From: Ceratodon purpureus | Taxonomy: Eukaryota > Streptophyta > Bryopsida > Pseudoditrichales > Ditrichaceae | NCBI GenBank assembly: GCA_014871385.1 | Contig: CM026431.1 | Location: 8,367,778-8,431,777, forward strand | Length of the DNA stretch: 64,000 bases | Reading direction: 5' to 3' | Shown: piece by piece, positions 1 to 64,000 of the stretch | How the letters are laid out: each line of letters opens with the position of its first letter | Position numbering within the stretch: position 1 is the stretch's first letter | Position numbers and translations under genes: made by a program | Notes under the pieces: model-generated | The model's database searches: none | The model's input: only the letters and a program-made list of their open reading frames with translations | What the model was told of the DNA's origin: nothing

Positions 1-2
1 GT

Positions 3-307
3 AGTCAGGTCTTTTACGCGGCTCTTGATCTTCAGGGACCTCGATCACAATGGAAAGTGGTGCTGCGGAAAGAAGCAAGGTCTCGGCGGAAGCTAGAAGA
101 GGATGATGATGTGTTCATCTCTACAAACCATGTCAGAGACAGTTCACTGTCGAATAGCGCTTTTTTGATTCAACCACCTGAACCAGATTTAACCGGGCTA
201 TTGTACTCAACGACACAGAAAACCTTTTGGCACTGCAAAGTTTTGAAGAAGATACCGAAACTGCCTCTGTGAGGAGGAAAAAACGAAAAGTTTGTACAAA
301 TCAATGA
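3..307 (+). pseudogene. Unrecognised coding block, 3' part (copy 1, frameshifted)
   Basis: A frame runs open from the left edge (position 3) and includes the motif WKVVLRKEARSRRKLE, an acidic stretch (LEEDDD) and PEPDLTG. Near 194-197 one base appears to be missing compared with a second copy at about 1645-1824. Moving one frame there gives AIVLNDTENLLALQSFE and ends in a basic tail (RRKKRK) with a stop at 305-307. The match to copy 2 across this point argues that both were coding. I do not recognise the family. The block may be the last exon of a gene that begins outside the window, or a degraded duplicate. Confidence 0.35.
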
Positions 308-1644
308 GAACGTATTTCTGCTCAACGAGATTATTTGTTATCGGGTAAGATTCTCTCATTACATTAACCTAGGTTGATCAAACATTGCAGATCCTTTTTA
401 TTGGCAGTCATTAGTAATAGAAAGTATTGTGTACGAAGATTTATGTTGCATCCGGATCCGAGCAGTTGACTCTGCACTCAGATTGTAATGTACTGTCTTC
501 GTTTGTTATTTGTTGGTTAAGAGGGGACGAAGTATATCAAAACTTAAATTTTGTGTTATGTTATGTTTAATTTGGACTGTCAATTACTGTAGAGTAGTTC
601 GAGGTATTATTTGGTTTTTTTTATTTTTTTTTATTGACGTACTTGGATTCGTTTTGGATAACTAGGTCACTTGACGGCAATTTTACTGGAGTGTTTACAT
701 GTGCAATTAAAAAGTCGTATCAGAGGACTTGGTAATCAAAAACGCCTTCCGTCTTTCGAATTCAAGTAAGCAGGCAATCTCGTCATTCCGTGATATCGCT
801 ATTTGTGTTTAGTCTGTGAAGTGAACAAATTTTCTGCAAATGTGATTCCTGCTGGGAATAAACAAATAATAATAGACTGATTGAATCATTCACGAATTTT
901 AGACATTTAGTTTGACACACAGTATCATAGATTCATAGCATGTACGTCAAGGAATATGTATACCGTATAAGTGGTGTAATGTTATAAGTGGAATGTGTTG
1001 CGGATAAAACTTGAATTACTCAAAAGTATCCTTCTCATTCTAAGATAAGTGATAAAAAATCACTTTTATAATTCACGGAGTGGTTGCTGTTTCCGAGGTT
1101 GTGAAGGCATATACTTATCATGTGACATGATTTATGCGTAGAGAAAGTAATGGAGACGATGAAGGCTATTTGATTTTACAATACCGGATTCCATAGAATA
1201 TACTGCAAAACAGAGAACCAGATGATGTAATGAATATGTGCAGCGTCTGAGATTAACGAAGAACCCATAGAGTTGAACATTGTGTTTATATCCGATTTCA
1301 GTAATTGATCTGTTCTAAATTCACCCTTCTCCTTCACCAGTACATCCTGGAAATCTTTAATCCATTTTTTTTTTCCCAATTAATTTTGTAGTTCACTTGT
1401 ATTTTCTTTTCTTCATTTTAAATTCATATTCGAACAGAGTAGCCAAACATTGTTGTCTGGGAGATTTATAAATACACTGTGCCTCACAACTTTTTATTAA
1501 ACAATGTTAGCCATGACGGATATGCCATGATTGAATCCTACAAAGGCCAAGTGAACGAATTTGTAATTTTACAACACCCTTCATAAAATATGAAATCCAA
1601 AAATACAGCTGATAAGTAGAAAGAGTTCAACATTCTCAGGAGGT
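308..1644. other. No gene seen
   Basis: AT-rich sequence with frequent stops in all frames. I see no conserved protein motif or convincing repeat. It separates the two copies of the unrecognised coding block. Confidence 0.4.
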
Positions 1645-1824
1645 AGTTTTAATCCAACAGAACCCGATCTTACAGGAGCTATTGTGTTAAACGAGACAGA
1701 TAATGCAATCGCTCTTCAAAGCTTTGAGCGAGTGGAACTAAGAAACTCTGGAAGACGCATACCGAGGGAAACTGGAAGTACACAACGTCCAAACACGAGA
1801 AGGAATGGGAGGACAAATGTGTGA
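1645..1824 (+). pseudogene. Unrecognised coding block (copy 2)
   Basis: Reads NPTEPDLTGAIVLNETDNAI, then ALQSFE and a basic tail rich in arginine, ending in TGA at 1822-1824. It matches the end of copy 1 (about 170-290) in protein and DNA but lacks the upstream part of that copy. There is no start codon, and a possible splice acceptor lies just upstream. It is best read as a duplicated exon fragment of the same unknown gene. Function unknown. Confidence 0.35.
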
Positions 1825-2238
1825 CGTTCAGGTGATCATCTATACATGCATATAATTCTCACTGGCCTATATTGTGGATCTATCAGCAGGGGATGGGTGA
1901 GCTTGCCTTGAGTGGGCAGCGTTTTATGCGTATCCCACATCCTTACTCTGGGCAGTCAACAGACCTCGAGCCCTTGGTGAGCTCTTGGTTTTACTTCACG
2001 TCCTGTGTGTGGATTGATACATCAGCTCTTCTTGTTCTTATATGACCATCTTGTTGTCGTGAGATTCATCTGCAGACTCAGCATTTGACACATGGTTTCA
2101 GATGTTACTCTGACACTATCACGAGTTTGTGTTGCATTGCTCCTAATTGTGTTAGACATTTAACTCTTAATAATTTTGATTTTTTGTGTCTATCTGTGAT
2201 TCATTAACAATTGTGCTATTTCACATCAATTCTGGTAG

Positions 2239-3615
2239 GTAAATGGCAACGTGGAGCCATGGCCACATATGAAGGAGCTGCTTCAAAGTTACATTGCAGA
2301 TTGGGTGAAGGATGAACTCAAATATGGACACTATGAAAGTGTGCCACCTCCCACGTTTGAGAACCAGATCTTTGAAGGACCTGACACAGATGTAGAGAGA
2401 GGTCAGCATACTACGTTTAGGCAGTCTCCTTCCTGTGTTTAAGAAACTGAGATGTCCGAATACATATTTTCATGTTCACAGTGCGTTCCTCATTTGCGAG
2501 AGCGCGTCTTTTATTTCCTTTTATCTGGTACTGCGATGTACTTGATGTGCAGCCTACTATCCTATTAATCATATGCTTTATGGTTATAGAGCTGTGCCTA
2601 TCAAACATAAGGCTTGGAAGACATGGAGATGCCACAGATGATGAAGATCCGACAACTTCTGGTAGATATTCTGGAGGATTATTTTCTGGACGATTTTCTG
2701 GGAGGTCGACAGCAAGTGATAATCCAGACTCAATTATTGCAAAAGCACCAAAGGTTCTGATGCCCCAAGTCATTACATCCTGTGAACTAACTTTGGAAGT
2801 ATGATTAGGTATATTAGGATTTTTAAGGACACTACTGAAATATTCACTGGATGTTGATGTTTTTAAACACATCCGTGGAGGGGAAAATAGGATGTAAGTT
2901 ATTAGGCCTTTCAAATTCTTGTTGATGCCTTCGAGTATGTGGAGATAAAATTTGACAGGCAGATTTAATACGGGTTTACTTTTAAGTCCTTTTCTTACAT
3001 ATATACGATACTAAATCTTCACGCGAAAATTTAATCTTTAGGTCTTCTCTAGAAAACGAAATCTTGGGATGATCTCACAAATACATTGCTATGAATTGAA
3101 TCTTCTCGTCATCATCTTAGTAGAGGTGAATTCGGAGCGTTTTGAACCAGGATTAGAGAATTAAATGAACGTGTATGAATTAACGTCACCTACATTGAGT
3201 AGACTGACTATAACAAACTCAATCATGACTATATACTCGAGAAAAGGATACTTCGGTCAATTTCATGTCATTTCTTTGTGTGAGTTTTTATTCTCGGGTC
3301 TTGCCTCGTCAGTATGGATTCGCAGAAGCTCTTAAGAGGGTGTCTTTCTACTCACCATTCACTGTGACGATTGCAAGAGTTATTAAGTATAGGTAGGTGC
3401 TGTAATAACATTTTCCTTGTTTTTGTCATGTATATTGTACTCACCCCAGAAGTACTGTGTCATGTTTGCAGCATTATGGTGGGGCTCCGCTACCGCCTAA
3501 GAAGCCAGTTTTTAATTGGCGTGCAGCGAGGGCAGCTGTGTTTGGCCAAAGGACACTGGAGATTCTTATATCACTATCATCGAGGTCTCCTGAGCTCAAT
3601 TGTGAACTTTTTTGA
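2239..3615 (+). pseudogene. SPK1: SPIKE1 (DOCK-family Rop GEF) N-terminal exons, truncated
   Basis: Three consecutive exon-like blocks in matching phase resemble the N-terminus of plant SPIKE1, the DOCK-type guanine-exchange factor for ROP GTPases that controls actin and cell shape. Block 1 (2239-2401) contains ADWVKDELKYGHYESVPPP and ENQIFEGPDTD. Block 2 (2590-2753) contains DATDDEDPTTSGR and a Ser/Gly-rich repeat. Block 3 (from 3472) contains HYGGAPLPPKKPVFNWRAA and VFGQRT. Acceptors and donors fit (TAG/GT, TAG/GT, CAG). After FGQRT the frame continues 18 codons to TGA at 3613, and the C2/DHR1 and DHR2 regions are not found downstream. SPIKE1 is about 1,800 residues, so only the first ~150 are represented. 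The start exon is also missing. I read it as a truncated duplicate. The family assignment rests on recalled motifs. Confidence 0.6.
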
Positions 3616-4504
3616 GATTATTCATTTAACGTGCTCACAGATCCAAGGCTTTGGTGCTGTTAATCATAGTATATCTGTAGGTGTATTTTCTATTTGTGAA
3701 TGTTATGTTTCTCCATGAGAGGTTGGGAGCGGTAAGACTTTCAAAGGATACATGACCCGGCCTTGGCATGTTTTGTGGGAGAAAGAGATATACCTTAGTC
3801 TGCTCAATGAAGCTACTTCGCAGTGCCTGCATTTACTGTGACTGTTTGGTCCAGTGTACATTGGAAGGCTGCTGAAGCTCATTGTGAATGTTGATATGGT
3901 TTTAGTGTTGATTACATGATTATGACTGTCGCAATTTGTTGGGCGGGTATAGGAGGAAGCCGATGAGACTAAGAAGGTCATACTTAATTGTACGCGTGCA
4001 CTTGTCGTTTACACTCTGTTTCATTTTAATTGAATCCCACAGTTTTAAGTGCCAACGGTTTACTGAGCCCATATGCGAGCGCTGATGCGATGGGTGAACG
4101 TCAACTCAGTACTTGGTATCACTGATGGGTCTACAGGGTCCCGTCGAGGTATGCCTATGTTTCAATGATAACCATGCACTTATCCATGGTATGATTAACA
4201 CCTAAATCTTTCTAATCAGTATCCTCCATGAGCAAATGTGACGTGAGAAACGATTGCTGGATGTCTGATCAATATCATGGAGCATCATGAGGGAAGAAGG
4301 ACAGTGGGGAACTTGTCGGCTCGATGATGGCTGTCAGGCCAATCGCGATCACCTTCTCCAACCCAGCCACCCATAAATCAGTTGAAGCTCAAGGTTTTGC
4401 GCTCTTCCTCCTCCATTGCTTTCCTGCACCTTCTCGTGTTTTTGGCTTACACTCGCAGCCTTCTTCGTATTCTGTGTGTACCTCGCTTCTCGTTCTCTGT
4501 CACC
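3616..4504. other. No gene seen after the SPIKE1 fragment
   Basis: I searched this stretch for the next SPIKE1 exons (C2/DHR1 region) and found none. It has short shadow ORFs only. The last ~120 bases become GC-richer and pyrimidine-rich and probably form the 5' leader of the gene starting at 4505. Confidence 0.35.
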
Positions 4505-5056
4505 ATGACTGATCTGCGGTGGATTGCCCAGTTCCCTAAGTCGAAGAAGGGGCGAATGGAGATTGTGGCACAGCATGTGTTGATCGACCATGTGCTGGAT
4601 TTCGCTTGCGAACCTGCGGATTGGTGGTTGACAATGGACCGTTTGCACATTGACAGGCAGGTCCTTCTGGAGCTGATCCCGCGGCTCGCTTGCATTTCGA
4701 AGGCGTGGAACGTAGCGATTCGCACCCGCGTGGAGTATGCAGCGCTTCGAGCTGCGTCCTCCCTCAACAAGAGCCGTTTTTGGAATTCGCACTGGTTGCG
4801 TCGACGGGGCTCCAATCCATTGGCAGAATTCGACAGCGCCTTCTACATTTTGTCCAGGTCATGGGGTATCGATAAGCCCATCCCGATGAAGTTGAGGACG
4901 ACGGCATTGGGTGACCTCTCCAACGCCGAATTGTGTTCGTTGTTTACTTTGCTGAGGAGCGGCTGGATGGTGGCGGTCAAAGTGACTCCGGGTGACGGGC
5001 AGGAACTTGTTGAAACCATATGGGTTACTCCAGCGAAGCGAGTTCAGAAATTATGA
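4505..5056 (+). CDS. Hypothetical protein with weak F-box-like N-terminus
   Basis: A 183-residue ORF starting at an ATG in good context (CACCATGA). GC content and codon use are higher than in the flanks, which supports coding. The N-terminal part ends in LIPRLACISKAWNVAIRT, which recalls the end of an F-box (the 'VCKAWN' region), but the usual LP..L segment is replaced by a Trp-rich stretch (PADWWLTMDRL). The rest (GDLSNAELCSLFTLLRSGW, AVKVTPGDGQELVETIWVTP) matches nothing I know. The frame is open upstream of the ATG to about 4382, so translation could start earlier. An AAG|GT-like donor lies just after the stop. Function unknown. Confidence 0.5.
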   Translation: MTDLRWIAQFPKSKKGRMEIVAQHVLIDHVLDFACEPADWWLTMDRLHIDRQVLLELIPRLACISKAWNVAIRTRVEYAALRAASSLNKSRFWNSHWLRRRGSNPLAEFDSAFYILSRSWGIDKPIPMKLRTTALGDLSNAELCSLFTLLRSGWMVAVKVTPGDGQELVETIWVTPAKRVQKL

Positions 5057-6160
5057 AGGTATTACTGCTCGATTCATTTTTGTTAGTTTGCATTTGTTAT
5101 CCCTCCAAACCACTACTTGTACCACGATTTTGATTTCTGCCCGTTGCTCATATCGCATACATGATTGCATCTTAATTTTCTATTTCCACATTATAATGTT
5201 CTTGAGTAAACCTGACACTGAATTTTGATTTTAACAAGTTCTGACTCTTGTGTATGTGCAGGAGCATGTAATGCGCGTTCGCTTGGATGGAATTCAGTAG
5301 GAATTAAAAATGCGCTTACTTTTTTTCTGTGTGTCTGTGAACACTTATTTTCCATCAACTCTGTTACTCTGCTAAATGAACTTCGGCAAATTGGATTTCT
5401 GAATCTATAGTACTCTTTAATTCTCTCTCTTGTAATTGAGGGTCCGGGTCAGACAATGTACAACTTCATATGTGTGCAGACTTGTAAAATCACTCATTTT
5501 GAGGATAATATATATAAATCACTATCTGTTCATATTGTAAACCCCTTTTGTGAGTGTGAAAGATTTTGGAAAATGTATGAACCAACGTATTTGGCTCAGC
5601 ATTCCAAGAACTTTGTAAGTAAAGTACATAAATTTGCTTTTACTACTCTTCTACAGCATCTATCCTAAAATGTAAGTGACTGTGAAGTAACTGAGTGGAA
5701 AATGGAATTCATCTCAGATGGTGTCACTTGGTGTGGTGGTTGTTGGTAAACGAACCTGTAGAAACTCATGCTCCGCACCTTCTGTTTCAGAGAACTGCAG
5801 ATGACATGAGGGATAAAGTACTATGTAATTATAAAACTTAGAGTGAAGTCTCTGATATCCGTGAATAACCTTGTAAGCGTTTTGATTCTAGCGATCTTTT
5901 GTGGTGGTTTCCGTTGGAAAAAAAGTCAAATATCAACTACTTACTGATTGTTTGTTCTTAAGTTAAGTAAACGTTTTTTTGTTGTTCTGGAAAAAACAGC
6001 ATTTTTTTTGCATGTTTTGAGTGGAGGTCTTGATTAGGTGCCACCCAGAATTATTTAAGTGTTCTAGATCACAGGATATGTCATTAACCTAGTGTCGTGT
6101 TTATGGTATTCTCGTGCTTTCCAACATAGAGACGTTGTAAGTTCTTGTGAGTATTTCAAG
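5057..6160. other. No gene seen
   Basis: AT-rich spacer with short unsupported ORFs. A CAG acceptor near 5261 and several donor-like sites could belong to untranslated exons of either neighbour, but nothing here has recognisable protein content. Confidence 0.35.
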
Positions 6161-6910
6161 ATGTCGGACGCTGTGAAACCCGATGTTGTCGAGGAATGTA
6201 AGAAGTCAGCAGTTGAGCAGGAGAATAGTTTCGAGACGGATGCAACTTCTGATGCAACAACAGTGTTGATGCCGAATACTTGTCACGACGTCACCACAGA
6301 AGGTGCTTTGCCCGGATCAGTGGAGGTTACAGAACATCATACTGGTTTCTTCACCCAAATACCGCCATGGCTGGCAGAGGATGCGAGATACCGTACGGAT
6401 TATTATGACCAGAAACCTCCCTTACGGAGAGAGAAGAGAAGAGCAATAAGAGACCATCGAGCGAGTCTTCTCGGTACAGGTGAGTAAAATATGCTTACAT
6501 TCTCACATGTTCGTATTAGATTGTTTTTTGGTTTCCTGATTTATTTTATTTTTTATTTAGTTTTGTTTTTAAATCTTTCCTTTCTCTAAATTGCTTTGTG
6601 TCTGGTTGAATTACATATAGAATATATCAGTAACGGTTAATTTTCAATGTTGGCTATTATGACACACCTAGGAACTTCGAAGGAGGGAGACAAACCACCC
6701 CGAGAGAAACCAGAGGAAGAGGTTACCATAACCAAGAATGACATTGCTGAGAAGACCGAACCTGACTCGGCAGAAGCAATTAAGAGAAGCCGTGAGTCCA
6801 AGTCAGATGGCGATGAAAGCGACGAAAACATTGGCAAGCCGAAGCGGCCGAAGCCAGCAATTTATATTCCGATCCTTTGTGGCAAATTCCTGACAAGGCC
6901 TCGGAGATGA
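6161..6910 (+). CDS. Hypothetical acidic/basic low-complexity protein, two exons
   Basis: Exon 1 (6161-6479) starts at an ATG and reads MSDAVKPDVVEECKK through IPPWLAEDARYRTDYYDQKP to a basic end (RREKRRAIRDHR). It stops at a good donor (CAG|GTGAGT) in phase 1. Exon 2 (6672-6910) begins after CCTAG and continues in phase as a Lys/Glu-rich segment (KPPREKPEEE) and a basic patch (KPKRPKP), with a stop at 6908-6910. The composition suggests an unstructured, possibly nuclear protein. I recognise no domain. The real message may instead splice on towards the coiled-coil ORF at 7328, but I could not find a join that keeps the frame. Confidence 0.4.
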
Positions 6911-7327
6911 AGCGACCGACGTTCGGAGACACCAGGGGATGACGGTGTCGAACTCCAGGTATATAAGTGAAGTCATTTGAGTTTTTTGTTGTCGCGTAAG
7001 GATCATGTTGTGAGCTGTACAGATTGGAATGTGGACAGGATCCCATGATGAGTTTTGTCAAAAAGTGACATGCGTTTCTAAGAGTACGCATGTAAAGTGT
7101 CTTAAACACTGTGAATTAGGGGTATGTGTCAAGATGGGCAGATTGTGTCAAACTGTCAGTCTACTTGAGTTACGAGAGAACAAAAAAATGAAGACTTTCT
7201 TTTTTATTTAGCATGTGCATGCATGCATCACCCTTCTGAAATTGTACCAATACTGAAGTCGGCTTCAAGAGAGCAGTCAGTGTAGGATTCACCCCGGGAT
7301 CACAACGGAGCTAGGAGAGAATGCGAG

Positions 7328-7750
7328 ATGGAGGAATTGGTAAAATCTGTGGAGCGCCTTCTACACGCTGAGACAGGCACATTTGTAGTGAGGCTGGAAC
7401 TAAACAACATGAGGTTTGAGTTGCAGTTGTTAGAGGCAGAGGAACCTATCCTTCGAGAGGCATTGAGGGATGCGCAAGAAGAGTATGAGAATGAATTAGA
7501 CGTGTTGGGAAACCTTCTCCAGATGTTTGCTCCAACACGTTATAGGCGTGGTGTTGTTGATGTGGACAGGAGGCTAGGGATACAACTTAACGACGTGATG
7601 AACGCAAGACAGGAGAAGGAGGGAGCTTTCAATAGATGGTACCGTGGACAACGTCGACTGGAGAGCCTGCGGCATCTAATAAAGGTGTCCGAGGCGGAGC
7701 TTCTCAGTCTTGAGGCCGTAGAGCAGATGGCCAGGGAAGACTGCTACTAG
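7328..7750 (+). CDS. Hypothetical coiled-coil protein
   Basis: An ATG-initiated 140-residue ORF rich in Glu, Leu and Arg with heptad-like spacing. One helical stretch is RLELNNMRFELQLLEAEEP through the DAQEEYENELDVLGNLLQMF region. A second is QRRLESLRHLIKVSEAELL. A short hinge (APTRYRRGVVDVDRRLG) lies between them. The frame stays open for some 40 bases upstream (after a TAG acceptor-like site near 7286), so it may be the last exon of the gene at 6161. No known family is recognised. Confidence 0.45.
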   Translation: MEELVKSVERLLHAETGTFVVRLELNNMRFELQLLEAEEPILREALRDAQEEYENELDVLGNLLQMFAPTRYRRGVVDVDRRLGIQLNDVMNARQEKEGAFNRWYRGQRRLESLRHLIKVSEAELLSLEAVEQMAREDCY

Positions 7751-8759
7751 CCAATTACAGAATTGGCTCGCGTGTGGACAAGCAGCAGACCACCTGTAAG
7801 GAATCAGGAGAAGTGAAAATCATAAGGTTGTAGGTGGATACTAATTCTGAGAATGCTAGGACTGCTTCCTCGCTGTGTCTGTTGTGTGTAGTCTTTACCT
7901 GTGTCCATTTCTGACTGGACGTATTGTTTTTAAATGAACCAGTTGAGTTCAGACTTCAATGCTACGTCACTATTGTGCTTGCAATGCGACTAAAACTGTG
8001 TAACATTTGAAGTACTCAGTTTCTTTGCAGACCATGTTTATCAGTTTCGGAATTTTACCTTGATGTCGATGATTGGTTGGGGATGTTTATTTTTATTTAT
8101 TTTTTTCTCATTTAGAGGAAGACCACGGTTTTGTACCAGTTCGAAATTGCAGACGTTTGAGAAACGTTGGACGCATACTTTTAATGTGCTCAAACGTAAA
8201 ATTCAGGGGCAGTAGTGACTATTTGTATTCGATCTTGAGTTCGCACTGCGAATTTCTGCGGCATTGCAATTGCAAACACAATCAAACAATCATTAAACCC
8301 GTGGACCTTGGAAGAGCATGACAGCTTTAGTTTTGGCACAACATGGGCTTTCACTAAACACTTTTAGAGAATGTTGAGTAAGAAAAAGAGAAGAAAAAAA
8401 AAAAAAAAAAAAAGGGTCTGAACGTGGTGTGTTAACACACTAAAAGGCATTAAGAGTGGATTGGTATGTCACTGCTACATTTCAAGCATCACCAAGAAAT
8501 ACTAATCTGTGGTTTGAAAGGGATACCAAATATGATATCTACGAATATAAGCTGATACTATGTGCTGTTGACACAGATAAACACCAATGAGAAACCTTAC
8601 TTGATAGAGTCTAAGTGGGGGAAAGTTGAGAGAAGGTCGGGATGTGATACCGACGACTACATTCCCTGTATACATATCTCCGCTGCCATAAAAAAAAATC
8701 AATTGATCCGAAGATTCACAGAACTAACTAGGACTTAGAATGTGTATGTCCGGTGTGCT
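7751..8759. other. No gene seen; A-rich tract
   Basis: Probable 3' flank of the coiled-coil ORF followed by AT-rich sequence. It contains an A-run at about 8394-8413. Confidence 0.35.
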
Positions 8760-9083
8760 TCAAGACATTTGGCTACTCCATATCTCACATATACGTTGTT
8801 CTTGATAAAAGCAATCACTACGCACATTCTGCAGACACGGCCAGCTGGAGCTTTCGGACATACTCATAACCCAATAACTAGATCGCTTGTCGATCTTCAG
8901 GAATCCTAGATGCTCAGAGTAGGGATAACTGCGACGAAGGAGAGTAATCGCCAAGAACTCGGCAGAAATCAATTCGGAGTGAGTAGGGTTTGGGCACGTA
9001 AGTCCAGTGCCTTCCGAGAGTTTCTCCAAGACGACCCAGTCATTTACAACGTCATTCTGGACAAAAAACAGACACTGAGTCAT
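8760..9083 (-). CDS. Doubtful minus-strand ORF
   Basis: Minus-strand frame with fairly coding-like composition (NDWVVLEKLSEGTGLTCPNP, SEHLGFLKIDKRSSYWVM). The in-frame ATG is at 9083. There is no recognised domain, no clear splice sites and no repeat homology. It may be a real small gene, an exon fragment or chance. Confidence 0.2.
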   Translation of the reverse strand: MTQCLFFVQNDVVNDWVVLEKLSEGTGLTCPNPTHSELISAEFLAITLLRRSYPYSEHLGFLKIDKRSSYWVMSMSESSSWPCLQNVRSDCFYQEQRICEIWSSQMS

Positions 9084-9098
9084 TAAGAGGATGGTCAC

Positions 9099-12000
9099 AA
9101 AAGACCCGATTCCTACTAGTGATTGTTTTTGGAACCAATTAGTGACAATTTCATATGCAACTATTCATCAGTTGTTAACACTCTAGATTTTTGGACCTAT
9201 AAATTTCACAAAAAATTCAATACAATTCCAATTTTTATTTTTATTTTTATTTTTATTTTTATTTTTATTTTTATTTTTATTTTTTGGGTTCATATTCTTT
9301 ATGTTTGCCCAACCTTTGTGTATTTTATATTACACTTCCTTTTCCATTTAACAAGCAAAAGGTCTCCAATTTCGTTAGTTTCTGGTCCTCCTACCTTATC
9401 CCAACAACAATTTTTCATTAACCGGCCCATCTACTCGTCACCCTTGGTGGAGGAAGAAGCTACTCGAGACTCGTTGAAGTTGTCATCACCTTCGATGTAT
9501 CATGTCACTGTAGCTGCGTAGCATTGGCGAAAAGTTGGCGATGTACAAGTTAATACTGCACACTTGTTTTAAAATTCGGCATATACTTCCAGCACTCCGG
9601 GTCCAAATGCACCTTTCCCCTACAAACATACCTCGAAAACAATTATTCCTACCTCCGGTACAGTGATATAAAACCAAAATTAGAATTTGCATGCTTCAAT
9701 GCAATAATATAATATTGCCTCATAAAAACCAAAGCTGCGTCTCATTTGACTTATCACCACTGTTTTGCAAAGTCAGATCTCAGAGTTTGTTTGTTTGTTT
9801 TTTTTTAAAATAAAATAAAAATAGTTTTTAATATTTTTAATATTTTAAACAAGAGGATGAAACCTCATTGGATTAATGGAGGTCACAAACATTGAAAACA
9901 ACAAGCCTCCCCGGGGAGAGTCAGATCTCAGTTCATTTAATGTAACAGTATACACAACTGCAAAAACAAACAACCAAACAAACAAAGAACTCCTGCCCCA
10001 AGTCTGACGACAAGTTGACAACCGCTGAAGAAAACTTGAACTGTCTCACTCGTCTACTCATCACAAGAAACTCTTGTTCAAATCAAATTCTTCTTTAAGA
10101 AACCAAAGAACCATCACAAAAAAAAAAAAAAACAGAATTTGCCAAATGGGCCCAAAAAACCAAATGATGGCAGAGTCCTGATGATCACAGAAAACCAGAC
10201 CTTGGGACAGGGAGAGATGGCAGGTGGGTTAACGTACCACACTTGAAACCGCATCATCATGATCATCACAATCCGCACGATCAGTCTATCTATCGATCTA
10301 CTGTGCTCGCTTCGCACACTTGACAAAACTCCATCAATCACAACCATTCTGCCATCTTGGATTTGTGGCAAGGTTGTTCTTTTGTGCGCTCACTTCCATG
10401 ATCATGATGAATTATCCTGCTTCGTCCTGCTCCGTCCTCCCCAGTACCCGCGGTGGCGGCGGTTTTACTACGCTTGCAGAGCTGGTTCCTGTCTGTTCAT
10501 GCGTCGTCGACTGTTGCCGCTGATCGTCAGAGCTGCCCATGTATTATATTATGCACCTCGAGTTGGTGAGTTCTCTGAGTTCGAGATTAGAGAAAAGGGG
10601 AATTATGCGTGTGAAGGTAGCACCTAGCTAGGCATGGTGCCGGGGTGGTCCCGGTGCACCTGGCTAGTGGCACCCATGCAGCAGGTAACTGAGATTTGCG
10701 ATCGAAAGAAAGGGAGCATCTGTTGATGTGAGGGTGATGCGTGCCTGCTCCAGGCGAGCCTCGGCCTCGGTGGAGCGTGTTGGTATCTGTAACGTTCGTA
10801 TCCTGTCCGGTCACGGGTTCTTTCGGGAGAGTCAGTGAGGCAGTTGCTTCTTACGTGACCTACCCTGCTGCTGCGCATGCTGTTGCAGAAGTACTTTCTT
10901 AATGAATTTTTGTGAATTCCATCATCAATGGCAGTACGCTGCGCTCTGCGCCAATCAACCCTCGATTGGGACCCCGCGCTTGCCGCCAATCTCCTGGGAA
11001 GGCGAGCAGCCAGCCAGGAGCTCTGCCATTTCTGCAATGGACCTTCGCGTTGTCTTTACTTGAAAGTTTTGTGGGAGTGGCTTGATTAGTAGGTGATCGG
11101 AGTGGAGGAAGGTTTGGGTGGGTTGGTTGGTGTGTTACAGGTATATATGTGAGGTTTTTGACTGGGGGATGATGGAAGGAGAAGAACTGGGTTTGGAAGT
11201 TGGAAGTGTAGGTGTATGTGAGGGGAAATGAATTTAGCTACGTGAATTGTGTGAGGGGTTTGAGAGGAGGAAGAATGAATAGTTACACCTTTTTGCTGTT
11301 ATGGTGTGTTGTAGCTATGGCCGCATCAGTAGGACCAATTGGGCGATGTCGAGGTGAGAGTTTGTAGAGGAGGTGCAAAGGAATTTTGTTTCAGCTGTTG
11401 ATGGTAGGTTGTGAGTAAGTGAGTGAGGTGATGTAAGGTGCGAATTTGGTCGTGATTAACGGCGTAATCGTTAGAGTAGCTGGCCTGTCTGTGGTGACGT
11501 TTTGCAGGTCGCCTTCACGTCGTAAATTTTTGAAAGGCAGAGTTTGGCTGACCAATCGTGGATGTCCAGATACAAACTGCGTTTGATTGAAATTGCGGGA
11601 CAGTGAAGAGTTGTAGACTGTGAGGACTCTGCTGGGATACGTGATTTTGTGAAGTGGGATTCTTTGCAAGTTTTTGAGGGCGTTTGAGTCCAAATGTGGT
11701 TCTGTCTGTTTTGGCGGGGAGAAGGGACATGGGAAAGGTCTGCATGTTTGATCAAGAGCGTCGTTTCTGGACGAGGGAGTCTGGTGCCATCGCAAAGCTC
11801 TCAGTGGATCAAACCTTGTAGCGGCTATCACTGGAAATCTTTAACTTCCGCAGGTATATTCTGTCTCCTCAACACTTGACCTTTTGCTGTGTGTCCTAAA
11901 CCACCTTCGTTCCCGTTGAGCTAACGGAATTTCTTCGGTGTGTTTTGCAAGATCATTTGCTGTTATTTTCACGGGGAAAAGATTTTCTTGTTTGAAATTT

Positions 12001-13037
12001 TTAGAACTTACTCTTGAATCTGTTTTTGCTAAACAATCATAATTCCTCAGAAGTTGCTCCATTTTTTTGGATGGCGGGCTCGTCCATAGTTTAGCATTTT
12101 CCAATAAGAATAACGAAGAATTTAAAGAACGAGAAGATTATGCGGCTTTGTGTGAGGACAATTTAAATATTACTGACATGAAAAACGTTGTCTATGTGTC
12201 ACGATCTTCTATAACAAAGAGATCTTTGACTTCTGTTTGAGAGAGAAGTTTTATGAATGAGAAATGGATTTAATGAGAAATTTTGCCATCTTTTTCATTT
12301 TAGGTTTAAGAGAAGCAATACCGAGGTATTTTATGTGTTGCGTTTCCTTCAACTTGGCCATACATGTCGTCGCAGGCAGTGTAGTTAATTTCTGGAAATT
12401 TAAGACAGTTGCGTTAACCGAACTAGAGATGTCAACAAACAACGACCTCAGTGTACCTCAGTGACCTGATGGTAACTTTGAAGTCTTCCTCCCTAGAACG
12501 TAAGCTGAGTGCACGAAACATGTGGACCTGCATACATGGAACCCATAGAAAAGATTCAAGGACAAGGTGATCAATATTCTCATAAACCTCAACATGACTT
12601 ATTAGGTGCAAGTTTGCACCTGGTTCTTTACTCCTGCGTCCATGTCTCCTTCCTCTCTCACAACGGACGGTTCCCTACAAATTTTATGGGCTTCCGTGCA
12701 AGAATATCCGATTCGCATTCCTCTCTTGAGTCTTATTCAGCTACTATGCGAATTTGGAAAGATATATCTGCCCCAGAATAACCCGTCTGTTGCAGCAGCT
12801 TCCCGGCCATCGTTGAACCCTGATTGAACCCATCTGTTGGAACATCGCCTTGATGGTATGCTTATGTGGAATGCAGTTTTCCTCGCGCTTGTGCATTAAA
12901 GCTCAGACTGAGCACGATCAGTTTGGGTTTCTTTCGTTGAGTCTGTTGTAAACCTCGTGCTCATATTTGGATGTTATGATCATGGGAGCAGGAGAATGAG
13001 GAAGCTCTGTGAAGGAGAGAATCATTGTCATAGCACA
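9099..13037. other. Intergenic; GC-richer leader or promoter region upstream of the GT14-like gene
   Basis: Contains a hexanucleotide microsatellite (9231-9286), A/T runs (about 9799-9835 and 10118-10131) and a GC-richer stretch (about 10400-11100) with ORFs on both strands but no recognisable protein. From about 11100 to 11860 it is G/T-rich on the plus strand and may hold untranslated leader exons of the gene that starts near 13038. A CCGCAG site near 11854 could be an acceptor. None of this can be proven from sequence. Confidence 0.3.
9231..9286. repeat. (ATTTTT)n microsatellite
   Basis: About nine head-to-tail copies of ATTTTT. It is read in one frame as alternating Phe/Ile, which creates a spurious ORF. 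Confidence 0.9.
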
Positions 13038-16027
13038 ATGGCAAACTGGAGAGGGAAGATGGCGCAGAGGAGATCATTTTGGGCTGTAGTGGCTGTCTCG
13101 CTTCTGTTTCTGTGTCTCTTGAGCTGGGCATCAATAGCAAACCTGGGTGGCCGTGTTTACTGCGATTATTTGAAGGGCGAGTATTGCCAAGTGGTTCCAA
13201 GCCCATCCCCTCATCTCGATTCCTCATTTCCAGTACTTAAGCCTGCCCCCTTTACGACGTCGAAGCCCGTCTCCATCCCGATCCTCCCACCAGTGCGAAA
13301 TTACTCCGATGGGGAACTGTCAACTTTCGTGCTCGCCAAAGATATCTTAACCCGGCCACTGAATCATGCTGGAAAGACTAAAGTTGCGTTCATGTTCTTA
13401 ACTGGAGGACCTCTGCCATTTGAGAAGCTCTGGGAAAAGTTTTTCAAGGTCTGTGCCTGTTCCAGGAATACGCTTAAGTGTTGATTGAATATCTGTAATA
13501 GTTTTCAGGGTAAGATGTCTGTTGACTTCTTTACATAATATGCACCGTGCTAATTTTGCTTTCATCCGCGCAGGGCCATGAAGATAGATACTCTGTCTAT
13601 GTGCATGCCTCCCAGGAACAGCCAACTCGGAAGAGCCGTGTCTTTCAAGGTCGAGATATAAGACCTCAAAAGGTATTTTTCTATACCAAGATGTTTCTGG
13701 AGTTCATATGTAGGGTATAACAACAGAGGTGTTTTTTGAGGATTGAAGGGCAAAGTTTATAAGCCAGTCAGAGCTGCAATACTCCAATCTGATTTGTGAG
13801 AATAGTTTCGTAGTTCCAAGGTCGAAAAACTGGCTAATTGAACAATATGCGGTGCAATAGAGAATAGACACTACCAGACATTGATGTGATCTAACAGTTC
13901 ACGGCTTGTCTGAAACTTGCAGGTTTTTTGGGGACGAATTGAAATGGTGGATGCGGAAAGGCGATTACTTGCAAATGCTCTTTTAGATTCGGACAACCAG
14001 TACTTCGTCTTGTTATCAGAATCGTACGTTTCTAGACTTATTCTTCGGAGTTCTGAAAGTTTGGCATATATTTTGTTTGGTTACTGATGTTGTCACTGAT
14101 GCTTTTCGCAGATGCATACCTCTTTACGACTTTGACTACATATATGATTATCTTTTGAGCGGAAACATGAGCTACGTGGATTGGTAAGTTTGGAAGGATC
14201 ACTCTAAACGAAGTAGTTGCTCATGTACTCGTGAGCATGGCACATTCGAACGTATTCTACATCAGTCAATCTAGCTCTGGAAACTGCACGTCATTCGAGT
14301 GTATTTTCATTAATTAATTTGGTAAAGATGTGCGTCTGATAACTTATTATTTTGCCAGTTTCGACGATCCCGGACCGCATGGCCAGGGGAGGTACATGGA
14401 CCAAATGATGCCAGAAATTCGTAGGAGTGACTGGAGGAAAGGTGCACAGGTACTGATTAACAACGAATCACGCTACATTTGTGGTATATGAGAAAGGGAA
14501 GAATTTCCTGAGTTTCGAAATAAAAAATGTTTCTTAAACGCTCTCTACTGTTGTGTTGCAGTGGTTTGCAGTGACCCGGCATCATGCTTTGTTGATAGTG
14601 GCTGACCACGTGTATTACAACAAGTTCAAGTGGAATTGCAAGGTGAGATTTGCAGCGGTTGTATTTCCCTTGTTGCCAAATTACATATTAGTTTTATAGT
14701 GATTTTTGTGCAGAAAAACCCAAGTCAATTTTACACCTTTGAGCTCCATTCTTGTTTGTGAAAGTATGAACATGAACTTGTGAAAATTTTCAAGCTTTTA
14801 GTAATATGTCATGGCACACTTCGATGCTGAGGGCAATATAAGGGAGTTGCACAGCAAACGACGTTAATCAACCTTTTTGAGCTTTCTGTTTTAGTCCTTT
14901 CTGTATGACTGATTGGAAATTTCTTGGTTATCTGCAGCCTGGTGAAGAAAATCGGAATTGCTACCCCGATGAACATTACATTTCGACCTTTCTTTACGTA
15001 CGGTCTTCCCTTGTTACTATCCACATTAAGCTGCATTACCAACTCTGTTCACTAATAGCAGTAGTGTTGAGATTTAATGCTTGAGCTGAATATACTACAC
15101 AGGAGGACTCTGTGCCTGTTTTTCTATGGCAATGATTATAATTTGAGCTTTAAAAGTGTTTCGAAAGGGTAAAGCTCTGCATTTCATCAGTTTCTGAAGA
15201 ACAACGGAATGCTTGCAGATAATGAATCCAGCAAACCTCGCGAATTGGACCGTAACTCATGTGGATTGGTCAGAAGGGAAGTGGCATCCAAAGTCGTACA
15301 CTAAAGAAGATGTCAAATCACCTTCAAAATTACAACAGATACAGGTGACCTTGCAGTATCTCTCACTACTGAGGTTGCAGAAATGATTTGTGCCCTTTTG
15401 CTGCATCATTAATTTGAGGCTTGAGTGCACATTTTGACTTGGATTTGCTCACCAGCAGAGCTAAGCCCTTCGTCTTCGCAAAAGGCGATTGACAGTGGAA
15501 GAATTGAGTAGGACCTAAATGTTTCACAAAACTTTACACTTTCATATTGAGTATCAGTGGAAGAGTTGGCTCTCCAGTAGGAGATGGTGAAGGAATGCCT
15601 AGCAATATTCATAACGAATGGCTTGTTTGTGTACAGAAAATCAAGGAACACTTTCATGTGACTAGTGACGGTCGGGTATGTCGAAAAAATTACCTCTTTC
15701 TCCTCTATTGACATGAAGTAAAGTGCCTATACCTGTAGTTACCGGCTAAAATAGATAACACTTGTTGTGATGTATTATTGTTGTGTTCTTATAGCTAATG
15801 TGAACATGTACCAAATTGTGCACATGCTCTGTCCTTCGATCAATGGTTTCTGTGGCTGATTGCATCGATTGTATTTGCAGGCTATTCGAACAGTAAAGCC
15901 ATGCTTATGGAATGGGCAGCATCGACCTTGCTTTCTGTTTGCACGTAAATTCTTACCAGAGACAGCTGATGCATTGCTACAACTTCTCCCAAGTGTCACA
16001 TGGCGTCAAGCACATCAACCGACGTAA
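13038..16027 (+). CDS. GT14-like (DUF266/core-2/I-branching) glycosyltransferase, ten exons
   Basis: Ten exons join with GT-AG sites and consistent phase: 13038-13448, 13574-13672, 13923-14023, 14112-14183, 14359-14449, 14562-14642, 14938-14997, 15219-15344, 15637-15675, 15881-16027. The product is about 408 residues. It has a short basic cytoplasmic tail (WRGKMAQRRS) and one membrane anchor (FWAVVAVSLLFLCLLSW), as in a type II Golgi enzyme. The plant Branch/DUF266 motifs appear in order: TKVAFMFLTGGPLPFEKLWE, YSVYVHA, VFWGRIEMVDAERRLLANAL, LLSESCIPLY, FDDPGPHGQGRY, QWFAVTRHHALL, YPDEHYISTFL, VTHVDWSEGKWHPKSY, and a Cys-containing end (PCLWNGQHRPCFLFARKF). No defects are seen. Plant members act on cell-wall polymers or glycoproteins, but the acceptor is unknown. 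An in-frame ATG at 12996 would add 14 residues. I prefer 13038 for its context (ACAATGG). Confidence 0.85.
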
Positions 16028-19000
16028 TAACTTCGAATCTGTATCTCTGAAAAAGATACCAGCCTTTCAGGCTGAAATGGAGGTTTGCAGACATGGTTTT
16101 GTTAAACTTCTAGTCACGATGCCGCCTGTCTTTCTGTGGACAAAGCCATATCCAAACTCATAGTTTTTCTCATCACCGACACGAGAGGAACTCGGGATAC
16201 ATTTTAGTATATCCCTCTACATAAAATTCTGGAGTTTGTAATGACACTAGCCAACATGCAAGTTGATTGGCTTCACACATCGGCAGTCAAGTTTTGCATC
16301 GTGAAGTTTGCCTTCGGTGACAATTAGTTATTGGCTCTCTGGAATATGCAAGAAAAATTATTACTTGTAATCTAGGACTAAAAATTGCTATACCAAACGG
16401 GCAGAGCGGCTTTAGTTTTTGGTTGAGAGTTGAGGCTCTCTGATGAACGAAGAGAAAGTAGTGGCTTTCGGACCGGGCACTTCACTAATGTATATACAAT
16501 TTGAGTTCTACCCACGTTCTTCTGTGAACATATTACTTGTTAACATAATCCCACTTCAATTGCAGAGCTTGTGCTATACTTTACTGCTGTGAAGCTTCAA
16601 TTGTGACGTTTGCTGCTGATACTCTGAGTGATATTTCTTGTAAACCAGAAATGGTTGAGTGGGAACCGAAGGGTACACCCAAATTATTGTGAATGGGTCC
16701 CCTTTCATCAACACCATATTTTAATATAGAAAATGGTTTATGTGAGAAATTTAAAAACATGTCATTAACTACTCTTGGACCGGTTTACACTATGACCAAA
16801 TGTTGAGACCAAAGGTTGAGACTATAACCAACTTTGGATGTCAATTTGCACCAATTGGATTGCAAGAATGTCCAAAGTTCGGTCTCTTGTTCTTCACATT
16901 AAAGGCCAAAGTCCAAAATTACTTGCCTCCATCAAGCCTACATGGCAACACTTTTTGGATTTTTGGCGCCACCGCTTGGGATTTTTGTACCGCTTCACCA
17001 AAACTTGGTCCTCTAATTTTGAGCAAGCCAAACTTCTCTCATAAGGTTGTGGATTTTTTAATAAAAAATGCACAAGAAGAAAAGGCTTTTGGGCTATTGA
17101 GGGCTATGGTCATGCTTCACTAGCCTTGTCATGCTCAATTAATTAATCCTTTGATAACCATTGGCAATATACCTATATTTCTCCAAAATAAAGTAAATTT
17201 CAATTAGCCATAACTTTGTCAGAACAATAAATATAGTTTTGAAATAATTTCCATATGTTCTCTATTAATTTTTGTACTTTTCTTTATTTTTTCAAAGTTT
17301 CCAAATTAGTTTTCAATTCTTTATGACTTTTTAAATGTTAAACTTATAGATCTTAGCCTTTGAACTAGGCCTTAGAGGCTTCAAATTATGATTGGCAAAG
17401 TTCCAAGTGGTCTACCTGAATATACTTATTCACCTCAAATATTTGGACTCTTGCATTCTTTTGGTCTAGAATTTTGATGAGTGGCCCTTCAATTGGCTCT
17501 TAGATCTATTTTTAAATTCATTATATTGTACTCTTAATATGACCTTTGGGAATAAATAAATTTAATAATTTATTAGAATACATATTATTTTTTCAAATTA
17601 ATCACCTTCTACAAACCCAAAATTTTAGTTAAATTAAACATTGAAAATACACAATTTAGCATTATAGATTTGAATTATAAAAATATATGCATTTAATAAG
17701 TATTTAAATATGAAGTTGTAGATTTTAAAAACTATCTATAAACATGGGCTATATTTTTATACCAAAATGAATCCATTTTAATAGTTTTTTATGTCCAAAG
17801 TATGCCATTATAAATCTCTATAATATAAAAATTTTTAAAATAAAAAAACCTAAAATTCAAGACAACCAATATTATAAAACAATGTAATAGCTCGTTTTAG
17901 TATATTGTAGTTCTATAGTTAAGTAGTACTATAGATAATTCTTTAAAAAATATTCTTTAAATATAGATAATTGAATATTTAGTGGATAGAAATTTAAAAA
18001 TTGAATAAAATAAAAAAATTGCCCATTTTAAACTATTTATTGTCTTTTTTGTATTTTTAATCAATTTTTTCTCTTCATGTTTAAACGATAAATGCTGCAT
18101 TAGAGCTTCATGACAATCCTTGCCATGAAGCCTCATTAGTAGAAAAGCCCCTCAACTACAACATGATGAATTATACCAAAAAAAAACATACTTTAGATTT
18201 TTCCAAACGGTGTACTGAAATTATTGTTTGGTGTAATTGGATAGCACTTAGACCTATTTGAGAGCGTCTGGAAAGGAGCATTTATTGTTTGCATGGCTCC
18301 TCTTGCAAAATAAATGGCATATCCACCCATGTGTCGCACAATCTATATTTAATAGATGTGGTAACCAATTTTTGTAGAAAATTTATGGGCAATAAAAAAA
18401 TATCGAGTGATATGTAGATGGATGATCTGTGTTTTTGTACATTTTTATTATAGTAGCAAAGTTGAATATGACCTTAGATGTACTTCTAGCACTTCTCTTC
18501 ATGACAACACCACCAACTTGCAAAGCACTAAACTCCAACGCCTACGTAGGTCAAAAAATAGTCTTCCAATGCTCACTAAGAAACAATTTTACAAAATTTG
18601 CACCAAATAACTTCCAATTCACCTTCCAATAGAAAATCCATACATCTAAGGTCACAAACGTCTTCTACAATTTCCATAGCAACAAATCTGTCCTTCACAC
18701 TTCCACCACGATTAAAAAACTTGACTTTCCATAATCTGCCCAAACCAACAACAAAAACCCAAATTCTAATCTAAAAGACATTCAGATCCAATAAATCCTA
18801 AATCAAACTCCAAACACTCAACTAGATTAGCATTTGCCTTCACCTCAGAGCAAGTGAGTTTGACAGTCTCTAGATTTGAATCAAAGGTGTATTTCCAATT
18901 GCTCCAAGAACGCTCTCTAGATTTGAATTAACGGCATCTTGCTAATTGCTCAAAGAACGCCCTTCTGCGAATCCTCAACTACACCAAGAGCCGGAGCGAG

Positions 19001-19679
19001 TAGCATAGTTGCTGCAACCGCCTCTTGTACTACTCTTTGAATTGCAATGGTCCCCAATGCTTCTCCTCCTTCCCTCATTTGTAAAGAAAATGCGCACTAA
19101 TAAGTTCCACTATCAGTGGACCACTACATCTCAAGTCTAAGAATGTAATGTCAACTAAATTTCAAAAAAGATTGAGTTGCTTACGCAAATCACCTGCATT
19201 ACACTATATTTCTTGTTTTGTTGAGTTGCACTTTCTATGAGTTCCAAGTGTGAATTAGCCAAGACGACAAGGAACCTAGGCATATTTTGTTGTTTATACG
19301 GTAAATGTAACAATAATTAAAATAATGTAGGAAAAACATGTAACCCTCCCACTTCCAGAAAAAAACTTTCTTTCTATTGGATATGCGTAACTCACGGGAC
19401 AATTTGTAACTCATTTGTAATCCTAATTCTATGCCTAATCACCACTTCTCTATGAACTCCCCCTCAAATCACATGCCTAGTCAAACCATGGCCATCGATT
19501 CCTCTACAGGTCATGCCAACAGAGGGTTGGCGGAGAGGGTCTCGACAAAGTAGCCACGAGGGTCTCGCCAAAGCCAAAAATGGTACTGATCACTCCAAAT
19601 GTATTGCCTAGGATAACAACTTGTAGTGACCTATTTTTGAATGCTAAATTTGACTATGACATGTTTGACAGAAAATTTC
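16028..19679. other. AT-rich intergenic DNA, no gene seen
   Basis: The first ~600 bases are probably 3' untranslated and flanking sequence of the GT14-like gene. After about 16.7 kb the sequence becomes strongly AT-rich with dense stops and no recognisable transposon protein. A ~45-bp imperfect direct repeat beginning CTCTAGATTTGAAT lies near 18868-18960. Confidence 0.4.
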
Positions 19680-19688
19680 AGATTGTTG

Positions 19689-19815
19689 AAGGGAAAAAAT
19701 GGAGGGGAGAAGGTGGGGGAAAAGAGGGAGAAGGAAAAGGAGGGGAGAAGGAAAATGAGGGGAGAAGGGAAAAGAATGATGAAAAAAGTGGGGGGAAGGT
19801 GGAGGAAGGAGGGAA
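19689..19815 (+). repeat. Polypurine (G/A) tract
   Basis: About 125 bases almost free of pyrimidines on the plus strand, with repeated GGGGAGAAGG and GGAGAAGGAAAA motifs. Low-complexity ORFs in several frames here come from composition. Confidence 0.85.
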
Positions 19816-21160
19816 TACTCTGGAGGTATTCTATTATCAAGTTAACAAATTTGGCCTATAGAACGGAGTACCTCTAGGATAACTCCACTTTGCATCCTAA
19901 ACTTCCCCTTTAAAACAATCCTAAGGACAAGCTTCCATGTTAGATGGGTGATCGATATCGGTCCGCAAAAGAGGGGAGCTCCACCAAAATGGGTGGATTA
20001 TTGATGCACTCCAGAGCAAATTTTTATTTCCACCGAAATGGGTGAAGTATCGACTACTATTGAGACCTCGTTTCTTGTTTTCTACTGCCTTCCACCCAAC
20101 CGATCCCCACATGGAAGGAGGCCCTTAGTGCGGTCTGTGACACAATCCTTCTGACAATAAAATGATCCCTTCCATTGATACTTTTGAAAGGGCGAAAAGA
20201 GGAATCCAGCTTGAAGCAGTGGAGAAAGCTTATGTCAGCAAGCAATCTTCAACATTCTTCATGTAATTTTTCATCCTGTATGCTCAGCCCAAGTGGCATA
20301 CATAGATCATTTCTCAACTGTATCTACATTCTGCCTTTCTCCACCTTCCTGCCATGTGGTCCAATCCTAGTACATGAACCACGAAATATTCCATCCAAAT
20401 TGCAAGGCTGTGAATGTTGGTAAAATTAGTCACAAAGAAAACAAGGCCCACTTTGTTCAATTGCAACATCTCACTGCCGTATTCAACAAAGTAAATGTGG
20501 GAGTTTAACATCACAAAGTAAATTGATACAACATGTTGTTTCCATCACCATACTGTATTTTGCAAAGTCCATCATGTGTTCTTTGGAAATCACTTTTGTG
20601 GATGGAGAAACCAAGACAAAGCTAGACTGAGTAGTTTGGCTCAGGTCATCATGGATCAATCTTGGGATCATAGTACAGGTTGTGTGCCTGCGGTGAGGAT
20701 GATGATAACCCTTGTCTAGGAGCTTCTGTTGTGACACTATGCACCATAAAATATGTCAGGACTCAGGAGTTACTTTCTTCTTGTGATGTAGTTGGAAGCC
20801 CGTTTTTGGTGTCCCCTTCTAATGAAGCTCCAAAGAAGGTGAAATGTCCCTAATGAGCACCCAGGAAGTGAGAGGTTGAATTGCATTTCGAAGGAGGTAA
20901 ATGTGCAGAAGATATCATAGCTTCTTCTAAAGATTGACACTCTCAAAATCAAAGGAATCACATTCTAAAGTAATAACTTTAATGTTGAGCATGGGGAAAC
21001 TATACTTTACAATAGAACACTAAGTAAATTTTGGTCAAATTTGGAGGTATTTATCTTTATAAAAAAATTACAATGTATTGTTGATATCCAAAAACATCTA
21101 AGCATGAACTCTAGTAGAAACCATGCCTGCAATGACTAAAACACACTACAACAAACCCCG

Positions 21161-21210
21161 GCTCCTGGGGGTGGGCCGGGGTGGTAAAGAGGGGCGAAGC
21201 CCCCAGGAGC
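21161..21210. repeat. GC-rich stem-loop
   Basis: GCTCCTGGGGG at 21161 pairs with CCCCCAGGAGC ending at 21210 around a G-rich loop. The hairpin stands out in AT-rich surroundings. It could be a terminator-like end of a non-autonomous mobile element, but no partner end was found. Confidence 0.6.
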
Positions 21211-24200
21211 AAGGCGCTCCTACAAAGATGGAGCCCAGTGCCAATCAAATTATCATATTTTCACTGATTTCTTGGTACAGCGCCCCTCGGAGTCGAGTAA
21301 AAACATGTGGATATTGTTTTTACCTGTTTGTGGTGTGTTGGCAGCACATTGTGATGTCTCGATCTTTATCCCCTAATGTGTATCTGAAATAATTTACCTC
21401 AAGGATGTGTCATGGCTTTGCAAGTCTACGTGTCCAAATGCTTTAGGTGTACAGTAAACTGCCGTTAATGAGTGTGGTCTTGTGTCTTTGAAAAACAAGA
21501 AAATCGTCATGAAAACCTAGATATCGACCCTCTAGGGTTAGAAATGCGGCGTTGGAGGTGCGGGCGGGAAGGAGAGGGAGAGCGAGAGAACAAGGACGGA
21601 GGGAACAAGGGCGTCGTCGTCTCTTCGAAAGGAGAGATTGCCAAGGTTCCGAAAGACCATTTTCCCTAGGACACAGAGGTGAGAGGCTAATTGTTTGAAT
21701 TGCATCTTTTCTAGGATTTTTGTGTGGATCCGAAGGTGTTTCTGGTCATCAGTTTTTGTTGGTAGGGCTGAAATCTTGGACGCGGCCCCAATCTGGCCGA
21801 CTCCAACATAGGCAGCCTCATCAGCCTCCAAGAGCGAGCTTCGTGACGAGGGTATTTTGTACACGAGCCACCGAGAAATCCAACTTTGCGTTTCAGAAAG
21901 GTATGCTCCTACCTCCCTCATTACCCTAATGTGGTTGGCTTGTTTATGTTTTTATGTTGTGAAGGATTTTGCATGTCGGAAGGTGTGTATGGTGCACGAG
22001 GTCAGTGTTTCTGCTCTGGTTGGTTTATTGAGTCGTTCGTTGTGTGGTTTAAGGTGTGGTGTTTTTGTGGTTGAAATGCGGATCATGGCGGATGGGTAGT
22101 GGATATTGGATTTCAGTTGGGTGTATTGTGTCGTGGTTGGAGGAGTGAGGTGTGATAGTTTTGGAGCGCAGCATGGTGTAGTTCTGTGTGTTCGGAATTG
22201 GACCTTCAGTACTGCCGTTTGTTGCAACGAGGGTTTTATTGTGTGGGCTTTTTTGTTGCGGGCGAGTTTGTGTATTGCCTGTGAAATGGTTTGCTTTTAA
22301 CTACCTGTTCGCTCATGCTATGACTGGTTGGCGATGGAAATGGGTTAGATAACTTGAAGTGCAGCCCTATAGTGGGAAAAAATCACATTGAGGAATGTGG
22401 TTCCTGGGGGAGCTGAACATGCGATTTGTGGTAGGGTCGATAGAGCGAGCGATGTTAATTGGAACACATATATTCGAGAAGAAGGATAGTTTTCAGATTC
22501 CATATTCTGTCATATAAGAAATTTCAAGATCTTTTATTTCAAGATTTAACAGCATGTGTGCCGCAACTAGGTGGTGATCTGATGTAGCTCTCGGCATCTT
22601 TGTTTTTTGTATTGTGAATGACGATGCCCTTCACCATGTCCTTTATCTTCTCTGGCATCGCTTATGTTGTGCAGTGACGCGTGGATTGAGAGGATCACAA
22701 TTTCAATTGAATTATTCATTTTTTTTCATCGAAGAGGAGACCGTTCAATCGCAATCCCTGTCAAGTGCTGTCGATGCGGCAGCGAACGAAGTTCTTTGGT
22801 TTCTGTTTCCTGATGACTGCACAAGGTATGTCCTGTTGATTTTTGAACTGAGGCCAAAATGTCGATGGACATCTTCCAGGACACTTAGAGCTGATCATAC
22901 TCTAGGTTCAGGTCTACGTGCATCATCCATGTATAATTGCCTTATTTGAAATGCATAAATTCTTCACTAACAGTAGTTGATGGTGCCCAGTACTTGTGAT
23001 ACAATTACTGTGTCTGCTTGTAACTATACCTCTATAATAAAAATATTTTTTGAAAACCCCAGTTTTGTAGTGCAATTTATCAAATTTAAAATTCATTTGG
23101 TTTCTTTCTGATAATGCGATTGACAAAAGCACTCTCAAAGAGTATCGTAAGCAAATTCATATTACACAAGTTGATTTCTGAGGCTAATTAATTAATTCTC
23201 CCCAAAAAAACACACATCCTACATTTGTGTGGACACAGTGGCTTCAAACTGCAATTCATGTATGACGGGGGAATCACGGTTAACTTACACTTGTCGATTC
23301 AATAGATGAAACGAGAATAGAACAGAACAATGAAAACTCACACGCAAAGGCCACTTGTCGCAGCCACAGCTGTAACCATAATCTGAGGTAAAACCAGATT
23401 CACCGTGAAGTAGAACGAGAATGTAGCTTACCGTGACGAAAAGGAGCGGATCGGGGAGTGGCTTCCCGGGAGCCGGCTTCACAGCTCCCCGCCCAACTCC
23501 CAGGTGCTGAGGTTTGTCCTAGTGACAAGTGACCAGAATCATGACCATTTTTCATAATGTGGTTAGAATGGTCATGGTCGTGGTCACCTGTTCTGATCAT
23601 TGCGAGCCTATTTTCCACTAGTGAAAGCTTATCAAAGTGAATTAATTTTTTTTTGGGGGAGCAAACAAACGAATTTCATTGCAAAGAATTTAAAGTACAA
23701 CCCTCATAAAACAAATGTCCAGGGCAACAACAAACTTCTGACTTTTGAACCATGTAACAAGAGAAAACATCACAACCAATTAGGACTCACAATGCAGTTT
23801 GATAATAGAAAAACACTCAGGTGCACTACATGGTAAATGTACTCACCAAAGCAATAATCGTAAACCTGTGCTGCAACACACCCACCGTCCAATTCCCAAA
23901 CAGTCAATGATTTCATCCACTCGCACTTTTGATAATCCGCCGCGGCCCACAACAGACGAAGCTAACTCAATTTCACATCCAGAGCATTAAATATTGAGAG
24001 CGGCAACATCAACAATTCCACCTGAAACTGTCACTCTTCCACTCACAAGCCCACAACGACGACAGTTCTACCCGGAATCCATCCCTTCGCAGCTACCCCT
24101 TCTCGAAGTGCCCGTCAAGGCTAATTGTGTACACCTTCATAACACAAGGCATGAGCTCACAATCGGGTGTTGCAACCTTAGAGCGTTGTGGTCAATCTTC

Positions 24201-24235
24201 GTGGTCCATAGTGTGAAGCAACCCTTACACCTACG

Positions 24236-24264
24236 ACCCTTCCATGGAGAATTCATGGAAGGGT
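24236..24264. repeat. Perfect 11-bp hairpin
   Basis: ACCCTTCCATG and CATGGAAGGGT are exact reverse complements around the loop GAGAATT. Confidence 0.8.
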
Positions 24265-24559
24265 TGGTAAGTAGACTTAGTCCTTTCCAGGACAACACAA
24301 ACTACTCGAAAGGGGGCACTAGTTTCAAGTTCCAACCTTAGTTTGCAGGAAACTGAGTAGGATTTTGTATGGACAAACTCTAGATTCACATCAGCTTTTA
24401 TGTGTGATTCTTCTTCCTTTTTGGTGGATTCAGACACATCCACCCAATTGTTGTCATATTTGAAGCAGACCGAGGTGTTTGGATTTTTGGATTCATCCTT
24501 CCATTCAACTAGTTTTCTTTGTATGAAAATCTAGTAGAAACCTGGTTCCCTGATTGACA

Positions 24560-24665
24560 ACAATCTGAAGAGGCGCTTGGTTGTCAGAATTTGAAGAGGT
24601 GCTTGATAGAGTTTGAAGAGCTGATTGAGAGAATTTGAAGAGGAGCTTGGTTGTCAAGTGAAGGT
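24560..24665 (+). repeat. Short imperfect tandem repeats
   Basis: Three to four units built on AATTTGAAGAGGNGCTTG, some followed by GTTGTC, occur head to tail. No coding role is evident. Confidence 0.6.
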
Positions 24666-25524
24666 GAAGGTACTGTGATGGATGTCATAGAGATGGGTTG
24701 TGTCTTGTTCCATGTGAGTGGAGTGATAGAATTTGTGAGAACAGTTGGACTCTAGCTACCGATCAAGAGAAGGAGTTATGTAGTTTTTCTTCAGAGAGTA
24801 CAATCAGGGGTTGTGAGATAATTTCTAGTTTTCTAGGATGGATGATTGATTATGTGCTGAAAGTGAATCATGTCAATGGTCAAGTGTTTTTGGGCTCACA
24901 TGGGTTGCATGTTGTTCTTGGAATTCATGGTTTTTGTCGTGGGTGTGATTAGATGTAGACTGGTTTGAGGTTAATTTGGAGGTGAAGTGGAGTTTGATGA
25001 GAAGGTGGGCACTGGATTGGATTTGGAGTGGTTTGTAAGGTTTGGGAGTAAAGAGAGTGGCACTGTACCACTTTCTTGTAGATGTTTTGCATGTATGTTG
25101 AGTCATAGGGTGCAGAGCTTGATTTGATGGTTCTCAATTGTTTCATATATGCTAGTGGAAGCTGATGTAGTCTACTTAAGGATTTTCAATGTCGTGGATG
25201 ATGAGGACTGGGTTGTACAGTGAATGAATCTTTTGTTGTGTTTTTAGGGATGTTTTCGGAGGTAGTGCAGGTATAAAAAGATACATGGGTTGAGAATTCT
25301 GCAGCTCGGTTTGAAAATCTGAGCCTTACAAGGTTACTAGAGGAGTGATTTTTGTTTTGGAACAATTTGGCTGTGGATTGAGTCTATGTGCACGTTGGGT
25401 TTCGCATAGGATTTCCTGTGGTGAATTGTGCTTGCCGTGGTTTACAGGTTGTTGGGTGGGGCGAGGAGGTTGGGAGGAGAGGCTGAAGGGAGTCTGAGCT
25501 TCAGGGAGAGAGGTGATTGGAACG

Positions 25525-28505
25525 ATGGCCTTCATGGAAGGTGTCTCAGGTGCACTAGGAATTGGAATCCCGGTGTTATGGTTCCTGCTCTCTTTTCTGG
25601 CATCGATTCCCGCTAGCTGGCTCTGGCGATTCATGCCAAACGTTCAGGCACGCCACTTCTACGCATTTGTGAGCGGCGCTGTCCTCTCGCATTGCGCATT
25701 TGGCGCCTCGTCCAACCTCTACTTCATGCTGCCAATTCTTGTCAGCTATGCTACGATGGTGTTGAATAGGAGGAAGTGCGGGGTCATCTCTGCTGGATTC
25801 GCCTTTGGCTACCTCATATACTGGTAAGTGCTTGCACCCTTCCTAGTTATTGTCCCCTAATGGACAAGTACTATTGTCTGTTAATTACGGTTTTCAGTTT
25901 CTTCTTGCTCTGTATTTAGAGCCGTGCAGTTTTGAGCTCTGTTTTGTCCTTTTGCCATATCTCTCACACTGAGTAATGTATGGGATTGGTGTTATGCCCG
26001 TAAGCTTTTGTAGCACCAGTAGTAGACTCTGAAACTAGAGTTGAAGTCCAGAACTGCTTCAGAATTTAGTTCAATTCTATGCAGCAAGTGGTCCATGATG
26101 TTACAATCTGTTAGAATTTCACTCGAGAACTTGGACGTAGAAGCGGGTCACGTGGCTCCCAGGCTACCCAAGAAAATGACGATCGATCAAAATTTGGGGA
26201 TCTGAGGACCTCTCTCTAGAGAATAATGGTAGAGCTGTACTCTTTGGTTTACTTACCAGACAGGATTTCATCTTCCTTTATCCTTGAAGTTGTTTCATAA
26301 GGTTTCACGTCTAAGCTGGGGTGAATGATGAGTCAAGACTGTTTGAAATAATGTTCAAAAGTTTAGAGGACTTGGAAAGATTCAAGTAGTAAATACATTG
26401 CAGAAAAGTAGGAATTACATTTGAATCATCACGAAATAGGACGCCGCACACACGTACTGTACACAGCGACAATGATATAGTGAGTGTCTGATGGTGAGGA
26501 CTATTTGGTGGGTTGCAGTCATGTGACTTTCATGAGCGGTGATGCTTGGAAGAAGGGTGGCATTGATTCAACTGGTACGTCTTCACGGGAAACGAACGTA
26601 AATGCCAAGGTTTATGGAGTATGTTGAGTGAAATGTTTTTTTTTTTTTTTTTGAAGCAAGAAAGGAATTCGGCACGAAGCCAGGGGAGTGAAATGTTTTG
26701 TGAACATCGATAGTGAAAAGTTATTAAATTAACTGTTAGGGAACCCTGAATGCCTTGATCATCATTTAGTCTCAGTCTCTGACATCCATTTCCGTGTCGT
26801 TTCACAGGTTCAATGATGGTGCTGACGCTGAAGGTTACCTCGGCAGCTTTTAATTATCAAGATGGCTTGATAGAAGATGAAAACGAGCTCCGTGAAGCCC
26901 AGAAGAAGTACCGGCTCGACAAGCTTCCGTCGTTTATTGCATATCTTGGCTACTGCTTCAATTGTGGGACACATTTGGTTGGCCCAGTGTTTGAGCTCAG
27001 GGACTACATGGATTGGAGCGAGAACAAAGGGCTGTGGGATCCTGCCGCAGAAAAGCGACCCCCATCACCTTACGGGGAGGCACTTTATCAACTGTGAAAG
27101 GATTTGTTTGCATGGGCATTTATATGTACATGTCTGGAATATTTCCCCATAGCTTTTTAACTACGCCAGAATACCTTGAGTGGGGATATTGGCATCGTGT
27201 CTTGTACCAGTACCTGTGTGGTTTTAGTGCAAGATGGAAGTACTATTTCATTTGGGCCTTCTCTGAGGCTGCTGTAAAAATCTCTGGATTTGGTTTTAGT
27301 GGCGGGACCAAAGATGCACCTTCTGAAGAGCCCAAGGCAAAGTGGTCAAGATCTCATAATGTGGACATACGCAATGTGGAGCTAGCTACTAGTGCAGCAG
27401 AGATTCCAAAGTATTGGAACATTCACGTGAGCGTGTGGCTACGGCATTGTATCCTCGTTCATCCTTTTACAAATTTTTCTGATTGATTTAGGTCGAACGT
27501 AATCTTGCCTTTGTGATGTCAATATGCGTGATTGTTAAATTCGTTTCCAGCAACTAAGACTCCTATTTGAGTTCAATAATTCATTATTTTCTTAATGAGT
27601 TGAGAATTTAGATACTGACATTAATTGGAATAAAACGGTCATGCACGTTTGTTGCACTTCTTAACTTCGTAACTTACAGATGTTTACGAAAGACTGATAG
27701 TAAAAGGGAAGAGACCTGGATTCCGCCAGCTTCTTGCAACACAAGTTGTGAGCGCCGTTTGGCATGTAAGTCATTTTTCGTGTTTAAATTTGTTCTTTAG
27801 ATTTGATAGAAAGCATGGGAAGTCAGAGATTGATAAGATTCTCAACACTCAAATACTCATGTAATTCCTTTTTGTGTCAAGTTATGAGATACAGAGTCTA
27901 AGACTAACCTTGATGTCCGGGATGTAGGGATTGTACACTGGTTACTTCCTCTTCTTTGTCAACAGCGCACTAATGATTGCAGGCGCTAGAGGTAAACTTC
28001 TAATTTTATTTGTTGATGTCTTTACATTGAACATAAAGGTCTTTTGTTAGTCATTTATGCTGATGGTGTAGCACTAATAATGTTGACACTTAATCTGTGC
28101 AGTGGTATACAAATGACAACAAGCAATACCCAAGAATAATCTCTTGGCAGTAAATGTGGGCTCTCTGTTTGGGTTCTTCTACAGTGCGTTTGTCCTCAAC
28201 ACTACTGTCATGGGTTTCCTGGTTTGTGACTCAAACCTGCTGTATTCAACAAACCCTCTAAACATCTTTGCGCTGGTAGGATCTAGAGGAATTGATATCA
28301 GCAATTTGCTCCGGTAGTCTTTTCATTTTATAATTGAACACTGAGCAGTTTTCTGTTCTTATTGCAGGTATTATACTTTAATGACACTATAGCTGTATAT
28401 AAAACTGTATATTTCACTGGCACATTGTTACCAGTAGTGATTCTGGTGTTCGGAAAATTTGTTAAACCTCCCAAGGCTGGACAAAAAGTGAAGAAGGAAG
28501 CATAA
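25525..28505 (+). pseudogene. LPLAT1: LPLAT/LPCAT-type MBOAT lysophospholipid acyltransferase, disrupted
   Basis: Seven exons: 25525-25823, 26519-26574, 26808-27448, 27680-27765, 27928-27991, 28103-28221, 28368-28505. They align along plant LPLAT1/LPCAT, an ER membrane enzyme that acylates lysophospholipids. Landmarks are CHVTFMSGDAWKKGGIDSTG, SMMVLTLKVTSAAFNYQDG, LREAQKKYRL, YCFNCGTHLVGPVFELRDY, PSPYG, FSARWKYYFIWAFSEAAVKI, WNIHVSVWLRH, LLATQVVSAVWHG (catalytic His) and a Lys-rich C-terminus (KKEA). There are two defects. In exon 3 the frame breaks after PSPYG in a G-run (about 27075-27085), so that one extra G would restore it. In exon 6 a TGA stands at 28114-28116 where the family has Trp (R/K-W-Q-Q-A). 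All splice sites and the rest of the reading frame look intact, so the damage is recent or partly due to sequence error. Confidence 0.8.
26626..26699 (-). mobile_element. Short poly(A)-tailed insertion with 14-bp target duplication in MBOAT intron 2
   Basis: GAGTGAAATGTTTT occurs at 26626-26639 and again at 26686-26699. Between them lie a T-run (A-tail on the minus strand) and about 33 bases containing GAATTCGGCACGAAG. A tail plus long direct repeats is the usual mark of LINE-assisted retroposition of an RNA. The core also matches 13 bases of the common cDNA-library EcoRI adaptor, so an artefact must be considered. Confidence 0.55.
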
Positions 28506-30699
28506 TGTTGCGTTCCATTCCAAGTTGGCATTTCTGGTGTATAGTAGCAACTGAAAAGAGTTCATTTGTGATTTGAAGTTTTGGCAAAGCACAAATAATC
28601 GCTTTTGCTTTTACCTGCAACTGTAGGTTTTTGGATTATCAACAGAGTAGTTGAAGGTTGTGTGCTGTGCCCAGTAACTAAAGTCTCATGTAATCAAAAT
28701 TTTCAACCTCTTGTAGCATTGAAATAATTGTTGTTTCATCGATACTGAATCGCAGTTGGTGATATTCTGTATTGCAACACTTCATGTCTCTTTGTGAGCG
28801 TATTTTGACAAGAACGGTTTTGGGAGGTGGGGGGCTATCAAGCTCGATACCACGAAAGTTGCGTCCTCAAAGAATTTAGGTGTCAGATGTCCAGTCACAT
28901 GTAATTTGTATCTAGCCTTCGGCAAAATCATAGTGCTCATTCAAAATCACAGCCATCTAAGGCAAATGGGTGAAAAGAGAGAGTGCAGATGGAACAAATG
29001 ATGAATGTATTTTACAATGTATTTATTTTATTCCTTTTGAAATCAAGAACATGGATTTGTATTCAAAAGAACTTTGAATATTTATTACATTCTTTTATAA
29101 TGAAAAACATGAATTGATGTACATAAAAACTTTGTTTGAAGTTGACTCCTAAGAGTCGAGCAAAAATCATTTGGGTATATAATGTTTTTTAATTCACTCT
29201 TAAAATGATGCCTTCCTTTGAATTTGACCCATCTTTTAGACTCTTCTTCTACTTCTATTGGAACAACTTTATCAGGTTTTCAAATTATTAACTTTATCAA
29301 GAATTTTTTCATCTCTTCTCACCTTTCAAAGTATCATTTCAAAAATTATGTAATATCCGACAAGGAGTAATGATATTTGGAGCATATTTTAAATCACAAT
29401 TCAGTTTTTTTTTAAATTGACAATTTGGTTTTAAGTAAACAAAAAACATTTTTAATTTTTGTTCTTCTAAATCTCTAGCTAGAATCAAATTTGTTTTGTT
29501 GGTTTGCACTTATACCTTTGGCCACGTAACACTTCAACAATCCTACACGCCTACATTAGAATTTACAATTATTTCTGCCCATCATCAAGTTGAAGTTGAA
29601 GGTAGTTCATGATTATGCATCTTTTGCCAAATGAAAAAACATCCTTAGGTGTGTTGCATTATAGCAAATGCCAAGGAAAGGCACACACACATCCAAAAAC
29701 CTTTGTTGATGATCACAAACTCCTAGTAAAACCACAAAGTGGAAATGATGTAAATTGTAATAATCACTAAAAACTTGTTGGAGTATTAATTTTTTAACTA
29801 ATACAATAAGAAAATCATTGATCACCCCCACATAATCATTTGTGATTCATATCTTTTGGAGGTTTTAATATATTTATTATTTAAGTTATTCATTAATACT
29901 TCACAAACTATACAGATGTACTTAAAAGAATTAGATGCATCAATTCCTAGAAAGCATCATTTTTACCAACAACCTTACCAAAAGCAAGTCTATGAATTGC
30001 CACACCAAGTGTTTTTGCTATTAAAATTACACCTTTCCAATGTGTATCATTTTTTTTAATAAAAAGTTTCAACATGTCTAGCAATTGCATAAATTTCAAG
30101 TGTGGCAACTTAAAATCCATCTTATAATGCTTGTGCAACAATTAAGTTTGTTTAAATATATACCAACTTTGGGAAATTTTATTCCATTGGTTTGTGATTA
30201 ATATTTTATCCACATAACTTGATTTGAGTTCCAATATCATCAAGGTAGAAAAACATTTGTCATAGCCATAGGTATATTAAAAATGGGACAAAATGTAAGT
30301 ATTCTATAAGTACTTTCTAGAATTGAATTTTCAAATATCATAAAAATAATATCAATTTTTTTTATTTTTTTATTTTTTTATTTATTTATTTTTTTCAATT
30401 GAATTTTTGGTGGTCTTGCTATAATCATGATTGAATAAAAGTAATGATTTTTAAATAAATGCAAATTCAAACTCATGGTACTAAAATTTTAGATAATTAA
30501 TAGCATCAATTATGTAAATTTAGATTGATAATATTACTTTTTAAAACTATAAACCATTTTGTTTTATGGTTTAAATTATATATTAAAGCAAAATAAACTA
30601 TTATCACCAAAATTTATTACAAGTACTAAAAATTAAATTTTAGATTAATTTTATTTTTGTACACCAATTTAATTTTAAGAAATTTGCAAGAGTGATGTG
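28506..30699. other. AT-rich intergenic DNA
   Basis: 3' flank of the MBOAT gene, then AT-rich sequence with poly-T/A runs (for example 30357-30395). No recognisable gene or complete element. Confidence 0.4.
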
Positions 30700-30961
30700 A
30701 TGGCAATGTCCAGGAAACCTCTTCTGGAAGCCTTTAGGAGGCGTTTCTCAACAATGGTTGATATGGCCCAAGTGGCCGAAGAGCCATAGTACATCAGCAA
30801 TGAGGGTTATAAAATCCTAGGCGTTGTTGCCAGCATTGTGTCACTGGGTGTCGGGTTCAACGGCTTCATCCTTGCTCATGAGTTTAGCGGGATAGAAAAG
30901 AAACTACAGGCTCACGACACGAGGTTTACTAGTATCGACGCAAACATCAATGCCACCAATT
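30700..30961 (+). pseudogene. Orphan coding-like islet with a membrane segment
   Basis: A sharply bounded GC-richer block within very AT-rich DNA. From ATG at 30700 one frame runs to the block end, broken only by TAG at 30787-30789. The first part is basic (MSRKPLLEAFRRRFSTM). After the stop it has a hydrophobic stretch (ILGVVASIVSLGVGFNGFIL) and then a helical tail (GIEKKLQAHDTRFTSIDANI). It looks like a captured or inserted gene fragment. Family unknown. Confidence 0.4.
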
Positions 30962-32310
30962 TTATTTCAAAAAATTATTAAATTTTATATTTAATTAAAT
31001 TTTACTTTGTTAAACTAATCATGCAATCAAAGTATGAGATTATTTTAATTTGTTTTTGTTTTTTTATTTTTTAGAAGAAACTATTTTTTTCTATATCACC
31101 TTTTTTTTTAACTTTTACAAATTTATTATAACCTTTATCCAATGGTTAGATTAAGGATTTAATCTAACCGTAGGATCAAGGCCTAGATCTAAGTGTTGAA
31201 TCTAGGTTTGAATTCAATTGTAGGATTGAGGCTTTGATCCTACAATTAAATTTAAACCTCAATTCAACCATTGAATTATGATTATTGATCCAATAGTTGG
31301 ATCTTAGAGTGAATTTAATAATTAAATTTGGACTAGCTTTAACCAATAAATCATGATTTTATTTTCAAAAATTTAATAGTTGGTTTATTTATTTATTTAT
31401 TTTTAATATATATCTTTTATTTCTAAAAGCAAAAGACTACTAAGTATATAAATTTATGTAGACTTATTTTTTCATATTTGTTTTGGTTGTGTTATATTTT
31501 TAATAATTTAAAAAATAATTAGTGATATAATAATTTATTTTATTATCAAAAAAATGGATTTTTAATTTTAAATATGAAGTTAAAAAATGTGATGAATGAT
31601 GGGGTGAGAACTTATACTGAAGTAGAGAATATTGAAGTAAAGACTAGAAGTAAGTCATTGAAATGTGGTTTATGGGATTGTATAGTGGAAAATTAGAGTG
31701 GCAAAAATTCATCTCATTAAACGGATTCAACTGCATTGTAGGAAAAATCAAAGTAATGTTGGATGCTTAATACAATCATCTCAAATCGTAGAGACTTAAT
31801 CAATGGCAGATTGAAGTAAGAGCATTATACAAACAAAGTGAATCACCAACGTAAAAGGCCCAAGAATGAATTTTTTTGAGATGCTAAACAATGCAAAACC
31901 AAGATGGATATAATTTGAGAGCAATACATGAATTTCAAAATCAAAGAGGGGAGGAGTGGTTCATGTCCCATACTTTGCAGCTGTTGGATAGGATTTTGGA
32001 GACCAACTCTAAGTTTGCAAGTCTTAATGGAGCTTGTGATAAAAGCAAGAAGGCTTCAAAATTGGGCTAAGTTCTAAATGAAGATTCTTCCAAATTGGTG
32101 GATGAGAAGAAAGAAGACAAGCCAAAAAATGGAGTAATTGGAAAACAAACCAATCAACCAAAAAAGAACTTTGATGATGGTAAATTTAGAGTTTTTGAAA
32201 AAACTTATTTAAAATAAAATAAATATGATCTTAATATTTTGTTTAAAATAAGAAATAATGCCTTCTCGGTTGTGTTTCCCCAGTTTTGGTTGTAGGCAAA
32301 TTGTGACGAC
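30962..32310. other. AT-rich DNA with a long hairpin, no gene
   Basis: Apart from the hairpin at 31195-31268 this is AT-rich sequence with dense stops, probably eroded transposon. Confidence 0.4.
31195..31268. repeat. 32-bp imperfect hairpin
   Basis: Left arm 31195-31226 and right arm 31237-31268 match at 28 of 32 positions when folded, around a 10-base loop (TGAGGCTTTG). Similar short segments (TAGGATCAAG, TTGAATTC) recur nearby, suggesting a decayed palindromic element. A small-RNA precursor is possible but unsupported. Confidence 0.6.
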
Positions 32311-32791
32311 ATGTTTTCACTTTACATGAAGACCCTTCGACATCAATTTTGTGTTACCAAATCAGTGAATGTTGGCTCAAAAAACAAATATGTCTTGGTT
32401 CAGTGCAATGCAATATTGCTCGATGCTCACACCCTCGGTGTTCAAACTTCATTGTTCAAGCTAACAATGAGATCTAAGTGCCATTCAACTATGGAAGAAC
32501 CAAGGGACATCAATCCAATGACTAAGTTGTGGAAAAAGGTTGGCCAGAACGGCCTTATGCCAAGCTGTTTGTTAGAGTTTTTTAAACTCGCTAACATAGC
32601 AATCTCTACGGTGCTTAGCAGTGCTGAGGATGAGCCGACATTCTTTGACTCTCAGGTTCATGAAGTCTAAAGTTTGGAATCGATTGGGTAGTCACCTTGA
32701 CACATGTGTCAAAGTCTCTACCCAACGACGTTGGTTTAACCAAGAGACATTCCTGTACTCAGTAGCCAAGCTCGGAAATGCAACGATGTAG
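32311..32791 (+). pseudogene. hAT-superfamily transposase C-terminal remnant
   Basis: The end of the 32311 frame reads LLEFFKLANIAISTVLSSAE and DEPTFF. One base on, the next frame reads FMKSKVWNRLGSHLDTCVKV, then STQRRWF, to a stop at 32789-32791. Together they match the C-terminal dimerisation region of plant hAT transposases (EFFKLAE.A...VLGSVEDERTFS..SFMKSKLRNRL..HLDTCVK). The frameshift near 32655 and the missing N-terminal domains (BED finger, catalytic DDE) show a dead remnant. The upstream part of the frame is not confidently part of it. Confidence 0.65.
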
Positions 32792-33744
32792 AAAAACAAT
32801 TTTAACCTCTGTTTCTGGAATGTAAATAAGCTTTGGCTGCTTGGGAAATTTTATTAAAGTTACTAATTGGGTGTGGGGTAGGGAGGATTGACTGCTGCAA
32901 TGGGCAGGGCCTTCTTGGCCGAGGTTTGTTTCCCCAAATTAGTGCTTGTGTGTAGATTTACATGTAAAAAAAATAAAAAATAACTTGCCACATGAGTGAC
33001 CAAAGTGCTTCAAATTTTGCCACATGAGCTACCTAAGACCGTGGAAGGAGCCGCTCAAATTCACTGTTCAAGTCATACAAGTAAAAAATTTAAAAATTTA
33101 AACCGCTAGTACAGTAACAGTAATTTTGCAATGGGAGATACATGAGTTTACTAACATTTAGAGTAATTCGCCATTGTTTTTGAAATTAGCAGCTGGTGTG
33201 TAGCCACTTGCGCTACACACCGTCCACCAAAAAAAAATGTTGGTCTCAACGCAAAGGGAAGTTTGACGCAAAGCCGCATGACCGCCCATTTTTGTTTTTA
33301 TTTTTTGGGCCTTTATTTTTTTCCTTGAAAATTTTCAAAGGATAAGGATTATAGTTTTATCTTTCAAGCCAAATTTGTAGGTCTAGAAGATTGTGAGGTA
33401 GGAATGTCTTAATTTTTTGATTTTTTGGAAGGTTTGAGGGGAGGGGGGGGGGGGGGGGTGGGAATAGGAGTGGTTTTTTAAGATTATTTTATGAATACTT
33501 TGAATTCTATGGAAGATTTAGTGTACTTTGACTAATGCAATTAATGCCATGTTCGGATATTGTTACATTAGTAACAATACATTAAATCTTCCATGATTCT
33601 CACAAAAAAGAAGCATTCTTTTATTAAAAAACTATCACACTTTCTAGTCTATATAAAGACTTTTGTGCTAAATTTGGAAAATAGACTTTTTAATATATTT
33701 TAATAAGTTTTTATTATTTTTAGAAATTATTAAAAAAATTAGGC
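32792..33744. other. AT-rich DNA with a poly(G) run
   Basis: No gene seen. It contains a run of 16 G at about 33443-33458 in otherwise AT-rich sequence, probably eroded hAT or MITE flank. Confidence 0.4.
33443..33458 (+). repeat. Poly(G) run
   Basis: Sixteen consecutive G bases flanked by further G tracts (GAGGGGAG before, TGGG after). G-quadruplex formation is plausible. Confidence 0.85.
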
Positions 33745-34481
33745 AGGGAGCACAATAAAGTGGACCAAAAAAGTGCTTAACTATTTGTCAGTTTTAGCTC
33801 TTTTGCAAAAGTTTCACAAAAGTGATCATGGAAAGATGTAATGAATTCAAATATTTTTGCTCATATATATTCTCAACTTCTTTTCCTAAAACTTAGAAAA
33901 GTTTTGTGCAAAGTGGACACTATAAAGTTATTATATAAGGGCTTTAAATCCAAGCAAAGTGAATGCAGTCATTTGAAAAAGTGGCTAGAAAAGAATCAAA
34001 TCTATCTAAAAATCACTTTTGATGGGGTGGTGTTTTTTATATGTTTGAGAGATATTCTAAAATGGTCAATGCATATATTCATTGATTGGTTTAGGTTTCC
34101 AAAAGTACCACAATGATGTTTTTTAAGAGGATCACATGTGCGGTCCTTTTTGTAAGTTTTTTTTCCCTTGAACATTATTTTTTTAAATGAAACAACATCC
34201 TCTGAAGACAATAGAGGGCATGAGTTGAAGAACTAAAGACTTAGGAAAAGTTCATTTTCATGATTTAGAACTAGTGGTCAAACTAAGTTTGAATTGAAGA
34301 TGTTCTTTTGCTGTAGATGCGTGTGAGATAACGCATAACACCCTAAACTGTAACTAAAATCCTCAAAAACTACACCAAAATGCTAAAACTCAGCATAAAC
34401 TTTGAAAAGCATCACACTTCATATTCACTTTTCAATGAACACATGTTGCACTCTTTGGTCCACTTGATTGTGCTCTCCCCC
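33745..34481 (+). mobile_element. Non-autonomous TIR DNA element, copy A
   Basis: About 737 bp bounded by inverted ends: GGGAGCACAATAAAGTGGAC on the left, and on the right the reverse complement with one change (GTCCACTTGATTGTGCTC). Copy B at 39203-39948 is the same element in the opposite orientation, and long internal stretches correspond (for example TTTTGGTGTAGTTTTTGAG in one orientation). No transposase is encoded, and the ORFs inside are unsupported. Target duplications are not clear. Superfamily not assigned. Confidence 0.75.
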
Positions 34482-35857
34482 TACATATTGTCGAAAAGAC
34501 CAACAAACAATAAGAAGACCAGAAACTTCAGAATCTACCTAGGGCTACATTCCACTACTAAAACGAACATAAGAGGTAGATGCTGCAGCGGTTCTGGCCC
34601 CTTGTTGGTTCCTGGTCCTGTGACTCACAAATTGTACATGAAATGAAACAACTTGCAGTCATGGATGCATCACTGGCAGAAGATTGGGGCAGGTGGGGGC
34701 AAGAGCGGAATCCAGGATGATTGTGCTTACTCTTTCCAACGCCTCGTTTTTATACTACAGTGCCAATCAGTGTTTTCATAAAAAAACGTGATTATAATAA
34801 TAAAAATAAAAATAAAAATCGATTATGAACAAGCACCTCGTGAGTTACGTCAGCGCTGGCAAATAATAGCCTCCCTTCCTGATCACACCATCCACTCCCA
34901 ATACAAAAGGCCGCGTGAACATGGTTGTTCATTTTTAGTGTGTGAGTATTTGACCATCTCTACAAAAATCGAACTGTCAATCGAAAATCTCTCTATTGTT
35001 GCCACAGTAATCTCCACTAACTTACATGTTGCTTGGTATATGGTAGTAAAACCAGTGCGGTAATTAGAAAAAACCAACTCACATACAAACAGTTACACAG
35101 TTCATATCCAACACATCATCCCACATTAGTTCATATCCAGCAAGATCGTTGAAATAAATAAAATTCTTACCATGACTTAGTCCTAATTTATCAGTTCTAT
35201 CAGCCACATCCCACATGCAAATACAATGCATCCAGCATATCAGCACCCCTGTGACGAATGATCCAACCTTCTACAGTGCCCTACAGTGTGTGCATGTTGT
35301 CCATGAGGAGTCCGGGGGAGTTTTTTGCGCCCACTTCTTGGACGATGTCTAGATCATACTCCGGTGATATTGATGTGATACCGGTGTGATAACTGGTTGA
35401 ATCTCTTGGATAACGGACAAGATTGTTAAATGTCAACTTGTTAGATTACTGTACCTCATACCGACTGCCCCACATGTTTGCATTTCCCAGGCTTCCACTC
35501 GTTGATTGAACGCGGCATTTTTTTTATAAACTCAAAACTAGAGCAACGTCTTCTTCCACATTCCAAGTTAGTTCATGAACTTAACTTGTCTAAATTTCTC
35601 AATGCTAAGTTGGGACACATTGAACTAGTCTGTGCATTCTTGGACGTCTAGATCATTTTGTTACAAGGCTAGCGGCTCAAGACAGACAGTGCAATCTTGT
35701 TCAGAAATATTTCACGAGAGTGGTGTTAACATAAAATAGGCACAGATTTGAAGACCATCTGAGCTAAGTGATGACTGACTCAGAGAGACCTTTTAGTTGA
35801 GCTTGGTCTGGAGTTCTGAAGGATAAGTTCAGGTGGAGTTGGAGAGGATTGAACACA
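34482..35857. other. Spacer and probable promoter of the alpha/beta hydrolase
   Basis: No supported gene. Contains an A-rich AAATAA-type run near 34796-34818. The last few hundred bases precede the hydrolase start and presumably hold its promoter and leader. Confidence 0.35.
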
Positions 35858-37624
35858 ATGGGTCGAGCCGGATCGTTTCTAGGTGCGAGGATGGTTGACA
35901 CGAAGATGAGCAATGTGCGGGCGCAGTACAGAGCGCATGGGTTGAAGTCGGAGGTCGTGGAGGTGGATGATGGAGAGACCGTGATCAGGTGCTGGGTGCC
36001 GTGGCAGCAGCCAGAGAGTGGGGTGTGGTCGGCCGGCGCTTCGGACAAGCCTGTGGTTTTGTTTCTTCATGACTTTGTGGCGGGTGGGACGATCAACTGG
36101 GAGAATCAGGTCGGCGCCTTCACGAAGGATTTCAATGTTTATGTGCCTGACTTGGTGTTCTTCGGTGGCTCAACGTCGAGCAAGAAGGAGAGGACGGAGG
36201 CTTTTCAAGCGCATTGCATGGTTAAGATGCTCCACGCCCTCGAGGTTTACAATGAGGTAAGCATTGAGGTGTTTGCAATGGTTGGCAGAACCTTCTTGTA
36301 AGCATTGAGATGTTTTTTGATATTTTAGTATTTCTGTTCCTTGCCTGTATGATTTACAGTGAAAATATTTCTCTGTTATAGGTCACGGTGGTGGGGACTG
36401 GCTATGGCGGGTTGGTGGCGTTCTGGATGGCGCATCTGTACCCAAAGCTTGTTGAGAAAGTCGTCTTCGTTGCTTCAGCGACGCACATGACATCCTCATC
36501 TCAGAAACCATTGCTCGCAGAGTTTGATTATGACCATATTTCTGAGTTGCTGTTGCCTACCACAGTGCAAGGATTGAAGAACTTGGCATCTGTTGCTACT
36601 TATAAGCGCGTTTACAGGCTGCTGAAGTTCGTGTGCAAAGATGTGTTGGAGGTGAGCATCGTCCGCTTTAAATTTAATTTAGTGGTTAGATTAAGTTGTT
36701 CATATTCCTGGCTCGTAGAAATACAGACCGAAGAGTTTTCTGACATTGAACGGTATTGATATTGGTAGGTATTCTTCGATGAGCAACGGCATGAGAAGGT
36801 TGAGTTGCTATTGAACATGGTCTGCGGTGCAAAAGGAGCAGATCCTCTCCCACAGTTAATGCAGGTTGGAAAATAAAAATAACTTCATTTCCCTCCGCTG
36901 TTCATTTTAGCTTCAGAAGAACATTCTCACATCTATATGGCTTCAATTTTCTAGTCATGCTGTTGCATCGAAATATTCTGATTCGGTGATGACTCTACGA
37001 ATCATACTCTAAATAAGCACAGCCGTCATATGTAGCGTTTATTTCTGTTTGACGAATTTATCAGCTAATGTGCGGCCTTGTTTCATTTTCAGGATAAGAG
37101 TTTGATAATATGGGGTGAAAACGATCAAATCACAAGTCTCGAATTGGCCCTCAAGCTAAAACAGTGAGTGAACTTTCGCTACATGGGTCACTTAAAGACT
37201 GTAGGAGCATTGAAGTTATCTTCCCACACACAATATAATAATTTTAATGATGAAACAGTCTCAAATTTAGTCGTTAGGTTGCAAAATCCAGAATATTTAC
37301 CACCCAGTTCTAGGTACCCCACCCCCACATATACTGATTGAACAGTAATGGTGCTTGAATGTTACTCTTGAAGTTAGTTCGAAGTACTTCAAGTGTTGCT
37401 TCCGAAGCGATCGGACGAAACTGACCTTTCCAGGATTGTGGATAGTCAGCTGTACTAATGTGATCACTGTTGGATGGAACAGGCACTTGAGCACTGATGC
37501 TTCGACAGACCTAGTGGTGCTGAACAAGTGTGGTCACTTCCCCCACATTGAGAATCCTACAGCTTTCAATCGTATCCTCAGCAATTTTTTGAAGGGCTCC
37601 AACGACAAACCACTTCGGAGATAG
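35858..37624 (+). CDS. Alpha/beta-hydrolase-fold protein with Ser-to-Gly nucleophile change, five exons
   Basis: Exons 35858-36256, 36382-36651, 36769-36864, 37093-37163 and 37483-37624 join in frame (GT-AG) to about 325 residues. The N-terminal part has KPVVLFLHDFVAGG (the oxyanion-loop region, usually HGF), NWENQVGAFTKDFNVYVPDL and VFFGGSTSS, the signature of a plant alpha/beta hydrolase group. The nucleophile elbow, normally GTSYGG, reads GTGYGG (residue ~140, codon GGC at 36400-36402). The acid (WGENDQI, D~266) and histidine (CGHFPHIE, H~297) are kept. Frame, splice sites and length are intact, so the gene is not an obvious pseudogene. By analogy with other fold members lacking the serine, it may bind a ligand or partner rather than hydrolyse. 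Start chosen at the first true ATG (ACAATGG). Two inverted copies of one TIR element flank it. Confidence 0.85.
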
Positions 37625-39202
37625 ACGGCAAGCCAAAGATGACAAGATGGCCAGCTTAGGAATCTTCCAATCCTTCCACATTTTTTATTCTTTTACAGGA
37701 GTCCCAGTGAAGTGCTTCTCGAAACTAAGATTATATATGTTACCGTCTCGAAGAGTGTTCACCTCCAGCACTTCAGCAGCAAGACTTTGACAAGTGATAT
37801 ATCTAAAAGATGTCTCCGTTAGGGATGCCACGGATTCTTAAATCTTTGGATGGCAGTTCTAACTTAGGAGACAACCAGGAGGAATTCTATTTTTGCATGA
37901 AGAAGTACATATTAATCGCACAAGTTATTATGCGACGGGAATGATTTCAAGACATATCCTTCAGCACATTAGCAGGAGGGAGTGTAGATTGTTAAGGAGT
38001 GAGATTGGAGTAGCCAAGTTACGTTTAGAAAAAATAGAAGCAAACAAGATTGTATTATACATTGAGGGGTCGGGTATAGCTCTAATTGATTTGACTTCCA
38101 TGACAGGAGTAGCTTGTTATGTGCAATGACATCACAAAAATGAAGCATATTATGTGCTGTCGGAGCTGGGAAAGGATCCATTCTGTAAAGGATCTTAGTT
38201 CATATACGGATAGTTTACATCTGATTCAACAAATCGCTTCACTGAAGCATCATATTCATTCATGTTTTTAGTCATAAAGGAATCTTACATTTCCAAGCAC
38301 AAGTTGCTTCCTATGCAGTAAATCTCGATTTCTTGTGAATGCCGATTAGCAACAACTATTGGAATTCTCTCTAAGTCCACGATCAACCATACAATGTTCA
38401 TGTCCCTTAAAGCCAGAGCTTGAAGGCGTCGAGTTTGAATGTCAAGAAGCATATTGATGCAATGAACGGGAATACTGTGGAATTACTAAATGTATATGGT
38501 GCTGCAGCCTAAGTACATTTGTTCCTTTCTGATTTGAATGGTGACCTTGCCATCCTACCAATTGTAAAACACACAATCAGAGTCCCAGATTTGAAAAAGA
38601 AGATTGACAGTCAGTGTAGGTCACAATTGGCATAGTGGGCAGTGAAAACTTCAGAACAGAGGACGCTGTAACGAACACCCACTGGACTCAATTCAACTTG
38701 TACTTACAAATGAGCCGGGAATTCCTTCATTGTTTAGAAAGGTGGAGTAGCAGCCAAGCAGACTCCCAGCTGCGTGATAAGATCGGGTGTTCTGAGGTTG
38801 AGCTGGGATGTGTGCTGCAAGGAGTTTGATAACATCGGCTCACTGCTTTACACTGCGGTCCTGACCCAGCTTATTCGAATATGCAGCATGCGAAAGTCTT
38901 GTGACATAAGAAATCTTGCAAGAATTTAGGGGAGCCATATTCTTGGACAGTTCTTTGGTACCCTGGTTCTTTGGTCTGTCCCAGAGGAATTTCGAAGTGA
39001 GGCCTCCCAACGGGTACATTTAGTTCAGGTTCAATTGAATCTTATTAAGCAACAGTTATGAATTTGGGCAGACTAAATTGTCACTCCACTACCAGGAGAT
39101 GCGTCGTTTTTTACTTTCTAATATTGAAAAGGGAATGAAACCGTGTCATGCACATGGGCTCTATGAGTATGAATGAGTAATTTTGGTGACAAGATGACAG
39201 AA
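37625..39202. other. 3' flank and unassigned DNA
   Basis: Likely 3' untranslated region of the hydrolase followed by sequence without recognisable coding content or clear repeats up to transposon copy B. Confidence 0.35.
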
Positions 39203-39948
39203 GGGGGAGAGCACAATAAAGTGGACCACAAAGTACAACATGTGATCACTAGGAAGTGAATATGAAGTGTGTTGTTTTTCAAAGCTCAAAGTTGATTTTG
39301 AGCATTTTGGTGTAGTTTTTGAGCATTTTAGTCACTCTTTAGGGTGTATCTACATTAAGAGAACATGTTCAATTGAAACTTAATTTGGCTACTAGTTTTA
39401 CATCATCAATATGAATTTTTCCAAAGTCTTAATTTCTTCATTTGGTGCCATCTATTGTCTTTAGAGGATGTTTTTTCCAATTTAAAAAACAATGCTCGGT
39501 GAAAAAAAACTCACAAAAAATACCACAAAAGTGACCCTCTTAAAAAACCGTCCTTGCGATGCTTTTAGAACCCTAAACCAATTATTGAGTATATAAATTG
39601 ACTATTTTGGAATTCCTCTCAAACATATAAAGGCCACCACTTCTTCAAAAGTGATTTTAAGATTGTTTTTTGTTCTTTTAGCCATTTTTTCAAATGACTA
39701 CATTCACTTTGCTTGGATTTGAAGCCTTCATACAATAACTTTAAAGTGTCTATTTTGCACGAAACTTTTCTAAGCTGTAGAAAAATAAATTGAGAATCTA
39801 AATTAGCAAAAAAATTGACTTCAATATCATCTTTCCATCACTTTTGTGGTTCAATAACATCTTTCCATCACTTTTGTGCAATTTTTGCAAAAAAGCTAAA
39901 ATTGACAAATAGCTATGGATTTTTTTGGTCCACTTTATTGTGCTCCTT
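39203..39948 (-). mobile_element. Non-autonomous TIR DNA element, copy B
   Basis: About 745 bp with ends GGGGGAGAGCACAATAAAGT and, at the right, its inverse (ACTTTATTGTGCTCC). It is the same family as copy A (33745-34481) in opposite orientation. A ~30-base segment (AATAACATCTTTCCATCACT and neighbours) is duplicated near 39820-39870. Its ends are more alike than those of copy A. No transposase. Confidence 0.75.
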
Positions 39949-40036
39949 CTTAGAAACAACATTATAATATTCAGCTATTGTTCACCTATCCTACGAGACA
40001 GGGAATGAAAAACAACACATTTCCTACTAAGGTATT

Positions 40037-40479
40037 TTGTCCTATAACCAACCACTTAAGCAATTTGACCTATATTTAGCAGTGGTAAATCCAAAAAAAA
40101 ATATGACCGTGTTTGAAATAGGATTTCATCAGGATTGCAAAAAATTGTAACATATAATTTGTATTTCTCAATTTTATACAAAATCCCAAAGTGCAAAATA
40201 ACCGATGACCCATATTTGATATACTATTCTTCTATGATCAAACTATGGTGTCATATGTTCTGTTGATGATCAAACCCAAAACCAACCACTACAAGATGCA
40301 TGAACTGAAAACTACTCTTAGGTATAATCAATCATGCTGAAAATGAAAACTAGTGGCACATGTGTCCCACTCTATACTCCACTCCACATCAACCCAAAAC
40401 CAACCTTACATGGATCCTAATTTTTGCGAGTCCCTCAAATCACTATATTTAGTTCTCACTATGGTTGGTTATAGGACAA
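40037..40479. mobile_element. Possible second TIR/MITE-like element
   Basis: TTGTCCTATAACCAACCA at 40037-40054 is the exact reverse complement of 40462-40479. The 443-bp interior is AT-rich with scattered AACCAACC motifs and no ORF of note. A weaker copy of the end (TTGGTAATAGGACAAC) follows near 40508. Boundaries and target duplications are unproven. Confidence 0.5.
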
Positions 40480-43400
40480 GTCAACCTAATGGTTTTGGGG
40501 TGGTTGTTGGTAATAGGACAACCGACCTTAGTGAATGCAGCCAATCAAGTCGACATGGAGCCAACTGGAATCCCCATAGGAACGAAGCACTTGATAAACG
40601 TGCTCTGAAAACTCCATCCTTCTAAGTGTTCATGATTTGTTTATGTACTAATGATCCCTATATTATATTGGAACCGATGACTCCTGTAAATACGAACAAA
40701 TCGATTTTTCAGTAAAATGAACTAGTCTATGTATAATATGGTGCAGCGGTGCTGAGACGTACTAATATATTATATGCCATTCTCTTTGTTGATTAACTCG
40801 ATTGGGAGTTTGGAAATCTCAACACATTCAACAAGTGCAAGAGCCTTTAGGAGGCATAGTGGTGAGAGAAGAATTTTGTCAAAGGATAGCTAGGGACTTG
40901 AACCATTAAACGTGAATCCTCTTTGCCTCTCTTAGTTCTTGCTTTGCTTCTCACTTTTATTAGATGCAAATCAAACTACTTTGACTTACTAAATAAGGTA
41001 AGTTTGCCTTTTCTATAACCATTGGATCAAGAACTACCAATTTAAATGTTGCATCCAATGCACAAGTGTTCATTTTAGTGGATAGGTTTAGATACTATCA
41101 ATGATTTTTTCAATTTGGTGGTATAGACATCCTAATCAATATCATTGTTTTTAGAAAAGTTAGAATCATATCTTATAATCATGTTCCGTGAATTCCAAAA
41201 TGAACTTGAAACATTTGAGTTTTTCCGAATTTGAGATATTTCTACCTTCAAAACTTCCATAGGCACCAATACTTGAATGCACCTTGAATGCTCCTTGAAT
41301 GCACCTCAAATGCATCTTGGTTGACAAGGTTTACTTGTAGAATGTCTACGACAACATTTCCATTGAGAGCACTTCTTTCTACACATTTCTTTTTAGAGCG
41401 TTATAGTCTAAATTACCTTATTAAATATTAGTAAAGCATAGTTAGGGACTCAAGAGTATATAAGAACTTGATGGTCTCTAAATTCAAAAAAACTAGTTTT
41501 GATGTCAACTCTTCATTAAAAACTAATTTTCTTTAATTTAGAGACCTCTAATCTCTTGCACACCAAATATGAAGAGACCATTAAGGTCTTCCATACTTAT
41601 TAACTATCTAGAGCTATATGTTGATGATAACATATTGATGTCTTGGTTACAACTTGAATATAATTCTTAACAATTTTTTTAATGTTTGGCTTTCTTTTTC
41701 ATTCATTTTCGAAAATACTTTATAAAAATAGTCACCTAATTATAGGTGTAGCAAATTGGATATCAACAGTTAATAAAAATCATTAATGCATAAACATATC
41801 TTAGGACATTGTGAAGGGATATGAACATATAATAAAAACTAGTGGAAATAGAAAATCCTTTGTATACATATACACGCACAATAAGGGAATCTACTTTACA
41901 TGAAGAGTCAAGGTTGAATTATTGCTTGGCATGCATAAATCTTTATATGTTACTGGTCTAATTTGCATAATCAACTTTAATACCAAGTTTATATGATGAA
42001 GTCAAGACCATCGGCCTTGAAATTCATATTTTGATAGACAAAATAATATACAAAGACGGTAAAGATAAAATATGATATAGCTCATTGAAAAGAAATTGGT
42101 TTAAATCAAAACAATAATTTGATTTATGACAATGAAAGAACTTCATCTCTTGCTTGGTCCTGTATTTCGGATTTCCTACAAACCGGCTTTAGACGTGTAC
42201 AATGTCTTTAAATTTTGTTGCCTCAACACACAAATGATACAAATCACAAGGTATTTCAAAAAATTCCACAATAGTGATCAAGACTTTGACTAAAATTCAA
42301 GTTCAAAAAATTATTTCTCAAAAACTTATTTCCCTCAACATATAGCTTCCTAATCAAAACAATACCACTTAGTTTTACACTGCCCGAAGTGACGGAACTA
42401 GAAAAAGAAAAATTAAACCAGCTAGACGAATAGACCATTTAACTTTTAAATCTCAAATTTCTTCAATGGCGTTGCAATTACAATGTCTTCAGATTTCAAA
42501 CAAAGAAAACACATAAGAAGATCATGCACAAGGCAAGAACTCAAGTCCAACTTCAAATTTGAAAAATAAAAACATGTATTTGATTTAAGGCCGCTCAATT
42601 ATCAAAGCCTATATTCACATAATTTCCAAATCACTCCCAAATTTCAGCCAACTCCTCTGAGGCATAGCAAAATCACCACTCATACAGTGTACATTGTCTT
42701 CGCTATACTATGACATGTTCATAAATGTGAAGTTCACTTCAATTTGCAATAGCAAAACTTGTCATTGTCACCCATCTCCATGATCATATGACTGCTCAAA
42801 TGGAAATAAGTCGCATCCAATTTCACAATGCAAACACTGCTATAGCCATTGTGATTAGATCCATTGCAAGTGTTACTCTCCTTGCAAAGACTACAACAAT
42901 CGTTGTGGAAAATCAGTTCCAAATAGGAATGGTGGCATTGACTTACAACCATTCAACACCTTCCTTGCAATCTATAAATCTTGGCAAACACTTTGTGTAT
43001 GAACAAACATTTAAATCTTTGCATGCCGCTCCTACAATATGAGGAGGGACATCCATTTTCAATAATTTTGTTGTTGAAAGGACAAAGAGCGTTTTTTCTA
43101 GACCAAATACATTTTTGCCCAATATAATGTTTTCAGTGGATACCAAGTTTTTTCCATATCTATGGAAATGTTGGAGCTCTTGAGGTTGTAAAAACTGTGT
43201 CAAACACAACCATAGCTCAAAGTATACACAACATTCAACTTTTGCAGTCATTGTTTTTGGTAAACCTCTTCACAAAGTAAAAGTTAAGGTTTCAAAAAAA
43301 ATTGTACTTTATAGTTTAATAAATATGAAAATCTTGATTATAAATTTAAATCTTCAAAGTCCATTATAACTAATTTAGAAGAACCAACAGTGAAATTACA

Positions 43401-44283
43401 TTTTTTTTGGATACACCTAATTTTAAGGACATGATTTGTTACTTGATTTTCCATTCTAGAAAGTTCAATTTAGTTAGAAAGTTGGTCACTCAAATAGAGA
43501 CCCTTCTACTTAAATTGTGTGAAGAAATCAAATTCAAAATTTCTTGATCAAACTTTTATATTAAAGTAAAAGTAAAATTAAAATTAAAAGTAAATTTTTA
43601 TATAATTAAGAATATGTATTATTATAGCATGTGTGAAGTTCTAAGGTTGGAAGGAGAACCTATGGTTTAACTTTGTTTTATATTTTACTTTTATAGAATA
43701 TATATAAATTGCAGCAAGTTGCAACTTGCTTCTTGGCTTGTATTGGTGAACAATATTGGTGGGAAGGAAATCCGCAGAGTTTAAAAGTTAATGACCATAT
43801 TCATTATTTTGAAACAATTTCAGAACTTTGAGACTTTTTGAAGAAAATTTCAGCAATTGTTTTTAGACAATTTGAACTTTTTTTGAATTTCTAATTATAG
43901 ATTATCCTTGACTCAAGGATAATCTTCCCATATATAATCAAAAAAATTCTGACAAATATAGAGTCAATCAAGAAATCAATGAAAAAGCTGTAGTTAAGCA
44001 TTAAATTGAGACTATGAAAAGGCTCAATATAACGAATATGGTGTTCTTGGCTCAATGAGAGGCTTGTTGAGGACGGATATTACCGACTCCTCGCAACAAT
44101 CACATCCGTTGTTGTAACAATGTAATTCATTCATAATGTTAGAAACATTGTTAAAAAAAAAGTAAATGTATTCAAATTAGAAACAATAACCCTGCTTGAC
44201 ATGGTCTGAATGGTAGATACATTAATTACATTCTCATAGATCAACAATATCCGACATCCACAATCTTGAGTATTGAACAACCT
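40480..44283. other. AT-rich transposon-like wasteland
   Basis: Nearly 4 kb with dense stops, frequent A/T runs and no recognisable gene, RNA or complete element. Short ORFs (for example near 42800-43050) lack domains. Confidence 0.4.
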
Positions 44284-45202
44284 ATGATGTCTACGAATTG
44301 GGATTCTCTACCGGATGACGTGCACGACAGTATCCTCAATAAACTAGAGTTCAAAAACCTATTCCGTTGCACAACAATGTCAAAAAAACGCATAGAAAGT
44401 GACGACTTTTATCAGTTTCGAGGAGCAAGCTCATCTCAAGAAGGCTCATTCACGGCTATCAGTTACTACATTGAGGACAACGCTTGGCAATGTCTTGCAT
44501 ATGATTTGCATTCAAACTCATGTCGGTCTTTGCCGCCCTTTCCGTACATCCCAATTCCAAATGCATCAAAGATATGTGTGCGTGAACGGAGTATTACATG
44601 TCATTGCAGTTATTGCCAACAATGGCCGTGTAATCCGCCTAGGTGTGATAGCATTTGACATGGAGAATGGGAAGTGGTTGGAGGATATGACATGTGACAT
44701 CCCATTTGGTTTGTTCTCACCCATTGTACAGCTCATTGAGTGCAATGGAAATGTGTACTTGTATAGATGGGAAATAAGCAGCAAGAGATTATTTCTGCAC
44801 TTCATTGATGTACTTGAATGCCAAAACCTCAACACAAGAGTAGGGGCTTGGCATTGGAGAAATGTGGTTCGAGTGAGGAAACGTAATCGATGTAGATGGA
44901 CATTGTACAATGAATATTCGTGTGTGAACTTCGGAGATGGGAAGTTGTGCATGTTCAACAAGCGAAGTCGCACTGGAGTGGTGTATGATATGCAAGATGG
45001 AAAGCAATTTTCGGTTTTGGCGGCACCACCTAGGAATGAAAAGGGTGAGAAGGATTTCACCTTGAATCCTGCACCATTTAGTCTGCAGCCCTGCTTTGAC
45101 AACAATCTTATGTCATCGGCTATTGAGATAATTGAAAACAAGGATGCCGAGTCTGTTGCAGAATATTGGCAAAGTAAGGCGATGTTTATGACCACGACAT
45201 AA
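44284..45202 (+). pseudogene. F-box/kelch-like gene, intronless, frameshifted
   Basis: From ATG at 44284 or 44287 the frame reads WDSLPDDVHDSILNKLEFKN and LFRCTTMSKK, a clear F-box start of the SCF substrate-adaptor type. It is followed by CLAYDLHSNSCRSLPPFPYI, the usual transition to a beta-propeller. Near 44571-44573 the frame must shift by one base: IPNASK continues as YVCVNGVLHVIAV in the other frame and runs open to TAA at 45200-45202 (FDMENGKWLEDM, GDGKLCMFNKRSRTGVVYDM). The segment between the F-box and 'CLAYD' is shorter than usual, and the 'W..LI' part after CK is lost. A recently disabled gene or a sequence error are both possible. Confidence 0.65.
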
Positions 45203-48200
45203 TGTCTTATGCAATCTTCATTAGAAAACTTACATTCCTAAAGATCCTCCACGTAGTGACTTTGATCTTGTTCTTAGATCGATGTGTCATGTATTTCAAG
45301 ATTGGACATGTGAGCAATTTTAAGTGTGTTTAGCAATCTTACAGCTGAGGTAGACTTACATTTGGAGAGACATTGACCAATTTTTTAGCTAATTCAGTAA
45401 ATATCAAATAATATGAGAAGAGTTGTTTGAGGGGAATTCTAGACAGAAGGCCTCCTTGAGGTGAAGGATCCATACAAGCCGGAATCAACTTAGAAGTTAT
45501 CTTGTGAAGTAGTGCTATGTTGTTTTTTACATTTCGGAATGTTGTTGTACAATAAACTACATATTTGATATACAAGGATGATTTCATTCATAACTAGACT
45601 TGTAAGAATTATCTATGTCATATCTACATGCAATAATATGTATCTATATCGGGTGATAATAGTTCATTTCATTTCATATTGAAGTCATTTTTAACATCAA
45701 CTTATAATTTCTCCTTTCACTTATATCTTAATATAATGAATATTTGCAAGTAATATACAAATATACAAAAGCCTAAGATCGTAGAGGGTCAATAGAATTT
45801 CACTAAGCTTGCTCCCAATTTCAATCAGAATCCATGTTGAAAATTGCCACAAAATGCTTCAGATTCCATCCACAGTTCTTAACATTATCCTTCAGTTATG
45901 GTGTGTTCATTCTTTCTTGGCTTGTTACTGTAGTACCATACTACCATAGCAAGTTTTGCAGTTTTTCCGAAAACAATTCTAAAAATAAAAAAATAAAAAA
46001 ATAAAAATTATGAAGACAAAAAAAAAGATAGAATAAATTTGTTTTTGTAATATTTTGTTATTTGAAATTTCTAAGACATTTAAAGTCATTTTCACAGATT
46101 TTTTTGCTAGAAAATGAAAATTGAGAAATTCAGTTTTTTCCAAAAAATACTGGTTTTGCCACGTGGCAAACCTGCTATGGTGTTCCGGTATGCACCATGT
46201 GAATAACCCACGGCGTTGGGGAGCAAAAATCACAATTACACTCTTTAACTCCAAGTACTCCACTGAACTTGTTATTTCAATTACATGATCTCACTTTCAC
46301 TTGTTGAATTGGAGATGTTGTACCTTCTTGTCAATTTAAAAATTGGGTTTCACGGGGAGGCATTATCGAAGGAAGAAACAACTTTGTCCTATGGAATTGT
46401 GAATTCTGCAAATCGGTGAAATCTTCAAATCATAATATTGCGGACTATGTGAGACGAATCCGCAGCAAGTTCTTGTCAACATGGAGATTCAAAAGTAGAA
46501 CACCAATGAAGCACCATATGCTGTTGATCGTCACGGTTCTGATAACAGTTACTATGGTTCAAGCACTGCAGTGGAAAGTTAACTCCTATGGACAAGTTGG
46601 CTCCTTTGAGTCCTTCAACATCTCAACCTTGGAAAGACATTGATCAAAAACTATCAGAATGATCTTGACAATGGTCACAATATTGTTCAAAACAGAGAGT
46701 AAATGTTGGTCGATGGTACACTCAGAACAGTTCGATAAATAGGTGGAAAATAGCATCGGAATTGTAGTACGTCGTTGACAGTAAATTTAACGTTGTGATG
46801 AGTTTGGTGCTTCCACCTGCTTTAGATGCAGGCCATGCAAACTAAAACAATTGTTGTTGAGTCATTTCCATTGAGTTTCGATGTCTTTGAGTTGTACAGT
46901 ACATACTGTATAATATATATTTCTTCCTACGAATGTCATGCTGATCATTTTGTTTCTGGAATATAATACACTAGGTTTGTCTTACAGGTTTGATCCCAGC
47001 AACGACCTATCTGCGACGACCCATGCACGAGGTCGGATTCGGGCCTTATTCGAAGGCAAGAAAATATTCCGAAGCCAGACAAAGTGTAATTTACTGGATT
47101 TCAGAATGATTTGACGGCAGATGACCAGTGATTCCGTCGCACACGGACAACCGAACTTATTCGGAACTTGAAAAACTTTCTTTTGGTCAATGTACACTGT
47201 TTCATTTTGACGCGGATCTCCGCGTTTGAGTACAAGTATATAGATACATGTAGATTTCAAACAGTTTAGCAACGTCCATTATCTGGGGTAATGTGATTTC
47301 CTCCAGGATATTGCTCAGGCTTTGATACCTGAATCCTGCTTCCTTCGCGAATTTTCAGGGACATGGATACTGCTTAACCTAAGATTTAAAGTTTTTCTAT
47401 TGCAATAGAAAATTTACTAGAATCTATAACGCCTTTGATTGATATGTATAGCTGCTTTAATTAGTAGAAAGCTTAGCGAACTGGTGCTGAGAGTTTTTGG
47501 AAGCATAGTTCAGCTCTTGAAATTGTAACATTCATGAGAAATTTTGTAATCTAACAGAAATAGAGATGATCTATAACTCTCACAATCCACACATGAGAAA
47601 ATTTTGAATAGAGAAATCGAGGTTTATAGTGTTAGAATGCATGCGTCAGCAAGGTTTGCAGCCTCCATGTCAGACAGAAAGGGAAAAGAAGATTCGAAGA
47701 CTGATACTTGTGTTAGATATGGTGCATCATTTGCGGTGGATCGGTTATACCATTTGACTGTTGGAATGGCTATTCTAGACGATTAAATCTCCTACTATCT
47801 GCAAAAATGCTGCACACGACTGGTTTGGCTCCCAAAGACAAGCGATGGCCCCATGATTTGGAGCCATCTAGTATATATGACGGGTGTTTCAATCGTGATT
47901 GCATAAGTTGGTTTCGGTGATCGCTAACAAGTGCCCACCTGCTCATTCGAGCTCTGATCATCTAACTGGGCAGGAGCTCAGTACTACTTCGCCTCTGACA
48001 AGCTCTTGCGAATTTCGCATCGTGAGTACGTCGATCACTTCTCTCGATAGGTTCCATGTACAACGTCTGACTCAGTACACATGGCTTGATAGATAGGAAT
48101 AGTTCAAGTATAATTATTAGGCGGAGTCACTCTCTCTGTCTCTCTAATTGTGATGATCATAATCTTGGACAATGCATTCCACGAGTCAGAAGAAGTACTG

Positions 48201-48343
48201 TAGGAAAACTATTATGTGTTGACTTGGAATGACATGATTAGCACTTCTGCAGATTTAAGTCAATGTATTATTTTGTCTATGTTACTGGACCTTCTCGAAT
48301 TGACACATTGAGTGATCCTGTTGTGACTCAGAATTCACTCAAA
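45203..48343. other. Intergenic DNA between F-box gene and peroxidase
   Basis: AT-rich, with an A/T run near 45975-46010. I see no gene with recognisable content. The last ~400 bases include a TCTC-rich stretch (48130-48146) and are probably peroxidase promoter and leader. Confidence 0.35.
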
Positions 48344-49885
48344 ATGGCGAATTCCCGTGTTGGAGCTCTAGTGTCGGTGGTGGTCCTGGTCTGGGCAATG
48401 AGCTCTCTCAACATGGCTGAGGCTAATTACAACCTGTCAGCCGACTTTTATGCCAAGAGCTGCCCCCAGTACGAGCAGATCATTTACAGCTATGTAAACA
48501 AGCTGTACAACTCCCCGAAAAATAACACCGTCATATCGATGATCCGATGGGCTTTTCACGATTTCGTCAATGTAAGACAAGTTACCCCTTTAACACGGTC
48601 CCTCTCTCGAATCACTCCCAGCCGTCCTACTATCAATCAATGTAGCGGTATACATCTTGAATATGTTCAATCAGTTTTATTTGTTCCCTTGTTTCATAAA
48701 TCATGATCGTGATCTGATTGACTGAATTATCGAACTCTTTGCAGGGCGCCGACGCATCGTTCCTTCTGCGTTCCGACAACTTCCCGAGTAACACATCGGA
48801 GAAGGACTCCATCTCACAAGTAGGGATGCGGAACAGCAAGTACGTCAATGACATCAAAGTTGTAGTGGACTCATACTGCCCCGGAGTGATCTCTTGTGCT
48901 GACACCCTGGCTGTGGCCGGAGCTGCTGCTGTCCAAATTGTGAGTGCTATATTCAACATCCACCAACCCTTGCCACATATTAGCAACAGCAAGCTCTTCT
49001 GTGATCGATATTTTACTTCGTGATCAGAAACCATACTGGCCTACCAATTATCAATAATCTAATGACCGCTTTTAGTCAGTAGCACTCTTAGACTGGTCCG
49101 AGATTATCGTACTGAGTCTGACTCGTGCAATGATGACATCGATGCAGATGGGAGGACCAACTATCCCTCTCAAGGTCGGCCGAAGAGACAGCCGCATCAG
49201 CTTGAAGTCGTCGGCGGACTTGATTCCCAGGTCCAACGCCACCGTGGATCAGTTGTTGGCATTTTTCACGCCTCTTGGACTCACCACTGCTGAGGCCGTT
49301 GCTATGATGGGTGAGCAGTGCTATTCAATACCATCAGATCATCACTCTAGCTATGGTCCAAAAACCTGTTAATGCCTTTCATTCTTCGCAGAGTAAGTTT
49401 CCTACGGCCATAGCTGATGAATAAACTTGTTGGTTGGATTGGCAGGAGGACACTCAGTAGGAAGAGCCCACTGTGTGAGCTTCTGGAAACGATTATACCC
49501 GACAGCCGACCCACACCTAACAGCCACATTCGCCGCGAAGCTCTACGATCGGTGCCCGAAGATCCAGCCTACGCCCGGAAATCCCAACCCACTCAACGTG
49601 ACCAACCCCATCCACTACACCTACATCCGCAACGACCCCTACTCGCCCCTGACGATGGACAACCACTACTACCAGGAGCTTCTCAAGAGGCACGGCGTCA
49701 TGACGGTGGACGACAACCTCATCTGGGACAACAGGACTCTTCCCTACGTCCAGCTCTACGCCCAGGACGCCAATGTCTGGAAGAAGACGTTTATGGGAGC
49801 ATACCAGAAGCTGAGCGAGTTCAAGGTTCTCACCGGCACGCAGGGAGAGATCCGCAAGAAGTGCACCCTTCTCAACAAAATCTAA
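48344..49885 (+). CDS. Class III secretory peroxidase lacking the C44-C49 disulfide, four exons
   Basis: Exons 48344-48571, 48745-48939, 49148-49310 and 49446-49885 give about 341 residues. An N-terminal signal peptide (VGALVSVVVLVWAMSSL, cleavage near AEA) sends it to the wall or apoplast, where such enzymes oxidise phenolics with H2O2. The distal site is IRWAFHDFVNGADAS: Arg68, His72 and Asp73 are present, but the usual FHDC..xxxCDAS has lost both cysteines and is one residue shorter. The proximal haem ligand is GGHSVGRAHC (His198). The other six conserved cysteines are present (AKSCPQ, SYCPGVISCAD, RAHC, DRCPKIQ, RKKCTL). It is closest to the atypical group around Arabidopsis PRX21/PRX42 (GMRN, GGPTIPLKVGRRDSR, TGTQGEIRKKC). 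Last-exon codons are markedly GC-rich at third positions. The gene looks intact. Confidence 0.88.
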
Positions 49886-51747
49886 ACATCGTCGTTTATG
49901 TTGGCCTTGATCCAGTTACCCGAGTGCTCTGCTGATGAAGGAGATGATCAACTCCAGCCTCCATCCTTTTGAGGCTAGAGAGTTCAACGAAGAGGAGTTA
50001 AGTTAATACTATGTTCTATCTGGGGACTAAAAAATGAACCATTTGGTAGATCGAAAAATACAAATCAAATAGGCCTGAGTAGATAAGTTAGTAAATAAAA
50101 GTCGAAGCATGAATTGATTGGAGTCATTACACTCACTGTGCAGCTAGATCTAGATCTTGAAATTATGAATCAAGTTTTGGTAATTTTGAGGAGGCTGCAG
50201 GGTAACTAGCAGTTGTGCAGTGGATTTGACCATCAGTTTGTGCACACGGCAGTAAGTTAAGCATGTTTCTGTAATGTTGGCGGACTAGAGGGAGACGCCG
50301 TAGTGAGATGATGCTGCAGAAGCTAGTGTAGCAGGGCTGCAATTACCTGTTGGAATTATGGGTTGAAGCCTAAATTATGTTGTAATACTCTGTTTCAGAG
50401 TATATTTATTCCTATCAATTGGAAGGGAAGTTCGTATACTTCAGTTTTATTGGTTCAATTCCTCGTCTCATACTGCATCAGCAAAGTTGCAAACTTGTGA
50501 TGTTCTTTAGCATTTGAGCTGAAGATTGGCTGAGTAGTCCAGATTGGGATTCCTGCTTGGTGTTGCTACTGGGTGAGATTTGTATACAAGATTCTTTCTA
50601 GCTTCAAGGATACATAACAGCTGCGTTTTTGAATTGAATATTTTTTGACGAATTTGTGAGTGTTCCTAATGATGGGATTTGCAAGCAACATCTGGTAGAG
50701 CAGTATTTGCGAACGTAGAGCAGTGATTGTGGCGGTTTGCCTGGGATTGTTTCTAGCTCGGCACTTAATTTCAGATTGAACCCTCAGGGTTGTGATTGCT
50801 TGTGCATCGGTTTTGTGTTTGTAGCACTAAATTTACTTTGCGTGAAAAACATGCTTCTTTAGTTCTTTAGGATTGGTGTTCGGCCTCTCTCTCTCCTTCT
50901 ATTTTATAACAGAAGGCATTAGGTGACTACATTCAAACTCCGTGGGTAGTTACATGTAATAGTGGCGATAACATTGGATTTCGGGTGCCACTGGTCCGAT
51001 CGAGGAGCAAAAGTTCTTCACTTACTCAGCACGGAAGGGACACCGCATCGGCCTCCTCAACAAACCGCAACATAGCAAACTCACAGACAAGCAAGCGAAG
51101 CTCAACCTTTCCGAGTACGAATCAGCCCAAGCCATCAAGCTCCAACTGAACCCCACCAAGCCGGCCAAACTCTAGCACTTTTCGTGGCAATTTAATTCTA
51201 GTGGTTAGCCTAGGCCCAGGTCATGGGTTTCTCTGCAACCTGCACCTGTTGCGATCGACGAGACACTTGAGCACCTCTTCTCCGACTGCAGTAACATACA
51301 TTTGCAAGGAGAATGTGGAACCGTACTGTGTGCTCCAGGGCTTCCCAGTCTCGGAGGGAGAAGGTGATTAGTGTTCCTCTTGGCATCCCTTTGTCCTGAA
51401 CTTGGCCTCTTAGTGCGCTGGGTATAGATTTATTTTCAGCCTTAAACCCATTACCATGGTACGACAGCAGGTTTAATTCTAAAAATAGAGAACTTAAAAT
51501 CAGAAAATTATGAAGATCAAAAAACAAAAACGGATTAGATTATTTTTAGTAATGTAATATTATTTTTAAACCGGGTGTCCGGGTATATAAGGTGGGGATA
51601 GACTCTGCACCATTTGAAACCCTAATCCTGTGAAGTCACCCCACCTCTCTCGGAGCTCTCAACGAATCAGAGCAGGAGTTTAAGATCTTTTGACTCCGAA
51701 GTTAGAAAGGAGGAGGTAACCTCAGGAGTGAGTGGGGACTACCAGTT
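49886..51747. other. Peroxidase 3' flank and spacer
   Basis: Probable 3' untranslated region, then spacer. Contains one short coding-like block (50985-51174, listed separately). A stretch at about 51640-51800 resembles 5' leader sequence (CCCCACCTCTCTCGGAG) but no gene follows before the foldback element. Confidence 0.35.
50985..51174 (+). pseudogene. Orphan coding-like fragment
   Basis: One frame reads GPIEEQKFFTYSARKGHRIG, then a Lys/Gln/Leu-rich end closing in TAG at 51172-51174. Third positions are GC-rich, unlike the flanks and like the last peroxidase exon. There is no ATG in frame and no recognised family. It may be a terminal exon fragment of a duplicated gene. Confidence 0.35.
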
Positions 51748-53906
51748 TAACCCCTAAAGGTTCTGGAAATCCAAAATGGCTCTCGGCTGTTTCAGGCAGC
51801 CTAAATGAAGGGGTTAAAAGTAATATTTCTGCCTAAGAATTTTACTAGATGCTCCCTATACCGCAAGGTGTATGTGGTAAAAAATTTAAAGCCAAATTTC
51901 ACTTTTAAAACCTTCATCTAGAAATTTTAGGTTTCAATTCCAAAATGGGCAGTTTAAAATTAGGTTTTTTTAGAATTTTTTTTTGGAAATGTGTTCATAA
52001 CCAAATCACTACTCAAAATCCAAAGTGGCCTGTGTCAAAAAGTTTACCAATTTTACAAGGGCAGCCTCCAAAAATTACAAAAACAACCTTCACAGTTTTT
52101 GGTCATTTATCAACTTTTTCTTTCAAAATTTGTCAAAATTTGAGATTTAGGAATAATTTTTCAAATTTTGATTTTTCGATAATTCAAAAACTCATAAACG
52201 CAAGTTTAACCGTTCATTTTTTTTAAAAACCAAAATATTAGAACTTTATTTAAGTTTTACCATATTATGGGTTTTGTACCTCTTTCTAGAAAATAATTTG
52301 CATGAAGGCCAAAAAAGCGTATAGAGACTCTAAAATTTTGCATGGAGGTGCCCAACTTAATTACCTACATGGAAAAAAATATGAGCAAAATGTTTGGGGT
52401 AAAAATCATCAAGTTTCTCTTAGCACCATTTAGAGTATGCCTTTCACGCAAAGGCCAAAAAGAAAAAACAGTAAATTTTGAATGTTATAATCTCACAAAT
52501 GGTAAAGATCCAACCGTTGAAATTTGGCATGGTATTAGTGCAGGTAGTTAGGTTCAAGATCTTACGCTTGGATGTATTAGAAAATTAAAAAAATAAGAAT
52601 CATACTCCAACTTCTACAAGGCTGTCAAAAATCACAGTTTTTGGTTTTGGAGGTCCAAAATCGGCTTGAACCTTTAGGGGTTGAGTCATTTGAGGTCATT
52701 TTTAGTAAAAAAATTACAGAAAATGAAAATTAAAAAAATTGATTTTTGAAAGACAAATTTTTTATTCATTTTTTAAAATATTTGTGAAGTAGGTGGACAA
52801 ACTTGCTATGGAGCGCAGTAGTATGTTTTAAGTGTGTCAACTTGCTTGGTAAGATACAATTCATGTTGGAATAACAAATTGTAGGACAATCTTTAAAATT
52901 GAAAAAATTGTAGAAATTGTCACAAAGCAATAGGGTTATTTGTAAAGTCCCTCAAAACCTAAGTTTTTGACCTATAACCCCTACATTTCCTTGTGTTTTT
53001 GAGAGCTTGAATCCTCAAAACTGCGATTTTTTACCACTATGTCCTCCCGAGGATATGAAATAAAAATTTTAACTTTTTTTGGAATTTCAACCATAAGATC
53101 TTGTACTTAACCCTATTTGGAAGAACTATTTCAAATTTCAACCGTTGGATGTTTTTCATTAGTGAGATCATAGTGTTCAAAGTTTCAGCAGATATTTTTT
53201 TGGGCCTTAACCGAGAGGCATGGTGCAAATGGGCCAAAGAGAGACTTGATGATTATTACTTCAAACATTTTGGTCACATTTTTTTCCATGTAGCTAACTA
53301 GGTTAGGTATGCTCTTGCAAAATTTTAGGGACTCAAAACGCTTTTTAGACCTTCATGCAAATTATTTTCTACAAGAAGGTATAAAATTGACAAGATAGTA
53401 TAACATGCATTACAAAAACAATTTGTGAGCTAAAGAAAAAGTGAACGGTGAGTAGGTACCTTTATAAATTCGTGATTTTTGAAAAATTAACTTTCGAAAA
53501 ATTCAAACATCTCGAATTTTGACAAATTTTCAAACGAAAAATTAAAAAATTACTAAAAACTTTGAAGCTTGTCTTTGTAAGTTTTGGAGGCTGCCCTTGT
53601 AAAATTGGTAAACTTTTTAACTTAGGTCACTATGGAATTTGAGTAGTGATTTGGTTATGAATGTATTTCAATTTTTGTTTTTTTAAAAGACCTAATTTTA
53701 GACTGCCCGTTTTGGACTTGAAACCTAAAATTTCTAGATGATGGTTCTAAAATTGGAATTTGGCTTCAAAATTTTTACTACATAGACCTTACCGCAAAGG
53801 GAGCACCCACTGAAAATCTTGAAAAATAATATTACTTTTAACCTCCCCATCTAGGCTGCCCAAAATTGCAAAAACCCATTTTGGGTTTTAAGGATAGTTA
53901 GGGGAT
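51748..53906. mobile_element. Large foldback (long inverted repeat) element
   Basis: The outer ~500 bases at each side are imperfect inverted copies. ACCCCTAAAGG...CAAAATGG...GGCAGCCTAAATG...GGTTAAAAGTAATATT on the left mirrors AATATTACTTTTAACC...CTAGGCTGCCC...CCATTTTGGG...TAGGGG on the right. TCTAGAAATTTTAGGTTTCA pairs with TGAAACCTAAAATTTCTAGA. CCAATTTTACAAGGGCAGCC pairs with GGCTGCCCTTGTAAAATTGG. TTGCATGGAGGTGCCC and the CATGGAAAAAAAT segment also have counterparts. The similarity fades towards the centre near 52.8 kb. No transposase is visible. A two-armed foldback element of about 2.16 kb is the simplest reading. Confidence 0.75.
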
Positions 53907-54885
53907 AATTTGGAAAAGGACAGGATCGTCGTGATCTCATTGTAGACCTAGAATAGAACACTAGATAGATTGAAATTTTTATTCATAAAAATTTAGAAGG
54001 ATGAAGAAGAATTGGGTAGTGGAGTGGGATCGTGAGGACAAGGAGAAATGGTACCAGCTTTGGATGCCTTTACAAATAACTCTAATGTTTGAAAAAAATT
54101 CATCTTCATTTAGTATTCTAGGGAAGTTTTTGTGAAGGTAGTATTTATTTACAAATAAAGGAGGTTAATTACTACCCTCAATGAGAACCTTCGGCCCCTT
54201 AATTTGGATTCTATTTCTCTTTTTGTTCTATTAATTTGACAATTACCATGTTCTTCCAAAAAAAAAAAAAAAAACTGTGGAAATAACATGAAATTGTGTT
54301 AAGATTGTATTATAAGTCTAAAATTATTGAATGAATATAATACAATGAATCATTATTTTTAATTTGACTATTTAAGGAGGTGTATGAGAATATGATAATT
54401 TGATATATTTCTACAAATAATTAAAGAAAAATTGTTGTAAATTCTAGACCAGGAATGCTATCTTGTGAGCGGTGAGCAGTGAGCAGTGAGCGGCGAGCGC
54501 TAAATTTCAATAATTTTGAAAAAAAAACCATTAAAATGTGCTCTAAATCAAGAAGGGAGCCCTATGACCGTGGTTTTTTTAATAGTTTTTTTCAAAGATA
54601 ATACACAAATATTATCATTAGATATGACGCAAATACCCTATTTCTATGCAGGTCAATTTAATTAAGTTTTATAATTATTAGGTTAGAATTGAATCCTCAA
54701 AATTAAAAGTCATTGGTGAAACCAATTTTTTGCGACACTTATACTCTAAACAAAGCCCAATGTCAAGAGTTTTAGATTAGTACATGAAGAGTCATATTTC
54801 AAGAGTATCAAAATAAGAATCAAGTATAAGGAACTGAAATAGATTAATGTATAAAATGTATCACAATTCTGAATAACATGATAAA
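53907..54885. other. AT-rich spacer with a 7-mer repeat
   Basis: No gene seen. At 54466-54500 GTGAGCG/GTGAGCA is repeated about five times head to tail. An A-run lies near 54258-54274. It is the 3' flank of the minus-strand gene ending at 54886. Confidence 0.4.
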
Positions 54886-57800
54886 TCAAGTACAAGAACT
54901 GTCATCACTAGAAACCTCAATGTAGTCATGCTCGGAGTCATTGTCATTACTAGTAGACTCAATGCTCCCGTGCTCAGAATCACTGTCGTGACATAGTACC
55001 ACATTATCTACTTCTGCAAATAACTCAAAATACTGCTCTGCGTCACGATTAGGTCCACGATGCTTTGGAGAAGAAGGTGGTGAAGGAGCCGCCGCCATTG
55101 CGTGTGCAAGGTTCTCTACGTGGTAAGGAAGCTCCAAAGGACGGATTGGGCTTCTAATCTTGCTAAGATACCTTGACACAATTCCTTGGGACTTCAACGC
55201 TTTCTGCCCCCGTCTGAAGCAAGAGAAATAAGATATACTTAGAAAATTCTATTTCAATAATACAAAGTAGCTGTAAACACCAGAAACTGATAGTATAGAC
55301 TTACTTACAAGAGCTCTTGGGGGCTGTCTTCTTCTCAGGTTCATCGTCATCTTCCAAGGGGCGCTTATTCTTTGGAGGAGGTAAAGTGGCCTGCTCAGAT
55401 TGGACTTCATCGGGTTGTGGAATGAGCGGCAGTAGTACCTCCTTGTACAAGACATTGTCGTCTTCAAAAGCGATGACATGTCGATTGATGCTTTTGCTAG
55501 CACGAATGGATGCACCTGAAAATCGAATAAAGAATTAGAAAGCGGAGAAAAATGGGAAACAAAAAAAACATCTAATTCTAAGTCAGAGAATATAGAACTT
55601 ACCTGTGGATGCATTGAGGTCCATGACAATATCATTCTCGACGGTGCAAAGGTCCACAAGAGCCTCCAGGAAATTGACAGACTTCTCACGAGCTCCTCTA
55701 AACGGGTTGCGGTTCACTGAATCAACAGTAAGAGAGTCCACAGTGATAAAGTTGTTGACATGACCATCGGTTGACAACGTGATGCCCTTAGCAGCTTGCT
55801 CTGGCCTGTCATGGAAAACAAAAGTGGATGCTGCTCGACCTTCCATAGGGCTTTCTTTCCAGACAAAACACTTGACCATAAAGCACTTGTGAGTCTGAGA
55901 AGGTTTATCTGGTTTAGTCAATGGAAGCCCATTGATTGCAAACCACCTCCTCTCCTCTTCAAAGCCAGCCCAATCTGCCCAAGATAGGAGCTCGTTCGAA
56001 ATGAACTTAGAATCGGGATAGAAGACAATGACCGCTCCATTGTCCTGAAGGAACTGAGAAGCAAAATCCATAAAGTGCTGAATCCAGTCTGACTCGAACT
56101 TCCCTTCCACGCCAGCTACAGGTCTTTTGGGGTGGACATTCCACAGAGGAATTTCACCAGAGAGGCTAAGGCCCGGGACCGGTAAGTCTTCTGGCACATC
56201 AAATATGATGAGATCTACAACCGTATCATCCACATCTCCTTGCTTGTGACGAATCTTGTTCCCTTGGTGAGCCTTAATCCACTTCAAGATGTTTGACCAA
56301 ATCAGAGGCTCGCCTCCGCGTGTGATGTCAGTGAACAACTCCAAAATTCCTATAATGTTGTCGTTGATAACCTCCACTCCACACTGTTTGTCTTCCACTT
56401 GGGTGCAGGGAATGGTGTAAACAGTTTGCGAAGGAATGGGTGGAACTGAAAGATGTACCTGAGACATCAATGGAGTGAAGGTCGTCGGCATGCTACTGCC
56501 AGATGGAGAAATTCTAGGAAGAGAAAGAAGCTTCTCTGGACCCTCTTTTGCCACCAACTTAGCCAACTCCTTATTGCGGGCCAAGACCTCCTTCTTTTTA
56601 TTGAGCTCCTCCTCCTTCTCCTTCTTTTTGTCTTCCTTGGCCTTCAATCGCGCCTCCAATCTTGTCCTCTTCGCGGCCTCCTTCTCCCTTTGTTTCTCCG
56701 AAAGTTCATCTTCACCACCAACATCCAAAGTAGGGGAATCGGGGAGGACAACGTGCTCAGACACATTCTGTTTCATCTGTTGCTCACAATTTGCTTTCAG
56801 ATTCCTTTCCTCCCCTGGACATCCGTCGTTCACCTTCATCTCAAGATACCATGGACACTGTAATAAATGAGGCCTTCCAAACTGTTTCCTTTGGTACTCA
56901 GTGAAAATACAGTCACTACTGGAAACATCCACCCATTTATTGAAGCGGATAGGAATGTCTTTTCTTTCAATCGCACCCTTGACTACGAGCTCTCTCCAAA
57001 AGTACCTTAGAATTGCCCGCTTCATGGCACTTTCAGCTCCTGCTTGATCAAGGAATGGCAACTTCTTTGTGAACGTTCCAGCCTTAGGGAAGAAATCTTT
57101 AAAGGCCTTTCCCCACAACGTGATTGAATGAGAAGCAATCCAATCTCCGATATCGTCAATCGGTACGTTTAGGCCCTTCGTTTGAATTACAAGACCATCC
57201 TCTTCGACTATATCATTGAATCGGGCGACTGCTTCATCCTCCAACTGTCATGTAAGATAGATACAAAATACTCAATTTCATTGAAATCATAAGTTGACTC
57301 AAGCTCATTAAAAATGACAAGGATTCCAAATGAATGATTAGAATTAGACTTACCCCTGCCCAGAAGGCAGCTTGATCAATCCAGACACGAAGGTGATTGT
57401 CTGAGGCAGGCTTGGGTGGGAAATTATATTCCTGCCGACTCAATTTGCTCATGTTCCACCACCTCAACCACTTCTCTTTGTGTTTAGCAGACACTTTGGC
57501 AGTAGCAATTAGCTGTAGTTTCTCAGGAGTCATTTCGAACTTCGACTGATAAATATCAAAATGGCGTGAAATCTGAAAAATAATGGTCACATTAGTAATA
57601 GTTTCTTTAAGTGAACCAATAACATAATAGAACATCTACACCAAAGTTGATCAAATAAAATAGAATGAATCAAATAAAATGAGAAAAATGAAGCAGTCCC
57701 GCCCCCTTTCTATTCCAAAACCCTTCTTGAGAGAGAGCAACTTATTGTGAAATTAATAAAAGGTGCCCATAAAGAAAACCATTCACAAAGGAAAATAGCA

Positions 57801-60800
57801 AACAGTTGAACCAAGGGCCCCAAATGGGGCCCTTCACTAAAATACAAAAATTGGAAATTCAGAAAAAATAAAAAAAACTAAGCAGCCCCACCCTCCCTCT
57901 CGGATCCGAGACCCTCCTTGAGGGAGGAGAGCATCTGCAATATTTTCAAAATGGTTTGTTTTTTAAAAATGCCAAATCGGAAAATTACGAAAAAACAAAA
58001 AAAAAAAATAGCCCCACCCTCCCTCTCGGATCCGAGACCCTCCTTGAGGGAGGAGAGCATCTGCAGTATTTTCAAAATGGTTTGTTTTTTAAAAATGCCA
58101 AATCGGAAAATTACGAAAAAACAAAAAAAAAAAATAGCCCCACCCTCCCTCTCGGATCCGAGACCCTCCTTGAGGGAGGAGAGCATGTGCAGTATTTTCA
58201 AATTGGTTTGTTTTTTAAAAATGCCAAATCGGAAAATTACGGAAAAACAAAAAAAAAAAATAGCCCCACCCTCCCTCTCGGATCCGAGACCCTCCTTGAG
58301 GGAGGAGAGCATCTGCAATATTTCCAAAATGGTTTGTTTTTTAAAAATGCCAAATCGGAAAATTACGAAAAAACAAAAAATTACGAAAAAACAAAAAAAA
58401 AAAATTGCCCCACCCTCCCTCTCGGATCCGAGACCCTCCTTGAGGGAGGAGAGCATCTGCAATATTTCCAAAATGGTTTGTTTTTTAAAAATGCCAAATC
58501 GGAAAATTACGAAAAAACAAAAGAAAAAATAGCCCCACCCTCCCTCTCGGATCCGAGACCCTCCTTGAGGGAGGAGAGCATCTGCAGTATTTTCAAAATG
58601 GTTTGTTTTTTAAAAATGCCAAATCGGAAAATTACGAAAAAACAAAAAAAAAAAATAGCCCCACCCTCCCTCTCGGATCCGAGACCCTCCTTGAGGGAGG
58701 AGAGCATGTGCAGTATTTTCAAATTGGTTTGTTTTTTAAAAATGCCAAATCGGAAAATTACGGAAAAACAAAAAAAAAAAATAGCCCCACCCTCCCTCTC
58801 GGATCCGAGACCCTCCTTGAGGGAGGAGAGCATGTGCAGTATTTTCAAATTGGTTTGTTTTTTAAAAATGCCAAATCGGAAAATTACGGAAAAACAAAAG
58901 AAAAAAATAGCCCCACCCTCCCTCTCGGATCCGAGACCCTCCTTGAGGGAGGAGAGCATCTGCAATATTTCCAAAATGGTTTGTTTCTGTAAAATATCCA
59001 ATCGAAAAATTACGAAAAAAACAGAGAAAAAAATTACCCCCACCCTCCCTCTCGGATCCGAGACCCTCCTTGAGGGAGGAGAGAATCTTCAATATTTCCA
59101 AAACGGTTCCTTATTTCAAAAAACTAAATCGGAAAATTAACATGGATTTGGACGGGAGGCTGCAGGAAATACAAAATGTTTTAAAAAGTCACTACAGTAA
59201 CCACTAAAAATCAGCAAGTTGGGAGTTAAATGTTCACAAGGTTAACTTGCAGATAACATACAGTTCACTAGTTGTTTACTCAACGTTAACTTTGTGTCAA
59301 GTATGACTGAAGTCAACCTTATGATGTAGATGACATAGTGACTTACAAAAGTCATACACTCAGAAAGTGTAGGAGTTTACCTCTCTAAGAAAATTTGGGC
59401 CATTTGCAGGATCAGCAATTGCAAGTAAGCGCGTCAGACGTGTCAACAACTGTGTCTTTTTCACCTCAACTGCCTCTGCTACAACCTCTTCTAGTTCGGT
59501 AGGGCTTCCCGTTTTGTCGTTGTCTGTACCGGAAATGAGACTGTCCCTGTAGCTCCTTATTGCCTCTTCTTGCGCAGCAGATATTTCACGCTGAATTCAT
59601 AAATACAAGATTTAGAAATTGAATTTACAAAATCAAATGATAAACATTAATACATTGAAATATAGTTAATGACGAATACCTCATAGAGAAATTTCACAAA
59701 CGCATCCTGTGTCAAATGGTACCACTTCTTCCCCTTGAGCTTCTTGTATTCTATCATGCTAGCTTGGAGATCGTCGTCATTAACAAGGCCTTTGAGCTGA
59801 TCAAAGTCCAGCAAGCCTAATTGCTGGACACGCTTAAGCTCGTGTGTCAAGTGTGTTGCAACATGGTCAACTTGATTCTTCCTATATTCATCACAAGTTT
59901 AGATCAATATTTTTAGTCTGTGTGAAGAAAACCCATCCTTGGGTCAAAACAGTATAGATAAAAAATATGAAATAGATAACTTACTTGTTCCAGTCCGTCA
60001 TGGCATGCAACAACATGTTGCGGTTCTGAGGAGTGACGTTTATGATCATGGAACGAACTGAAACGTGGAAGGCAGGATCATCGCCATGAAGAGAATTGAT
60101 AATGTCCATCCATGCAAGATGGCGATGATTACCATCCCAAACGTAGAAGAAACGGTTTGAGAACTTCTCTAGTCTAGAATCCTCCTTCAATCGTGATTCA
60201 AATAGCTCATCTTGCGCACGCCACAGAGATGACCACCTTCCACGATGCTCCTCTGTAACAACTGACTCTTCCATTGAGTAGCTGTTCAGTGACAAATAAA
60301 AGGAGGCTGAAGCTCGCCTGTAACCATGAGCAAATTCGGCCTTCAACTTTGCAATATCAGTCTTCAAAGGATCCCTGACGTCCGTCATAGGGATCATACG
60401 ACAAAGTGGCACGTCAATTTCAAGGCCTGGATAGTCCATGGCCTGTTGGATGGCTGCGTGGCTATTTCCCCTCACTGCTTGGCGGAGCTTTTCCTCCATT
60501 GCTGCCAAACCTCCTTCTTCCTGCTCAAAAGATGTGGTGCCAATATAGTCGAGCTCTTCTGATACCATCATCGATGAAGCCATCTCAACGACAATCTGTC
60601 ATTACATAAATTAGTAAATTAATGCCAAGTATCTATGACGGAAAATTAGACAAGTAATGAGGTAATAAGAATCTTGATACTATCTAAGAATGTTAATGAC
60701 AATGCAACAAGATACCATCCACAATGACGGGATTTGTTTAGGAATAATATAAAACAACTGTGAAAACTAAATAAATATGTTAATGATTCTAATTTACCGG

Positions 60801-63041
60801 CTAACAGTTGCACAGGCTTCTCAAAAAATATTCAGTATGCTTTAATATCCCCAACTTATCAAGGATTAGCCTATTGTATTGTATAGACAAAACAAAGACG
60901 GAGTGGTTTATGATAAAAACTAGCCTGTGGTGAAGATCTCCCAACCACCGAGGCTAGCAGTGGCTGCTCCAATGAAGCAGCTCCGGGCAAGGATTGCAAA
61001 ACCTGCACAGGGCCCACCCAAATCTCAAGGTCGTTAATATCAAGGTTGGAATAGTTTCAAAATGTCTGTGAGAATTTTCTTACCAGATGCGTATGCTGTC
61101 TGTTGTGGCCCATGGCGAAATGCTAGACCTCCACTGAGTTAGACATGCATATCAACTCATATAAATCATCCACACCCGCTCCCAACTCAAGTGCCAAACA
61201 ACACTGCCACTGTCTAACAAACAAAGAGTAATCCATGAAGCTACCATGAACCGAATGCCCTTGAATCGAATCTAAACTCCAGGAGGACAATACCGAAAGA
61301 TCGAATTCGAGGAGCACCGGAGGCAGTACATTATCTTGGGAAGTGAAGCAGTCGTCAAGCTAACACTTCACTCTCGACACTCAAACTGAGTCTGCTAATA
61401 ACTGAGAGGATGTTCATTCTACCGATGATGACCTCTCTGGAAAAATGTCTTGGGTCGAACATGACCCTGAAGCATGTTGAACTATCTGTGTCGTGGCTCG
61501 GTAATGGTGATCAGAATGATCAGGAATCGTATCGTGATATTCAACTAACATGGAGCTTGCAAAATAATTCAGCACAAGTCTATCAATGATCACCTTAACA
61601 CACCATCAGCCGTTCACCGAACCCAAAGAGAATGCTCATTCACAAGAATCAAAACCCAAATATACAGCCACCTTCTTAACACAAAACCTGACTTGAAAAC
61701 CACGCTTGCAGCTATCACCGAGTACCAGCGGGCACAAGCAAGCCTCGCAGCAAGGTGAGAAACTCACTTGACACCGAATCAAAATCTTTTTAAACAAATA
61801 TGTGCACAAGCTACAATCTCGGCAGGAAACCACAGTCGACCTCTCAGCTTCGGTGCACAGCCCCCCGGGCTCACAAAATTCGCGAGAGCTTCGACATCAG
61901 TGACTACGACAAGGACGAGATCCGTCTTGCGTTCGAGCTTTTCGACACCCGCAAAGTTGGGAGGCTTTGCTACCGAGACCTGAAGGTGAAGACCTGAAGG
62001 TGAATATGTCATTACCGAGGTGCACTCATCTAAACCGAGAGTAAATGCGAACGATAAATACCTCGGGATACGGTGCAAGCTGTGGGCGCGGAGAGTGGAG
62101 GAGATGTGACGCTGCAAAAGGAGACGACCCAGAATCCTGCAAGAGTAAACCAAGCACATGTCAACCGACTGCAACACAATCATACTCAACCGGTCTCAAG
62201 CACAATCGAAAAAGCGAGAGCAGGAGAAGGCTTCTGGCAAGGTGAGTAACTCACGAGACGCCGAGGAGAGAGGAGATTATCAGCAACGGCTGCATCTGAT
62301 ATACTATCCAGGTTAGCCCGAACTTCGAGTATGTCTGGGTGTTCAATCTCCTCGTGCCCCGTCCTTCTGCTTTGATCTGTGGGTCCGACTTCAACTTGAT
62401 CTGGGAGTTCAATCTCCTCGCGGCCTTTGGTTTCGGTCTGTGGCGTGGCTCGGCATTGGAGTTGACGAGGCAATTCTATCTCGTCGTGTCCTTTGCTTTT
62501 GATCTGACCTGGAATCAGATTCTAGATGGCCGGGCAAGTCCATAAGACATCTGGAGTTAATCAAGGGTGATCACTTGCAGTGTCACGGCGAGCTAATTAT
62601 CTAGGTATTCTAATTTTTCCATGTCATCTAGAACCTAGTTCTGACCCGTTGTTGGTAACCAATGCATATGATTTAACTAATATCAAGGAGAAAAATTATA
62701 GCCCGTAAAAAATCTGATTTGACAATGAATAGAAATTAGTGGATAATGAACACATAGTTATATCAATATTCCAGGAGTCCTACTTATATAAACATTACAT
62801 CATGGAGAAAACGTACCTTTGTGAGCGCCTCCAAACTCCTAACCTTCAAACCCTGTGAGTCATCTGAACTCCCGTCAACATCGACAATTTCGCACAATGT
62901 CTTCTTGTGACGTCGTTCTCGTTGGGCCTTAAGTTGCTTGGGGTTTGTGAAATGACTACTTCTTCTTCTACCCTTCTCCTTACTTCTACATGTCCTAGGC
63001 GCTCTCGGAACTACTAAACTTGATCTCTCTTCTTGACTCAT
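54886..63041 (-). CDS. ParB-like/N4-N6 methyltransferase-like fusion protein, ~11 exons
   Basis: Minus-strand exons (high to low): 63041-62817, 62503-62255, 61002-60925 (GC donor, tentative), 60595-59985, 59881-59680, 59590-59381, 57572-57354, 57244-55603, 55515-55305, 55213-54886. All phases agree, giving about 1,324 residues, or 1,215 without the second and third exons. Order: basic N-terminus (KGRRRSSHF, likely nuclear). Three degenerate units DEIELP/EEIELP/EEIEHP. A ParB-like domain (DVPLCRMIPMTDVRDPL, LKAEFAHGY, then YVWDGNHRHLAWMDI at ~336-350). A helical linker. A Lys/Glu coiled coil. A beta-class methyltransferase-like fold with DLIIFDVPEDLPV (motif IV, DPPY expected, ~947), DNGAVIVFYPDSKF, GAREKSVNFLEAL and DIVMDLNASTGASIRASKSI plus NRHVIAFEDD (motif X-I, ~1140). 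An acidic Ser/Asp tail. DVPE for DPPY suggests the catalytic activity is lost or changed. Introns hold a 126-bp tandem array and an antisense EF-hand fragment. Confidence 0.72.
57690..57760. repeat. Diverged outlying copy of the 126-bp repeat
   Basis: GCAGTCCCGCCCCCTTTC...AAACCCTTCTTGAGAGAGAGCA follows the same plan as the array unit (GCCCCACCCTCCC...GACCCTCCTTGAGGGAGGAG) but is strongly diverged, as expected of an ancestral or edge copy. Confidence 0.5.
57884..59150. repeat. Ten-copy 126-bp tandem array inside an intron
   Basis: Unit starts (GCCCCACCCTCCC) fall at about 57885, 58011, 58137, 58263, 58407, 58532, 58658, 58784, 58910 and 59036. The spacing is 126 bases except for one 144 (an extra 18-base piece) and one 125. 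Every unit carries the perfect palindrome CTCGGATCCGAG and a CCTCC-TTGAG-GGAGG hairpin, then an A/T-rich half ending in an A-run. Since 126 is divisible by three, all frames stay open and produce long spurious ORFs on both strands. The array lies in the intron between 59381 and 57572 of the ParB/methyltransferase-like gene. Confidence 0.95.
61084..61113 (-). other. Possible alternative first exon of the ParB/methyltransferase-like gene
   Basis: ATG at 61113 opens MGHNRQHTHL and ends at a good donor (CTG|GTAAGA) in phase 0, matching the exon at 61002-60925. A transcript starting here would lack the basic N-terminus and the EIELP repeats. Confidence 0.3.
61866..61997 (+). pseudogene. EF-hand (centrin-like) gene fragment, antisense in an intron
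   Basis: The plus frame reads KIRESFDISDYDKDEIRLAF then ELFDTRKVGRLCYRDLKV. This is the helix-loop-helix of a centrin-type EF-hand (EIR.AF.LFD....G.....ELKV), though the loop (DTRKVGRLCYRD) lacks several Ca-binding acids. The frame stops four codons after LKV. GACCTGAAGGTGAA is directly repeated there, at what would be a natural exon end (AAG|GTGAA). There is no start codon and no further EF-hands. It looks like one captured exon. It lies on the strand opposite to the host gene. Confidence 0.55.
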
Positions 63042-64000
63042 GTGTCTGTTTCAGAGACTCTTAGATACTAATGACAAACGGAAACAAAATGCAATGAAGA
63101 ACTCGTCATCTGTATGATAGTGGTACTTAAGGATAACAATCTCTAGAACGTATCTCTAAACCACTACATCTAGGGGTGTTGAAGCAGGTCAGCTGTAGCC
63201 GCCTTTGTAGATCTACATGAACTCCATAATAAGTATAAACTAAATCAATAGAATTACTTTTGATTGAAAACGCGTACTAGCTAGTCACTTGCAGTTGGTG
63301 AGATTGAGTATCTACGCTGGATGTCAGTGGAGTTTTGGACTTTGTTAAAATTTTGGTAGTGCTTAGCTGTTCTTCATAAATCAATCGGCCACTTACTGGA
63401 GTGACTTTTGGAAAAGCCCATTGGCCAGATGTTCGAAGCCGTCATTCCCAGCCAAAATATAACAATCTTTCCGGGCTCAATTAATAGTAATAAATTACTT
63501 GACAGCTTCTGGCTTGGTAGTTGCAGCCGTCAAGGGAATGATAAATTGTTATGAATCAAATCAATTGTTTAATAATATACTTGCCAATATGACATCCCAT
63601 TCTTTACAGATCATATTTTTATAGAATTAGAACTTCTATAAATTGTATTGCATTTCGAAGTGGCGTTGCTAATTACTTAAGATCAGCCACTATATATTGG
63701 AGGCTTGATAAAGCTTCTAACATCTCTTTTCATTCTTAAGAAAGAGCTCTGTATTTTCAGATACATTCGAACTTAAATTAAGCTATACAGGTCATGGTGA
63801 ATTCGTCAATACACTCTACTTCATTCTAGAGTATGTTAGCTGTCCCACCACACTAACCACTAACAACTATATAATCTCTACAACCTGGAACACACGAAGC
63901 ACATCTTCTTACACTCTACTTGCAACCGCTCTCCTCCAATGCATGATTGTACTTCTTCTATCTTCTATAGTACACTTAGAATGGCCTCTCTACGGTCTCA
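63042..64000. promoter_or_regulatory. Upstream region of the ParB/methyltransferase-like gene
   Basis: About 960 bases up to the window edge with no coding content on either strand. It is the presumed promoter of the minus-strand gene starting at 63041. I see no motif specific enough to name. Confidence 0.3.

Follow-up and report, generated by a model that had tools for sequence, protein, structure and literature searches.

The window, a 64,000-nt stretch of the genome of the moss Ceratodon purpureus, carries on its minus strand (54886-60595) a gene with seven supported coding exons, located inside a large DNA transposon that continues past the end of the window (Table 1). Splice-site inspection showed GT-AG borders and a continuous reading phase throughout. 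About eleven phase-consistent exons had been proposed in the original prediction; the consistent phase stood, and the number of supported exons is seven. The peptides it had quoted are all present, as exon 2 encodes DVPLCRMIPMTDVRDPL and YVWDGNHRHLAW, and exon 6 encodes DLIIFDVPEDLPV and DIVMDLNASTG. When a tentative 5' exon is included, the full eight-exon model (minus strand, GT-AG, phase-continuous) gives a protein of 1,215 aa. Methionine 80 of this model, in exon 2, is the probable start codon, and from there to the stop at 54886 the protein comprises 1,136 aa.

Table 1. Features of the transposon and its ParB-methyltransferase-like gene, in window coordinates.
Feature	Position	Strand	Basis
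Target-site duplication, left 10-bp copy, AATTCTAGAC; right copy just past the element, outside the window	54440-54449		
DNA transposon, 13,691 bp, of which 4,140 bp beyond the window end (C11:8422227-8435917)	54450-64000		copy comparisons
Left terminal inverted repeat, GTGAGC-type repeats	54450-54525	+	87.5% to right end, 72 columns
Exon 8: acidic tail and stop	54886-55213	-	gene model
Exon 7: motif II region (VIAFEDD), basic NLS-like stretch common to L112	55305-55515	-	
Exon 6: helical region, coiled coil, methyltransferase-like domain motifs IV to X and I	55603-57244	-	
DLNASTG at the motif I position, its final codon interrupted by the intron, in place of D-x-F-x-G-x-G	55603-55621	-	
Motif IV position: DVPE in place of (D/N/S)PP(Y/F/W)	56189-56200	-	
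Exon 5	57354-57572	-	gene model, L112 comparison
Array of about 10 tandem 126-bp repeats in the exon 4/5 intron	57848-59139		
Exon 4	59381-59590	-	gene model, L112 comparison
Exon 3	59680-59881	-	gene model, L112 comparison
Exon 2: ParB/Srx-like domain, probable start M80	59985-60595	-	
DGNHRH, ParB Box II-like GxxR motif	60119-60136	-	G 15/16, R 14/16 sequences
Tentative upstream exon, basic peptide	62817-63041	-	open frame and donor site
Probable transposase frame, start; 705 aa, to 65978 in window-extended coordinates	63864-64000	+	

The gene structure could be compared with two contigs, L112 and L113, filed under a Synechococcales cyanobacterium MAG (AVDCRST_MAG81). They hold six and five GT-AG introns, respectively, and because such introns are present we regard both as eukaryotic contamination of the cyanobacterial MAG. 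The L112 protein is 47.3% identical to the window protein (521/1101 aligned residues), and counted from its exon-2 ATG it has 1,136 aa, equal to the window protein from M80. Exon lengths of 202, 210, 219 and 1642 nt and the intron phases are the same in both. The ParB-like and the methyltransferase-like blocks are joined in one gene, as had been proposed. The basic N-terminus that had also been proposed was not upheld, since nothing beyond an open frame and a donor site speaks for the upstream exon, and tblastn of the model found nothing before aa 100 in L112, where 551 nt lie upstream of the exon-2 ATG. L113 carries exons 3 (part) to 8 (part) at 90.7% DNA identity to L112, with a single stop in the tail, close to the contig end.

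Within the protein collection 11 relatives were found with exon 6 (weakest E 9.5e-13) and 16 with exon 2 (weakest E 3.3e-10). The annotated Ceratodon purpureus protein P0018 matches exon 2 at 64% and spans the exon 2-3 junction as modelled. In a bacterial and archaeal scan exon 2 had no match and exon 6 matched L112 and L113 only. Phage records searched by tblastn at E up to 10 gave nothing for exon 6 and three records for exon 2, all with E >= 0.7; PHROGs gave no match for either exon, and scans of viral sequences with the family found no relative. The whole model returned nothing at E 0.001, for which coiled-coil words are the supposed cause, and matches were obtained by the exon-wise searches. 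PDB sequence searches with exon 6 and the alignments A2 and A3 had no ParB or DNA-methyltransferase chain among the matches listed, which look like chance and coiled-coil matches.

For the C-terminal part of the protein, a Rossmann fold of the beta-class N4/N6 amino-methyltransferases in the permuted order IV...X-I-II is well supported by modelled structure and sequence profiles. The domain gave a Foldseek match at E 4.7e-7, profile-profile comparison (hhalign) with phage methyltransferases of ParB fusions gave E about 1e-5 with 0 of 100 shuffles as good, and on the Foldseek, VIA and hhalign results we assign it to this fold, in agreement with the original prediction. In Pfam, PF01555 appeared below threshold in 7/12 family members (best E 8.3e-4; P0003 reached 16.2 bits, the gathering cut-off being 26.7) and was not listed in the scan of the window's own exon 6. 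The motif IV- and I-like blocks pointed out earlier are present; what had gone unremarked is that the catalytic motifs themselves are replaced. Motif IV reads D-(V/I)-(P/H)-E in 13/13 sequences, with E at the aromatic position in every one, and as this is not (D/N/S)PP(Y/F/W) we did not file the protein as a canonical active member. Motif I reads D-(L/I)-(T/N/S)-(A/T)-(S/G/T)-T-(G/C/S) across 13 sequences (in unspliced frames an intron splits the codon of the final residue), so that the F of the SAM loop F-x-G-x-G is absent from all 13 and its first G is found in 2 only. The first D of motif IV and the motif X lysine are kept in 13/13, and the motif II E in 4/13, which are all the sequences long enough to reach motif II. 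A change from DPPY to DVPE does not strictly exclude catalysis; judged from the motifs, methylation is nevertheless rather more probably non-canonical or absent than ordinary.

The block in exon 2 had been described as a ParB/Srx-like domain, and here the motif held and the fold is plausible. The Box II GxxR motif, as defined in the relevant part of PMC12704722, takes the form GNHR (G in 15 and R in 14 of 16 sequences). Pfam gave no ParB match (PF02195) in 14 members, the AlphaFold model failed (pLDDT 43.6), and structure searches with it were uninformative and listed no ParB chain. With hhalign, phage ParBs chosen for a DGHHR motif gave E 0.005 (score 22.9, 0/100 shuffles as good), a score to be read beside the 24.2 of a nonsense comparison, namely the reversed ParB-like alignment against phage methyltransferases; fusion-type ParBs gave E 0.13, and 17/100 shuffles were as good. 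The sequence is suggestive of a ParB/Srx fold, an assignment that draws mainly on the motif, the predicted order of elements within the domain and the architecture.

The borders of the surrounding transposon were set by copy comparisons. In eight other near-identical copies the 3' homology breaks off 1,136-1,140 nt beyond the exon-6 frame, and the other element end was set by aligning the window copy to one on C5, at 98.9% over 10.9 kb. The element ends read CAGGAATGCTATCTTGTGAGCGG... and, inverted, CAGCGATGCTATCTTGTGAGCGG...; because the right end is outside the window, inverted-repeat searches inside the window were blind to them. An exact search of the moss's own genome with the terminal pattern gave 141 matches, against 0 for the control, the same pattern reversed. 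At the loci L114-L133 the left end lies inside the stretch in 18/20 and about 225-242 nt outside it in the other two. Four elements were read at both ends, and a perfect 10-bp target duplication was found at three of them (the window, C2 and C8 copies). The fourth, c5b on C5 (C5:19701957), lacks such a duplication. A 9-bp sequence of its right flank recurs in the left flank of a near-identical copy that lies in inverted orientation about 15 kb away (C5:19686699), which suggests an inversion or recombination between the two.

The element is present in many copies. At least 78 scored matches to exon 6 were found in the moss's own genome, with near-identical copies on six contigs: 10 at 96-100% identity (window copy included), 4 at 75-76% and 64 at 61-66%. 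No internal stop occurs in 57/78 of these matches, and stops occur in 21/78. Exon 2 has at least 150 scored matches; both figures are lower bounds and count exons, not whole elements. The 126-bp array appears from copy alignments to vary in length between transposon copies. Upstream of exon 2, an EF-hand/centrin-like peptide was noticed by eye on the plus strand (61870-61997); it has no Pfam match at 1e-3 and is perhaps a captured gene fragment. Directly left of the transposon lies a large imperfect palindrome (51742-53913) of the MITE-like or foldback type, whose arms pair over 234, 208, 169 and 61 nt at 77-85%. Elsewhere in the window, Pfam matches were obtained in 3/10 neighbouring frames, consistent with a plant nuclear genome; these are plus-strand gene fragments of a peroxidase (49421-49882), an MBOAT protein (26995-27483) and, below the cut-off, an alpha/beta-hydrolase (36382-36756).

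On the strand opposite to the ParB-methyltransferase-like gene the element carries two frames, the 705-aa probable transposase and a second frame of 465 aa (66161-67555 in window-extended coordinates) with a SWIM-like CxC..CxH near its end, read by eye. Both recur in a C8 subfamily copy, at 77% and 87%. Mutator-like elements have target-site duplications of 9-11 bp, long inverted ends and a transposase with a SWIM finger. Our element has the 10-bp duplication at three of four elements and ends that align over 72 columns at 87.5%, and it is probably Mutator-like, with a Mutator-like transposase. Neither frame has a Pfam transposase match, so the label is based on the length of the duplication, the long inverted ends and the by-eye motif.

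Between subfamilies exon 6 has evolved under purifying selection, with dN/dS of 0.151 (dS 1.05, L114 vs L124), 0.119 (dS 2.31, L114 vs L128) and 0.151 (dS 1.79, L124 vs L128), the larger of these dS values being near saturation. Six closer pairs gave 0.17-0.44 on few changes. Between L112 and L113 dN/dS is 0.128 over 881 codons, and by region 0.026 in exons 3-5, 0.099 in the methyltransferase domain and 0.70 in the tail. The replaced catalytic motifs are conserved under purifying selection (dN/dS 0.10-0.15). The ParB-methyltransferase-like protein seems to be needed by the element.

We regard it as very probable that the window gene serves as an accessory gene in a DNA transposon with many copies, and this takes the place of the earlier proposal of a bacterial or phage module turned into a host nuclear gene. 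A host gene domesticated from a ParB-methyltransferase, with the repeated copies as by-products, would account for the many introns, the purifying selection and the gene structure conserved in L112. The window copy, however, sits in a bounded element with a target duplication and has near-identical copies on six contigs, and selection across element lineages is equally expected of a gene that the element needs. Host-gene domestication was dropped in view of the 78 or more exon-6 matches in the own genome, and we consider it highly improbable. Capture of a passenger gene without a role in the transposon is also improbable, if a little less so. The long stretch between gene and transposase contains short, unassigned frames, so that uptake of sequence by the element is conceivable; against this, the exon-6 frame was kept across subfamilies at dS 1.0 to 2.3 with dN/dS 0.12-0.15, and the pair of gene and transposase was kept in a second subfamily.

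The protein could instead be an active N4C or N6A methylase with which the transposon marks its own element, a role proposed for algal ParB-MTase genes in the section of PMC12477816 on these genes. The presence of the fold and the residues retained in motifs IV, X and II speak for such an activity. The glutamate at the aromatic position of motif IV and the altered motif I speak against it, as does the result, given in PMC8885841, that substitution of S and Y in SPPY abolishes 4mC addition by the bdelloid N4CMT; we consider an active methylase unlikely. For our preferred reading as a whole, a cargo gene in a large DNA transposon of the Mutator-like type, located opposite the transposase and with its mechanism offered as a tendency, we would put the probability at roughly 0.7.

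As for this cargo gene's role, the joining of a ParB-type clamp to a methyltransferase fold that lacks the aromatic catalytic residue suggests binding of DNA and not methylation. The ParB/Srx-like domain would act as a nucleotide-gated DNA clamp, and the methyltransferase-like domain would bind DNA without ordinary methylation and might retain a vestige of the SAM pocket. The protein probably enters the nucleus, judging by the basic KRPLE..DEPE..TAPK stretch common to L112, and might there bind the element's own repeats, the candidate sites being the GTGAGC tracts at both ends or the 126-bp array. Once bound, it could help the element by countering silencing or by assisting transposition. Such an accessory role through binding of own DNA is a tentative proposal, which we put at somewhat below even odds. 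More speculative, and doubtful as it stands, is the specific form in which a pseudo-methyltransferase with a ParB-type nucleotide-gated clamp loads on the repeats and either protects the element against silencing or builds up the transposition complex; a ParB partition-like system would then have been reused by a eukaryotic transposon, with DVPE and PDS(K/R)FI, both conserved, forming a non-methylating site. In Arabidopsis, the VANC proteins of VANDAL Mutator-like elements are thought to bind element repeats and to counter silencing. As accessory proteins of a Mutator-like element they are the nearest functional analogy, and serve as a functional model only.

The architecture had been thought to belong to no described family. 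A ParB-MTase protein is, in fact, reported in a brown-algal Sola1 transposon (Ectocarpus Sola1-1_Ec32), opposite the transposase, in the account of that element in PMC12477816, where green and red algal transposon proteins are also mentioned with reference to Iyer et al. 2011 and Petroll et al. 2025. Going by that account, both proteins combine ParB-like and N4/N6 methyltransferase domains (1,104 aa there, 1,136 aa here), and in both cases the gene belongs to a giant DNA transposon and is read in the direction opposite to the transposase, which is a probable one here. By description, which is the level of this comparison, ours differs in its moss host, in the 10-bp duplications and SWIM-like motif that point to a Mutator-like element and not to Sola1, and in having DVPE as motif IV. 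ParB-PF01555 fusions of phages, described in the pertinent part of PMC12704722 together with sulfiredoxin as the commonest eukaryotic form, likewise have the ParB part followed by the methyltransferase, and a PP[YFW] motif stands behind the ParB part in 36/93 ParB-type ORFs. The methyltransferase profiles of such phage and prophage fusions match ours (E about 1e-5), whereas their ParB parts have no significant match to the exon 2 domain, and four phage proteins, picked by such motifs, have DPPY and D.F.GSG in single short frames. The bdelloid N4CMT and the Marchantia 4mC methyltransferase, as presented in the corresponding text of PMC8885841, are also amino-methyltransferases of bacterial origin in eukaryotic nuclear genomes; N4CMT differs in that it keeps SPPY, is active and has a chromodomain instead of a ParB-like domain, and the Marchantia enzyme in that it has no extra domains.

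No report of such a moss gene was among the literature matches listed. The architecture itself is already known, and what is new here is its occurrence in a moss, next to a transposase of an apparently different family and with the catalytic motifs replaced. That it is found in this setting at high copy number, some copies being nearly identical, suggests either that such proteins were recruited repeatedly or that the partnership is a long one. As the replaced catalytic motifs are held under purifying selection, DNA methylation may not be the point of the protein, and its role is open to experiment in a culturable plant.
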